Below are positions 1 to 45,100 of a stretch of DNA of 45,100 bases, piece by piece. The stretch spans positions 1 through 45,100 of the forward strand of contig CACHXC010000013.1 of NCBI GenBank assembly GCA_902583715.1, in the 5' to 3' direction. The position numbers and the translations under genes were made by a program. This stretch comes from an uncultured SAR116 cluster alpha proteobacterium (GTDB lineage Bacteria; Pseudomonadota; Alphaproteobacteria; Puniceispirillales; Puniceispirillaceae). The notes under the pieces are model-generated. The model was not told where the DNA came from. It was given only the letters and a program-made list of their open reading frames with translations, and did not search any database. Each line of letters begins with the position of its first letter. Positions within the stretch are counted from its first letter, which is position 1.

Positions 1-1069
1 ACCCGGTTTGTGCGGCCGCCGCGCGTGCTTGTTTAAACGCCGTATAGGCCGCATTTGATTTTGGTGCCGTCGCCAAATAAATCACCAAACAGGCAATGGA
101 TAAGTCACCTTCGGGATTGCCCAGTCTGTCATAGGCTTGCCATGCCGCCAGCGCCCGTGGCACCGCTTCTGGTTCCGCAAGGCCGATATCTTCGGCGGCA
201 AATCGGGTCAGGCGCCGCAAGATATAATGCGGGTCCTCGCCACCTGCCAGCATGCGGCTCAGCCAATACAGCCCGGCATCAGCATCAGATGCGCGCAATG
301 TTTTATGCAATGCAGACATTAAATTGTAATGCTGGTCACCAGTTTTATCAAAAGCGGGCGCCCGCGCGGCGACGATGTGCGCCAGTGCCGCGGTATCCAA
401 CAACGGAGTTGCTGGCCGATCAACCAGCAAGGCCGCCATATTGAGTAAATAACGCCCGTCCCCATCCGCCATAGCACATAAATCAGCACGCGCGGCCGCA
501 TCCAATGGCAAACCATGCCCGATATGCGCCTCCAGACGCACCAGAATTGCCTCTAGAGCGGCTTTATCAAGCCTCTCTAGCACCAACACCTGCGCGCGTG
601 ACAACAGCGCCCCATTAAGCGCAAATGAGGGGTTTTCAGTGGTGGCCCCTATCAAAGTCACAGTGCCATCCTCAACCCGCGGCAACAGCCCATCTTGCTG
701 CGCTTTATTAAATCGATGCACTTCGTCCACAAACAATAATGTGCGCGCTCCCGCCGTTCGCCGTTCTTCAGCACGAACAAAAATTTTGCGCAGTTCAGCC
801 ACACCGTCAAAAACAGCCGATACCGGTTCAAACTCCATATCCGCCGCCCCAGCCAGCAAACGGGCAATCGTGGTTTTGCCCGTACCCGGCGGGCCCCATA
901 ATATGACCGACCCTAAATTGCCATGCGCCAGCATCAACCGCAGGCGGCCATCCTTGCCAAGCAAGCTATCCTGTCCAACTACTTCATCCAGTGTTTTAGG
1001 CCGCAATAATTCGGCCAATGGTACCGGTGGGGCCATGCCAAAATCGAATTGTTCCATATTCTGTATCAT
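1..1069 (-). CDS. rarA: Replication-associated recombination protein A (AAA+ ATPase), 3' end beyond the window
   Basis: RarA (MgsA) is a clamp-loader-like AAA+ ATPase that acts at stalled replication forks. The reading frame starts M-I-Q-N-M-E-Q-F-D-F and contains Walker A (LWGPPGTGKTT), Walker B with sensor (LLFVDEVHRFNKAQQDG) and the family segment GATTENPSFALN, followed by the helical clamp-loader-like region (DPHYILRRLTRFAAEDIG). About 356 codons are visible; the family usually has about 430-440 residues, so the C-terminus lies left of position 1. A second in-frame ATG at 1057 is an alternative start. The gene follows the alpha-operon terminator and probably has its own promoter. Confidence 0.93.
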   Translation of the reverse strand, partial: MIQNMEQFDFGMAPPVPLAELLRPKTLDEVVGQDSLLGKDGRLRLMLAHGNLGSVILWGPPGTGKTTIARLLAGAADMEFEPVSAVFDGVAELRKIFVRAEERRTAGARTLLFVDEVHRFNKAQQDGLLPRVEDGTVTLIGATTENPSFALNGALLSRAQVLVLERLDKAALEAILVRLEAHIGHGLPLDAAARADLCAMADGDGRYLLNMAALLVDRPATPLLDTAALAHIVAARAPAFDKTGDQHYNLMSALHKTLRASDADAGLYWLSRMLAGGEDPHYILRRLTRFAAEDIGLAEPEAVPRALAAWQAYDRLGNPEGDLSIACLVIYLATAPKSNAAYTAFKQARAAAAQTG

Positions 1070-1095
1070 CTATGAAGCCAGACCGCTGTGCAAAG

Positions 1096-1121
1096 AAAAA
1101 AGGGCCGCCACCCGGCGACCC
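1096..1121 (-). terminator. Rho-independent terminator of the ribosomal protein operon
   Basis: On the minus strand an 8-bp stem (GGGTCGCC with GGCGGCCC, one G-T pair) closes a GGGT loop and is followed directly by six T. It lies just after rplQ and just before rarA, so it ends the long ribosomal transcript. Confidence 0.85.
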
Positions 1122-1150
1122 CGTAAATCCTGTCTCTGATTGCGCAAAAG

Positions 1151-1585
1151 CTATGCCGCCGCGCCGCTTTCGGCTTCGTCATCAGCCATATCCTGTGTCG
1201 GGCCAGAATCCTGTCCGCGGGCGTCCTCATCCCGGTCAACAAGCTCAATCACCGCCATTGGCGCTGAGTCACCATAGCGATAGCCAGCTTTCAACACGCG
1301 GGTATAGCCACCGGCGCGCTCAGCATAACGTGGACCCAAAACCTCAAACAATTTTTTCGTCACTGCATCATCACGCAACCGCGCAAAGGCAAGACGACGC
1401 GCATGCAGATCACCGCGCTTGCCAAGTGTGATCAAACGTTCCACGACCGGACGCAATTCCTTGGCCTTTGGCAAGGTTGTCACGATTTGTTCGTGTTTAA
1501 TCAGCGCCTGCGCCATGTTACGGAACAACATTTGGCGGTGCTGCGAGGTACGGTTCAGTTTCCGACCAGCATTGCGATGACGCAT
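1151..1585 (-). CDS. rplQ: 50S ribosomal protein L17
   Basis: L17 is a structural protein of the large subunit. The N-terminus ([18 protein letters not shown]) and the segment [20 protein letters not shown] are diagnostic. The globular core occupies about residues 1-118. The last 25 or so residues are an acidic, Ala-rich tail, making 144 residues against about 120-130 in many bacteria. It is the last gene of the block, after rpoA and immediately before the terminator. Confidence 0.97.
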
Positions 1586-1626
1586 TTTATTTCTCCTTAG
1601 ATCCTTATTCTAAACGCTGACAACCA

Positions 1627-2640
1627 TTAAAATGGTTCGTCAAGACGCCGGGCTAATTCTTCAACATTTTCAGGCGGCCAATTGGCAACATCCATTCCCA
1701 GTTCAAGGTTCATACCTTTGAGCACTTCTTTGATCTCGTTCAGGGATTTCCGGCCAAAATTTGGCGTCCGCAACATTTCATGTTCGGTCTTTAATACAAG
1801 ATCACCGATATAGACGATATTATCGTTTTTCAGGCAATTTGCCGAGCGTACAGACAACTCAAGCTCATCCACTTTGCGTAGAAGATTACGGCTAAATGGC
1901 AATTCTGGCTCTGATGGGGCGGGTTCGCCCTTTGGCTCTTCAAAATTAATGAAAGTCTGCAACTGTTCCTGCAAAATGCGCGCGGCATAGGCAACGGCAT
2001 CTTCAGGAGTGATTGACCCATCCGTTTCAATCGTCAGCAACAATTTATCATAATCGGTGATCTGACCAACACGGGCATTTTCAACCTTGTAAGCCACCTG
2101 CTTGACCGGGCTGAAAATAGCGTCAATCGGAATCAGCCCGATTGGCGAGTCATCATCGCGCAGGGCGCTGGCCGGCACATAGCCTTTACCGGTATTTACG
2201 GTAAGTTCCATTGCCAGCGATGCGCCCTTATCGAGGTGACATAGCACATGGTCCGGATTCATAATATCGACATTGGCGCTTTCTGAAATCATGCCAGCTG
2301 TCACAGTGGCTGGGCCTTCAGCGTTCAACCGCAGGCGCTTTGGCCCTTCGGCATCCATGCGAACAGCCACACCTTTTAAATTCAGCACCAAATCAGTGAC
2401 GTCTTCACGTACACCAGGAATTGACGAAAATTCATGCACAACGCCCTGAATCTGCGCAGAGGTCACAGCGGCGCCCTGCAAAGAAGACAGCAGAACCCGG
2501 CGCAGGGCGTTACCAACGGTGATACCAAATCCACGCTCAAATGGTCCCACAGCAACAACGGCCTGACTTGGGTTGTATTCGGAAACTTTAATTTCCATTT
2601 CGTCTGGCTTTTTCAGATCTAGCCAATTCTTTTCAATCAT
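1627..2640 (-). CDS. rpoA: DNA-directed RNA polymerase subunit alpha
   Basis: The alpha subunit nucleates RNA polymerase assembly through its N-terminal domain and contacts promoter UP elements and activators through its C-terminal domain. The assembly region [17 protein letters not shown] lies at about residues 39-55, and the C-terminal helix-hairpin-helix domain begins near residue 258 ([16 protein letters not shown]). Full length at 337 residues. It lies between rpsK and rplQ, the standard alpha-operon position. Confidence 0.98.
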
Positions 2641-2719
2641 GGCGATGTCCTTTTAATCAAGGTTGGCGGCACCTACTAAAAAACGCAGTGCACCGCTTCA
2701 AATACGGCAAAACTGGCTT

Positions 2720-3115
2720 TTAGACGCGGCGACGCTTACGTGGCCGGCAACCATTATGTGGGATCGGTGTTACATCGCGGATTGATGTCACATTAAACCC
2801 AACGGACTGTAGCGCGCGTAAAGCAGATTCGCGCCCAGACCCAGGGCCACGCACCTGTACATCCAGCGACTTCATACCGTGTTCCGCGGCTTTTTTGCCA
2901 GCGTCTTCGGCCGCCAATTGCGCGGCAAATGGGGTCGATTTACGCGAGCCTTTAAAGCCCATGCCACCGGCCGAGGCCCACGCAATTGTATTGCCCTGCA
3001 CATCGGTAATGGTGACCATGGTGTTGTTGAATGTGGAATTCACATGCGCAACACCGTTTGAGATATTCTTCCGCTCGCGACGACGAACTCGGCCTTGGCT
3101 AGGTTGTTTTGCCAT
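2720..3115 (-). CDS. rpsK: 30S ribosomal protein S11
   Basis: S11 helps form the platform of the small subunit. Recognised by [20 protein letters not shown] (about residues 30-49), the [14 protein letters not shown] segment and the basic end [11 protein letters not shown]. It has 131 residues, normal for the family, and lies 27 bases after rpsM in the same transcript. Confidence 0.98.
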
Positions 3116-3142
3116 TGAAATGCTCTCCTCGAGTCAGCGTGA

Positions 3143-3511
3143 CTATTTCTTCTTACCTGCAATGGCCTTTGCCGGGCCTTTGCGGGTACGTGCGTTGGTG
3201 TGCGTGCGCTGACCGCGAACTGGCAGATTGCGGCGATGGCGCAACCCACGCAAACAGCCAAGGTCAAGATAACGCTTGATATTCATTGAGGTCTGACGAC
3301 GCAGGTCACCTTCGACAAAAAAATCCTGATCGATAATATCGCGCAACCGGGTCAGCTCTTCCTCAGACAGATCATTGACGCGGCGTTCATCCGGGACACC
3401 GGCTTTCGCACAGATTGTTTTAGCACTGGATGTTCCAATACCATGAATGTAGGTTAGTGCGATCTCGACCCGCTTTTTGGTCGGAATATTTACACCAGCA
3501 ATTCGTGCCAC
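3143..3511 (-). CDS. rpsM: 30S ribosomal protein S13
   Basis: S13 sits in the head of the small subunit and contacts L5 and tRNA. The start [14 protein letters not shown], the helix-two-turn-helix region with YIHGIG and the basic tail [14 protein letters not shown] are characteristic. It has 122 residues. It is the first gene after a 144-base gap carrying a strong promoter, so it can be transcribed separately from adk upstream. Confidence 0.98.
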
Positions 3512-3611
3512 AGTCAGGCTCCTTTTTTCATGATGACTGTTGTAACAAGTATCCGTTTTACCGGCGCCTATTTTGCCGCATTCATCGGAAGGTTTTCCTT
3601 GAAAGCTGCGG

Positions 3612-3639
3612 ATTATAGGCCGAAACTTGTAACAGTCAA
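3612..3639 (-). promoter_or_regulatory. Sigma70-like promoter for rpsM-rpsK-rpoA-rplQ
   Basis: Read on the minus strand, TTGACT and TATAAT are separated by 16 bases in the gap between adk and rpsM. Both hexamers are near consensus, so the alpha operon probably has its own start in addition to read-through from secY-adk. Confidence 0.7.
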
Positions 3640-3655
3640 CCTTAACGCAAACGCG

Positions 3656-4231
3656 TTACCCCAATAAATTATCTATTTGTGTGGCGACATCCTCGATAGA
3701 GCGCATGCCATCCACACTCCGCAACACCCCTTTTTCCAGATAATAGGGAAGCAAAGGTGCTGTATTCTCATGATATACCGCCAAACGTTTCCGAAGGGTG
3801 TCGGCATTATCATCACTGCGTGCCGTGCCTGTGCGTCGACGTTCCAACGCACGTTTTTCAATACGGGCAAACAGCGCGTCTTCATCAACTTTAATTTCAA
3901 TCACATGATCAAGTGCCAACCCCTTGCCAGCCAGCATGTCATCAAGCGCTTTAGCCTGAGCGACAGTTCTGGGAAAGCCGTCAAGAATGACGCCTTCTCC
4001 GCAATCGCCCTCATCCATTCTTGCATCAACAATTTTTACAATAACATCGTCCGGAACCAAATTCCCCTGATCAATAGTTTCCTTGGCCGATGCGCCGAGG
4101 TCGCTACCTGAAGTAATAGCAGATCGCAACATTTCACCTGTAGATAGGTGCACCATACCGTACATCGAAGAAATACGCTCAGCCTGAGCGCCCTTGCCAG
4201 CACCCGGTGCACCAAACAAAACGATATTCAT
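3656..4231 (-). CDS. adk: Adenylate kinase
   Basis: Adenylate kinase interconverts ATP + AMP and 2 ADP in the cytoplasm. The P-loop GAPGAGKG lies at residues 7-14, and the AMP-site segment LSTGEMLR and the DGFPRT motif follow. With 191 residues it is the short form: the lid is reduced to a stretch around ERRRTGTARSDDN, with no zinc cysteines. Its ATG follows the secY stop codon with no gap (TAA then ATG), which suggests translational coupling. Confidence 0.97.
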   Translation of the reverse strand: MNIVLFGAPGAGKGAQAERISSMYGMVHLSTGEMLRSAITSGSDLGASAKETIDQGNLVPDDVIVKIVDARMDEGDCGEGVILDGFPRTVAQAKALDDMLAGKGLALDHVIEIKVDEDALFARIEKRALERRRTGTARSDDNADTLRKRLAVYHENTAPLLPYYLEKGVLRSVDGMRSIEDVATQIDNLLG

Positions 4232-5566
4232 TTAACGGCGTCCTTTCAACCGAGATTTTTTGACGAGGCCTTCGTACTGATGGGCAAGCAAATGTGATTG
4301 AACCTGACCCACGGTATCTAGCGCTACCGTCACAACGATCAACAACGAAGTGCCACCAAAATAAAAGGGTACAGCATAATGGCTGATCAAGATTTCCGGC
4401 AATAAACATACCGCCGCCAGGTATGCCGCGCCTAGAACAGTCAGGCGCGTCAGCACAAAATCAAGATAATCTGCTGTCGATTTACCCGGACGGATTCCCG
4501 GTACATAGCCACCATATTTACGCAAATTATCTGCAGTTTCTTCCGGGTTGAACACAATTGCCGTATAGAAGAACGCAAAAAACACAATCATGCCGATATA
4601 GATAGCCAGATAAAGCGGCTGGCCACGCCCGAGCAAAGCATTCAAAGTCACCAGCCAGTCAGCCCCACCAGACTGCCCCCCAGTCAAATTAATGATGGAC
4701 ACCGGCATCAACAACAATGAAGACGCGAAAATCGGTGGGATCACGCCTGGCACGTTGATTTTCAGCGGTAGGAATGACTGGTCACCACCAAATACCTTGT
4801 TGCCATGCTGGCGTTTTGGATATTGCACGACGATTTTGCGGACTGACCGTTCAATGAAAACGATAAAGGCAATCACCGCCGCCGCCATCACAAACAGCAA
4901 CACAATCAGCAATGAAGACAAGGCCCCGGTGCGCCCTAATTCCAAGGTGCCTGCCAATGCGCTTGGCAGTTCAGCAACAATGCCTGAAAAAATGATCAGG
5001 GAAATACCATTGCCAACACCGCGGCTTGTTATTTGTTCACCAAGCCACATTAGGAACAATGTGCCACCAACCAATGTCACCACGGTTGTAAGCCTGAAGA
5101 ATACACCCGGGTCACCAACAACACCGCTGGCAGATTCAAGCGCAACAGCGATACCGTACCCTTGCACACTGGCCAATAAAACCGTCAGATAACGGGTATA
5201 TTGATTAATGGTCTTGCGGCCACCCTCACCTTCTTTTTTCAACGCTTCCAGAGATGGCACAATAGCTGTCATCAACTGCATGATAATCGACGCGGTGATG
5301 TACGGCATGATGTTCAGCGCAAAAATCGTCATACGGCCCAGGGCACCACCAGAAAACATGTCAAACATGCCCAAAATGCCGCTGGATTGTTGCGAGAAAA
5401 TATCGGCCAATGCGCCCGGGTTAATGCCCGGCAATGGTAAATAAGTGCCGAGGCGGTAGATGATCAGGGCACCAACTGTAAACCACAGCCGCTTTTTCAG
5501 CTCATCAGCTTTTGCCAACGCGCCGAAACCAGCCCCAGCTGCCATACGATCAGTCGGTGATGCCAT
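4232..5566 (-). CDS. secY: Preprotein translocase subunit SecY
   Basis: SecY forms the membrane channel of the Sec translocon. The 444-residue protein has about ten hydrophobic segments and the conserved stretches YRLGTYLPLPGIN, NIMPYITASIIMQL and GVGNGISLIIFSGIV. It follows rplO, as in most spc operons, and directly precedes adk. No rpmJ (L36) gene lies between secY and adk. Confidence 0.98.
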   Translation of the reverse strand: MASPTDRMAAGAGFGALAKADELKKRLWFTVGALIIYRLGTYLPLPGINPGALADIFSQQSSGILGMFDMFSGGALGRMTIFALNIMPYITASIIMQLMTAIVPSLEALKKEGEGGRKTINQYTRYLTVLLASVQGYGIAVALESASGVVGDPGVFFRLTTVVTLVGGTLFLMWLGEQITSRGVGNGISLIIFSGIVAELPSALAGTLELGRTGALSSLLIVLLFVMAAAVIAFIVFIERSVRKIVVQYPKRQHGNKVFGGDQSFLPLKINVPGVIPPIFASSLLLMPVSIINLTGGQSGGADWLVTLNALLGRGQPLYLAIYIGMIVFFAFFYTAIVFNPEETADNLRKYGGYVPGIRPGKSTADYLDFVLTRLTVLGAAYLAAVCLLPEILISHYAVPFYFGGTSLLIVVTVALDTVGQVQSHLLAHQYEGLVKKSRLKGRR

Positions 5567-5584
5567 GCGCCCGCTCTACCTTAC

Positions 5585-6058
5585 CTATTCAGCTGCGGCG
5601 GCCGGGACAACGATCTTACCACCAGCTTTTTCAACTGCAGCGACAGCTGCCTTAGAGGCGCCAGCTGCATGAATTTCAACTTTTTTAGCGGTCAATTCGC
5701 CTTTGGCAAGAATGCGCACACCATCACGCGGCTTGCTGATCACACCAGCCGCCAACAATGCGGCAGAATCAACTGGCTTACCGGGATCCAGCTTGCCCGC
5801 ATCAATCGCCGCCTGCAAACGGCCGAGATTGACCTCGACATAATTCTTGCGGAACACATTGTTGAATCCACGCTTTGGCAGACGCCGATGGATCGGCATC
5901 TGACCGCCCTCAAAGCCATTGATAGAAACACCGGAACGAGCCTTCTGGCCCTTGTGACCACTGCCAGATGTTTTGCCTGTACCAGAGCCGATACCGCGTC
6001 CAACCCGCTTGGCGTTTTTGGTCGCGCCAGGATTGTCTTTGACTAGGTTCAGTTTCAT
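5585..6058 (-). CDS. rplO: 50S ribosomal protein L15
   Basis: L15 is a late-assembly protein of the large subunit. The start [15 protein letters not shown] is chosen at 6058 because AGGAG lies about six bases upstream, while an extra ten codons at the 5' end look non-coding. Typical segments are [21 protein letters not shown] and [17 protein letters not shown]. The 157-residue product ends in an Ala/Val-rich tail. Confidence 0.97.
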
Positions 6059-6117
6059 TTTTTGCTCCTGCCGGCCGGTACACATCACCCTGCCGTCGTT
6101 TTAAAATCTAACTATGC

Positions 6118-6303
6118 TTATTGTTCAACGCGTACCAAATGCTTGACCTTGTTGATCATGCCGCGCACTGACGGTGTATCTTCCAGATCCCGGGTGCGGC
6201 CAATCTTGTTTAAGCCAAGGCCAATCAATGTCTGCCGCTGGTCGCTTTTGCGTCCAATCGCGCTTTTGGTCTGCGTGACTTTAACCGTTGATTTAGCAGC
6301 CAT
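6118..6303 (-). CDS. rpmD: 50S ribosomal protein L30
   Basis: A small large-subunit protein of 61 residues with the family pattern [20 protein letters not shown] and a C-terminal [12 protein letters not shown]. It lies between rpsE and rplO, the canonical place. Confidence 0.97.
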
Positions 6304-6313
6304 CTACACTCTC

Positions 6314-6886
6314 CTAATTCGCGGCGGTGGCTTCATCACCGGCCTGATTATCTTCGCGTTTACCCAGTACATCAGCCACCCGCTTTCCACGCTTTTGTGC
6401 AACAGCGCGCGGAGCCTGAATGTGGCCAAGGGCAGAAAATGTCGCCTTAATCATGTTATGGGGGTTAGAACTGCCTATTGATTTGGCAACAATGTCTTGA
6501 ATGCCCAGCACTTCAAACACCGCACGCATTGGGCCACCAGCAATGATCCCGGTACCCGCTTGCGCCGCCCGCAACAGCACCTTGCCCGCGCCATAAAAGC
6601 CTTTGATATCATGATGCAATGTACGCCCATCGCGCAACGGCACCCTGATCATGTTACGCTTGGCATTCTCGGTTGCTTTGCGAATGGCCTCTGGCACCTC
6701 GCGGGCTTTACCGGTGCCAAAACCAGCGCGCCCTTTACCATCACCGACCACAACAAGTGCGGCAAAACCAAACCGGCGCCCACCCTTGACCACTTTGGCA
6801 ACACGGTTGATGCCAACCAGCTTTTCGAGCAGTTCCGGCTCTTCGCGTTCTGCGCTACGATCCCGACGTTCGTTATTGCGTGCCAT
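6314..6886 (-). CDS. rpsE: 30S ribosomal protein S5
   Basis: S5 takes part in decoding accuracy and mRNA unwinding. The double-stranded RNA-binding N-terminal domain contains [16 protein letters not shown] (about residues 27-42), and the C-terminal domain contains [19 protein letters not shown]. The 190 residues include a charged N-terminal extension ([13 protein letters not shown]) and a short acidic tail. Confidence 0.98.
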
Positions 6887-6899
6887 AAATCCGTGCTCC

Positions 6900-7262
6900 T
6901 TAGAATTTCAAGCCGGCTTCACGCGCGGCATCGGCCAACGCTTTTACGCGACCATGGAAAATATACCCACCGCGATCGAACACCACAGTGTCTATGCCCT
7001 TTTCTTTGGCCCGCTCGGCAACGAGTTTGCCAACAACAGCCGCCGCGGAAGCATCAGCTGTTGTCTTGCTTGCCTTTTTAAAATCAGCATCAAGTGTTGA
7101 TGCGGCCGCCATGGTATTGCCCGCCTGATCATCAATGATTTGCGCATACATATGCTTGGACGAACGATGCACTGTCAGACGCGGCTGGCCATTTGCCACC
7201 TTGCGCAACTTTGCACGGCTACGCGCCCGGCGACGCTCAAATAGTTTTTTAGCTGTAAACAT
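6900..7262 (-). CDS. rplR: 50S ribosomal protein L18
   Basis: L18 binds 5S rRNA with L5. Recognised by [18 protein letters not shown] and by [28 protein letters not shown] at the end. It has 120 residues, lies between rplF and rpsE, and has a very basic N-terminus as expected for 5S rRNA binding. Confidence 0.98.
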
Positions 7263-7271
7263 GAGCGATCC

Positions 7272-7805
7272 CTACTTCTTCTTACCTTCTTTGCGCACAA
7301 TATGCTCTTCAGCATATTTCACGCCCTTGCCCTTAAATGGCTCTGGCGGACGCTTTGAACGTACTTCAGATGCAAACTGGCCAAGCAGTTGTTTGTTAGC
7401 GCCTGAAATATTGATCTGGTTGTTATTTTCAACGACAACGGTCAGCCCGGCAGGAACATCCATTTCGACCGGGTGGCTGTAACCAAGGCTCAACACCAAT
7501 TTATTGCCCTGCATCGCGGCGCGATAACCAACCCCGTTGATTTCAAGTTTGCGCGTAAACCCTTCGCCAACGCCAACAACCATATTGTTGATGGTCGCAC
7601 GCATGGTGCCCCACAATGATTGTGACAGCTTGGTTTTGCGGCGCAGTTTTACAGTGGCTACACCATCAGCGACAACCAGTTCCACTTCACTGTGCAACGG
7701 CGCACTCAATTCACCATTTTTACCCTTAACAACAACCACACCATCTTGCTGTGACACCGTCACACCGGAAGGAATGGCAATTGCGCTGTTACCGACACGA
7801 GACAT
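7272..7805 (-). CDS. rplF: 50S ribosomal protein L6
   Basis: L6 lies near the factor-binding site of the large subunit. The start MSRVGNSAIAIPSGV and the C-terminal KRPPEPFKGKGVKYAEE are diagnostic. The 177 residues form two repeated domains, normal in length. Confidence 0.98.
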   Translation of the reverse strand: MSRVGNSAIAIPSGVTVSQQDGVVVVKGKNGELSAPLHSEVELVVADGVATVKLRRKTKLSQSLWGTMRATINNMVVGVGEGFTRKLEINGVGYRAAMQGNKLVLSLGYSHPVEMDVPAGLTVVVENNNQINISGANKQLLGQFASEVRSKRPPEPFKGKGVKYAEEHIVRKEGKKK

Positions 7806-7817
7806 GTCAATTGCTCC

Positions 7818-8216
7818 TTAAAATACGTGGCAGAGGACTTCGCCGCCGACTTTTGCCGTACGCGCCTCGTTATCTGACAAAACGCCACGTGGGGTCGACA
7901 AAATGGCAATGCCAAGTCCGTTATACACACGCGGCAAGTCACGAATACCGTAATACACACGGCGGCCCGGACGAGATACCCGCTTAATTTCAGAAATCAC
8001 CGGCTGGCCTTCATGATATTTCAGCTCAATTTTCAGCTCTTTCAAGCCCGGACGAATATCAACGCTTGAATAGTTGCGGATATAGCCTTCGCGCTTGAGA
8101 ACTTCTAACACATTGCTGCGGAACCGTGAAGCTGGGCTTGATACAACGCTTTTGCGCGCATTTTGGCCGTTGCGGATACGGGTCAGCATATCACCAAGAG
8201 GATCACTCATAGACAT
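7818..8216 (-). CDS. rpsH: 30S ribosomal protein S8
   Basis: S8 is a primary 16S rRNA-binding protein. [18 protein letters not shown] at the N-terminus and [20 protein letters not shown] at the C-terminus are typical. It has 132 residues. In gammaproteobacteria S8 represses its own operon; no matching leader structure was identified here. Confidence 0.98.
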
Positions 8217-8231
8217 CTTGCTTTTCTCCTC

Positions 8232-8537
8232 TTACCAGCTTGACTTCACAACACCCGGCACCTGCCCCATAGAGGCGAGATCGCGCAGAGCGATACGAGA
8301 CATTTTCAATTTACGATCATAACCACGTGGACGACCAGAGATCTCACAGCGGTTACGTACGCGGATTTTAGAGCTATCGCGTGGTTCTTTAGACAGTTTC
8401 AGAACCGCCTGAAAACGCTCTTCCATCGCTACATTTTTATCAGCGATAATCGCCTTCAACTCCGCGCGACGAGCGCCACGGGCAGCGACAATGCGCTTGC
8501 GCTTATTGTTCTTTTCTACGGCACTTTTCTTAGCCAT
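8232..8537 (-). CDS. rpsN: 30S ribosomal protein S14 (zinc-free type)
   Basis: S14 is in the head of the small subunit. At 101 residues it is the long form, with a single cysteine and no CxxC pairs, so it is the zinc-independent class. The end [20 protein letters not shown] and [14 protein letters not shown] is characteristic. Confidence 0.98.
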
Positions 8538-8555
8538 GACTGAACCCTTCTGCTC

Positions 8556-9101
8556 TTACGCTTTGATGAACGGAAATTCGAAGCCAGCGAGCAATTCCCG
8601 CGCTTCATCATCCGTATTGGCCGAGGTCACAACGATAATATCCATACCGCGCATCTCATCGACCTGATCATAGTCAACTTCAGGAAAAACGATCTGTTCC
8701 TTGATCCCCATGGCGTAATTGCCACGACCATCAAAGCTCTTTCCGTTCAATCCGCGAAAATCACGAACCCGCGGCAGGGCAATATTTACCAAACGATCGA
8801 GAAATTCATACATCCGCTCACGCCGCAATGTGACTTTACAACCAATCGGCATGCCCTCGCGCAATTTAAAGGCAGCATTGGCCTTTTTCGCGCGTGTCAC
8901 GACAGGCTTCTGACCGGTAATTGCCGCAAGCTCGCGGGTAGCGTGTTCGATTTTCTTGGAGTCACGAACGGCTTCGCCAACCCCCATATTGACCACAACC
9001 TTTTCAAGCTTGGGTGCCTGCATTTCGTTGGCATAACCAAACTTTTCCATCAGCGCCGGGCGAACTGCCGTCAGATAATGTTCTTCTAAACGCGTTTTCA
9101 T
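8556..9101 (-). CDS. rplE: 50S ribosomal protein L5
   Basis: L5 binds 5S rRNA and contacts S13 across the subunit interface. [19 protein letters not shown] and the region [19 protein letters not shown] are diagnostic. It has 181 residues and lies between rplX and rpsN. Confidence 0.98.
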
Positions 9102-9128
9102 CTCAGCTTTTCCACTCCTTACTCTGGG

Positions 9129-9446
9129 TTATGCCAGAGCTTTGCCAGACCGCTTTGCGACCCGCACTTTTTCGCCATCCTTCACCTCAAAGCCAACGCG
9201 CGTTGCCGCACCGCTTTCTGGATCAACATGAGCTACATTAGAAATATGCAAAGGCGCTTCCATAGAAACAATGCCACCGGCATCATTCTGTGTCGCGCGG
9301 CGCTGCCGCTTAACCATATTCACACCTTGGACACGTACACGTGACTTAGCACGAAGCACTTCTAACACTTCGCCTTTTTTGCCTTTGTCACGACCGGTGA
9401 TCACAACAACCTGGTCGCCCTTTTTAATTTTGAATTTCCCAGCCAT
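9129..9446 (-). CDS. rplX: 50S ribosomal protein L24
   Basis: L24 starts large-subunit assembly. The KOW motif ([20 protein letters not shown]) lies at residues 8-27. It has 105 residues. Its ATG overlaps the rplN stop codon by one base (TAATG), indicating coupled translation. Confidence 0.98.
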
Positions 9447-9814
9447 TACAGCACCTCCGGCGCCAGAGAAATAATTTTCATAAATTTGCGGCCACGCAAT
9501 TCGCGTGTGACTGGGCCAAAAATACGTGTGCCGATTGGCTCATCCTGTTTGTTCAACAACACCGCGGCGTTGCGATCAAACCGAATGGCGCTACCATCTG
9601 CCCGGCGAATTTCTTTCGCCGTGCGCACGATAACAGCACGGTGCACATCACCTTTTTTGACCTTACCGCGTGGGATTGCTTCTTTCACAGACACCACAAT
9701 CACGTCGCCAACACCAGCGACTTTGCGACCTGACCCACCCAAAACCTTGATGCATTGCACACGGCGCGCACCAGAGTTATCGGCAACCTCAAGATTTGAC
9801 TGCATTTGAATCAT
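9446..9814 (-). CDS. rplN: 50S ribosomal protein L14
   Basis: L14 lies at the subunit interface. The start [19 protein letters not shown] and the end [15 protein letters not shown] match the family. It has 122 residues, the standard length. Confidence 0.98.
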
Positions 9815-9825
9815 GTCAGTCTCCC

Positions 9826-10071
9826 CTAGCCTGTAACCACATCGTCATAGACCACTTCAAAGGTCTTTGATTTAGATAATGGTGCACATTCACGAATGCG
9901 CACACTGTCGCCCTCTTTGAACCGGTTCTCAGCATCATGTGCCGCAAACTTCTTGGACTGGGTAATAATCTTCTTATACACCGGATGCATAATGCGACGC
10001 TCAACGCTGACGGTAACCGTCTTATCGGCTTTATCGCTTACAACAGTGCCTTGCATGGTACGCTTTGGCAT
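9826..10071 (-). CDS. rpsQ: 30S ribosomal protein S17
   Basis: S17 is an early 16S rRNA-binding protein with an OB fold. [19 protein letters not shown] and the [16 protein letters not shown] segment are typical. It has 81 residues and lies between rpmC and rplN. Confidence 0.98.
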
Positions 10072-10083
10072 AACTTGCTTTCC

Positions 10084-10290
10084 TTACTTTGCGGCGCTGG
10101 CCTGCTGGCCAAGGACAGTTTTAATACGAGCGATTTCACGGCGCACAACCCGTGCACGTGATGGATTTTCTACCTGACCACCAGCGGTCTGAAAACGCAG
10201 GTTAAACTGCTCTTTTTTCAGCTCCAAAAGCTGTATTTTTAGCTCGTCAGGTGTTTTGGCGCGAAGCGCTTCAGCCTTAACAGTTGCCAT
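10084..10290 (-). CDS. rpmC: 50S ribosomal protein L29
   Basis: L29 is a small two-helix protein at the exit tunnel. [20 protein letters not shown] is the family signature, followed by [16 protein letters not shown]. It has 68 residues and lies between rplP and rpsQ. Confidence 0.98.
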
Positions 10291-10304
10291 GAGTGCCTCT
10301 TCCC

Positions 10305-10724
10305 TTAATCAGAGTCGCCAAGACGGCGCACAATACGTGTATCCAGGGGTAGTTTGGCGGCAGCAAGCGTCAATGCCTGTTGCGCCAGATCCCACGGCAC
10401 ACCATCAATTTCAAACATGATCCGGCCAGGCTTAACCCGCGCCACCCAATATTCTGGTGACCCCTTACCTTTACCCATCCGCACCTCAGCAGGCTTTGAT
10501 GACACAGGCACATCAGGAAAAATACGTATCCAGACACGACCAGCACGGCGCAAATGACGGGTGATGGCGCGGCGCGCGGCTTCAATCTGACGCGCTGTCA
10601 CACGCTCTGGCGTCACAGCTTTGAGACCATATGCACCAAAATTCAACTGTGTTCCACCCTTGGCCATGCCATGGATACGGCCCTTATGGGCTTTACGGAA
10701 CTTTGTACGCTTTGGCGAAAGCAT
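10305..10724 (-). CDS. rplP: 50S ribosomal protein L16
   Basis: L16 organises the aminoacyl-tRNA site of the large subunit. [19 protein letters not shown] and the region [17 protein letters not shown] followed by [19 protein letters not shown] are diagnostic. It has 139 residues. Confidence 0.98.
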
Positions 10725-10742
10725 CTACCTATCTCCTCCGAC

Positions 10743-11438
10743 TTAACCGTTGCTGCGTGGCGCTGGGCCAGACTGCTGTTCGGCGAGCCGCTTGTCTTGA
10801 GCCATCGGGTCATGTGCCATGACCTCACCCTTAAATACCCATACCTTGATGCCACAAGCCCCGTAGGTGGTAAACGCGGTGGCTTCACCGTAATCTACAT
10901 CAGCGCGCAATGTATGCAGCGGCACACGGCCTTCGCGGTACCATTCAGTACGTGCGATTTCAGCGCCACCCAAGCGGCCAGCACAGTTAATCCTTACACC
11001 AAGCGCCCCCAGCCGCATGGCGGATTGCACCGCCCGCTTCATGGCCCGGCGGAACCCCACACGACGTTCCAACTGCTGGGCGATATTTTCAGCTACCAGC
11101 TTGGCATCAATTTCAGGCTTGCGCACTTCAACGATATTCAAGCTGACTTCGCCGCCAATCCGTGCAGACAAATCAGCGCGCAGCTTTTCAATATCCTGAC
11201 CCTTTTTACCAATGATCAAACCGGGGCGACCAGCGTAAATCGTCACCCTCGCTCGACCAGCTGGACGTTCAATCACAACACGGCTAATGGCGGCTTGCTT
11301 CAACCGGTCCATCAAATAGCTACGTAGTTGGATATCTTGATGCAACAATTCGCCATAGTTGCGCCCTGCATACCATCTAGAATCCCATGTGCGGTTGATA
11401 CCGACGCGCAGACCGATTGGCTTTACTTTTTGACCCAT
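10743..11438 (-). CDS. rpsC: 30S ribosomal protein S3
   Basis: S3 lines the mRNA entry channel. The start [13 protein letters not shown] at 11438 is preferred over an upstream in-frame ATG because GAGGAG lies about ten bases before it and the extra ten residues are not family-like. The KH domain carries the GKKG loop ([13 protein letters not shown]). It has 231 residues. Only one base separates the rplV stop (TAG) from this ATG. Confidence 0.98.
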
Positions 11439-11439
11439 C

Positions 11440-11817
11440 CTACTGCTCTCCTCTTTCACCGACCACAATAGTCAGGTGTGAAAATGGCTTTAAAATCCGC
11501 GCCCCACGGCCCTTTGCACGCGCCCGAAAACGCTTCATCACCAGCCCCTTGCCAACATGTGCTTCTTTAACAAACAACCGGTCAACATCCAGCGAATGGT
11601 TGTTTTCGGCGTTAGCAATGGCTGATTGCAGAGCTTTTTTTACATCGCCTGAAATACGACGACGCGAAAACGTTAATGTTGCGAGTGCCTTATTCACATC
11701 CATACCGCGGATCATCGCGGCAACCAGGTTTAGCTTTTGCGGGCTGACGCGCAGATTACGCGCCACCGATTTCGCTTCGCTATCAGACAAGGTGCGAGGA
11801 TTTGCTTGCTTACCCAT
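11440..11817 (-). CDS. rplV: 50S ribosomal protein L22
   Basis: L22 lines the nascent-peptide tunnel and is a known site of macrolide-resistance mutations. [20 protein letters not shown] and the C-terminal [20 protein letters not shown] mark the family. It has 125 residues and lies between rpsS and rpsC. Confidence 0.98.
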
Positions 11818-11826
11818 GATACGTCC

Positions 11827-12102
11827 CTAACGCTTTGATTTCTTATCGGCAGCATGGCCGTAATAAGTACGAGTTGGTGCAAATTCGCCAAATTTATGCC
11901 CGACCATTTCTTCAGAAACCGACACTGGAATAAATTTATTGCCGTTGTGTACGCCAAAAGTCAGTCCAACAAACTGCGGCATAATAGTGGACCGGCGCGA
12001 CCAGGTCTTGATGACCTCATTGCGACCAGATTCACGAACCTTGTCCGCTTTTTTCATCAGATACCCATCAATAAATGGGCCTTTCCAAACTGAACGTGCC
12101 AT
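11827..12102 (-). CDS. rpsS: 30S ribosomal protein S19
   Basis: S19 is in the head of the small subunit next to S13. [18 protein letters not shown] and the end [17 protein letters not shown] are characteristic. It has 91 residues. Confidence 0.98.
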
Positions 12103-12117
12103 GACTATCTACGCCCC

Positions 12118-12942
12118 TTATGGCTTGCGACGCCGCACAATCAGGCGGTCAGTCTTTTTGTTAGAACGTGTGCGCTTGCCTTTGGTTGGCTTACCCCAAG
12201 GTGTTACCGGATGACGGCCACCTGACGTGCGTCCTTCACCACCACCATGCGGGTGATCAATCGGGTTCATCACCACACCGCGAACATGCGGACGACGACC
12301 AAGCCAGCGGCTACGACCGGCCTTGCCGATCTTAATGTTTTGCTGATCAGGGTTTGAAACAGCACCAATTGATGCCATGCATTCAGACCGCACCAAACGA
12401 ACTTCACCAGAGGTCAGACGCAAAATCGCATAACCGCGGTCACGACCAACCAGCTGGATATAAGTGCCAGCAGATCGTGCCAATTGGCCGCCTTTGCCCG
12501 GCTTTAATTCAACGTTGTGTACCAATGTACCAACAGGGATGTTCGCCAGTGGCAGGGCATTGCCCGGCTTGATGTCAGAGCCAACGCCAGAACGCACGCG
12601 GTCACCAACGGATAGACGCTGTGGTGCCAGAATATAGCTCTGCACGCCGTCATCATAGGCGATAAGTGCAATAAAAGCCGTCCGGTTCGGATCGTATTCA
12701 ATCCGCTCGACGGTGGCTTCAACATCAGTCTTGGTGCGTTTGAAATCAATCAGACGATAGCGGCGTTTATGGCCGCCGCCCTTTTGCCAAGCTGTGACGT
12801 GACCAGAATTATTGCGTCCACCGGTTTTGCTCAACCCTTCGGTCAGCTTTTTAACAGGACCGCCCTTGTACAGGGCCGATTTGTCCACAAGAACAAGGTT
12901 ACGCTGGCTTGGAGTGGTTGGGTTGAATTTTTTCAGAGCCAT
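12118..12942 (-). CDS. rplB: 50S ribosomal protein L2
   Basis: L2 lies near the peptidyl transferase centre and is needed for subunit association. The segment [20 protein letters not shown], with its conserved histidine, and [20 protein letters not shown] are diagnostic. It has 274 residues, the usual length. Confidence 0.98.
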
Positions 12943-12946
12943 TTTA

Positions 12947-13273
12947 TTACACCCCCATCAGGTCAATGTTCTGACCTTCTGCCAATGTCACCATTGCTTT
13001 TTTCATGTCGCTACGCCGGCCTGGCCGCCCGCGAAATGTCTTTGTCTTGCCTTTTTGCACAATCGTATTGACGGCTGTGACTTTGACATTGAACAACATC
13101 TCTACAGCGGCCTTGATTTCAGGCTTGGTTGCATCCATCGCAACAGCAAAAGTGACCTGACCATTTTCATTGGCCATGGTTGCTTTTTCTGTGATGATTG
13201 GCCGCAAAATTGTGTCATAGGCGCCTGCCTTTGAAACAACAGTGTTGACCCGCTTTCGCGCACGAATACTCAT
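12947..13273 (-). CDS. rplW: 50S ribosomal protein L23
   Basis: L23 sits at the tunnel exit and docks signal recognition particle and trigger factor. [15 protein letters not shown] and [19 protein letters not shown] are typical. The 108-residue product has a basic N-terminal extension of about 17 residues. Its ATG overlaps the rplD stop by four bases (ATGA). Confidence 0.97.
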
Positions 13274-13899
13274 TTCAGGCGCTCCTCAAGATGGGCCGCG
13301 GCATCCTTTGACAACACCAGAACATCACGACGCAGAATGTCATACACATTGATGCCCTGCTGCGGCAGAACATCAACCAAAGGAATATTGCGGGCCGCCT
13401 TGACAAATGCTTCGTCAAGTTCTTCACCACCAATAATCAGCGCGTTTTCAACCCCTAATTTAGCGAGCTGACCACGTAATTTTGCCGTTTTGCCAGCGTC
13501 CTTGCCCCCAGAAGCCAATTTATCAATGACCAAAAGCTTGCCTTCGGCCGCCTTTGAGGACAGCGCTGAACGCAATCCCAATTGCCGCACCTGCTTGGGA
13601 AGGTGATGACCATGGTCCCGCACCACTGGGCCATGCACAACACCACCGCCGCGGAATTGTACAACAGATGCCGCACCGTGACGCGCCCGCCCAGTGCCTT
13701 TTTGCTTGAACATCTTTGCTGTGGTTGCTGATACCTCAGAGCGAGATTTTGCTTTGTGAGTGCCAGCACGGCGCTTGGCCAACTGCCATTTTACCACACG
13801 GGCGACAATATCTCCACGAGGGGCCACCCCAAAAACAGCATCAGCAAGCGTAACATCGCCAGCAGATTTATTATCCAGCGTTTTAACAGCTACCTTCAT
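13270..13899 (-). CDS. rplD: 50S ribosomal protein L4
   Basis: L4 lines the exit tunnel and in gammaproteobacteria represses the S10 operon. The start [14 protein letters not shown] at 13899 is chosen: 48 extra in-frame codons upstream overlap rplC and are not family-like, and AAAAGGA lies about 9-12 bases upstream. Typical segments are [15 protein letters not shown] and [20 protein letters not shown]. It has 209 residues. Confidence 0.97.
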
Positions 13900-13903
13900 G
13901 ACC

Positions 13904-14728
13904 CTATTCCTTTTCGCTTTCAGCGACAGCGTCTTCAGAGGCTGCACTTGGCACCTCATCAATGGCAGCGGCATCATCGGCCACTTCAGCCACCGGCGCA
14001 TTATCGGCGACGGCTTCTTCAGCTGGCGCTTCGTCAGCATCACTCGCGCTTACTGCGCCCACAAGACCAGCCGGAAAAGGCGCGTCTTCGGGGAGTTTCG
14101 CCTTGATAGCGTCGCTAATTAAAACCCACCCATTTTTAGGTCCTGGCACCGCCCCACAAAGAAGGATAACGCCGTCTTCGTCGTCGACGCTGACAACCTC
14201 AATATTTTGTGTGGTTTTGCGTACAGCCCCCATGTGACCGGCCATTTTCTTGCCTTTGAACACTTTGCCTGGATCTTGACATTGACCAGTCGAACCATGC
14301 GACCGGTGCGATACAGACACACCATGAGACGCACGCAAACCCCCAAAATTATGCCGCTTCATGGCACCAGCAAAACCCTTACCTTGCGTGGTGCCAACAA
14401 CATCGACCTTTTGACCGGCAACAAAATGGCTAGCCGCCAATGAGGCACCGACTTCCAGCACGGCATCCTCACTGACACGGAATTCAGCAAGCTTTGATTT
14501 GGGTAAGACATGCGCCTTGGCAAAATGACCACGCATCGGTTTGGACACGTTTTTGGCTTTGGCAACACCAGCCCCAAGCTGAAGCGCGGTATAGCCATCC
14601 TTTTCGGCGTTGCGTACCGCAACAACCTGCACATCATCGAGCTTTAACACGGTGACCGGCACATGGTGGCCAGCATCGTTAAACACTCGGGTCATGCCCA
14701 ATTTACGGGCGATAATGCCGCTACGCAT
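13904..14728 (-). CDS. rplC: 50S ribosomal protein L3 with an acidic C-terminal extension
   Basis: L3 is an early-assembly protein near the peptidyl transferase centre. [16 protein letters not shown] and the loop region [20 protein letters not shown] mark the family. The fold ends near residue 225 ([14 protein letters not shown]). About 50 further residues are very rich in Ala, Glu and Asp ([20 protein letters not shown] and on to SEKE). Most bacterial L3 proteins have about 205-215 residues, so this 274-residue form has a disordered acidic tail. Confidence 0.97.
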
Positions 14729-14744
14729 AACTCTGGTCCCTTAC

Positions 14745-15053
14745 CTAAAGCTTGATCTCTACATCGACACCAGCCGCCAGATCGAGCTTCATCAGCGCAT
14801 CGACGGTCTGTGGGGTCGGGTCAATAATATCCAACAAACGCTTATGCGTACGGATTTCGAATTGCTCACGGCTCTTCTTATTGACATGCGGCGAGCGCAA
14901 AACAGTCATCCGACGTAGATTTGTCGGCATCGGGATGGGCCCACGGACTTCTGCACCTGTACGCTTGGCGGTGTTTACGATTTCAGTCGTAGATTGATCA
15001 AGAATACGATGATCAAACGCCTTTAACCGAATACGTATATTCTGGGTTTCCAT
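14745..15053 (-). CDS. rpsJ: 30S ribosomal protein S10
   Basis: S10 is in the small-subunit head and with NusB also takes part in antitermination. [20 protein letters not shown] is the family start; the ATG at 15053 is preferred to one nine codons upstream because GAGG lies about ten bases before it. It has 102 residues. It is the first ribosomal gene of the S10 block and lies directly after tuf. Confidence 0.97.
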
Positions 15054-15081
15054 AACTGCTTTACCTCGTCTGGTATACACA

Positions 15082-15106
15082 AAGGAGGGCGATAATCGCC
15101 CTCCCT
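15082..15106 (-). terminator. Hairpin between tuf and rpsJ (terminator or attenuator)
   Basis: A perfect inverted repeat (GGAGGGCG, five-base loop, CGCCCTCC; extendable to ten pairs) lies 13 bases after the tuf stop codon. On the minus strand only a short run of T follows. It probably ends or reduces transcription between tuf and the S10 block. Confidence 0.55.
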
Positions 15107-15116
15107 TTACTTCTAA

Positions 15117-16307
15117 CTATTTAACGACTGACGATACGACGCCGGCGCCAACGGTACGACCACCTTCACGGATCGCAAAGCGCAAGCCTTCATCCATCGC
15201 AATCGGTGCGATCAGCGTTACGGTCATCGCAATGTTATCACCAGGCATCACCATCTCGGTGCCCGCCGGCAATTCAACCGAACCTGTCACATCTGTTGTC
15301 CGGAAATAGAACTGCGGACGATAGTTCGAGAAAAACGGGGTATGACGACCGCCTTCATCCTTGGTCAGAACATAAGCCTCGCACTTAAACTCGGTATGCG
15401 GTGAAATTGACCCAGGCGCACACAACACCTGACCACGCTCAACTTCCTCACGCTTGGTACCACGAAGCAATACACCAACATTATCGCCGGCCTCGCCCTG
15501 ATCTAGAAGCTTGCGGAACATCTCAACGCCAGTGCAAGTGGTCTTCTGGGTGTCTTTCAGACCCACAATCTCAATCTCTTCACCAACATTCACAATGCCG
15601 CGCTCAATACGACCAGTCACAACCGTACCACGACCCGAAATCGAGAACACATCTTCAATCGGCATCAAAAATGGCTGATCTTTCGGACGCTCTGGCTGAG
15701 GAATATAGCTGTCAACAGCCGCCATCAATTCCTTGATCGCTTCCTTGCCAATCTTGTCATCGCTATCTTCCAATGCCGCCAGCGCTGAACCCTTCACAAT
15801 CGGAATGTCATCGCCAGGAAATTCATATGAAGACAATAACTCACGAATTTCCATCTCAACAAGTTCCAACAACTCTTCGTCGTCAACCTGATCAACCTTG
15901 TTCATGAACACACACAAGGCCGGTACACCAACCTGACGCGCCAACAAAATATGCTCGCGGGTTTGTGGCATCGGACCATCGGCTGCTGACACAACCAAAA
16001 TCGCCCCGTCCATCTGTGCCGCACCCGTGATCATGTTCTTCACATAGTCAGCGTGACCAGGACAATCCACGTGCGCATAGTGACGGTTGTCTGTCTCATA
16101 TTCAACATGCGCTGTCGAAATGGTAATACCGCGCGCACGCTCTTCAGGCGCCTTGTCAATCTGATCATAGGCCTGAAATTCAGCCCCACCAGCTTCTGCC
16201 ATTACCTTGGTAATCGCCGCTGTCAATGTCGTCTTGCCATGGTCAACATGGCCAATCGTGCCAATGTTCACATGCGGCTTGGATCGGTCAAACTTTTCCT
16301 TGGACAT
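15117..16307 (-). CDS. tuf: Elongation factor Tu
   Basis: EF-Tu delivers aminoacyl-tRNA to the ribosome as a GTPase. The G1 motif GHVDHGKTT is at residues 19-27, DCPGHADY is G3 and NKVD is G4. The two beta-barrel domains follow, ending [14 protein letters not shown]. It has 396 residues. It is preceded by tRNA-Tyr on the same strand, like the tRNA-tufB operons of proteobacteria, but it is followed by rpsJ. No rpsL, rpsG or fusA genes are nearby. Confidence 0.98.
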
Positions 16308-16421
16308 ATGCTTTTCGCCCTTTTTGCAAAGTGAGGGCCAGCGTTGTCATCAACATGGCCCATCTTGATTCACATCTGAATAACAGCGTATCACCTGCGA
16401 TGACGCCCCATTTACCGACGA

Positions 16422-16506
16422 TGGTGGTGGGGGTAGGATTCGAACCTACGTACGCTACGCGGGCAGATTTACAGTCTGCTGCCTTTAACCACTCGGCCAC
16501 CCCACC
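16422..16506 (-). tRNA. tRNA-Tyr (anticodon GTA)
   Basis: An 85-base tRNA with a 7-bp acceptor stem (GGTGGGG with CCCCACC), a loop CTGTAAA giving anticodon GTA, a long class II variable arm, the GGTTCGAATCC T-arm and an encoded CCA end. It lies 114 bases upstream of tuf on the same strand and is probably co-transcribed with it. Confidence 0.97.
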
Positions 16507-16558
16507 GGATCGCCATTTTTGTCGCTGCAATGCTCTTGCAAAAACGCGGCGACCCTGC

Positions 16559-16587
16559 GAATTAAGAAGGCACAGCTCATTTGTCAA
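16559..16587 (-). promoter_or_regulatory. Sigma70-like promoter for tRNA-Tyr and tuf
   Basis: On the minus strand TTGACA and TAATTC are separated by 17 bases, about 50 bases upstream of the tRNA-Tyr 5' end. The -35 box is consensus. The promoter overlaps the leader of the divergent rlmB gene. Confidence 0.65.
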
Positions 16588-16602
16588 CAAAGAAGTCACT
16601 TT

Positions 16603-17499
16603 ATGCCCTCAAAAACCGGCAAAAAACATATCCGGGGGAAAAACCGGTCACAAAATCGGCGCCCCGCACCGTCGCGGGAAGATGCAAACAAGCATGGGGC
16701 GCATCAGCCAGCCGCCCAGAAACCTGCCGCCCCAAAACCACCGCAAAATGGGTATTTGATCTGGGGGCGCCATGCGGTATTTGCGGCCCTAGCCAACAAT
16801 GACCGGCGGGTGGCGCAAATTTATGCGGCCAGCAATGACTTTGAAGCAGAGCTTCAATCACATCTTCTTACATTACCGCCTGAACGGCGCAACAATTTGC
16901 CACCGATCCAGCGCATTGACCGCCAGCGGCTAGATGCCCTTGCCGGCCCGCATGACAAGGCCGTGCATCAGGGTGTGGCGGTGGCTGTCTGGCCAGTTGA
17001 CCCGCCGCATCTGGATGATCTTTTGGCACTACATCAAAATCTACCATTAAGGCTGTTACTACTCGACCAAGTGTCTGACCCGCGCAATATTGGGGCTATT
17101 ATGCGTTCAGCGCGCGCCTTCGGCGTGACCGCGCTGATCACCACATTTCGCCATGCCGCCGAGGAAAACGGCGCGTTGGCACGTGCCGCTTCGGGGGCGC
17201 TTGATCACCTGCTATATCTGCGTGTCACCAATCTGGCACGGGCAATTGAAAGGTTGCAACAAGACCATATCACGGTTGCCGGGCTTGCTAGTGACGGCGA
17301 TATGGTGGTCGCTAGTCTGGGCGGCATTAACCGTTTGGCGATTGTGCTAGGCGCTGAGGGAAGCGGACTCCGGCGGCTTAGCCGTGATCATTGCGACCAT
17401 CTTGTGCGCATTGATATCGACCCTCAGAGCGACAGTCTGAATGTCTCAAATGCCGCGGCGATTGCACTTTATGCCGCATCGATTTCACCGAAAAGATAA
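16603..17499 (+). CDS. rlmB: 23S rRNA (guanosine-2'-O-)-methyltransferase, SPOUT/TrmH family
   Basis: RlmB 2'-O-methylates a guanosine of 23S rRNA (G2251 in E. coli) using SAM. After about 45 basic, disordered residues comes the L30e-like substrate domain (IWGRHAVFAAL). The SPOUT motifs follow: motif 1 LLDQVSDPRNIGAIMRSARA, motif 2 IVLGAEGSGLRRL, and motif 3 DSLNVSNAAAIALY with the trefoil knot. The start at 16603 gives 298 residues; an earlier in-frame ATG would run into the tuf promoter. The exact family member is inferred from overall similarity. Confidence 0.9.
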   Translation: MPSKTGKKHIRGKNRSQNRRPAPSREDANKHGAHQPAAQKPAAPKPPQNGYLIWGRHAVFAALANNDRRVAQIYAASNDFEAELQSHLLTLPPERRNNLPPIQRIDRQRLDALAGPHDKAVHQGVAVAVWPVDPPHLDDLLALHQNLPLRLLLLDQVSDPRNIGAIMRSARAFGVTALITTFRHAAEENGALARAASGALDHLLYLRVTNLARAIERLQQDHITVAGLASDGDMVVASLGGINRLAIVLGAEGSGLRRLSRDHCDHLVRIDIDPQSDSLNVSNAAAIALYAASISPKR

Positions 17500-17589
17500 A
17501 TGCCCGCCGACAGCAACGCGCTGCTTGACCAGTTTTACACTTTCGGGGGTATTGACCCGGCGCGAAACTCTGCTAAAAAGCTGGTAGTC

Positions 17590-17665
17590 GCTGGCGTGGC
17601 TCAATTGGTAGAGCACCCGATTTGTAATCGGGCGGTTGGGAGTTCGAGTCTCTCCGCCAGCACCA
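17590..17665 (+). tRNA. tRNA-Thr (anticodon TGT)
   Basis: A 76-base tRNA with acceptor stem GCTGGCG/CGCCAGC, anticodon stem CCCGA/TCGGG around loop TTTGTAA (anticodon TGT), T-arm GTTCGAGTC and an encoded CCA. It marks the left edge of the AT-rich accessory region. No second copy of its 3' end was found in the window. Confidence 0.97.
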
Positions 17666-17682
17666 TTTTCCCCATCACATAT

Positions 17683-17717
17683 GGTGCATCAATGCTGACA
17701 CTGATGCACCGTTGTTT
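17683..17717 (+). terminator. Terminator after tRNA-Thr
   Basis: A perfect 9-bp stem (GGTGCATCA with TGATGCACC, ten-base loop) followed by GTTGTTT, starting 18 bases after the tRNA. Being symmetrical, it may also stop the minus-strand operon that ends at 17723. Confidence 0.7.
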
Positions 17718-17722
17718 CAAGT

Positions 17723-17929
17723 TTAGTTCCTGAACTTACGTTGCTCAGACTCGTCGAGGATGAGATATGCAAGAACATCAGGTTCACGGCCTTTTTTATA
17801 CTTCCATTTGAAGTGGCAGCTATCCATTTCCGCATATTCTACAAAATGCTCTAGCCAAAATTCAAACTCATCTTTTGCTTCCTTAAACGTAGGCTCATGC
17901 CCATCATTGTCCTCGTCTGCTGAGGTCAT
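17723..17929 (-). CDS. Small acidic protein of unknown function
   Basis: This 68-residue product is acidic at the start (TSADEDNDGHEPTF) and rich in aromatic residues (EFEFWLEHFVEYAEMDSCHF), ending in a charged stretch. I do not recognise a family. It is the last gene of a tight four-gene minus-strand operon; its ATG lies one base after the stop of the DUF5710-like gene. That packing is the main support that it is real. Confidence 0.6.
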   Translation of the reverse strand: MTSADEDNDGHEPTFKEAKDEFEFWLEHFVEYAEMDSCHFKWKYKKGREPDVLAYLILDESEQRKFRN

Positions 17930-17930
17930 G

Positions 17931-18116
17931 CTAGGCTATCGGGAAGACATTGGTTTTGCTACCCGAATTTTTCGGCCACCATTTCTTGAACAAGTTCCTG
18001 TCCACATCATTTGGCACATACCACTTCCGGGCATCGTTATCCCACCAGCCTCCAAGAGACTTGCAGTCATCCTTCTCGTCATATGGACAGTTCAAATAAA
18101 AGCGGTCATTAGACAT
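17931..18116 (-). CDS. DUF5710-like small domain protein
   Basis: A 61-residue protein that is almost entirely one domain: RFYLNCPYDEKDDCKSLGGW followed by WDNDARKWYVPNDVD. This matches the DUF5710 pattern (YLNVPY-x-EKD-x-AK-x-LGARWD-x-KWYVP), which is known on plasmid and phage proteins such as TraC-type primases. Its function is unknown. The ATG at 18116 has AGGA seven bases upstream; an ATG two codons earlier is too close to that site. It overlaps the end of the preceding gene by eight bases. Confidence 0.75.
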   Translation of the reverse strand: MSNDRFYLNCPYDEKDDCKSLGGWWDNDARKWYVPNDVDRNLFKKWWPKNSGSKTNVFPIA

Positions 18117-18438
18117 GAGCATTTCCTTTCGCTTGTGATGGTTGCGGAGTGATGGGTCTTTTCATCACCACGCTATCTTTGGTTTCAAAAGCCACGTCAA
18201 AGAGACGGTCATTGATGACATGAACAAAGCGGTGCTGTGACAGCGCAGACCTCAGGTAAAGCCAGCCTTTGAATACCTCTTTCAGATTGTCATCTTGAAG
18301 TTGGCGAGGCAGTGGCTTGGCAAACCAATGTGAACCAGATTGTTTCAATATGGCCGCACCCTCAGGACATTTAGCTTTAAGAACAACAAGCGTGTTCTTG
18401 TCGAATGGAAATGTTTGCTCAGGCTTACTGTTGTTCAT
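18109..18438 (-). CDS. Hypothetical protein of the DUF5710 operon
   Basis: A 109-residue protein of no family I recognise. It has no membrane segment or signal peptide; the middle reads SGSHWFAKPLPRQLQDDNLK and the end is Pro/Lys-rich. The start MNNSKPEQTF is fixed by GGAGG five bases upstream, inside the 3' end of the preceding small gene, which it overlaps by 14 bases. Confidence 0.65.
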   Translation of the reverse strand: MNNSKPEQTFPFDKNTLVVLKAKCPEGAAILKQSGSHWFAKPLPRQLQDDNLKEVFKGWLYLRSALSQHRFVHVINDRLFDVAFETKDSVVMKRPITPQPSQAKGNAHV

Positions 18439-18595
18439 ACAGCCCTCCATGCATTTCCATTCCTGCAACAATGTCTTTTGCAACGTCACCTAATAAACGC
18501 ATGGGTTCAGGCAACATGCCTTTTATCTCCATGAACTCAATTAAGGCTTCGTTACGCCTTACTTCTCGCATCACAGCTTTTAATTCCTCACGCAT
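18425..18595 (-). CDS. Small helical protein, first gene of the DUF5710 operon
   Basis: A 56-residue reading frame starting MREELKAVMREVRRNEALI and ending GGLYEQQ. It is highly charged and probably a helical coil. It has a perfect ribosome-binding site (AGGAGG, five bases, ATG) and overlaps the next gene, whose own ribosome-binding site lies within it. These two facts make it a convincing gene despite its size. Function unknown. Confidence 0.7.
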   Translation of the reverse strand: MREELKAVMREVRRNEALIEFMEIKGMLPEPMRLLGDVAKDIVAGMEMHGGLYEQQ

Positions 18596-18653
18596 CAAGA
18601 CCTCCTAAACGTGGTTGTTGTGGTGAAAGGCCGGATGAGGAGTAGTCAGCTTC

Positions 18654-18720
18654 ATGCTCTCTATCTGCCCATCTGTTTCCTTTCACAAAGGTTTGAAGGA
18701 AACAGTGGGCAGGAGAGCAT
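18654..18720. repeat. Long imperfect hairpin between the divergent operons
   Basis: An inverted repeat of three paired blocks: ATGCTCTC/GAGAGCAT, CTGCCCA/TGGGCAG and CTGTTTCCTT/AAGGAAACAG. That gives 25 pairs around a 13-base loop, with bulges of three bases and one base on the left arm only. It lies about 60 bases upstream of the minus-strand operon. No T-run follows, so it does not look like an ordinary terminator. An operator, replication-origin hairpin or structured RNA are possible. Confidence 0.8.
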
Positions 18721-18737
18721 GTGCGTATAAAGGAGCG

Positions 18738-18794
18738 ATGAGCGAATCAGATTTGGCCCAGAAATACCCCTCTTTAACCCCCTTTATGAAATAA
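18738..18794 (+). CDS. Putative 18-residue leader peptide
   Basis: The reading frame MSESDLAQKYPSLTPFMK begins seven bases after AAAGGA, a good ribosome-binding site. Its codons run through the left arm of the following hairpin and its stop codon lies in the right arm. A ribosome translating it would open that hairpin. It is probably a regulatory leader rather than a functional peptide, and remains unproven. Confidence 0.5.
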   Translation: MSESDLAQKYPSLTPFMK

Positions 18795-18812
18795 AGGGTT
18801 AAAGAAGGGGTA
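18765..18812 (+). promoter_or_regulatory. Hairpin that covers the next ribosome-binding site
   Basis: TACCCCT, CTTTAACCC and TTTAT on the left pair with ATAAA, GGGTTAAAG and AGGGGTA on the right: 21 pairs, with a two-base bulge on the left and a one-base bulge on the right. The right arm contains the AAGGGG that serves as ribosome-binding site for the gene starting at 18814. Translation of that gene should be low unless the hairpin is opened, for instance by translation of the leader peptide. Confidence 0.65.
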
Positions 18813-18813
18813 A

Positions 18814-19014
18814 ATGATGGAAAGTTGGATTTGTTATAAATGTGGTGGATACAATGTCTTTGAAACAATGCTTGTTCGCATCAACAGACTTGCTTGTATC
18901 ATTGATACTTATGAAGACCTGCGAGGGCTAGAAGATGCCAAAGGATGGTGCGAAGATTGCGATGAGTATGTGGAGTTAATTGAAACAGATGTGCCTCTGT
19001 ACGCTGAGATATGA
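18814..19014 (+). CDS. Small zinc-ribbon-like protein
   Basis: A 66-residue protein with two cysteine pairs, CYKCGG near residue 8 and CEDC near residue 46, spaced like the two knuckles of a zinc ribbon. The region between is helical and the end acidic. It starts immediately after the hairpin described at 18765-18812. It is the first full gene of the plus-strand operon that ends with the polymerase-like gene. Role unknown; nucleic-acid binding is a reasonable guess from the fold only. Confidence 0.65.
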   Translation: MMESWICYKCGGYNVFETMLVRINRLACIIDTYEDLRGLEDAKGWCEDCDEYVELIETDVPLYAEI

Positions 19015-19028
19015 TTGCGGAGGCAAAT

Positions 19029-19091
19029 ATGTTGGAGCAATGGCTGCTGATAGAATTATGCCTATGGGTTTTATATTTCATTTTCAATTGA
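19029..19091 (+). CDS. Candidate 20-residue hydrophobic peptide
   Basis: MLEQWLLIELCLWVLYFIFN is one continuous hydrophobic helix after the first residues. GCGGAGG lies six bases before the ATG, a strong ribosome-binding site, and the frame lies in the short gap between two operon genes. It may be a tiny membrane peptide or a coupling frame. Confidence 0.4.
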   Translation: MLEQWLLIELCLWVLYFIFN

Positions 19092-19106
19092 TGGTGGTGC
19101 GATAAT

Positions 19107-19301
19107 ATGGGTTTTGTTTTTGGAGTATTGAGGTTTTTCAGATTGCCATTGCAAGTGGCGTTTGGTCTGTACTTTGCTTTCATGATGTTGATGTTCACAG
19201 TTGCCGGTATTGCTTACTTTGCCGAGGGCTTTGATTACTGCAATGAGTTCAAGTTTGCGGTGGGTGCTGGGCAGGTGCTGCCTAATCTTTGGAAACTGTA
19301 A
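19107..19301 (+). CDS. Small membrane protein in the polymerase operon
   Basis: A 64-residue protein with one or two membrane-spanning stretches (LPLQVAFGLYFAFMMLMFTV and the segment after it). I recognise no family. Its stop codon overlaps the ATG of the polymerase-like gene by one base (TAATG), so the two are probably translated together, which points to a shared role. Confidence 0.6.
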   Translation: MGFVFGVLRFFRLPLQVAFGLYFAFMMLMFTVAGIAYFAEGFDYCNEFKFAVGAGQVLPNLWKL

Positions 19302-20650
19302 TGAACGAATACCTCGAAGACATTGTTAATCGGATAGCCGAACAAATAGCGTCATTAGAGGGGCGTGACCGTAAGCGGAAAGCTGAAGCTCAATTTCATT
19401 TTCTGCACGGTATCGAGCATCTGCTTATCCAATTGTGGAAAGGCACCAAAATTCATGATGGTTACGAGGGCGGCGTCAACAAACGTGCAGGATGGTATTC
19501 AGAGCATCCTCAATACAGAGACCCAAACCTAACATACAAGCAAACTATTGCAGCTTACGATGGAATGATTGCTCTTGGCCTTATTCAAGAAACACAGCGT
19601 GGCTATTTCAATCGTGAGACGCTCGAAGGAAGCATCACCCGCTTCATCGCTACGGATGATTTGCTGTCATTATTTTCTGAAGTTAAAGAAGACCCATTTG
19701 TGTTCATAAAGCCCAATCTTGATGCACAATGCATTATCATGCGTGATGACGTTGATGGGCATAAAAAACAAGTTGAGTACCTTGAGACACCAGCTGTCAC
19801 AGAAATGCGTGACAATTTAAGACTAATCAATCGTTGTCTCGCAAAACACTATCCTGACATCAGGATTAAAGATGATGATTGGATGCCGCTTCAAAAAAGA
19901 ATAATGGCTGACCCGGATAAACGGCCGATTGATTTAACCAGACGCACTCTAGTTCGTATTTTTGCAGAGGGTCAATTTGACAGGGGTGGGAGGTTCTACC
20001 GAGGTTGGTGGCAAAACGTTCCAAGTGAGTACCGTAGGTTTATTACGATTGCGGGTAAACGGACCTGTGAATACGACTACTCTCAGCTGAATCCACATAT
20101 GATTTACTTTCTTCGTGAAAAAGAGCTGGGGAGTGAAGATGCATACAGCAGAGTGTTTGATGGAGAACATCGAGACCTCGTTAAAGAGGCCTTCAACGCA
20201 ATGATTCAATCCTCAACACCTCTCATACAGGAACCCAACGACATAGATTTAAGCGAAGTTGATTTTGATTGGGCGGTATTAAGGCAGGCAGTATTGGACG
20301 CCCATAAACCTATTCAAGACATGTTCTTTCAAGGCCATGGTAATTACCTGCAGTACGTAGATAGCGTGATGGCTGAAGACATCATGCTCAAATTCGTGAA
20401 ATCTGATTTTGCGCCTGTCTTACCAGTGCATGATAGCTTCATAATGCATCATGCCTATGGAGAACTTGGCGAGTTGGAGGAGGATATGAGACGAGCATTT
20501 CACGGGCATTTCAAGAAGGACATAAAAGTTAAAGAGGAAATTGGCGTGATGCTGCCATCATCATTCGACGGTAAAGATTGGCATGAGCTAACTTTTGAGG
20601 AAAAGGTTCATGGACCGCCTGAGTATAGTGGCTGGGAAAGCAGAAATTAA
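19301..20650 (+). CDS. Orphan single-chain polymerase-like protein (family A / T7 RNAP superfamily)
   Basis: This 449-residue protein carries the palm motifs of the Pol I / T7 RNA polymerase superfamily. GGRFYRGWWQNVP (229-241) corresponds to the TGR...LQNIP region of DNA polymerase I. Motif A is D259-YSQLN, with Asn264 where Pol I has the steric-gate Glu. Motif B is R291-x3-K295, with Gln303 where the O-helix Tyr is expected. LQYVDSVMAEDIM (350-362) mirrors the PIQGTAADI region. Motif C is H377-D378-S-F, as in T7 RNA polymerase rather than Pol I HDE. There is no exonuclease domain; residues about 30-125 may be a winged-helix-like DNA-binding region. Similar unnamed proteins occur in other bacteria, as far as I recall. 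Whether it makes DNA or RNA, or primes, cannot be told from sequence. The start at 19301 overlaps the upstream stop codon; an ATG at 19289 is an alternative. Confidence 0.75.
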   Translation: MNEYLEDIVNRIAEQIASLEGRDRKRKAEAQFHFLHGIEHLLIQLWKGTKIHDGYEGGVNKRAGWYSEHPQYRDPNLTYKQTIAAYDGMIALGLIQETQRGYFNRETLEGSITRFIATDDLLSLFSEVKEDPFVFIKPNLDAQCIIMRDDVDGHKKQVEYLETPAVTEMRDNLRLINRCLAKHYPDIRIKDDDWMPLQKRIMADPDKRPIDLTRRTLVRIFAEGQFDRGGRFYRGWWQNVPSEYRRFITIAGKRTCEYDYSQLNPHMIYFLREKELGSEDAYSRVFDGEHRDLVKEAFNAMIQSSTPLIQEPNDIDLSEVDFDWAVLRQAVLDAHKPIQDMFFQGHGNYLQYVDSVMAEDIMLKFVKSDFAPVLPVHDSFIMHHAYGELGELEEDMRRAFHGHFKKDIKVKEEIGVMLPSSFDGKDWHELTFEEKVHGPPEYSGWESRN

Positions 20651-20707
20651 GAAATGCTTGTAAGCCACATCTATGGGAAAATTAAAAAACGTGTTTTTGT
20701 ATGAATT

Positions 20708-20750
20708 TGTGACATATGTCACAGACCCATATTCTCAGGTCGTATATACT
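20708..20750 (+). promoter_or_regulatory. CRP-type activator site with class II promoter
   Basis: TGTGACATATGTCACA (20708-20723) is a perfect 16-base palindrome matching TGTGA-N6-TCACA of CRP-family activators. A -10 box TATACT lies at 20745-20750. The expected transcript start near 20757 puts the centre of the palindrome at about -41.5, the class II activator position. No good -35 box is present, consistent with activator dependence. Confidence 0.7.
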
Positions 20751-20820
20751 GTTCTAGTAAATTGAAAATGAGTTGCGGCAAATTTGTCGCAATAATCAGG
20801 AAAACCGTTGGAGGTAGTAA

Positions 20821-21123
20821 ATGAAATATTTTGTTATAGCTCTTGCAGCCTTTTTCATCAGCTCGACTGCTCATGCGGCTTGCACCACGTTCGGCACCAT
20901 GACTAGCTGCTCCGATGGCAATACTTACAACAAAATTGGTAACACAATCTACGGCAGTAATTCACGCACCGGTTCGAGTTGGAGTCAGACAACGATAGGT
21001 AACTCAACGTATGGCACTGCCAGTGATGGGAGCAGCTGGAGTACAACTCGCATGGGTAACAGCAGTTGGGGAACAGACAGCAGTGGCAATTCTTGGAGCT
21101 GCTTTGGCAACGTCTGTAATTAG
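20821..21123 (+). CDS. Secreted Gly/Ser/Thr-rich repeat protein
   Basis: A 100-residue protein with a clear Sec signal peptide (MKYFVIALAAFFISSTAHA, cleavage before ACTT). The mature part is made of imperfect repeats of about 20 residues built on GN-S/T-x-Y/W-G-T, such as IGNSTYGTASDGSSWSTT and MGNSSWGTDSSGNSWS, with cysteines only near the two ends. GGAGG lies six bases before the ATG. Short repeats rich in Gly, Ser and Asn suggest a beta-rich extracellular or periplasmic protein. Function unknown. Confidence 0.75.
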   Translation: MKYFVIALAAFFISSTAHAACTTFGTMTSCSDGNTYNKIGNTIYGSNSRTGSSWSQTTIGNSTYGTASDGSSWSTTRMGNSSWGTDSSGNSWSCFGNVCN

Positions 21124-21126
21124 GCT

Positions 21127-21224
21127 CATCTGTGTAACAGCCCAACAATATACATCCGACACACCCCCTGTGGTGCTGCATGGGGGGTGTGTACGTTAGA
21201 TGTTATTGAGCTGTTACACAGATG
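21127..21224. repeat. Nested inverted repeats between convergent genes
   Basis: A perfect 15-base outer repeat (CATCTGTGTAACAGC with its complement at 21210-21224) encloses a perfect 10-base inner repeat (ACACACCCCC at 21159-21168 with GGGGGTGTGT at 21183-21192). The structure lies between two genes that point at each other and reaches into the 3' end of the DUF411 gene. It may be a bidirectional terminator or a small MITE-like insertion; I saw no target-site duplication. Confidence 0.7.
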
Positions 21225-21678
21225 GGGGTTGGGAGTGGCTGTTGAAAACTTGGGTTTTACCATTTTCAAACACCAGTAGAGTGTCAAATGGCTCTTTGTT
21301 ATTCCCCATCTCCATACCAGGAGAACCAATGGGCATACCTGGTACACTCAAGCCACGAGCATTTGGTTTTTCGGTGAGTAACTTGAATATATCTTCCGCA
21401 GGCACATGGCCTTCGATGAAGTAGCTGCCGATTGTGGCCGTATGGCATGAACTAAGTTCTGCAGATATGCCCAATTGTGTCTTTATTAGACCTAATGCTT
21501 CTTCATCGACATAGTTTACTTCTGTTCTCAGACCTGCCGAGTTCATTCTCTCTACCCACGCACCACAGCAACCGCAAGTCTCTGTGCGATTGACAATCAA
21601 GGCGTCCGGGAACGCAAAGCCACTCGTTGGGAAAGTGGTGAGGGCGATTGTTCCAATCAAAAATTCACGACGAAGCAT
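21214..21678 (-). CDS. DUF411 family exported protein (putative metal-binding)
   Basis: A 154-residue protein with a signal sequence beginning MLRREFLIGTIALTTFP. It has the DUF411 pattern: ETCGCCGAWVERMNSAGL with CxCC-type cysteines, a later SCHTA, then EGHVPAEDIFKLL and GLSVPGMPIGSPGME. DUF411 proteins are often found near copper-resistance genes and are thought to bind metal in the periplasm. No copper genes are adjacent here. The end is slightly short or variable, where the inverted repeat overlaps it. Confidence 0.85.
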   Translation of the reverse strand: MLRREFLIGTIALTTFPTSGFAFPDALIVNRTETCGCCGAWVERMNSAGLRTEVNYVDEEALGLIKTQLGISAELSSCHTATIGSYFIEGHVPAEDIFKLLTEKPNARGLSVPGMPIGSPGMEMGNNKEPFDTLLVFENGKTQVFNSHSQPPSV

Positions 21679-21786
21679 CGTAAGCCGCTATCTAGTTTTG
21701 GTTATCAAAGAAATAGTCACCCTGAGTTCGTTATTCAATAGAAACTGTTATTTAATTCGAAGTAATCATTGGTATAAATCCAGCAT

Positions 21787-21812
21787 CTATCGAGACGACC
21801 TCGATAGTTTTA
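21787..21812 (+). terminator. Small hairpin followed by T-rich sequence
   Basis: CTATCGAG and CTCGATAG form a perfect 8-bp stem with a five-base loop, followed by TTTTATAA. It lies in the divergent region upstream of a lipoprotein gene; no gene obviously ends here, so it may be a leader attenuator. Confidence 0.35.
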
Positions 21813-21824
21813 TAAACTTAAATT

Positions 21825-21837
21825 GCTCATATTGAGC
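21825..21837. promoter_or_regulatory. Palindrome GCTCA-N3-TGAGC, copy 1
   Basis: GCTCATATTGAGC lies between the divergent DUF411 gene and the small lipoprotein gene. The same palindrome with one changed central base occurs at 23834-23846, also between divergent genes. It is therefore a candidate binding site of one regulator. Confidence 0.5.
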
Positions 21838-21917
21838 GTCATTAATGCCAATTTTTAATGTTTACAATTGAAAATGTCAGACGCCTCCAACACAATTTTT
21901 ACGTGAGGTAAAAACAA

Positions 21918-22139
21918 ATGGGAAAATTGCAAATTGCATTGAGTTGCAAAACAGTGTCAACGTGCGTTTTGCTGACCTTGCTATTTTCAGGTTGTTATTC
22001 AAACACCGCACTCGACAAATCCATGAAAATGAAACACCACACGACAATTTTGAATGCAGAAACACAACAACTCGTGGACTCAATGGTCGAGAATTTACCT
22101 GAAGTGAACTTTGAGTATGAACTCATCACCACGCAATAA
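21918..22139 (+). CDS. Small lipoprotein of unknown function
   Basis: A 73-residue protein with a lipoprotein signal: a hydrophobic stretch ending in LLFSGC (lipobox, Cys at about residue 26). The mature part is only about 48 residues and ends acidic (VENLPEVNFEYELITTQ). GAGG lies about ten bases before the ATG. No family is recognised. Confidence 0.65.
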   Translation: MGKLQIALSCKTVSTCVLLTLLFSGCYSNTALDKSMKMKHHTTILNAETQQLVDSMVENLPEVNFEYELITTQ

Positions 22140-22172
22140 AGATATTAATCTGTATAAAAGCGTCCGCGCCAT

Positions 22173-22206
22173 TAAAAAGACCCCACGAGAGCCGCTACCT
22201 TTGGGG
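22173..22206 (-). terminator. Probable terminator of the winged-helix gene
   Basis: On the minus strand AGACCCC pairs with GGGGTCT across an 18-base loop and is followed by five T in total. It lies about 165 bases beyond the stop codon of the regulator gene at 22370-22828. Confidence 0.5.
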
Positions 22207-22369
22207 TCTATGAGAGTCAATGAAAACACATAATGCTCTACTTGAAATCCAAGTCAGCAAACCAGATGCCAGATTCTTCAACCACGCGTTATAAACCACT
22301 TAGAGTGAGCAATAAAATTTTAGACCGGATCAATTGCAACTTACTGAGCAGTGGAACGTAATTCATTTT

Positions 22370-22828
22370 TTAATCATTTAGTAGCGCAATTAGACGGCCC
22401 ACTTGGGCGAGTTCCCATTCGTTAAACATCAACAATTTGTCTTGGTTTGCAATTGACGGTTGATAGTGAATACCAGTTTTTTGGTCGATAACAACCCAAT
22501 TCTGCTCAGCCAACTTTTTAACTGAGCGCCTTACAGTCTCTTTGTCGATGCCACTTATATCTGAAATTGAAGCGTAGGAGAGTTTTCGCGGCAAACTGCT
22601 TTTTGTATCTACGTCGCCTGCCTCCCACTTTTCACGAATTTCTTCGTAATTTTTTTTATTCGCGCTAGACTGAACTAAAGTCAGATGATGATATGCCACC
22701 ACTTGAAGAATGAGAGCAGATATTGGATTACCCGCGAACTCAATGATCATTCTGCTTCGGCTAATTTCAAATTCTAGAAAACGCCACCAAACTGAGCCAA
22801 ACTTTTTTTTAAGATCATTCTCACTCAT
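22370..22828 (-). CDS. Winged helix-turn-helix regulator
   Basis: A 152-residue protein. The C-terminal half has a clear winged-helix pattern: KLSYASISDISGIDKETVRR is the helix-turn-helix and SVKKLAEQNWVVIDQKTG is the recognition helix end and wing. The N-terminal half (about 1-75) is helical and may dimerise or sense a ligand; no CxxC or known sensor motif is visible. The start is ATG at 22828; GTG one codon earlier is possible. It lies between the two copies of the GCTCA palindrome, making it a candidate regulator for them. Confidence 0.65.
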   Translation of the reverse strand: MSENDLKKKFGSVWWRFLEFEISRSRMIIEFAGNPISALILQVVAYHHLTLVQSSANKKNYEEIREKWEAGDVDTKSSLPRKLSYASISDISGIDKETVRRSVKKLAEQNWVVIDQKTGIHYQPSIANQDKLLMFNEWELAQVGRLIALLND

Positions 22829-22929
22829 CACAACGAACTATTTCGAATGTTTAACCAAAGCCATTCTTACACCAGCAAAAACACAAAGAGGTGGATACGA
22901 ACGGATGAATTGTCTGTTTGTCCGTCGAT

Positions 22930-23250
22930 CTATTTACCCCACATTGCGCTCAATCTTTTAACCATTCTGAGTCCAAAATGCTCAACTTTAACGCTATCTT
23001 TAGTGAAGTCACTCTCTAACGCAAATCTTGATAAGAAATAGCTTGTGCGCGTCTCTGAGCAAACCAAACTATAATGCTCAATACCATTCGCAAGAGACAC
23101 GCTTACTATTTTATGAGCCATCCCTGTGTCTCTTTTGTAAACGATATTTCCCTTTTGTAGTTTGTTTGCATCACTGGCACATTTTCGTTCATTGCTGGGT
23201 GTTAAAGCTTTTCGTTCTGCTTGCTCAACAAACGTGAGTTCATTCGCCAT
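22930..23250 (-). CDS. Hypothetical protein
   Basis: A 106-residue soluble protein starting MANELTFVEQAERKALTPSN. AGGAGG lies 10 bases upstream, a strong ribosome-binding site, only a few bases after the end of the Pal-like gene, so the two form an operon. The centre (KGNIVYKRDTGMAHKIVSVS) looks beta-rich. No family recognised. Confidence 0.55.
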   Translation of the reverse strand: MANELTFVEQAERKALTPSNERKCASDANKLQKGNIVYKRDTGMAHKIVSVSLANGIEHYSLVCSETRTSYFLSRFALESDFTKDSVKVEHFGLRMVKRLSAMWGK

Positions 23251-23269
23251 TTATTTCAACCCTCCTGTT

Positions 23270-23749
23270 TTATGACCACGCCTCTTCATTTGAACCTTTG
23301 AGAAGCGGTTTTTCTTTGCCAAAGGAGACTTTTTTAATCCTCAAGCCATCGATACCATTTGCAACCATATAATCAGCAACAGCCGACGCTCTGAGGTGCC
23401 CCAATGCCAGATTATACTCTCTCGTTTCCCTCTCATCCGCATGCCCACTGATAACGACACACCCCGATGGGTTTGTTAAAAATTTATCTACTGCCTTGTC
23501 CAAAACCTTGCGTGTATCGGCGCTTGACTCTGCACTGTCAAAATCAAAATATGTTATGTCGAAGACTGATGAAATACGGCTATCATTGGTGTTAACTTCA
23601 CCGGTATTCGTGGCTTCATTGGTTTGTGAAAAACTGCCATTGTTAACCGACGTTTGGTCTTTTAATGCTGCATTAGAGCATGCGCCTAAACCCAGACCAA
23701 TCGCAACAGAGATCATGAATGTCCAAGTTTTCATCCAATAACTTTTCAT
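23270..23749 (-). CDS. OmpA/Pal-like lipoprotein with truncated C-terminus
   Basis: A 159-residue protein related to peptidoglycan-associated lipoprotein. It has a lipoprotein signal (lipobox LGLGAC), a Ser/Asn/Thr-rich linker, and an OmpA-like domain (FDFDSAESSADTRKVLDKAV, then VISGHADERETREYNLALGH). The Asp and Arg that bind diaminopimelate are present (GHADE and HLRASAV). The domain stops after GSNEEAWS, where Pal proteins continue with NRRV and a final strand. The start at 23749 is preferred to a TTG five codons earlier. Confidence 0.8.
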   Translation of the reverse strand: MKSYWMKTWTFMISVAIGLGLGACSNAALKDQTSVNNGSFSQTNEATNTGEVNTNDSRISSVFDITYFDFDSAESSADTRKVLDKAVDKFLTNPSGCVVISGHADERETREYNLALGHLRASAVADYMVANGIDGLRIKKVSFGKEKPLLKGSNEEAWS

Positions 23750-23833
23750 GGTCACACCACTCAATTTGTGTTTTTAGCACTTCTAATTTGCACAACTGTT
23801 TGCTGTTCTTGAATAAAGCACAACTACAAAACT

Positions 23834-23846
23834 GCTCACATTGAGC
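23834..23846. promoter_or_regulatory. Palindrome GCTCA-N3-TGAGC, copy 2
   Basis: GCTCACATTGAGC lies between the divergent Pal-like gene (start 23749) and the gene at 23924. Both arms are identical to those of the copy at 21825-21837, and the flanks share an extra T before and G after. Confidence 0.5.
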
Positions 23847-23923
23847 GAATACGTTATTCTTTAATGCGTTTGATGTATTGATTTTGTTAGATTGCGCCAA
23901 CATCATCGCCAAGAGGTATATTG

Positions 23924-24436
23924 ATGGTGTTTTCAAAAAAATACTGCCCAATCTGGGTTTATGATTGCGTGGTCGCACAATCTGTGAGCGATTTTATCTT
24001 GTATGGTGTCGATTTGACCCAACCATGCAGGAAATTTGCTGGCGGTTTATCTGAGTTGTTTGAAGAAGTCTCTCTTGAGGAGTTAGTAAGAGCATCTGAA
24101 TTAGTCGTTCAGTTTTTGGTTGCCGAAAAAGTTAACGAAAACTCAACTGATTTTCTGTCTAATTTCTCATATTACCGCTTCCATTTTGCCAGCAAAAAAA
24201 CACGTCGAAAATTTGGTGGTATTTTTGGCACTAAATTATCTGATGGTGTCCGCGAATATAGTGGCAATGAGACCCTCAAAAACCTCAAAGCATACTACTA
24301 TGAAAATAGGTCGGAAGTTGCCGTCGTTGGCAGTCCAGGATGGAGTCTGGCAACACAAACAGAAATACCTGCTTTGCAGGATATAGCGAAAAATTCCACT
24401 TTTCAAGTAAACCCAATGGTTTATCTGGAACACTAG
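23924..24436 (+). CDS. Hypothetical protein
   Basis: A 170-residue protein with no family I recognise and no clear membrane segment. It has helical N-terminal and middle parts (LSELFEEVSLEELVRASELV) and a basic patch (ASKKTRRKFGG). AGAGG lies seven bases before the ATG. It is transcribed away from the Pal-like gene, with the shared palindrome between them. Confidence 0.55.
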   Translation: MVFSKKYCPIWVYDCVVAQSVSDFILYGVDLTQPCRKFAGGLSELFEEVSLEELVRASELVVQFLVAEKVNENSTDFLSNFSYYRFHFASKKTRRKFGGIFGTKLSDGVREYSGNETLKNLKAYYYENRSEVAVVGSPGWSLATQTEIPALQDIAKNSTFQVNPMVYLEH

Positions 24437-24504
24437 TTGGCTCAACAAACATTTGTGATCACCGCCCGCAACAACAAATAGGCGCACATTTAAAAAAATA
24501 AAAG

Positions 24505-25221
24505 CTAGTCACTAATACATCTAAATCCAATATATACTGCGGCCATATCGCGCGGTTTGGTGGCACCATAATCAGCTTTCATCTGCGCTGCACCATACCA
24601 CCATGACCCGCCCATAGTGGCCGCTGTTGCCCCCTGGTCAGAACGGGCCCATTCCCACACATTTGCCCCCATATCAAACAGACCGTTAACGCCGGCTTTT
24701 GTCGTGCCCACTCGGGTATGACCATACCCGCGATCCAAATAGTCTGAAAATTCCTTTTTGCCTGCTGGGTTTCCCTTGGCCGCACCGCACGCACCCAGAC
24801 AATTAGCCCCCTTTGGGCTGTCACCAGTTGGATAGGGATAAGTTCGACCAGAAACAAGCGGCGGCGGGGGATTATCGCGCATTTCAGTGTAGCCATAGCT
24901 GATCCATTCTTGGCGTGTTGGCAGGCGCTTGCCCTGCCATTTGCAAAAATCTTCAGCCTCGTCAAACGTGATATGAACCGCTGGTTCTTGCGGATCACTA
25001 GCCACACCATAGGGTTGTCTCCAGTTCCAATCCGGCTTTGTCATCCAGCCAGCCTCGTACACCATACCACCTGTTTGTTCAGCCCTGGTGCTATATCCTG
25101 TCGCCGCAACAAATTTTGCAAATTCAGCTATGGATACTTCGGTCTGGTCGATCTTTGTAGCGGCGTGTGCAACCACCGGACTGCCCACAAGCATGAGCAG
25201 CAAACAGATAAAATATGTCAT
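24505..25221 (-). CDS. Exported SUMF1/FGE-fold protein lacking the catalytic cysteines
   Basis: A 238-residue protein with a signal peptide (cut after VVAHA) and an FGE-sulfatase (SUMF1) fold: QTEVSIAEFAKFVAATGY, HITFDEAEDFCKWQGKRLPT, then VNGLFDMGANVWEWARSD and YIGFRC. True formylglycine-generating enzymes have two copper-binding cysteines after GGSW; here that stretch is GGSWWYGAAQMKADY, without cysteine. It is therefore unlikely to activate sulfatases and may be a structural or binding member of the fold. Its ATG overlaps the stop of the flavoenzyme gene (ATGA). Confidence 0.85.
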   Translation of the reverse strand: MTYFICLLLMLVGSPVVAHAATKIDQTEVSIAEFAKFVAATGYSTRAEQTGGMVYEAGWMTKPDWNWRQPYGVASDPQEPAVHITFDEAEDFCKWQGKRLPTRQEWISYGYTEMRDNPPPPLVSGRTYPYPTGDSPKGANCLGACGAAKGNPAGKKEFSDYLDRGYGHTRVGTTKAGVNGLFDMGANVWEWARSDQGATAATMGGSWWYGAAQMKADYGATKPRDMAAVYIGFRCISD

Positions 25222-26435
25222 GGTTGGTTACTAATTTGGGCGGCTAGATATTTGGCATCTTCCCAAACGCCCCAGATAAACGAAGACCCCCGCATCGACA
25301 GCCACGGCAAACCAAGAAAATAAATGCCATCTACCTTTGCCACCCCACGATTATGCGCAGGCTTGCCGTTTGCATCAAAAGCTTCAACCTTCAGCCATGA
25401 AAAATCCTGCACATAGCCAGTGGCCCAAATAATGGTCGTAACGCCCTGTTCTGCCAAATTTATCTGCCGGATGGGGGTTTTCACACAATCAGGATCAGCA
25501 CCAATGATTTTGGCATCTTCTTCAGGTGACAAGTCCAGACCATGCGCATCAATATAGGCATCAGCTTCGGCCAAAAGCCCCAGATAATTGTCATCTCCAT
25601 CGGCAATATTCTTGGCCAAATCATCAGCAATAGAGATCACGCCGCTATCATAGGCGCCGGTCATACCCAGCAAAACCATACCGCGGTCAGCAAATTTCCG
25701 AAAATCCACCGTGTTGCCGCCATAGGCCCCCGAAACAGCAATTGTCACATGTTCCCGGCCTGCCGGCGGGGTTTTCATTTGCCATTTTCCTAAAGCCCCC
25801 AACCACCAGACAAAATCCTTGCCACGATATGACCGTGGAGGCCGATCATGTGGGCCAATCGACAAAAAGACCTTGCGTCCAGAACGCAATAATTCATCAG
25901 CAATCTGCGCCCCCGACGATCCGGCGCCAACCACCATCACCGCGCCATCTGGCAACTGCGCCGGGTTATGATAATCAAAAGAATGTAACTGGTTGACCAC
26001 GCCGTCTGGCACAATTGGCGGGTTCACCGGAGTCTGAAACGGTCCGGTCGCGGCAACGACGTGATCGGCGTGGATATGGCCTTGTGATGTTTCGACCTGA
26101 TACCCGCCTTGCGGTAAGGCGGTGGTGCCGGTGACCTCTACCCCACAATGGATGGGGGCCTCAATCTGCTTGGCGAAATCTTCAAAATAACGAGTGACTT
26201 CATCCTTGCCAGGAAACCCATCAGGATCGCTATCAAAGTGGCGGGTGGGAAACCGGTCATGCCAAGCCGGACCATTCATCACCAGACTATCCCAGCGGGC
26301 GTTGCGCCATCTCTCGGCGATGCTGTCACGCTCTAGAACCACATGATCAATCTGATGGTCGCGCAAATGGGCGCTCATCGCCAAACCCGCCTGACCAGCA
26401 CCGACCACAACTGTGTTTACACGCGTGGGAATCAT
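25218..26435 (-). CDS. Flavin-containing monooxygenase-like NAD(P)H/FAD oxidoreductase
   Basis: A 405-residue flavoprotein with two Rossmann motifs: VVVGAGQAGLAMS near residue 9 for FAD and VMVVGAGSSGAQIAD near residue 166 for NAD(P)H. The conserved ATGPFQTP and IIWATGYVQDFSWL segments are also present. This is the CzcO/FMO-like group that oxygenates N, S or carbonyl groups of small molecules; the substrate cannot be told. GAGG lies before the ATG. It is the first gene of a two-gene operon with the SUMF1-fold protein. Confidence 0.88.
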   Translation of the reverse strand: MIPTRVNTVVVGAGQAGLAMSAHLRDHQIDHVVLERDSIAERWRNARWDSLVMNGPAWHDRFPTRHFDSDPDGFPGKDEVTRYFEDFAKQIEAPIHCGVEVTGTTALPQGGYQVETSQGHIHADHVVAATGPFQTPVNPPIVPDGVVNQLHSFDYHNPAQLPDGAVMVVGAGSSGAQIADELLRSGRKVFLSIGPHDRPPRSYRGKDFVWWLGALGKWQMKTPPAGREHVTIAVSGAYGGNTVDFRKFADRGMVLLGMTGAYDSGVISIADDLAKNIADGDDNYLGLLAEADAYIDAHGLDLSPEEDAKIIGADPDCVKTPIRQINLAEQGVTTIIWATGYVQDFSWLKVEAFDANGKPAHNRGVAKVDGIYFLGLPWLSMRGSSFIWGVWEDAKYLAAQISNQP

Positions 26436-26601
26436 TTGCAGACCTCAGCTTGCAATAAAAATTTTGCGACAACGAGGAATAGCATGACACAAAATAACTT
26501 GGCTTTCTATCGCCCTTGCATCGCTAATATTTAATTTTGGAAATATGTGACCTTAAATCTTGGCCGCGTTAGGGTCACCCAATCTGCGCTTTGCTTTTCG
26601 G

Positions 26602-26763
26602 TCACAAAACAGATTTGATCACCAAGCCGATAGTGGCAAGGCTCAACACACCAAAAGCCCACAAGCCGGCAAACCAAAAACAGCTTCTCACCTTGCTCAA
26701 ACCGTAAGTTAACAGCCTTTTAGTGGCAAAATTCAGTGTGCCGCGAAGATAAGCCATAAACAT
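26602..26763 (-). CDS. Candidate small membrane protein
   Basis: A 53-residue frame starting MFMAYLRGTLNFATKRLL, with one hydrophobic helix (CFWFAGLWAFGVLSLATIGL). It starts 14 bases after the DddP-like remnant. No good ribosome-binding site is visible, so it is tentative. Confidence 0.35.
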   Translation of the reverse strand: MFMAYLRGTLNFATKRLLTYGLSKVRSCFWFAGLWAFGVLSLATIGLVIKSVL

Positions 26764-26777
26764 GCTAAGCTAGGTTA

Positions 26778-27257
26778 TTACGCCTCACCCATCAATAGCG
26801 AGTCAAACGGATATGCGGTGAGGTTTTCATGGCCGGTTTCTGTGATCAATACCTGATCTTCAAGCTTGATTGAAAAATCGCCACCTTCAGGGCTGACCAA
26901 TGCCTCGACACATAAAACCATCCTCGCCTCTAGCGCATAATCAAATGCGCCTTCGACATATTGATCCGGATAGGCAACAAGCGGCCACTCGTCACATAAC
27001 CCGACACCATGCATCATGCAGCCATATTTGAGTTTACGAAATTGGCGATCAAGCTTGTGGCCATTCATTGTCAAATCGCGCAGAGAAACGCCGGCACATA
27101 GCATATCCATATTGGTCTGGATATGATCATAAGCATGCCGCATGGCGTAATGGCTGTAAGTGGTCATCGAACCGCTAGTCAATTGTTTCGATATGTTCAA
27201 ATTAACAGCATTCTCGAATAAACGCTCAATATGAGTTTTCGCGTGATACTTTGGCAT
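26778..27257 (-). pseudogene. C-terminal remnant of a DddP-like DMSP lyase (M24 fold)
   Basis: DddP cleaves dimethylsulfoniopropionate to dimethyl sulfide and acrylate using an M24-peptidase fold with two metal ions. This 159-residue frame matches only the C-terminal third. MMHGVGLCDEWPLVAYPDQY has the DddP form of the metal-site histidine (His83 here), and Glu118 (VLCVEA) and Glu133 (KLEDQVL) are two further ligands. The Asp ligands and the whole N-terminal domain are missing; full proteins have about 440 residues. The first 40 residues look scrambled. It is probably inactive. The M24 fold is certain; DddP is likely from the LCDEWP signature. Confidence 0.7.
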
Positions 27258-27320
27258 CCAGTTTGCAAAAGCAGACTACGGCTATCCAATATAGTGATCT
27301 CCAGTTACTAGGAAAGTCGA

Positions 27321-27367
27321 AGCCCCGCCAGCGATAGAGAACCCTCGCTGGTGGGGCTTTTTATTTT
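27321..27367 (+). terminator. Strong orphan terminator on the plus strand
   Basis: AGCCCCGCCAGCGA pairs with TCGCTGGTGGGGCT (14 pairs, one G-T), with a ten-base loop, followed by TTTTTATTTT. No plus-strand gene lies within several hundred bases upstream, so it may end an unannotated small RNA or be a leftover of a lost gene. Confidence 0.75.
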
Positions 27368-27409
27368 ACCTTGGATGGTGCCAACCGCTTACTTTAACCG
27401 ATTACCGGT

Positions 27410-27865
27410 TCAATCGGTCTTAGATTTGTAATTATCGTTTATCTTGTTGTGTATTTCTATGACTTCATCTGGCCACGTGGATTTGATGTAAGACAGAGAG
27501 GCGATGATCTCTTCGTCAGACAAGATACCGTCGTAAACAGGCATACTGACATCATAGTCATCGTTGATCGTCGCCTTAAAACCATACTTGGTAAGATTGA
27601 AGAGCATTTCGTCGGGGTGGTGCCAAGTGTGACCAGACTCGTCGTGGGGAGGCGCTAACCTCATCCCATCTACCATGGTGTCTTGCCAACCCACTTGCCC
27701 CTCAAGATTGACACCGTGAAAACTGGCACATTGCTCAAGGTAAACTTTTTCACCCGTTTTGACATAAACAGGGTCGTTTGGTCTCAACTCAATACCATCT
27801 GCACAACTTATTGTCGAAATTGTCGACAAAGCCATTGAGATCATCAAAAAGCGAGATGTCTCCAT
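27410..27865 (-). CDS. Exported class I cytochrome c-like protein with altered haem motif
   Basis: A 151-residue protein with a signal peptide (METSRFLMISMALSTIST) and a cytochrome c layout: YLEQCASFHGVNLEGQVGWQ, APPHDESGHTWHHPDEMLFN and SMPVYDGILSDEEI with the likely axial Met. The haem motif reads CASFH instead of CxxCH: the second Cys codon is TTT (27719-27721), one base from TGT. It could attach haem by one thioether or be losing function. It starts four bases after the stop of the cytochrome c' gene. Confidence 0.8.
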   Translation of the reverse strand: METSRFLMISMALSTISTISCADGIELRPNDPVYVKTGEKVYLEQCASFHGVNLEGQVGWQDTMVDGMRLAPPHDESGHTWHHPDEMLFNLTKYGFKATINDDYDVSMPVYDGILSDEEIIASLSYIKSTWPDEVIEIHNKINDNYKSKTD

Positions 27866-27869
27866 GGCT

Positions 27870-28310
27870 CTAATCCAGTTTGTAAGACTGATGACAACTT
27901 TTGCATGATACTGCAACGGCTTTAAAACCATCCACGACAGCCTTTTGATCTTCCGCTTTAGCCGCATCGATTAACTGCTTCGCTGCTGTCTCATTTTTCA
28001 TAGCCGCATTCTTAAAACCGTCAAAGTCTGTCCAGATGGCGGGAGATGCTTCAGACGGTTTTTCGTTACTTCCCTCTGGGAAATACTCGGGCATCTTCAC
28101 CGCCCAATCTCTTATTTCGTCAGCAAGTTTGACGATAGACTCATAGTCTTCAGAACCGATGTGGGATTTTATAGCCTTCAAATTGCCCTGATTTTTTTTG
28201 AACATATCCACCCGCTCTTTGACGATGCCAGTAGCGCCACTGTGTGCGAGGGCAATGGTGACAGGAGCGGTGATTAAAAGAAGGCTAAAGAGGGTGAATG
28301 ACTTTTTCAT
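27870..28310 (-). CDS. Cytochrome c'/c556-like class II cytochrome
   Basis: A 146-residue periplasmic protein with a signal peptide (cut after ALAHS or nearby) and a four-helix-bundle pattern. The haem motif near the C-terminus is SCKSCHQSYK, typical of class II cytochromes, preceded by the family segment PEYFPEGSN. The start MKKSFTLFSL is preferred to an ATG six codons upstream. It is the first gene of a two-gene operon with the altered class I cytochrome. Confidence 0.88.
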   Translation of the reverse strand: MKKSFTLFSLLLITAPVTIALAHSGATGIVKERVDMFKKNQGNLKAIKSHIGSEDYESIVKLADEIRDWAVKMPEYFPEGSNEKPSEASPAIWTDFDGFKNAAMKNETAAKQLIDAAKAEDQKAVVDGFKAVAVSCKSCHQSYKLD

Positions 28311-28833
28311 TTTGATGCCCAATCGCAACCCAAAAGATTTAGATTTCCAGTGTATGATTACAGTAGATGTAGGAGTGAATGTGAAAATTACAACTCAATC
28401 ACCACAGCTATCCAAATCATTCCAAACTAGGAAGATCCATAATTTAGCTCAAGCCTCACTGGTTAACGCCACTGGGACTTTTTTATCTAGAAAATTGCTG
28501 ACCCTACGAACATCACGACACCAGTCAGCAACACTGCCGAACTAAGGTAAAAAACAACTAAAGCGAATTTGCGCATTTTCTCTTCATTCCAGTTACAATT
28601 AGACCAGCAAAACGCAGTAATTCAGTCCAATCAATGTTTATCTGAAATTAATTAGTACCGGCGCGAAATTAACATAAAATAAACGAAAATGCTTCCACTT
28701 AAAAACACCGTTGATCGCGATTAGAGAGTCGCTGAGAGCGTGTAAATTATGATGACATACCTGCCTCCACCATGAAGTCCTAAAGACTTTCAACGGAGCG
28801 TAAATCCCGATTATTATCACGCTCATTTTGGCA
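28311..28833. other. Gap of about 520 bases without a confident gene
   Basis: The AT-rich sequence between the cytochrome promoter side and the polymerase remnant has no convincing long frame. One minus-strand frame of 29 codons (28487-28576, MRKFALVVFYLSSAVLLTGV at its start) is a hydrophobic helix with only a weak ribosome-binding site. Other frames look random. Confidence 0.5.
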
Positions 28834-29013
28834 TCATTCAACCTTTAATTTTGGTCTAATTCCAGTTTTTGAGAAGAGTTGCTGAGAGAGGATATCTAAG
28901 GCTAATTCGGTGTCTGATTTTCGTACAATAATACTGTCGTGAACTGGAAAACTTGGGATACTTCGGTCAATCTGGGCTGTTTTTAATTTTGGTTTTAAAG
29001 GATAGCCACCAAT
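28834..29013 (-). pseudogene. Fragment of a second polymerase-like protein
   Basis: Fifty-nine codons, opened upstream by a stop and lacking a start codon, encode SIPSFPVHDSIIVRKSDTEL and end in GIRPKLKVE. They match the C-terminus of the protein at 19301-20650, where VLPVHDSFIMHHAYGELGEL is followed by the same spacing of acidic helix and KDIKVKEE. The HDS motif C is intact, but motifs A and B are absent. The piece differs enough to come from a related, not identical, gene. Confidence 0.75.
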
Positions 29014-29064
29014 TCAAGTTGATGATATTTAGTGTTCATCTAAACACCGATTGGAGACATATCG

Positions 29065-29325
29065 ATGGCTAAGGCACCAGCAAAAACGAAGAAGGCTGCA
29101 GCAACGAAGACCCCAACTAAAAGTGTGGCAGTTAAGAAAGCAGCAACAAAGAAGAGTGATCGCACAGCTACAGATACAACAAAAATTGCACAGGCTGCTT
29201 TGGCTCAAGCCCCTCAGAAGAACGCATTTGAGGAGAAGTTTGGTGAAGGCACCGCTTTTGATCTAGATTACGGGAAGCTCCTGATAATTGCGCTTTGCAT
29301 CTACATTGCGGTACAGGTCAGCTGA
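29065..29325 (+). CDS. Lys/Ala-rich protein with a C-terminal membrane anchor
   Basis: An 86-residue protein. Residues 1-45 are almost only Ala, Lys and Thr (MAKAPAKTKKAAATKTPTKS), like histone H1-type tails. Residues 46-70 include NAFEEKFGEGTAFDLDYGK, and the last 16 residues form a membrane helix. GGAG lies about nine bases before the ATG. It may tether nucleic acid or polyanions to the membrane; no family is recognised. A second small gene follows three bases after its stop codon. Confidence 0.6.
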   Translation: MAKAPAKTKKAAATKTPTKSVAVKKAATKKSDRTATDTTKIAQAALAQAPQKNAFEEKFGEGTAFDLDYGKLLIIALCIYIAVQVS

Positions 29326-29328
29326 AGC

Positions 29329-29469
29329 ATGAACATATTTGACACCATGACGGCGTCATTTAGCGGTGAACGTGTATCACACACGGACACATTTATACTA
29401 GCTGGAGTGGTTCTTGCCGTGTTAATTGGAGCCAGAACACTTCACAAGCGTATGCAGAGCAAAGACTAG
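29329..29469 (+). CDS. Small membrane protein following the Lys/Ala-rich gene
   Basis: A 46-residue frame beginning MNIFDTMTASFSGERVSHTD, with one membrane helix (FILAGVVLAVLIG) and a basic end (HKRMQSKD). It starts three bases after the previous stop codon, so the two are probably translated together. Confidence 0.5.
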   Translation: MNIFDTMTASFSGERVSHTDTFILAGVVLAVLIGARTLHKRMQSKD

Positions 29470-29692
29470 ATCAAGGCACATCACTTATCGTTGGTGGAGG
29501 GTTTTTCGTTTTGAGTCTGCAAAATCGATCAGCGCGACAAAATGTTTAGTCGTTTCCAAAACATACGAAAACCATATCGAAATAGTTAGGTTTTTTACCT
29601 GACGCTATGCCTCACTGATGGCATTTGTTCCTCACTGGTTAGGCCTTTTAAAAAATATTGTGCCCTGCCATACCGAGTAAAACTCCAGATAG
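29470..29692. other. Intergenic stretch without gene
   Basis: Together with the promoter and leader that follow, this makes a gene-free gap of 323 bases. I see no coding frame or strong hairpin; there are two short CCTCACTG repeats near 29610-29640. Confidence 0.5.
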
Positions 29693-29720
29693 TTGACCCT
29701 GATTGGTTGTATCGTATTGT
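29693..29720 (+). promoter_or_regulatory. Possible promoter of the 49-residue gene
   Basis: TTGACC and TATTGT are separated by 16 bases, about 70 bases upstream of the next start codon. The -35 box is near consensus and the -10 box is weaker. Confidence 0.4.
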
Positions 29721-29792
29721 CGCACCAACTTGTATGCGATGACGCATTATCCATTTATTCAAGGAGGTGATACAACTTAATTGGAGGCGAAT

Positions 29793-29942
29793 ATGTGGTT
29801 AACAGCCAAATTAAACTTAATGTCGGGCGTAGTGATTGGCGCGACTGCCGCAATGGTCATGAAAAAAATGTGCGAACGTAAACAGTGTAAGAAGCACCAG
29901 GACGCTCATGCACCAGCTTCTGATCAAGGTGTTGAGGGTTGA
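29793..29942 (+). CDS. Small membrane-anchored protein
   Basis: A 49-residue frame starting MWLTAKLNLMSGVVIGATAA, with a membrane helix and a Lys/Cys/His-rich tail (CERKQCKKHQDAHAP). GGAGG lies six bases before the ATG and another AAGGAGG lies 25 bases further up. No family recognised. It precedes the pseudoazurin gene by about 90 bases. Confidence 0.5.
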   Translation: MWLTAKLNLMSGVVIGATAAMVMKKMCERKQCKKHQDAHAPASDQGVEG

Positions 29943-30030
29943 TGTAACAGATGCTGTCTATGATTAACTCCACCAAGCCAACATTGGCACTAAAACCTTA
30001 AAGTAACACAAACTATTCAAGGAATTTCAA

Positions 30031-30450
30031 ATGAAGTTTTATGCCTTCATCATCGCAGTTTTTCTATCCACTCCTTCCCTTGCAGCTGAAGTGACAATTG
30101 AAATGCTAAATAAGGACGCGGACGGAAATAGGATGATTTACAGCCAAGAAATTGCCAAGATTGAAGTTGGTGATACGGTAACTTGGCTTCCAGCTTCAAA
30201 AGGCCACAACGTAGAGATGATCTCATCTCCTACCAATATGAAATACAAGTCAAAGAATGGTAAGGAAGCTGAGATTACTTTTGATACGCCAGGAATTTAC
30301 TACTACTGGTGCACGCCTCATAAGGGCATGGGTATGATTGGCCTAGTTGTTGTTGGAAATGACTTGTCAAATATCGATGATGTTGCGAATGCCAAAGCAA
30401 TTGGGAAGAGCAAGAAGAAGTTGAAAGCTCTGCTTGCAAGCCTACAGTAA
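30031..30450 (+). CDS. Pseudoazurin (blue copper protein)
   Basis: Pseudoazurin is a periplasmic type 1 copper protein that carries electrons, often to nitrite reductase or nitrous-oxide reductase. This 139-residue protein has a signal peptide (cut after SLA-A) and all four copper ligands: His59 (KGHNVE), Cys94 and His97 (YWCTPHKGM) and Met102. AAGGAA lies about seven bases before the ATG. No nitrite reductase is in the window; together with the two cytochromes it suggests a periplasmic electron-transfer function. Confidence 0.93.
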   Translation: MKFYAFIIAVFLSTPSLAAEVTIEMLNKDADGNRMIYSQEIAKIEVGDTVTWLPASKGHNVEMISSPTNMKYKSKNGKEAEITFDTPGIYYYWCTPHKGMGMIGLVVVGNDLSNIDDVANAKAIGKSKKKLKALLASLQ

Positions 30451-30772
30451 ACTCAGCCATAGCGCCCCTTGTATCATTTCTCGACGGATTGCCAGGAAGC
30501 TTGTTCAGTAAATCAACAACCCGACCCGTAGACCCCTTTTGAGTGATTGGTGTTTTTCTCCCTCAACTGAGGCGTCTTTTCGTTAAACATGGGACCCATG
30601 CGATCAACTTTGGTCACATACTGGTCATATTTAGTCACAAACATTCTGACAAAACACTTCAAATCAAAACCGGAATAGTACGGCTGGCACGGACCCTACA
30701 AGAGCACAATAGCAAAGTGCCAAAGGCTGTAATCCTGGGCCGTAGAGAAATTTACGATGCTTTTCTCCGATT
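30451..30772. other. Gap containing a GGTCAC repeat
   Basis: No convincing gene. The main feature is the GGTCAC-rich repeat at 30591-30666. A 91-codon plus-strand frame here has random-looking composition and no ribosome-binding site. Confidence 0.5.
30591..30666 (+). repeat. GGTCAC-rich direct repeat, copy 1
   Basis: From GGGACCCA to AAATCA, this 76-base stretch has the order GGTCAC, five bases, GGTCA, five bases, AGTCAC, then TGACAAAA. The same order is seen at 33892-33968 in the same orientation, with one inserted base. Confidence 0.7.
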
Positions 30773-31174
30773 TTATTCGTGTTCCCCGCCGTTTGCTCGA
30801 CCCAAACCACCGAAGTAGACCGGACTTCGTTTAGCTGTTTCAAACACTCCAACGGTAACAAATACTCCAGCAAGCAAGAGTGCGTGAATTGCCGCACTTA
30901 CGCCAAATACAAAGATTGAACCCATCCACATGCTGAACACAATACACCACATCCACGCCAACACTTGCATCACAAGATGCCTGGTGTTTGTGTCTGGCAC
31001 GTGGGATAGAGGGTTGTGGCGACTATCCATCACTAGATTATAAACCGTAATCATTGCAATCCTCCGTCCATTTTGCATGCCGGCCAACACGCGCTCTATT
31101 TTGAGGAGCGGTATCAGCGCCACGAATGCTAAGTTGATCAGAACCCTATACACTTCAATTCTCCGAGATATCAC
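30773..31174 (-). CDS. Hypothetical membrane protein
   Basis: A 133-residue protein with about three hydrophobic segments (VLINLAFVALIPLL, LVMQVLAWMWCIVFSMWMGS, and AAIHALLLAGVFVTVGVF). No family is recognised. The start is uncertain: Met33 or Met41 could also be used. It lies between the pseudoazurin gene and the choline-sulfatase gene, on the opposite strand. Confidence 0.5.
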   Translation of the reverse strand: MISRRIEVYRVLINLAFVALIPLLKIERVLAGMQNGRRIAMITVYNLVMDSRHNPLSHVPDTNTRHLVMQVLAWMWCIVFSMWMGSIFVFGVSAAIHALLLAGVFVTVGVFETAKRSPVYFGGLGRANGGEHE

Positions 31175-31219
31175 GACTGTTTGTATTATTCACTTCTACT
31201 TTGGAGAAAAAAACAGGCG

Positions 31220-31450
31220 CATGGCCAAATCAATTTTCCTGATTTGGCAATAATGTCGATGATATCTTGAACTAGACCCTTTGCTTCAGGTGACGCTGGT
31301 AGACAAGAGAGGCTCATTTAGCGAGCCTTGCGGAGGTCATCGATGTTGTTCTCAGTCATTGTCTTACGGTTTCTATTATACTTGGGTCGCCCCCACGTGC
31401 GATGGCTTTATCTTGATGTGATTATCATCAATGACAACCACTATGATTGA
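31220..31450 (-). pseudogene. Possible decayed IS transposase
   Basis: Within a 409-base gap (31175-31583) the minus strand can be read as VVIDDNHIKIKPSHVGA, similar to the first Asp region of IS4/IS5-type transposases (D-x-x-HIK-x-x-x-H-x-x-GA). The frame is broken right after it, and no inverted repeats were seen. The remaining sequence of the gap holds nothing I can name. Confidence 0.3.
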
Positions 31451-31583
31451 AACTTAGGGGCTGCAGTTACTCCGGTTAATAGGTTCTCATCAGGTTAAAT
31501 CATCATCAATCAACTTCTTCAAAATAACCATGGTAACTAGACAGCAACTGATTAAAACTGGGTGAATACGGAAGAGTGCGGGT

Positions 31584-33101
31584 ATGTCGTTAATGAAAAA
31601 GCAAAACATTCTTATTCTCATGGTTGATCAATTGACCGGAACTCTTTTCCCTGACGGCCCAGCAAGTTGGCTTCATGCGCCGAATTTGAAAAAATTAGCA
31701 TCTAAGTCAATTCGATTTGAAAACTGTTACACAGCCTCGCCACTCTGCGCACCGGGACGAGCAAGTTTCATGTCGGGCCAATTACCATCAATAACTGGAG
31801 TTTATGATAACGCAGCTGAGTTTCCGTCTGACCTTCCAACCTACGCTCATCACCTAAGAGGTGCCGGATACCAGACTGCTTTAGCAGGCAAAATGCACTT
31901 TGTCGGGCCAGATCAGTTACACGGTTTTGAAGAAAGGCTTACAACAGATATTTACCCTGCTGATTTTGGCTGGACACCAGACTACCGCAAGCCCGGGGAG
32001 CGTATTGATTGGTGGTATCACAACATGGGGTCTGTCACTAGCGCTGGTGTTGCAGAGATTTCCAATCAAATAGAGTATGATGACGAAGTCGCCTACGAGG
32101 CGGCAAGAAAAATATACGACCTTGCTCGGAGACATGATAAGCGGCCTTGGTGTCTAACTGTTAGCTTTACCCATCCTCACGACCCCTACCTTGCTCGGAG
32201 AAAATACTGGGACCTTTACGAGGATTGTAATCAGCTTCTACCTTCAGTTGGCGCAATGCCTTACGAACTTCACGACCCGCACTCAAAGCGAATTTTTGAT
32301 GCAAATGATTGGCGAAGTTATGACATCACCGAGAACCACATAAGAAGTGCCAGACGTGCGTACTTTGCCAATATAAGCTATTTAGATGACAAAATTGGCG
32401 AGGTCCTTGACACCCTCAGAAGAACAAACCAGGAAGCTATCATCCTTTTTGTATCTGACCATGGTGACATGCTTGGAGAGAGAGGCTTGTGGTTTAAAAT
32501 GACCTTCTTTGAAGGTTCTGCGAGAGTGCCTCTTATGATTTCAGCGCCTGGCATAGAACCACGACGCGAAGCCACTCCTGTCAGCACAATAGACGTTTGT
32601 CCAACTTTGTGTGATCTTGCTGGCGTCTCGATGGAGAGCATCAAGCCATGGACGCAAGGGGAAAGCCTAATACCCATTTCAAGTGGTGTTGTGCGCACAA
32701 GCCCGGTTGCGATGGAGTACGCGGCAGAAGCGTCGTATGCCCCTCTTGTGTCGCTACGAAGCGGCAAATTTAAATACAATCGGTGTAAGCTAGACCCAGA
32801 ACAGCTGTTCGACCTAGAAAACGACCCAAGTGAAATGAACAATTTGATCGGGCAACCAGAATACCAGGAAACACTGAGTGAATTCCAAAAAATAGCTGAT
32901 CAGAAATGGGATTTAGACCGCTTTGATGAGGAGGTGCGTCGCAGCCAAGCGCGTCGCTGGGTTGTTTATGATGCACTACGGAATGGCCAATATTTCCCAT
33001 GGGATTACCAACCTCTTAAACAAGCAAGTGAGAGGTTCATGCGAAACCACATGGATTTAAACGAGGTAGAACATAATCAAATGTTTCCGAGAAACAAATG
33101 A
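31584..33101 (+). CDS. betC: Choline-sulfatase
   Basis: BetC hydrolyses choline-O-sulfate to choline and sulfate, supplying both sulfur and the glycine-betaine precursor. The 505-residue protein shows the type I sulfatase core: NILILMVDQLTG with the metal-binding Asp, SPLCAPGRASFMSGQ with Cys55 to be converted to formylglycine, and FVSDHGDMLGERGLW. The BetC-specific stretches YPADFGWTPDYRKPGERIDW and YFANISYLDDKIGE are present. A second start at Met4 (31593) is possible. It needs a formylglycine-generating enzyme from elsewhere, because the SUMF1 protein at 24505 lacks the catalytic cysteines. Confidence 0.93.
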   Translation: MSLMKKQNILILMVDQLTGTLFPDGPASWLHAPNLKKLASKSIRFENCYTASPLCAPGRASFMSGQLPSITGVYDNAAEFPSDLPTYAHHLRGAGYQTALAGKMHFVGPDQLHGFEERLTTDIYPADFGWTPDYRKPGERIDWWYHNMGSVTSAGVAEISNQIEYDDEVAYEAARKIYDLARRHDKRPWCLTVSFTHPHDPYLARRKYWDLYEDCNQLLPSVGAMPYELHDPHSKRIFDANDWRSYDITENHIRSARRAYFANISYLDDKIGEVLDTLRRTNQEAIILFVSDHGDMLGERGLWFKMTFFEGSARVPLMISAPGIEPRREATPVSTIDVCPTLCDLAGVSMESIKPWTQGESLIPISSGVVRTSPVAMEYAAEASYAPLVSLRSGKFKYNRCKLDPEQLFDLENDPSEMNNLIGQPEYQETLSEFQKIADQKWDLDRFDEEVRRSQARRWVVYDALRNGQYFPWDYQPLKQASERFMRNHMDLNEVEHNQMFPRNK

Positions 33102-33610
33102 ACAGGTATCTCTTCCTCTGACGCATTAAAATATTTTGAGCTCTGCCGTTGTTAAACTCATGACGGACAGTAGCGAACTAAAAATGGATGTGAGTGGCGC
33201 TTGGGTGCGTGAGGTATCGCCAATGCTGGCAACGTCGCGCTTATTTTCTCCCGAGCATCTTGGCAGCCTGTCGCGCAAACACAATGCTAACGCTACTGGA
33301 GATAGCGATAAACAGCAGAAAAGTTAACCGCTCAAGTAGAGTGGCTGAGACAGCCTACACACGAGCAGACCTAGGCATGTGCCTAATGGAATCCAGAACA
33401 CAGGGTTGTCTAAGGTGTATTTGCGCGTCGTATTAAGTGTGTTTGTTATTTGAGCCATCCGTCACCCTAATACGCTCAGTTTCTTGCTCTTCTTGAATTG
33501 TCAAAAAACTTTTCTAACTCTTGGTCCTGAAAAACATGACATTTTTAAATTCAAACGCGGGTGCTAGACCGGAGCGCAGAAACAAAAAGTGAGAGATACA
33601 GACCCTTTGT
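33102..33610. other. Gap of about 500 bases with only decayed small frames
   Basis: No intact gene of convincing length. The only plausible coding trace is the broken membrane protein on the minus strand at 33220-33458; the rest has no strong signal. Confidence 0.5.
33220..33458 (-). pseudogene. Possible frameshifted small membrane protein
   Basis: A 44-codon frame (33324-33458) reads MAQITNTLNTTRKYTLDNPV followed by a hydrophobic helix and has AGGG before its ATG. In the next frame the sequence continues as LLERLTFLLFIAISSSVSIV and ends AAKMLGRK. Joined by one frameshift they would make a two-helix membrane protein of about 75 residues. Confidence 0.35.
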
Positions 33611-33739
33611 ATGCTAAGTCTGGTAGGTCTCGCTTCGTTTATGCTTTCGGGATGTGGACCTGATTTGCTGGTGATACGACGCCAAAAACCACTTTGGAAA
33701 AAAGTGGCGGTGGCGGTGGCTACTAACCAGACTGGGTAG
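33611..33739 (+). pseudogene. Possible frameshifted small lipoprotein
   Basis: The frame begins MLSLVGLASFMLSGCG, a good lipoprotein signal with lipobox MLSGC. After residue 19 the next frame reads GDTTPKTTLEKSGGGGGY and stops, a typical Thr/Gly-rich tail, whereas the original frame becomes unlike a protein. A single frameshift probably broke a short lipoprotein gene. Confidence 0.35.
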
Positions 33740-34046
33740 TTTTCCTGAAAAATGAAGCCACCTTTGCTGCACAGCTATGTTTTGATGACGCACAGCCAGA
33801 GACGCAAACAATAACAACAACAAAGTGTCTTTAACGCCTTTTTTAAATTGACTGTTTGTCGTCACCACTGGGGTGGCAACACCTGGGATACGGGGCCCAA
33901 ACGCTTAAATCTGGTCACACGTCGGTCACACCTTAGTCACACTCACTTTGACAAAATGCCTTAAATCAGTGGAGTCAAAGGAAATCATCCAGGGGTGATG
34001 AAATGCGACACACTACTGTTTTAGATAGGGAAATTTACCAAATAAA
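33740..34046. other. Gap up to tRNA-Met, with GGTCAC repeat copy 2
   Basis: Apart from the repeat at 33892-33968 I see no gene or hairpin. An 84-codon minus-strand frame at 33614-33868 has no ribosome-binding site and looks random. Confidence 0.5.
33892..33968 (+). repeat. GGTCAC-rich direct repeat, copy 2
   Basis: From GGGGCCCA to AAATCA, 77 bases: GGTCAC, five bases, GGTCA, six bases, AGTCAC, then TGACAAAA. About two thirds of the bases match copy 1 at 30591-30666. It ends 78 bases before the 3' end of tRNA-Met. Confidence 0.7.
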
Positions 34047-34123
34047 TGGTAGCGGAGGAGGGACTTGAACCCCCGACACGCGGATTATGATTCCGCTGCT
34101 CTAACCAACTGAGCTACTCCGCC
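34047..34123 (-). tRNA. tRNA-Met, elongator (anticodon CAT)
   Basis: A 77-base tRNA with acceptor GGCGGAG, D-arm AGCTCAGTTGGTTAGAGC, anticodon stem GCGGA/TCCGC with loop ATCATAA (anticodon CAT), T-arm GGTTCAAGTCC and an encoded CCA. The G1 pairing and body match elongator Met rather than initiator. Its 3' end faces the accessory region, as expected for an integration target, but no duplicated 3' end was found. Confidence 0.93.
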
Positions 34124-34549
34124 AGCCATCTTATGTGGGATAGCGCCACGGGGCTACCAGGCGCGCCATTTGCACGCCCCCACATCGAGTGCGCCGTTTT
34201 ACTGGCTTTTGCCAATACGGGTCAAGCCGTTAAGTCACAACAAAGCAAAAAAATTTGCTGGCCCTTTCTGGCGGTGGCATCATGTTCGTGCGGCGCACCC
34301 AGCCAACCACTACTGGCTAGCCGGATGTAGGCTTAGCCCATGGTCGCCGATGGCACTCACACCAGCACGGCAATGTCTGATCTTCCCAGCTAAGCCCACC
34401 AAAATTTGATTTGACCCGACGACGGCTTTTACCGCGTGCGCGGCTGGCACCTTTACAGTTTCGCACAAAAACCCATTTTTTACCCAGTTGGTTTGCAAAT
34501 TCAAAAACCTCCCCCTAGACTGTTATACGGGAATCGCAAGGGGGCTCGC
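34124..34549. other. Gap upstream of the XRE regulator
   Basis: A GC-richer stretch of about 425 bases without convincing frames. A weak promoter (TTCAAA at 34500, 17 bases, TTATAC at 34523-34528) precedes the regulator gene. Confidence 0.45.
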
Positions 34550-34924
34550 ATGCCAAAGCGTACGATATTTTTCGATGACAATCAGGACACCACGCTCGGC
34601 GGCCGGGTGTGTCAAGCGCGCGAAGCCGCAGGCATGACGGTCGGGCAAGTCATCAGCCGACTTGGCGTACGCAAAGCCACCTATCTGGCATGGGAAGCAG
34701 ACCGGTCTGAACCACGTGCCAATAAACTTGTGGCCTTGGCTGGCATTTTAAATGTATCGCCAACATATCTGTTATCCGGGCTGGGCCGGGCGACGCCGCA
34801 ACCGCCAAAACATCAACAAATTATTGATGAATTGCGGCTTGATATAGAACAGCTTGAACAAACGCTCAAAGCCGCAAACAAGACGCTGAGCCGGATTAAA
34901 TCACAGGCCAAAAAAGTCAAATAA
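34550..34924 (+). CDS. XRE-family transcriptional regulator
   Basis: A 124-residue protein with an HTH_XRE domain at about residues 18-75: GRVCQAREAAGMTVGQVISR, then KATYLAWEADRSEPRANKLV and LAGILNVSPTYLL. The C-terminal 45 residues form a coiled coil (LRLDIEQLEQTLKAANKTLS), probably for dimerisation. The start is at 34550, after AAGGGGG; an earlier in-frame ATG adds non-family residues. The regulated gene is unknown; autoregulation is common in this family. Confidence 0.85.
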   Translation: MPKRTIFFDDNQDTTLGGRVCQAREAAGMTVGQVISRLGVRKATYLAWEADRSEPRANKLVALAGILNVSPTYLLSGLGRATPQPPKHQQIIDELRLDIEQLEQTLKAANKTLSRIKSQAKKVK

Positions 34925-34946
34925 TTCTAAAATCACCGAGAAGACT

Positions 34947-34973
34947 GGCTGGAGCCGACAGCGGCCAGCCTTT
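34947..34973 (+). terminator. Weak terminator after the XRE gene
   Basis: GGCTGG and CCAGCC form a 6-bp stem around a GC-rich loop, followed by TTT only. It lies between the XRE gene and the SDR gene. Confidence 0.35.
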
Positions 34974-34997
34974 CATCATTCTGCAAGAAGGATCATC

Positions 34998-35702
34998 ATG
35001 GATATCAAAGGCAAAAAAGTGATTATATTTGGGGGTACCTCGGGTATCGGTCTTGCGACCTGCCAAGAGTTACGCGCCCGCGGCGCCAATGTTGTCGCGG
35101 TCAGCCGCGACCCGCACAAAGCCAGCACCACGATGGAAGGCGTCCGGCTCGCCGCGGTTGATGCCAGAAACAGCGACGCAGTCAGCGCATTTTTTGAAAG
35201 CGAGAGGCAGGTTGATATTTTAATCAGTTCTGCCACCGGGGGGTCGCGCGCCTTTGGCCCGTTCCTGGAAATGGATATTGATGGGTTCAAGGGGTCGTTT
35301 GATAAATTATGGGGCTATAGCAATGTTGTGCGCTATGGTGCGCCAAAGCTGAGCGATGATGGCAATATTGTTCTTGTTAGCGGCACCCCTGCACGTAAGA
35401 TGAAGCCCGGGCAAGTTGCCTTGTCTGCCGTTGGCGGTGCTGTCGAGGCACTGGCCCGCGCTATTGCCCCGGAAATAGCGCCAAAACGCATCAATGTGGT
35501 TGCGCCAGGCATTGTTGACACCCCCATGGTTGCCTTAACTGGCGATGACCGGGCGGCGCATTACCGTAATGTCACCAAGTCACACCTGATCAAACGCCCC
35601 GGCAGACCACAAGAAATTGCCAAGGCCATTTTATTTGCGGTTGAAAATGACTTCATCACCGGCACAACAATTGATGTTGATGGAGGATGGCTTCAGTCAT
35701 AG
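34998..35702 (+). CDS. Atypical SDR-family protein
   Basis: A 234-residue short-chain dehydrogenase/reductase. The nucleotide-binding motif is GGTSGIG at residues 12-18, followed by VSRDPHK and a DAR-type segment. The usual catalytic YxxxK is missing: where YSASK is expected the sequence is ALSAVGGAVEAL. The C-terminal INVVAPGIVDTPM and TGTTIDVDGGWLQS are normal. An SDR subgroup lacking Tyr/Lys is known, so this could bind NAD(P) without ordinary dehydrogenase chemistry. AAGGA lies before the ATG. Confidence 0.88.
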   Translation: MDIKGKKVIIFGGTSGIGLATCQELRARGANVVAVSRDPHKASTTMEGVRLAAVDARNSDAVSAFFESERQVDILISSATGGSRAFGPFLEMDIDGFKGSFDKLWGYSNVVRYGAPKLSDDGNIVLVSGTPARKMKPGQVALSAVGGAVEALARAIAPEIAPKRINVVAPGIVDTPMVALTGDDRAAHYRNVTKSHLIKRPGRPQEIAKAILFAVENDFITGTTIDVDGGWLQS

Positions 35703-35736
35703 CCGCTCTGACACGCACGAAAACAAAGGGTGCAGC

Positions 35737-35961
35737 ATGGACCACCAAAAATTATTGGAATGGGCTGGGGTTGCGGCAGCGATATTATATTCAATGCTGA
35801 TCGCGCTTAACATTGGCGCTGAATTTATCGGGTTCAGCCTATTGTTGATTTCGGCATTTTTGATTGGACTGTGGGCGTATTTTGGCCGGCACCGCGGCAT
35901 ATTGTTTCTTCAGCTATTTTACGCCACAGCTGGTTTGATTGGCATGCTACGCTGGTTCTAG
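35737..35961 (+). CDS. Small membrane protein
   Basis: A 74-residue protein with two or three membrane helices (VAAAILYSMLIALNIGAEFI, GFSLLLISAFLIGLWAYFG and LFLQLFYATAGLIGML). AAAGGG lies before the ATG. It follows the SDR gene by 34 bases and may be in the same transcript. The layout resembles small PnuC-like or YgjV-like proteins, but I cannot assign it. Confidence 0.65.
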   Translation: MDHQKLLEWAGVAAAILYSMLIALNIGAEFIGFSLLLISAFLIGLWAYFGRHRGILFLQLFYATAGLIGMLRWF

Positions 35962-36126
35962 GGCTGTGAATGCCTTCGCGCCCCGGCATGCCGCCAGGAA
36001 TATCTCAGTATCATATGATGCCGAATATTATGCCGATCAAAAACGCCACGCCTTTGGCGAAAACCTAATGTGGTATAGTTACTGGCCGTTAAATGATGTC
36101 GCTGACACGTTCTGACCAGTGCGGTG
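35962..36126. other. Intergenic stretch before a damaged membrane-protein gene
   Basis: Together with the damaged gene that follows, it fills the 480 bases between the small membrane protein and comD. No feature recognised in this part. Confidence 0.4.
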
Positions 36127-36425
36127 ATGCGCATTCTAGACCCGCACCTAAAAAGGCCTCTAACTCAGCGGCTGATATTTGCGTTGACGACCGCCGGCCT
36201 GATTTTTGCGGCACTGGCTTTATCGACATGGCAAAAAGCCCTCCAACAAGGGCTTGCCCCTAGTCTATATCTGGTAACAATTCTGGCTGGCATTTAAATT
36301 ACGCTTTGACTGAAATCATCATTGCATTTGCTGTGGCACCTGCCTTAGTCTGGATCTCACAGCACATGTCTGCGTTACATCACATGCATCCGTACGACCC
36401 TACCCCGCCATCTTTCACGGCGTGA
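36127..36425 (+). pseudogene. Probable frameshifted small membrane protein
   Basis: The frame from 36127 reads MRILDPHLKRPLTQRLIFAL, then a hydrophobic helix, and stops at 36297 (ILAGI). In another frame the sequence continues LTEIIIAFAVAPALVWISQH and ends PPSFTA at 36425. The two halves together look like one two-helix membrane protein of about 98 residues broken by a frameshift. Confidence 0.45.
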
Positions 36426-36441
36426 GCAAGAGATTTATCCA

Positions 36442-36939
36442 ATGTCTAAAAACCAAAAAATCGTCACTGATTTGATTAACAACAAGATTGAATTTGTGAC
36501 AACTGTTCCCTGTAAACAGCTTGCCGGGCTCATTGACGAAATTGATTCCGCCAAATCGATTTATCATATCCCGTCAAACAAAGAAGATGAGGGTATGGGG
36601 TTATGCGCTGGGGCATATATGGGCGGCAAAAGAAGCGCCATCATCATGCAAAATACGGCCATTGGCGTGACCATCAATACGTTGGTGACGCTTATCCAAT
36701 TTTACAATATCCCTCTTCCCATGCTGATCAGCTATCGCGGTGAACTTGGCGAGCCTGTTGCCTGTCAGGTGGAAATGGCGGTGCACACCAAGGCATTGCT
36801 CGCCCAACTAAACATCCCAACCTATCATTTTCATCATCCAGACGATGTGAATGAGTTGGACAGCATTTTGAAATATAGCTTCATGAGCAAAAAACCTGTT
36901 GCCATTTTAACTGACGCCAGCTTTTGGCAGGGAGCGTAA
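36442..36939 (+). CDS. comD: Sulfopyruvate decarboxylase alpha-like subunit
   Basis: ComD with ComE decarboxylates sulfopyruvate to sulfoacetaldehyde using thiamine diphosphate. This 165-residue protein is the pyrimidine-binding half of a TPP enzyme: FVTTVPCKQLAGLIDEI, HIPSNKEDEGMGLCAGAYMG with the conserved Glu, and PLPMLISYRGELGE. The split into two genes with the next gene is as in ComDE. Phosphonopyruvate decarboxylase is related and cannot be excluded. Confidence 0.8.
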   Translation: MSKNQKIVTDLINNKIEFVTTVPCKQLAGLIDEIDSAKSIYHIPSNKEDEGMGLCAGAYMGGKRSAIIMQNTAIGVTINTLVTLIQFYNIPLPMLISYRGELGEPVACQVEMAVHTKALLAQLNIPTYHFHHPDDVNELDSILKYSFMSKKPVAILTDASFWQGA

Positions 36940-36942
36940 GTG

Positions 36943-37506
36943 ATGATCCGCAGCGAAGTATTAAAAAATCTGATCCCGATTATTTCTGACCAGCTTGTTG
37001 TGTCAAATATCGGCTTGCCGTCACAAGAGCTTCATATGCTGGATGACCAGCCAAGCAATTTCTATATGCTGGGAACGATGGGGCTTGCCTCGTCAATCGG
37101 GCTTGGTTTAGCGTTGGCACAATCTGCCAAGGTGATCGCCATTGATGGTGACGGGTCTATTCTAACAAATCTTGGCACCCTGCCGACTATTGCCAATAAT
37201 ACGGCGGATAATTTTATCCTGCTGATCATCGATAATGGCAGCTATGGATCAACCGGCGACCAGCCAACCTATGCGGGGCGTAAAACTTCATTGGCCAAAG
37301 TGGCCGAAGCCTGTGGTTGTGACCATGTTGTTGAATGTAGCGCCGAAGACACGCCAGCCGCTGTAAAGGCGGCACTCGACGGCGAAAATATGACCATCAT
37401 TGTCAGCAAATGCGAGTCAGGTAACGTTAAAGTACCGGTGATCGATATGGACGCGCCCGTGATCCGTGACCGCTTCATGCGGGAGGTGGCCCGTCGTAAC
37501 GCCTAA
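36943..37506 (+). CDS. comE: Sulfopyruvate decarboxylase beta-like subunit
   Basis: A 187-residue protein forming the diphosphate-binding half of the enzyme above. The TPP motif is GDGSILTNLGTLPTIANN with IIDNGSYGSTGDQPT (GDGS...N), which binds Mg and the diphosphate. The start is ATG at 36943, with GGGAG eight bases upstream; GTG one codon earlier is possible. It follows comD by three bases. The product sulfoacetaldehyde would need an Xsc enzyme, which is not in the window. Confidence 0.8.
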   Translation: MIRSEVLKNLIPIISDQLVVSNIGLPSQELHMLDDQPSNFYMLGTMGLASSIGLGLALAQSAKVIAIDGDGSILTNLGTLPTIANNTADNFILLIIDNGSYGSTGDQPTYAGRKTSLAKVAEACGCDHVVECSAEDTPAAVKAALDGENMTIIVSKCESGNVKVPVIDMDAPVIRDRFMREVARRNA

Positions 37507-37513
37507 GTCCAAA

Positions 37514-38095
37514 ATGGTCAGGACACGCCGCCACCCTCGCCGCTTTTGGCTCATCGCCCTCGCTTTACTGTGGCCTCTTTTGACCAGCCTATCAGCCGTG
37601 GCTGATAACAGTGACAGATTTGCCGGCACGGTGATGTTTATGCGTCATGCCCTGGCACCCGGTATGGGCGATCCAGATAATTTTTCTATCAATGATTGTA
37701 ACACGCAACGCAATCTCGATGACACTGGGCGGGCACAGGCCCGGGTAATTGGCACTAAACTGGCGGCCGCCAATATCAAATTTTCGGCGATTTATTCAAG
37801 TTACTGGTGCCGCTGTCTTGAAACCGCCCAGCTCCTTGATTTGGGTGCTGTCACACCCTTTGACGGGTTAAATTCTTTTTTTCAGAACCATGCACCGCGC
37901 GACGCCACGCTGGCAAAATTGCGCCAGAAACTTGATAACCTGTTACCATCGGCACCTGCCAGCCTGATGGTCACACATGCTGTAACAATCCGCGCCATCA
38001 CCGGCTTGTCCGTCGCATCGGGCGGCGTGGTGATTTACGATTTAAAAACCGGTACAGCCAGAGAATTAGCGCTGTCATCATTGCCAACAAGATAG
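37514..38095 (+). CDS. Exported histidine phosphatase family protein
   Basis: A 193-residue protein with a signal or anchor segment (RFWLIALALLWPLLTSLSAV) and the histidine-phosphatase core: MFMRHALAPG with the phospho-accepting His, IYSSYWCRCLETAQLL with the second Arg, and MVTHAVTIRAI with the second His. The first motif is RHA rather than the usual RHG. The substrate is unknown. It starts seven bases after comE and may be co-transcribed. Confidence 0.83.
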   Translation: MVRTRRHPRRFWLIALALLWPLLTSLSAVADNSDRFAGTVMFMRHALAPGMGDPDNFSINDCNTQRNLDDTGRAQARVIGTKLAAANIKFSAIYSSYWCRCLETAQLLDLGAVTPFDGLNSFFQNHAPRDATLAKLRQKLDNLLPSAPASLMVTHAVTIRAITGLSVASGGVVIYDLKTGTARELALSSLPTR

Positions 38096-38274
38096 ACAAA
38101 TCTGATAAAGCGGCCAGCGCCATCAAAATCATTAAATGCCCGCGCATGTAACTCCTCAGACAGACTCTGACGAAGATCTGATGCGTCATATATCTCCATT
38201 CGACCATCCTTCATGCAACAGATTTCGGCGTCACAATACATAATGATTTGCTGTATTAGCATAACCGGACACAT
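38035..38274 (-). pseudogene. N-terminal remnant of a DUF3422 family protein
   Basis: The minus-strand frame reads LRQSLSEELHARAFNDFDGA and continues GRFIRFVYLVGND. This is the N-terminal signature of DUF3422 membrane proteins (LxxELHARPF), which have over 400 residues. Here it stops after about 79 codons, and its end overlaps the last 61 bases of the histidine phosphatase gene. It is probably what is left after a deletion. Confidence 0.5.
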
Positions 38275-38315
38275 AAGCCGATGGATTGTTGTGCCACGTG
38301 CAGGATTAGTGACTG

Positions 38316-38426
38316 ATGGTAGATAAAAATACAGCCGTTAAACAAAATGCGGCCCGGCAGATCTTCGCCATCGTCATTGGGATGCGTGGTAAATTTGGCC
38401 TAACGGCGACGGTTGAATTGCCATGA
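38316..38426 (+). CDS. Candidate 36-residue peptide
   Basis: A short frame starting MVDKNTAVKQNAARQIFAIV and ending LTATVELP. No strong ribosome-binding site and no known family. Listed because it is the only coherent frame between the DUF3422 remnant and the peroxidase gene. Confidence 0.2.
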   Translation: MVDKNTAVKQNAARQIFAIVIGMRGKFGLTATVELP

Positions 38427-38467
38427 TCTACGAAATCAATCAGCCTATAAGGCGTGTATTGTCTAAC

Positions 38468-39037
38468 TCAGGGAAGGATTTTTTCAATCGCCCGGCGTAG
38501 CTTTGATGATGTCGGCCCGGTGGTCGACACGAACCAATCGACAAGGTGGCCATCCGCGTCAATAAGATGTTTATGAAAATTCCAACGCGGCACAGCTAAT
38601 CCGCCATGCACCTCGGCCACCCATTTATAATAGGGATGCGCCGACGGGCCTTTGACATGCACAACATCAGTCATCGGAAAATCAATATTGTAATTTATCG
38701 CGCAAAAGGATTTGATCTCAGCCGCGCTATCCAGTTCTTGCCCACCAAAATCATCGCTAGGCAAACCAAGCACGACAAGCCCACGATCACGATAGCTTTC
38801 CCATAATTCCTGAAGCCCCGCATATTGCGGGGTAAACCCACACATGGACGCGGTGTTCACAATTAACACGACTTTGCCCCGTAAACTTGCCAAAGGCAAA
38901 TTTTCTCCATCAATGCTAGTAAAACTGAAATCATGGGCTGATTGTGTTGTTGAAGCAGCAAAAATCATTGGCGCGCCCCCGAAAAGGCTGGCAAACACAG
39001 CCAGAAATAAAAATATGAAATGTGTCAGTCTCTTCAT
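38468..39037 (-). CDS. Exported glutathione peroxidase family protein
   Basis: A 189-residue protein with a signal peptide (HFIFLFLAVFASLFGGAPMI) and the peroxidase domain: VVLIVNTASMCGFTPQYAGL with the active Cys, VLGLPSDDFGGQE with the Gln, and VPRWNFHKHLIDADG with the Trp-Asn pair. The cysteine of the common FPCNQF motif is replaced by Ser, so recycling by thioredoxin through that site is unlikely. The start MKRLTHFIF is chosen because the upstream residues are not family-like. Confidence 0.9.
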   Translation of the reverse strand: MKRLTHFIFLFLAVFASLFGGAPMIFAASTTQSAHDFSFTSIDGENLPLASLRGKVVLIVNTASMCGFTPQYAGLQELWESYRDRGLVVLGLPSDDFGGQELDSAAEIKSFCAINYNIDFPMTDVVHVKGPSAHPYYKWVAEVHGGLAVPRWNFHKHLIDADGHLVDWFVSTTGPTSSKLRRAIEKILP

Positions 39038-39253
39038 ATGGATTAAGTGGGGATCACGCCTGCTGGCCACAAGACCCAGACCGCGTTTTTGACCATTTAC
39101 CCCGTTAGTTTGCCGGATCATGCGGTAGGCAATGCCAGGGGCAATCAAAACGAAATTGCCACGGCACCGTGCCCGGCATTGTTGCGCATTTAAAAAAATG
39201 CATGACAGCCAGCCTTTCTTCGCCTAAGGTTTTGCATCTATTAACAATGAAAA

Positions 39254-39346
39254 GGAGGTGATCTTATGTCTAGTGATAAAGGGTTTGTGTCGAGAGGCCT
39301 TGTTCTTGTTTGGCGGACTGAGAAGCAGCCTTCTGGGTGCGCGTAA
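39254..39346 (+). CDS. 26-residue peptide with perfect ribosome-binding site
   Basis: The frame from ATG 39266 reads MSSDKGFVSRGLVLVWRTEK followed by QPSGCA. AAAGGAGGTGAT (from 39250) is a full anti-16S match five to eight bases before the start, stronger than that of most genes here. A strong terminator follows 60 bases after the stop, so this is a complete short transcription unit. It may be a functional small protein, a leader, or an RNA with a decoy frame. Confidence 0.5.
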   Translation, partial: GGDLMSSDKGFVSRGLVLVWRTEKQPSGCA

Positions 39347-39405
39347 AACGGAACCATCGAGGGGAAAGACCAACGATAAGAGGTTTTTCGATACCCAATC
39401 ACGAA

Positions 39406-39432
39406 AGAGAGGCTTAAAGCCTCTCTTTTTTT
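39406..39432 (+). terminator. Rho-independent terminator of the small transcript
   Basis: AGAGAGGC pairs with GCCTCTCT around loop TTAAA and is followed by a run of seven T (39426-39432). It ends the short unit at 39254-39346, before the convergent methyltransferase gene. Confidence 0.85.
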
Positions 39433-39463
39433 GAAAGCGATATCATCAGCCGTACCAAGCCCG

Positions 39464-40354
39464 TTATTGGGCCAGTCGTTCTTTCAGGCATCTGATATGA
39501 CGCGGCGAAATCCCGCAACAGCCACCAATGATCCCGGCCCCGGCGGCGGCCCAGCGTTCGGCATAATCGGCATAGGCATCTGGCGTTATGTCCGTCCGTA
39601 ATTCATGCAATGTTGCATTCGCGCCTTGATAGTTATCATCGGCAAGCGGAAAGGCATTGGCATAAACACCAATAAGTGGGGGGCTATCACCGGAAAAATG
39701 CGCATGCGCGACAGACACCGCATCTTCCATCACCTCTGGCTGAGAACAGTTAAATAGCAAGGCACCCGGCGAAAGAGACTGACATAGCGCCAGCACATCG
39801 CCAAGCGGCTCACCTGACCGCAACATTGGCTCGCCAGCTGTTACGTCAACATCCTCTAATGTGACTGATAGCCACACTGGCCGGCCAACCGGCAAAAATT
39901 CGGTCAAAAACAATTCGGCTTCGGCAGCTGAACCAAGCGTTTCAGCCAAAAACAAATCGGCATAGTCCGCCAGCTGGTCACGAAATAAACGCATCATGTC
40001 GGCCGCCACCTGCCGGTCAAATTTTTCCGGTCGATAGGACCCAAACATCGGCGGCACACTGCCGGCAACGCGCACCGGCCGCCCGGCCTCATCAGCCGCC
40101 GCACGGGCTAATTCACCTGATAGGCGCAACAATGCGCTGGCACGCGCTGCAAACACATCTGCGCCAATGTGAAATGGCACAATCGCATAGCTGTTTGTGG
40201 TCACGATATCGGCCCCAGCCTGCAAAAACGCATCATGGGCGGCCCGCACATAGTCCGGCCCTTCCATGAGCGCGAGCGCTGACCATTCTGGTTGCCGAAA
40301 CGGGGCTCCCATCGCCTGCAATTCGCGGCCCAAACCGCCATCGAGAATAATCAT
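39464..40354 (-). CDS. Homocysteine S-methyltransferase family protein
   Basis: A 296-residue zinc enzyme that moves a methyl group from S-methylmethionine or a related methyl-sulfonium/betaine donor to homocysteine. ILDGGLGRELQAMG is the N-terminal signature, and the zinc cysteines are in LLFNCSQPE and IIGGCCGISPRHI. It is close to MmuM in size. The donor is uncertain; in marine bacteria related enzymes use DMSP or glycine betaine, but nothing nearby settles this. Confidence 0.88.
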   Translation of the reverse strand: MIILDGGLGRELQAMGAPFRQPEWSALALMEGPDYVRAAHDAFLQAGADIVTTNSYAIVPFHIGADVFAARASALLRLSGELARAAADEAGRPVRVAGSVPPMFGSYRPEKFDRQVAADMMRLFRDQLADYADLFLAETLGSAAEAELFLTEFLPVGRPVWLSVTLEDVDVTAGEPMLRSGEPLGDVLALCQSLSPGALLFNCSQPEVMEDAVSVAHAHFSGDSPPLIGVYANAFPLADDNYQGANATLHELRTDITPDAYADYAERWAAAGAGIIGGCCGISPRHIRCLKERLAQ

Positions 40355-40460
40355 ATGATACCGTCCAAAATGTGTAAAATCTTAGCCTATCGACAGGCCC
40401 GGCAGATGGCAATATCGCATGGCCGGTTGATCATCATGAGGCGCAGGCGTGGCTGGCTGA

Positions 40461-40628
40461 TTAACCGATCGTAAACCCGCACATTGCCGCAATATGCCGC
40501 ACAACCTCGCTGTTGCGCACGGCAAAGGGCAAGATCGCCACCGCCAGCACCACCAAAATGCCCCAGATCACCCATGCAGACCGATCGGCATGATGGCCAT
40601 CGTCAGATTTTTGCTGGTCTATCGTCAT
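40461..40628 (-). CDS. Small membrane protein
   Basis: A 55-residue frame beginning MTIDQQKSDDGHHADRSAW, with one membrane helix (VIWGILVVLAVAILPFAV). It lies 35 bases after the gene at 40664-40867 on the same strand. No family recognised. Confidence 0.5.
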   Translation of the reverse strand: MTIDQQKSDDGHHADRSAWVIWGILVVLAVAILPFAVRNSEVVRHIAAMCGFTIG

Positions 40629-40663
40629 CCACTATTATCCGGTCCGGGTCAATCCTCAGCAAT

Positions 40664-40867
40664 TTATGTACGCATGGTGAATTCCAGCCCGGACCGGCTA
40701 CCCACATACAGTCCTGGCTTTTGCATCACCATGCTGATGATGATATCACCGCCGCCTTGATCAAGCACCACATCGACACGGTTGCCATTTATCCGCACAA
40801 TTGTCGCCGGTGCCAGCTTATCAGTTTCGGTACAAGTGACGTGAACCCGTGCATCAAGCGTTAGCAT
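40664..40867 (-). CDS. Small hypothetical protein
   Basis: A 67-residue, beta-rich protein (MLTLDARVHVTCTETDKLAP, then TIVRINGNRVDVVLDQGGGD). AGGAG lies about eight bases before the ATG. Its size and strand pattern resemble PilZ-like or KOW-like folds, but no key motif supports this. Confidence 0.6.
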   Translation of the reverse strand: MLTLDARVHVTCTETDKLAPATIVRINGNRVDVVLDQGGGDIIISMVMQKPGLYVGSRSGLEFTMRT

Positions 40868-40907
40868 TATTCCTGTCTCCTGACATTTGATGGCGCCGTT
40901 CAGCTGA

Positions 40908-41300
40908 TTAATTCAAATCAATGGCATGCGCCTTTAAATCATCTAAATTACAGACGGCAAGGCTAGCCTGATTGGTGGAAGCAAGGCGTATTTTTGGTGC
41001 ATTACCGGCTTGCCGCGCCTGTTCCCAGCGGGCCGCACATAAACACCATTGGTCTCCCGCTTTTAACCCGACAAATCCGAATTCTGGCCGCGGCGTTGAT
41101 AAATCATTACCAGCGGCCTTACTAAATTCGAGAAACTCTTCGGTCATGATCGCGCATACGGTATGCAACCCCTGATCAAGCGGCCCGGTGTTACAACAGC
41201 CATCTCGAAAAAATCCAGTGACCGGATCATGGGAACAGCTGGCAAGTGGACCGCCTAAAACATTGAGCTGCGCTTCAGAGCGGCGTTGGCTTCCATCCAT
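40908..41300 (-). CDS. DUF2237 family protein
   Basis: A 130-residue protein matching DUF2237 (COG3651): NVLGGPLASCSHDPVTGFFR, GCCNTGPLDQGLHTVCA, TEEFLEFSKAAGNDLSTPRP and GDQWCLCAARWEQA. The many conserved cysteines suggest metal or redox chemistry, but the function is unknown. The start at 41300 has AGGGAGG six bases upstream, within the 3' end of the acyltransferase gene. Confidence 0.9.
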   Translation of the reverse strand: MDGSQRRSEAQLNVLGGPLASCSHDPVTGFFRDGCCNTGPLDQGLHTVCAIMTEEFLEFSKAAGNDLSTPRPEFGFVGLKAGDQWCLCAARWEQARQAGNAPKIRLASTNQASLAVCNLDDLKAHAIDLN

Positions 41301-41316
41301 CGTCAGCCTCCCTTGG

Positions 41317-42039
41317 CTACCGCCGGTCATTATTTGGCGGTGACGCCTCTATCACGGCCATTTTGCTTTCAATTTGTGTTTCCAGCTTGGCCATGAATTG
41401 TTTGCGGGTCAAGCCTGGTTGGATGGGATCGAGAAAGTGGATATCTATGGTGCCCGGATACTTCAGCCAGCTGTTGCGTGGCCACAAATGACCCGAATTC
41501 AACGCCACCGGCACCACCGGCAGTCCGGTGGCTTCATACAGGGCAAACACGCCAATCTCATAGGGTTTTCTGGTTCCCGGCGGCACCCGTGTACCTTGCG
41601 GGAATATCAGCATAGAGCGTCCCTGCTCGGCCAGTTTGAGCGCCGCTTCACGCATTTTGCGCAATGCCCGCATCCCGTCTGCGCGATTGACCGGAATACA
41701 GCCTGTCTTGATGAAAAACAGGCCAACGACCGGCAAACGCAACAATTCGACTTTTAATACAAAGGCCGGGGCATGAAGCAACCAACTCAAGATAATGGTT
41801 TCCCAAGCTGACTGATGTTTGACCGCGTAAATCACCTGCTTTTCCAGATGCCGGTCACCATAATCCCGCTGACGAATGCCAACAATATAAAGCTGTTTAT
41901 GCGCCATCCACCCCCAGAACCGGGCAATATAACGCGCCAGAAACGGTGGCAACAACAGCAATGGCCCCATCACCAGAACCAAAATGGCGGTGCCGATATA
42001 AAAGACACTGTTAAAAATAAATGATCTGATATAAACCAT
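41317..42039 (-). CDS. plsC: 1-acyl-sn-glycerol-3-phosphate acyltransferase (PlsC family)
   Basis: PlsC adds the second acyl chain to lysophosphatidic acid at the membrane. This 240-residue protein has an N-terminal membrane helix (SVFYIGTAILVLVMGPLLLL), the HxxxxE form of motif I (KHQSAWETI, instead of HxxxxD), motif III IFPQGTRVPPG and motif IV VVPVALNSG. It is followed by the DUF2237 gene with little gap. Confidence 0.9.
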   Translation of the reverse strand: MVYIRSFIFNSVFYIGTAILVLVMGPLLLLPPFLARYIARFWGWMAHKQLYIVGIRQRDYGDRHLEKQVIYAVKHQSAWETIILSWLLHAPAFVLKVELLRLPVVGLFFIKTGCIPVNRADGMRALRKMREAALKLAEQGRSMLIFPQGTRVPPGTRKPYEIGVFALYEATGLPVVPVALNSGHLWPRNSWLKYPGTIDIHFLDPIQPGLTRKQFMAKLETQIESKMAVIEASPPNNDRR

Positions 42040-42149
42040 TGGGCCAAGCTAGGCAGAAATGCGGCCCGCTTCAATAGGCGATTTAGCAAAGCCGCTATGA
42101 AACGTTGCGTTTACTATGCGAACAGCTCCACCAACCCACGGCAGTGTTT

Positions 42150-42494
42150 ATGACGAATGAACAGATAGATTGGCACCACCGGGCCAGCATGGCGCTAGAT
42201 AGCGCGATCACCAGCCGCCATCTGATCACTTATAATGATCTGGCAGATGCCGCCCAAATTCCTGCCCCACATCGGATTCATAAATTAACCATGTGGCTGG
42301 AATCATTAATCTATGAAGACCACAAATCAGCCAAACCATTGCGCGCAGCATGGGTCGTATCACGCCAGCGAGGACAAATCCCAGCGCCGGGTTTTTTCAT
42401 AAAATGCTATGAAATCGGCCTGTATGACGGCCCCGTTAACGGCCCGCAAGCAGCAGGATTTCATCAAAAGCTGTTAGCCCACCATCCCGGTTAA
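42150..42494 (+). CDS. Conserved hypothetical protein
   Basis: A 114-residue protein (MTNEQIDWHHRASMALDSAI at the start). The segments ITYNDLADAAQIPAPHRIHK, LTMWLESLIYEDHKS and AWVVSRQRGQIPAPGFFIKC look like a conserved alphaproteobacterial family with a helix-turn-helix-like middle. Its function is unknown. The start is uncertain; an in-frame ATG 15 codons upstream is possible. Confidence 0.6.
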   Translation: MTNEQIDWHHRASMALDSAITSRHLITYNDLADAAQIPAPHRIHKLTMWLESLIYEDHKSAKPLRAAWVVSRQRGQIPAPGFFIKCYEIGLYDGPVNGPQAAGFHQKLLAHHPG

Positions 42495-42778
42495 TCCGGT
42501 GATTTCGCAATATAGAATGTAAAAATGCCAGCCTGTTCGCGGCTTGATAGCAACGCATGCCCGCCAGTATCGCAAAAATGTTCAAAATCGAGCGGTGCGG
42601 CCGGATCATCTGCGGTGACTTTGAGCACCGCCCGTGGTGCCATCTGGTTTATTTGCCGGCGCGCCTTTAACACTGGCAATGGGCATTTCGTGCCGGTCAA
42701 GTTCAGCTCCACATCAGCCGTCAAACCAGCGTCAGGGCTGTCGGTTTTAAATGGGTCACTTTGCATGGTCGTCATCAT
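42491..42778 (-). CDS. tusA: TusA family sulfurtransferase-like protein
   Basis: TusA-type proteins carry sulfur as a persulfide to tRNA thiolation, molybdopterin or sulfur oxidation. This 95-residue protein has the signature LNLTGTKCPLPVLKARRQIN with the active Cys in CPxP, then VLKVTADDPAAPLDFEHFCD and GHALLSS. A 30-residue N-terminal extension is less conserved. Its 3' end overlaps the convergent gene by four bases. The exact partner is not known. Confidence 0.85.
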   Translation of the reverse strand: MMTTMQSDPFKTDSPDAGLTADVELNLTGTKCPLPVLKARRQINQMAPRAVLKVTADDPAAPLDFEHFCDTGGHALLSSREQAGIFTFYIAKSPD

Positions 42779-42879
42779 AAATCCACCAGAGCGCAAATAC
42801 CAGCCCCTATCACAACGCTTTCTCGATTATCCAGCGGCAAAGACTTGCCTTTCGCGGTCAACCACCGCTAGAAAGGGCC

Positions 42880-43602
42880 ATGAGTATTTGGGGCATTATC
42901 ATTGGTGGCACGGCCGGGTTTGCGCTTGGCGGGCCAATCGGCGGTCTGCTTGGTGCTGTTGCCGGTCACGCTGTCGAAAAACGAATAGGACCAAACGGCA
43001 GTGACTCGCAGGCGACCAAACGTGTTGCCTTTACCGTTGCGGTGATTGCCCTATCGGCAAAAATGGCCAAAGCTGATGGCATTGTCAGCCGTGACGAAAT
43101 CGCCGCTTTTCGCGAGCGCGTTCACATCCCACCTAGCGAAGTAAAACAGGTTGGCAAATTTTGGGATTTGGCACGGCAAACACCTGCTGGATACGAAGAT
43201 TACGCCAATCAAGTGGCGCATTTGTTTCCCGCCAGAGCCCCTATTTTGGAACAGCTCCTGGATTTACTATTCCATATTGCCAAATCAGACGGCGACATAA
43301 CCGCGCCTGAACAAAATTATCTTCATCACGTGGCCAGAATTTTTGGTTTTGATGACAATGAGTTTGACCGTTTGCTTGCGATTCATCGTAGCAGTGGCCC
43401 ATCAGCGTATGAGATTTTGGGGGTCAGCGCTGATTGTGATAATCAAACCCTGGCCCGGCGCTGGAAAGAGCTGGTGCGGACGCACCACCCAGACAAACTG
43501 ATTGCTGATGGCATGCCCGAAGAATTTGTCGCCGCAGCAAACGACCGGCTGGCCCGCATTAACGCGGCCTATGATGCGCTGGCACGGCAAAGAGGCCTTT
43601 AA
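42880..43602 (+). CDS. TerB-DnaJ (DjlA-like) membrane co-chaperone
   Basis: A 240-residue protein in three parts: a glycine-rich N-terminal membrane segment (GGTAGFALGGPIGGLLGAVA, residues 9-28), a TerB-like helical domain (about 47-160, containing KMAKADGIVSRDEI and IAKSDGDITAPEQN), and a C-terminal J domain (about 173-240, YEILGVSADCDNQTLARRWK with HHPDKL). The HPD triad needed to stimulate DnaK is present. This is the layout of DjlA proteins. Confidence 0.88.
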   Translation: MSIWGIIIGGTAGFALGGPIGGLLGAVAGHAVEKRIGPNGSDSQATKRVAFTVAVIALSAKMAKADGIVSRDEIAAFRERVHIPPSEVKQVGKFWDLARQTPAGYEDYANQVAHLFPARAPILEQLLDLLFHIAKSDGDITAPEQNYLHHVARIFGFDDNEFDRLLAIHRSSGPSAYEILGVSADCDNQTLARRWKELVRTHHPDKLIADGMPEEFVAAANDRLARINAAYDALARQRGL

Positions 43603-43618
43603 GAGACGGATCGATTTT

Positions 43619-45100
43619 ATGCCACCGCCGCTTTTGACAATTGCCGATGCTGGCATCAATTTAGGGGACCAATGGCTGTTGCGCGGCGCTGATCTGGCGC
43701 TGCATGCTGGTGACAGGCTGGCCCTTGTTGGGCGCAACGGGGCCGGCAAGTCAAGTTTGATGAAACTGCTTGCTGGCCAGGGCGAAATGGACGAAGGCAC
43801 ATTATGGACCGCCCCCGGGTCCACGATCGCCTATCTGCCACAAGCCCCCAGCATTCCCACCGGCATGACATTGCGGGCCGTGGTCACCGCCGGCGTTGAC
43901 AATGCACACCTTGATAAAATTGCCTATAAAGCTGATGCCGTTCTGATGCGTATGGGACTTGATCCAATGCGGGTGAGCGATGGGCTTTCCGGTGGCGAGT
44001 CCCGCCGCGTATCGCTGGCCCGTGCACTCTATACCCAGCCTGACATTCTACTTCTTGATGAGCCCACCAACCATATGGATTTACCGACAATAGAATGGAT
44101 GGAAGAAATGCTGCGCCAGCACAAAGGGGCACTGTTGGTGGTCAGCCACGACCGGGCGTTTCTACGTAATCTTGGCACCGGTATTATCTGGTTACATGGG
44201 AGTAAATTACGGCGGCGTGACGGCCATTTTGATGAATTTGAGAGCTGGTCAGCAGGCATTTTGGCGGATGAAGCTGTTACCCTGCATAAGCTTGATCGTC
44301 AGATCGCCACTGAAACCAAATGGTCACGCGAGGGCATTTCAGCACGGCGCAAACGCAATCAGGGACGGCTTCGTGACCTTGACAGGTTGCGCAGTGAACG
44401 GGCTCAAGCTGGCGGCATCACGCAACGAAGCATTCGCATGGAAACGGGGCCGGCTGACGGCGGCGGACAGCTTGTTCTTGAAGCCATTGATCTAAGTGCC
44501 ACAGTGCCAGATGGCGAGACCGAACGTAGCCTGCTTCTTCATTTCAACTTGCTGATACGGCGCGGTGACCGCATTGGTATCGTTGGTCCCAACGGGGCGG
44601 GTAAATCAACATTGGTGCGGCTGTTATTGGGGTTGACCCCGGCTGACTCTGGCCGCATCAGAAAGGGATTTGGACTGAACCCAGCATATTTTGATCAACG
44701 CCGTGAAGCCCTTGACCGTGACGCAACGCCCTGGACGATTTTAACCACTAGCGGTAGTGATATGATCGAAGTAGCCGGACAAACCAGACATGTCACCAGC
44801 TATCTTCGTGATTTCATGTTTGATGATGCCAAGATGACCCAGCGTGTTTCAACCATGTCTGGCGGAGAACAAAACCGGTTGCTTCTCGCCAAACTATTTG
44901 CCCAAACCCATAATTTTCTTGTGCTTGACGAACCAACAAATGATCTGGATCTGGAAACGCTGGAATTATTACAGGAAGTCATTGCCGACTATGATGGCAC
45001 AGTTCTGATTGTTAGCCATGACCGTGATTTTCTGGACCGGACCGTGACCGCGGTTCTGGCGTTTGAGGGAGATGCCAAAATTGTTGCCCATGCTGGTGGC
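43619..45100 (+). CDS. ABC-F family ATPase, 3' end beyond the window
   Basis: A soluble protein with two ABC domains in one chain, the ABC-F type that acts on ribosomes. Domain 1 has Walker A GRNGAGKSS, signature LSGGESRRVSLARAL and Walker B ILLLDEPTNHMD. A linker rich in Arg and Lys follows (ARRKRNQGRLRDLDRLRSER). Domain 2 has GPNGAGKST, MSGGEQNRLLLAKL and LVLDEPTNDLD. It resembles Uup. About 494 codons are visible; the C-terminal end is cut off by the window edge. It starts 17 bases after the DjlA-like gene. Confidence 0.9.
   Translation, partial: MPPPLLTIADAGINLGDQWLLRGADLALHAGDRLALVGRNGAGKSSLMKLLAGQGEMDEGTLWTAPGSTIAYLPQAPSIPTGMTLRAVVTAGVDNAHLDKIAYKADAVLMRMGLDPMRVSDGLSGGESRRVSLARALYTQPDILLLDEPTNHMDLPTIEWMEEMLRQHKGALLVVSHDRAFLRNLGTGIIWLHGSKLRRRDGHFDEFESWSAGILADEAVTLHKLDRQIATETKWSREGISARRKRNQGRLRDLDRLRSERAQAGGITQRSIRMETGPADGGGQLVLEAIDLSATVPDGETERSLLLHFNLLIRRGDRIGIVGPNGAGKSTLVRLLLGLTPADSGRIRKGFGLNPAYFDQRREALDRDATPWTILTTSGSDMIEVAGQTRHVTSYLRDFMFDDAKMTQRVSTMSGGEQNRLLLAKLFAQTHNFLVLDEPTNDLDLETLELLQEVIADYDGTVLIVSHDRDFLDRTVTAVLAFEGDAKIVAHAGG

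What the first reader, a model, noticed from the sequence alone, without database searches (positions are those of the whole stretch)
19301..20650. Orphan polymerase with mixed DNA-polymerase and RNA-polymerase motifs
The sequence shows all three palm motifs of the Pol I / T7 RNA polymerase superfamily. The steric-gate Glu of Pol I is Asn264, motif C is HDSF as in T7 RNA polymerase, and the O-helix Tyr position is Gln303. Known family facts: that Glu excludes ribonucleotides in family A DNA polymerases. Inference: the enzyme may accept ribonucleotides and act as a primase or RNA polymerase. There is no exonuclease domain, and the neighbours are tiny zinc-ribbon and membrane proteins, not phage replication genes.
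Basis: partly seen in the sequence, partly recalled or inferred. Interest (0 to 1): 0.82.

Follow-up and report, generated by a model that had tools for sequence, protein, structure and literature searches.

The report
Island-borne polymerase lacking DNA-sugar gate
A marine bacterium carries, beside a transfer-RNA gene where mobile DNA islands insert, a small polymerase related to both DNA polymerase I and T7-type RNA polymerase that has lost the residue which normally keeps RNA building blocks out; its kind was described from phages, and its function is untested.

Summary
The window (SAR116-type alphaproteobacterium) encodes an intact 449-residue protein with the palm motifs of the Pol I / T7 RNA polymerase superfamily. 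AlphaFold plus Foldseek place it with family A DNA polymerases and mitochondrial RNA polymerases. D259 and D378 are kept in 76 of 76 aligned relatives. The Pol I steric-gate Glu is absent in all 59 aligned bacterial members and kept in 5 of 17 phage members. Those five form one clade, and 4 of them also have a DNA-polymerase-like xDE motif C.

It is not an orphan. It belongs to divPolA2, described in 2024 from tailed phages, where the authors already suggested repair DNA polymerase or RNA polymerase.

What I did not find in print is the bacterial branch. In 22 of 68 loci it shares a stretch with a tyrosine integrase set directly at a tRNA 3' end, and in 12 of these 22 direct tRNA repeats enclose the polymerase (islands of 8-18 kb). 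The window copy lies at such a tRNA-Thr hotspot, but it has no integrase.

Most likely it is an RNA-synthesising or sugar-indiscriminate polymerase serving the island. A DNA-polymerase or anti-phage role is not excluded: only 11 of 66 long integrase matches have a polymerase within 15 kb.

The parts
17590..17665 (+). tRNA-Thr (TGT) gene, the probable integration site
   Evidence: ARAGORN and Rfam. Of 9 RlmB-tRNA-Thr sites found in 16 genomes of the genus (own included), 5 carry this integrase or polymerase.
17723..17929 (-). small gene, 68 aa, no Pfam match
   Evidence: ORF; Pfam scan
17931..18122 (-). small gene with DUF5710 domain, 63 aa
   Evidence: Pfam DUF5710 E 7e-18; related ORFs within 5 kb of the polymerase in 4 other loci
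18109..18489 (-). small gene, 126 aa, no Pfam match
   Evidence: ORF; Pfam scan
18814..19014 (+). zinc-ribbon-like protein, 66 aa, two CxxC pairs
   Evidence: sequence; related ORFs within 5 kb of the polymerase in 3 other loci; Pfam zf-UBP only E 0.03, below cut-off
19107..19301 (+). small membrane-type protein, 64 aa, stop overlaps the polymerase start by one base
   Evidence: sequence; similar ORF with the same overlap in L002
19301..20650 (+). divPolA2-type polymerase, 449 aa: R231, D259, N264, R291, K295, Q303, Q351, D354, S355, H377-D378-S379-F380
20821..21123 (+). small Ser/Gly-rich ORF with hydrophobic N-terminus, 100 aa; membership of the island unsure
   Evidence: ORF; no Pfam match
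21127..21224 (.). two inverted copies of a conserved island-associated DNA site forming a 98-nt hairpin
   Evidence: inverted repeat, arms 81% complementary; fold z -5.7; model hits E 6e-17 and 7e-17, both training sequences; other copies near integrases and polymerases

Best explanation
The protein is a member of the RNA-polymerase-like part of the divPolA2 family, left by a mobile island that integrated at tRNA-Thr. Shown: the predicted polymerase fold, conserved catalytic residues, loss of the Glu steric gate, purifying selection, and residence of relatives in tRNA-integrase islands. Inferred: it copies a DNA template with ribonucleotides, or with either sugar. Its N-terminal domain, which may bind DNA, would let it start at a site on its own island. 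That would prime replication of the excised island or transcribe it, so that the island depends less on host primase and RNA polymerase. The window copy is an island remnant whose integrase was lost while the polymerase stayed intact.
For: Fold: AF2 pLDDT 87.8, pTM 0.85. Best PDB matches are family A DNA polymerases, with mitochondrial RNA polymerases close behind (none below E 1e-3). A lower-confidence model of the distant member L040 gives 23 matches at E up to 1e-3, all family A DNA polymerases. Motif C and the DS stretch before it align with T7 RNAP. Glu gate absent in 59 of 59 bacterial and 12 of 17 phage members; 71 of 71 gate-less members lack Glu in motif C, while 4 of 5 Glu members have it. 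Island context: integrase in 31 of 68 loci, directly 3' of a tRNA in 22, direct tRNA-end repeats with the polymerase inside in 12 of these 22. Same tRNA-Thr site occupied in 5 of 9. The host has its own Pol I. dN/dS about 0.08-0.2 in five close pairs of relatives. Phage KASIA carries a member beside genes annotated Pol I, primase and RNA polymerase.
Against: Only 11 of 66 long integrase matches of this type have a polymerase within 15 kb, 1 of 10 in the two single-contig genomes, so most islands do without it. No promoter or origin recognised by it is shown. The Tyr that T7 RNAP uses for sugar choice (recalled) is missing too. His, Phe or Tyr at the gate place in 16 of 20 distant members may still exclude ribonucleotides. 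The top fold matches are DNA polymerases. The N-terminal DNA-binding idea rests on weak matches to CodY- and MarR-type regulators (E 0.26 and worse). No activity data exist.
Confidence: 0.4

Rival explanations
1. It is a DNA polymerase without proofreading, used for gap filling or repair during excision, integration or replication of the island. The Asn or His at the gate place still favours dNTPs.
For: Top Foldseek matches are DNA polymerases; the motif A region aligns, weakly, with Pol I; a phage clade keeps Glu, and 4 of its 5 keep xDE; Yutin et al. 2024 list repair DNAP as one option.
Against: Loss of Glu in all 59 aligned bacterial members, none of which has Glu in motif C; no exonuclease domain; the host already has Pol I.
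Confidence: 0.27
2. It is a cargo gene for conflict between phages or mobile elements, for example a polymerase that makes a toxic or interfering product when a phage enters.
For: Islands carry type I restriction-modification, OLD-like AAA, ImmA/IrrE-HTH and Vsr genes, and AbiE genes lie 3.5-5.5 kb from the member on a Thioclava plasmid. The polymerase is near a minority of these integrases. Phage members sit in variable neighbourhoods, some with paralogues.
Against: No PADLOC match for P0001 and two of four relatives; the other two gave weak partial matches to unrelated models. I recognised no fixed toxin or effector partner beside it among the neighbour families.
Confidence: 0.2
3. It is a degenerating passenger left behind with the island, with no present role in this strain.
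For: In the window the integrase and far att repeat are missing. The copy at the same site in G029 is broken, and L037 is broken too.
Against: The window frame is intact, and W and L002 show pN 0.16 against saturated pS.
Confidence: 0.08

Closest known systems
divPolA2 of Caudoviricetes phages (Yutin et al. 2024, PMC11348598; sections 13 and 14 read whole, other passages by word search)
   Same: Same family: the paper's model protein AUR84708 (Vibrio phage 1.063.O, MG592441.1) is one of the tblastn hits of the window protein. Similar length (430 and 449 aa), palm with catalytic Asp pair, no exonuclease, present besides another DNA polymerase.
   Different: The paper describes phage members, and its main text has no occurrence of 'integrase' or 'ribonucleotide'. 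The window protein is in a bacterial island clade, has no Glu gate and has HDSF, whereas AUR84708 keeps Glu and FDE.
T7-type single-subunit RNA polymerase
   Same: HDSF motif C and the DS-type stretch before it; no Glu gate.
   Different: About half the length (449 against 883 aa); no Tyr at K+8; no match to any Pfam family, RNA polymerases included.
Bacterial DNA polymerase I (PF00476)
   Same: R-x3-K O-helix, DYSQ motif A with a QN-P stretch before it; palm fold.
   Different: Asn at the Glu gate, Gln at K+8, motif C HDS instead of HDE, no exonuclease domain, no PF00476 match.
Primase-polymerase of Thermus ICETh2 (PMC7693054; start of abstract in search listing only)
   Same: A polymerase carried by an integrative element.
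   Different: Recalled to be of the archaeo-eukaryotic primase family, not of the Pol I superfamily; not compared here.

Membership tests
divPolA2 | sequence kinship with the phage family | tested here: met
   PHROG 4756 E 3.5e-40; tblastn to 21 phage records incl. MG592441.1 E 1e-5; 11 viral models at E <= 8e-14 in BFVD, incl. Rheinheimera phage Barba31A
divPolA2 | palm with catalytic Asp pair | tested here: met
   D259 and D378 in 76 of 76; spatial distance not measured
divPolA2 | no 3' exonuclease domain | tested here: met
   449 aa; no exonuclease family among the 18 families matched by any of 32 members at E <= 1
divPolA2 | N-terminal globular domain unlike the Pol I thumb | tested here: inconclusive
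   no Pfam match; weak matches to CodY- and MarR-type regulators
divPolA2 | present besides a regular DNA polymerase | tested here: met
   own genome has one PF00476 Pol I on contig 7
Single-subunit RNA polymerase | HDSF-type motif C | tested here: met
Single-subunit RNA polymerase | Tyr at K+8 of the O helix (T7 Tyr639, recalled) | tested here: not met
   Gln303; no Tyr in 39 close and 20 distant members
Single-subunit RNA polymerase | RNA synthesis from a promoter | not testable with these tools
   needs purified protein
DNA polymerase I | Glu steric gate in motif A | tested here: not met
   Asn264; 0 of 59 bacterial members have Glu
DNA polymerase I | PF00476 match | tested here: not met
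   no Pfam family at E <= 10 for P0001
tRNA-site integrative island | integrase directly 3' of the tRNA | tested here: not met
   met in 22 of 68 loci, not met in the window
tRNA-site integrative island | direct repeat of the tRNA 3' end at the far side | tested here: not met
   met in 12 of 22 relatives with tRNA plus integrase; in the window the longest match is 12 nt, shuffles reach 13
tRNA-site integrative island | same site occupied by such an island in relatives | tested here: met
   5 of 9 RlmB-tRNA-Thr sites of the genus, window included; 2 of the 9 too short to tell

The most novel reading that the evidence does not exclude
Integrative islands of Alphaproteobacteria carry their own compact RNA-synthesising polymerase, a further line of RNA polymerase or primase from the Pol I stock beside the T7/mitochondrial line. 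One family spans the change from a Glu-gated, DNA-polymerase-like phage clade to gate-less HDS members, so the switch of sugar specificity can be followed and tested in nature.
Probability: 0.33. Interest if true: 0.82.

Novelty: new variant of a known kind. Interest (0 to 1): 0.6.

Why it matters
The steric-gate Glu is the textbook reason why Pol I makes DNA. A family in which gated and gate-less enzymes are kin, with motif C changing together with the gate, is a natural test of how a DNA polymerase becomes an RNA polymerase. It also gives a published phage family of unknown role a bacterial, island-borne branch, which hints at what the enzyme is for: the life of mobile elements.

Tried and rejected
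Small plasmid idea: several relatives lie on contigs near 5 kb, but none of the 41 loci held then shows terminal overlap and the ends of L036 do not give a clear continuation; dropped. Viral-contig relatives: two scans of viral contigs found none. Attachment repeat in the window: not found. Integron attC reading of the hairpin at 21127-21224: by eye, without a tool, the box pattern did not fit; dropped. Solved-structure searches by sequence gave only one poor match each. The polymerase as a required core gene of these islands: not supported by the reverse search. Plasmid relatives are few (3 records in each of two searches).

The first profile (A1) therefore undercounts diverged members. A broader profile (A6) changed the count from 10 of 66 to 11 of 66 integrase matches and from 11 of 24 to 12 of 31 polymerase places.

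Other limits: the phylum search drew 398 genomes and the 23 with a match were the own genome and others of its class, but I do not know how many drawn genomes were of other classes. The integrase list was capped ('more matches are not listed'), and I chose the 66 long matches from it by eye, some with stops. The 31 polymerase places are the longer matches of 39 rows. The repeats were tested against plain letter shuffles. The expected numbers for sites near genes assume sites spread evenly over about 122 Mb. The eight sequences behind the site model came from loci with the polymerase; 4 of the 88 sites counted are among them. Paper searches other than PMC11348598 and PMC6715854 (three passages by word search) were seen as listings with the start of abstracts.

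Full report
What is there. The window is contig C13 of an incomplete 1.49 Mb genome whose nearest named relative by this protein is a SAR116-cluster alphaproteobacterium, 73% identical. The frame 19301-20650 is open and gives 449 residues. No Pfam or NCBIfam family matches even at E 10. PHROG 4756, of unknown function, matches at E 3.5e-40.

Fold. From an alignment of the window protein and 31 relatives (A1) AlphaFold2 gave a confident model, pLDDT 87.8 and pTM 0.85. Foldseek against the PDB ranks family A DNA polymerases first (E from 4.5e-3, none below 1e-3), with yeast and human mitochondrial RNA polymerases among the first 22. A second model, of the distant member L040, is of lower confidence (pLDDT 68.6, pTM 0.56). 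It still gives 23 PDB matches at E up to 1e-3, every one a family A DNA polymerase, with mitochondrial RNA polymerases from rank 25 on. Among viral models, 11 match at E 8e-14 or better. D259 ends a strand and D378 sits between two strands (secondary structure), as expected of a palm. I could not measure their distance.

Motifs. In 65 members (39 close, 20 distant bacterial, 6 phage) D259, D378, R231 and K295 are present in 65 of 65. With 11 more phage members added, D259 and D378 are present in 76 of 76. Nine loci with truncated or broken copies were left out beforehand, and two rows are identical. The place of the Pol I steric-gate Glu holds Asn in 38 and Ser in 1 of 39 close members. In the 20 distant members it holds His (11), Phe (4), Gly (2), Asn (2) or Tyr (1). 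Glu is kept in 0 of 59 bacterial and 5 of 17 phage members. Four of those five have xDE in motif C and the fifth HDD, while none of the 71 gate-less members has Glu there. The five form one clade with support 100/99. Profile alignment puts the motif A region on Pol I only weakly (3%, E 0.015) and the motif C region on T7 RNA polymerase (63%, E 7e-5); the integrase control gives 0.3%. Pol I and T7 RNAP do not find each other in the same test (0.2%), so its power is low. A Tyr at K+8 is absent in all 59 bacterial members. So these enzymes lack the sugar filters recalled for both relatives. What that means for substrate choice is inference.

Known family. tblastn finds relatives in 21 phage records, among them Vibrio phage 1.063.O. 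The protein at that place is AUR84708, the structural representative of divPolA2 in Yutin et al. 2024 (PMC11348598; sections 13 and 14 read whole, other passages by word search). The authors describe divPolA2 in phages, each barbavirus also encoding a PolB. They report no exonuclease, an N-terminal domain without known relatives, and suggest repair DNA polymerase or RNA polymerase. 'Integrase' and 'ribonucleotide' do not occur in the main text. Their modelled protein is of the Glu-gated kind. Full-text search finds the name divPolA2 in that paper and its preprint only. In the listings of eight further searches I saw no description of the bacterial members. The library holds open-licence PMC papers only.

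Distribution. With profile A1, matches occur in 22 of 61 genomes of the host family and 23 of 398 drawn from the phylum, own genome included, all of the same class. With the broader profile A6, matches at E up to 1e-10 occur in 22 of the 61. There are up to five match rows per genome and several broken copies. This is the scatter of a mobile gene. In the tree, bacterial members (59 rows) and phage members (17 rows) fall on two sides of one branch with support 91/94; the root is unknown. Five close pairs of relatives give dN/dS of about 0.08-0.2. W against L002 gives pN 0.16 with saturated pS.

Islands. Of 68 loci with the polymerase, many on short contigs, 31 hold a tyrosine integrase of one cluster; one member, L068, matches DUF6538 and Phage_integrase below Pfam's cut-offs. 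In 22 loci it begins within 520 bases of, or overlapping, the 3' end of a tRNA gene (Thr, Gly, Leu, Arg, Cys, Ala). In 12 of these 22 the tRNA 3' part recurs as a direct repeat, longer than in any of 50 shuffles, on the far side of the polymerase. The islands so defined are 7.7-18.2 kb. In 5 the significant repeat is inverted and lies 80 bases to about 1 kb past the integrase, and 5 show none beyond chance. Of 151 ORFs in the 12 islands I scanned 91 (those of 90 aa or more, polymerase and integrase left out). They gave restriction-modification, resolvase, OLD-like, ImmA/IrrE-type, Vsr and metabolic genes. No capsid, terminase or tail family appears among the 25 families listed from each library; 17 Pfam and 50 PHROG families were not shown. 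I recognised no replication initiator among those listed, though two members match a PHROG called DNA helicase.

The window copy. RlmB and tRNA-Thr stand upstream. RlmB was found in 9 of 16 genomes of the genus, own included. At all 9 sites the tRNA-Thr follows, and 5 of 9 carry this integrase or polymerase downstream: the window (polymerase), G028/L002 (polymerase, opposite direction), G029 (both, broken), G025 (integrase), G018 (integrase, broken). Two sites end within 350 bases of the tRNA and cannot tell; two show neither. The window itself has no such integrase and no far repeat. I read it as an island remnant with an intact polymerase. The preceding 64-aa membrane-type gene overlaps the polymerase start by one base, also in L002.

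Against the simplest story. Searching from the integrase side, 11 of 66 long integrase matches in 61 genomes have a polymerase within 15 kb, and 12 of 31 polymerase places have an integrase within 15 kb. That one is a diverged, intact polymerase beside an integrase. So the polymerase is an accessory of a subset of islands. This keeps a conflict or defence role open.

Conclusion. Identity as a bacterial divPolA2 polymerase: near certain. Island-borne: very likely. Use of ribonucleotides: about even. Service to the island by priming or transcription: the most likely single role, not shown. The finding is an island-borne, gate-less bacterial branch of a family known from phages.

Noticed in passing
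window 21127-21224; model R1 from L003, L035, L084, L086, L019 and the window: A conserved DNA site of about 75 bp with a 12-nt core, 11 positions of it invariant in 8 sequences. 88 sites in 28 of 61 family genomes, 31 of them within 3 kb of the integrase (about 0.7 expected) and 17 within 3 kb of the polymerase (about 0.13 expected; 4 are training sites). In the window two inverted copies form a strong hairpin. No Rfam family reaches its threshold there. Function unknown: island end, recombination site, terminator or origin.
   Followed up: partly
L003:8859, L020:7853, L031:6324, L083:8559, L084:7082: In five loci a 14-19 nt copy of the tRNA 3' end lies inverted 80 bases to about 1 kb past the integrase gene. 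This might allow inversion of a segment; the polymerase of L002/G028 points the other way from that of the window at the same tRNA.
   Followed up: no
window 21214-21678: DUF411 gene found in only 2 of 16 genomes of the genus, own included, so the variable region may run past the hairpin towards the Pal/Tol genes.
   Followed up: partly
L088:1-12810 (Shewanella phage KASIA): One phage carries genes annotated DNA polymerase I, primase and RNA polymerase, and a gate-less divPolA2 member, within about 14 kb: a possible laboratory source for comparing the two RNA-polymerase-like enzymes.
   Followed up: no
L079:11347-12105, L081:8272-9006 and three further loci: A gene family of about 244-252 aa with several Cys and His residues recurs within about 1.7 kb (centre to centre) of the polymerase in 5 loci (family 15); the L081 member has no Pfam match at E 0.01.
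   Followed up: no
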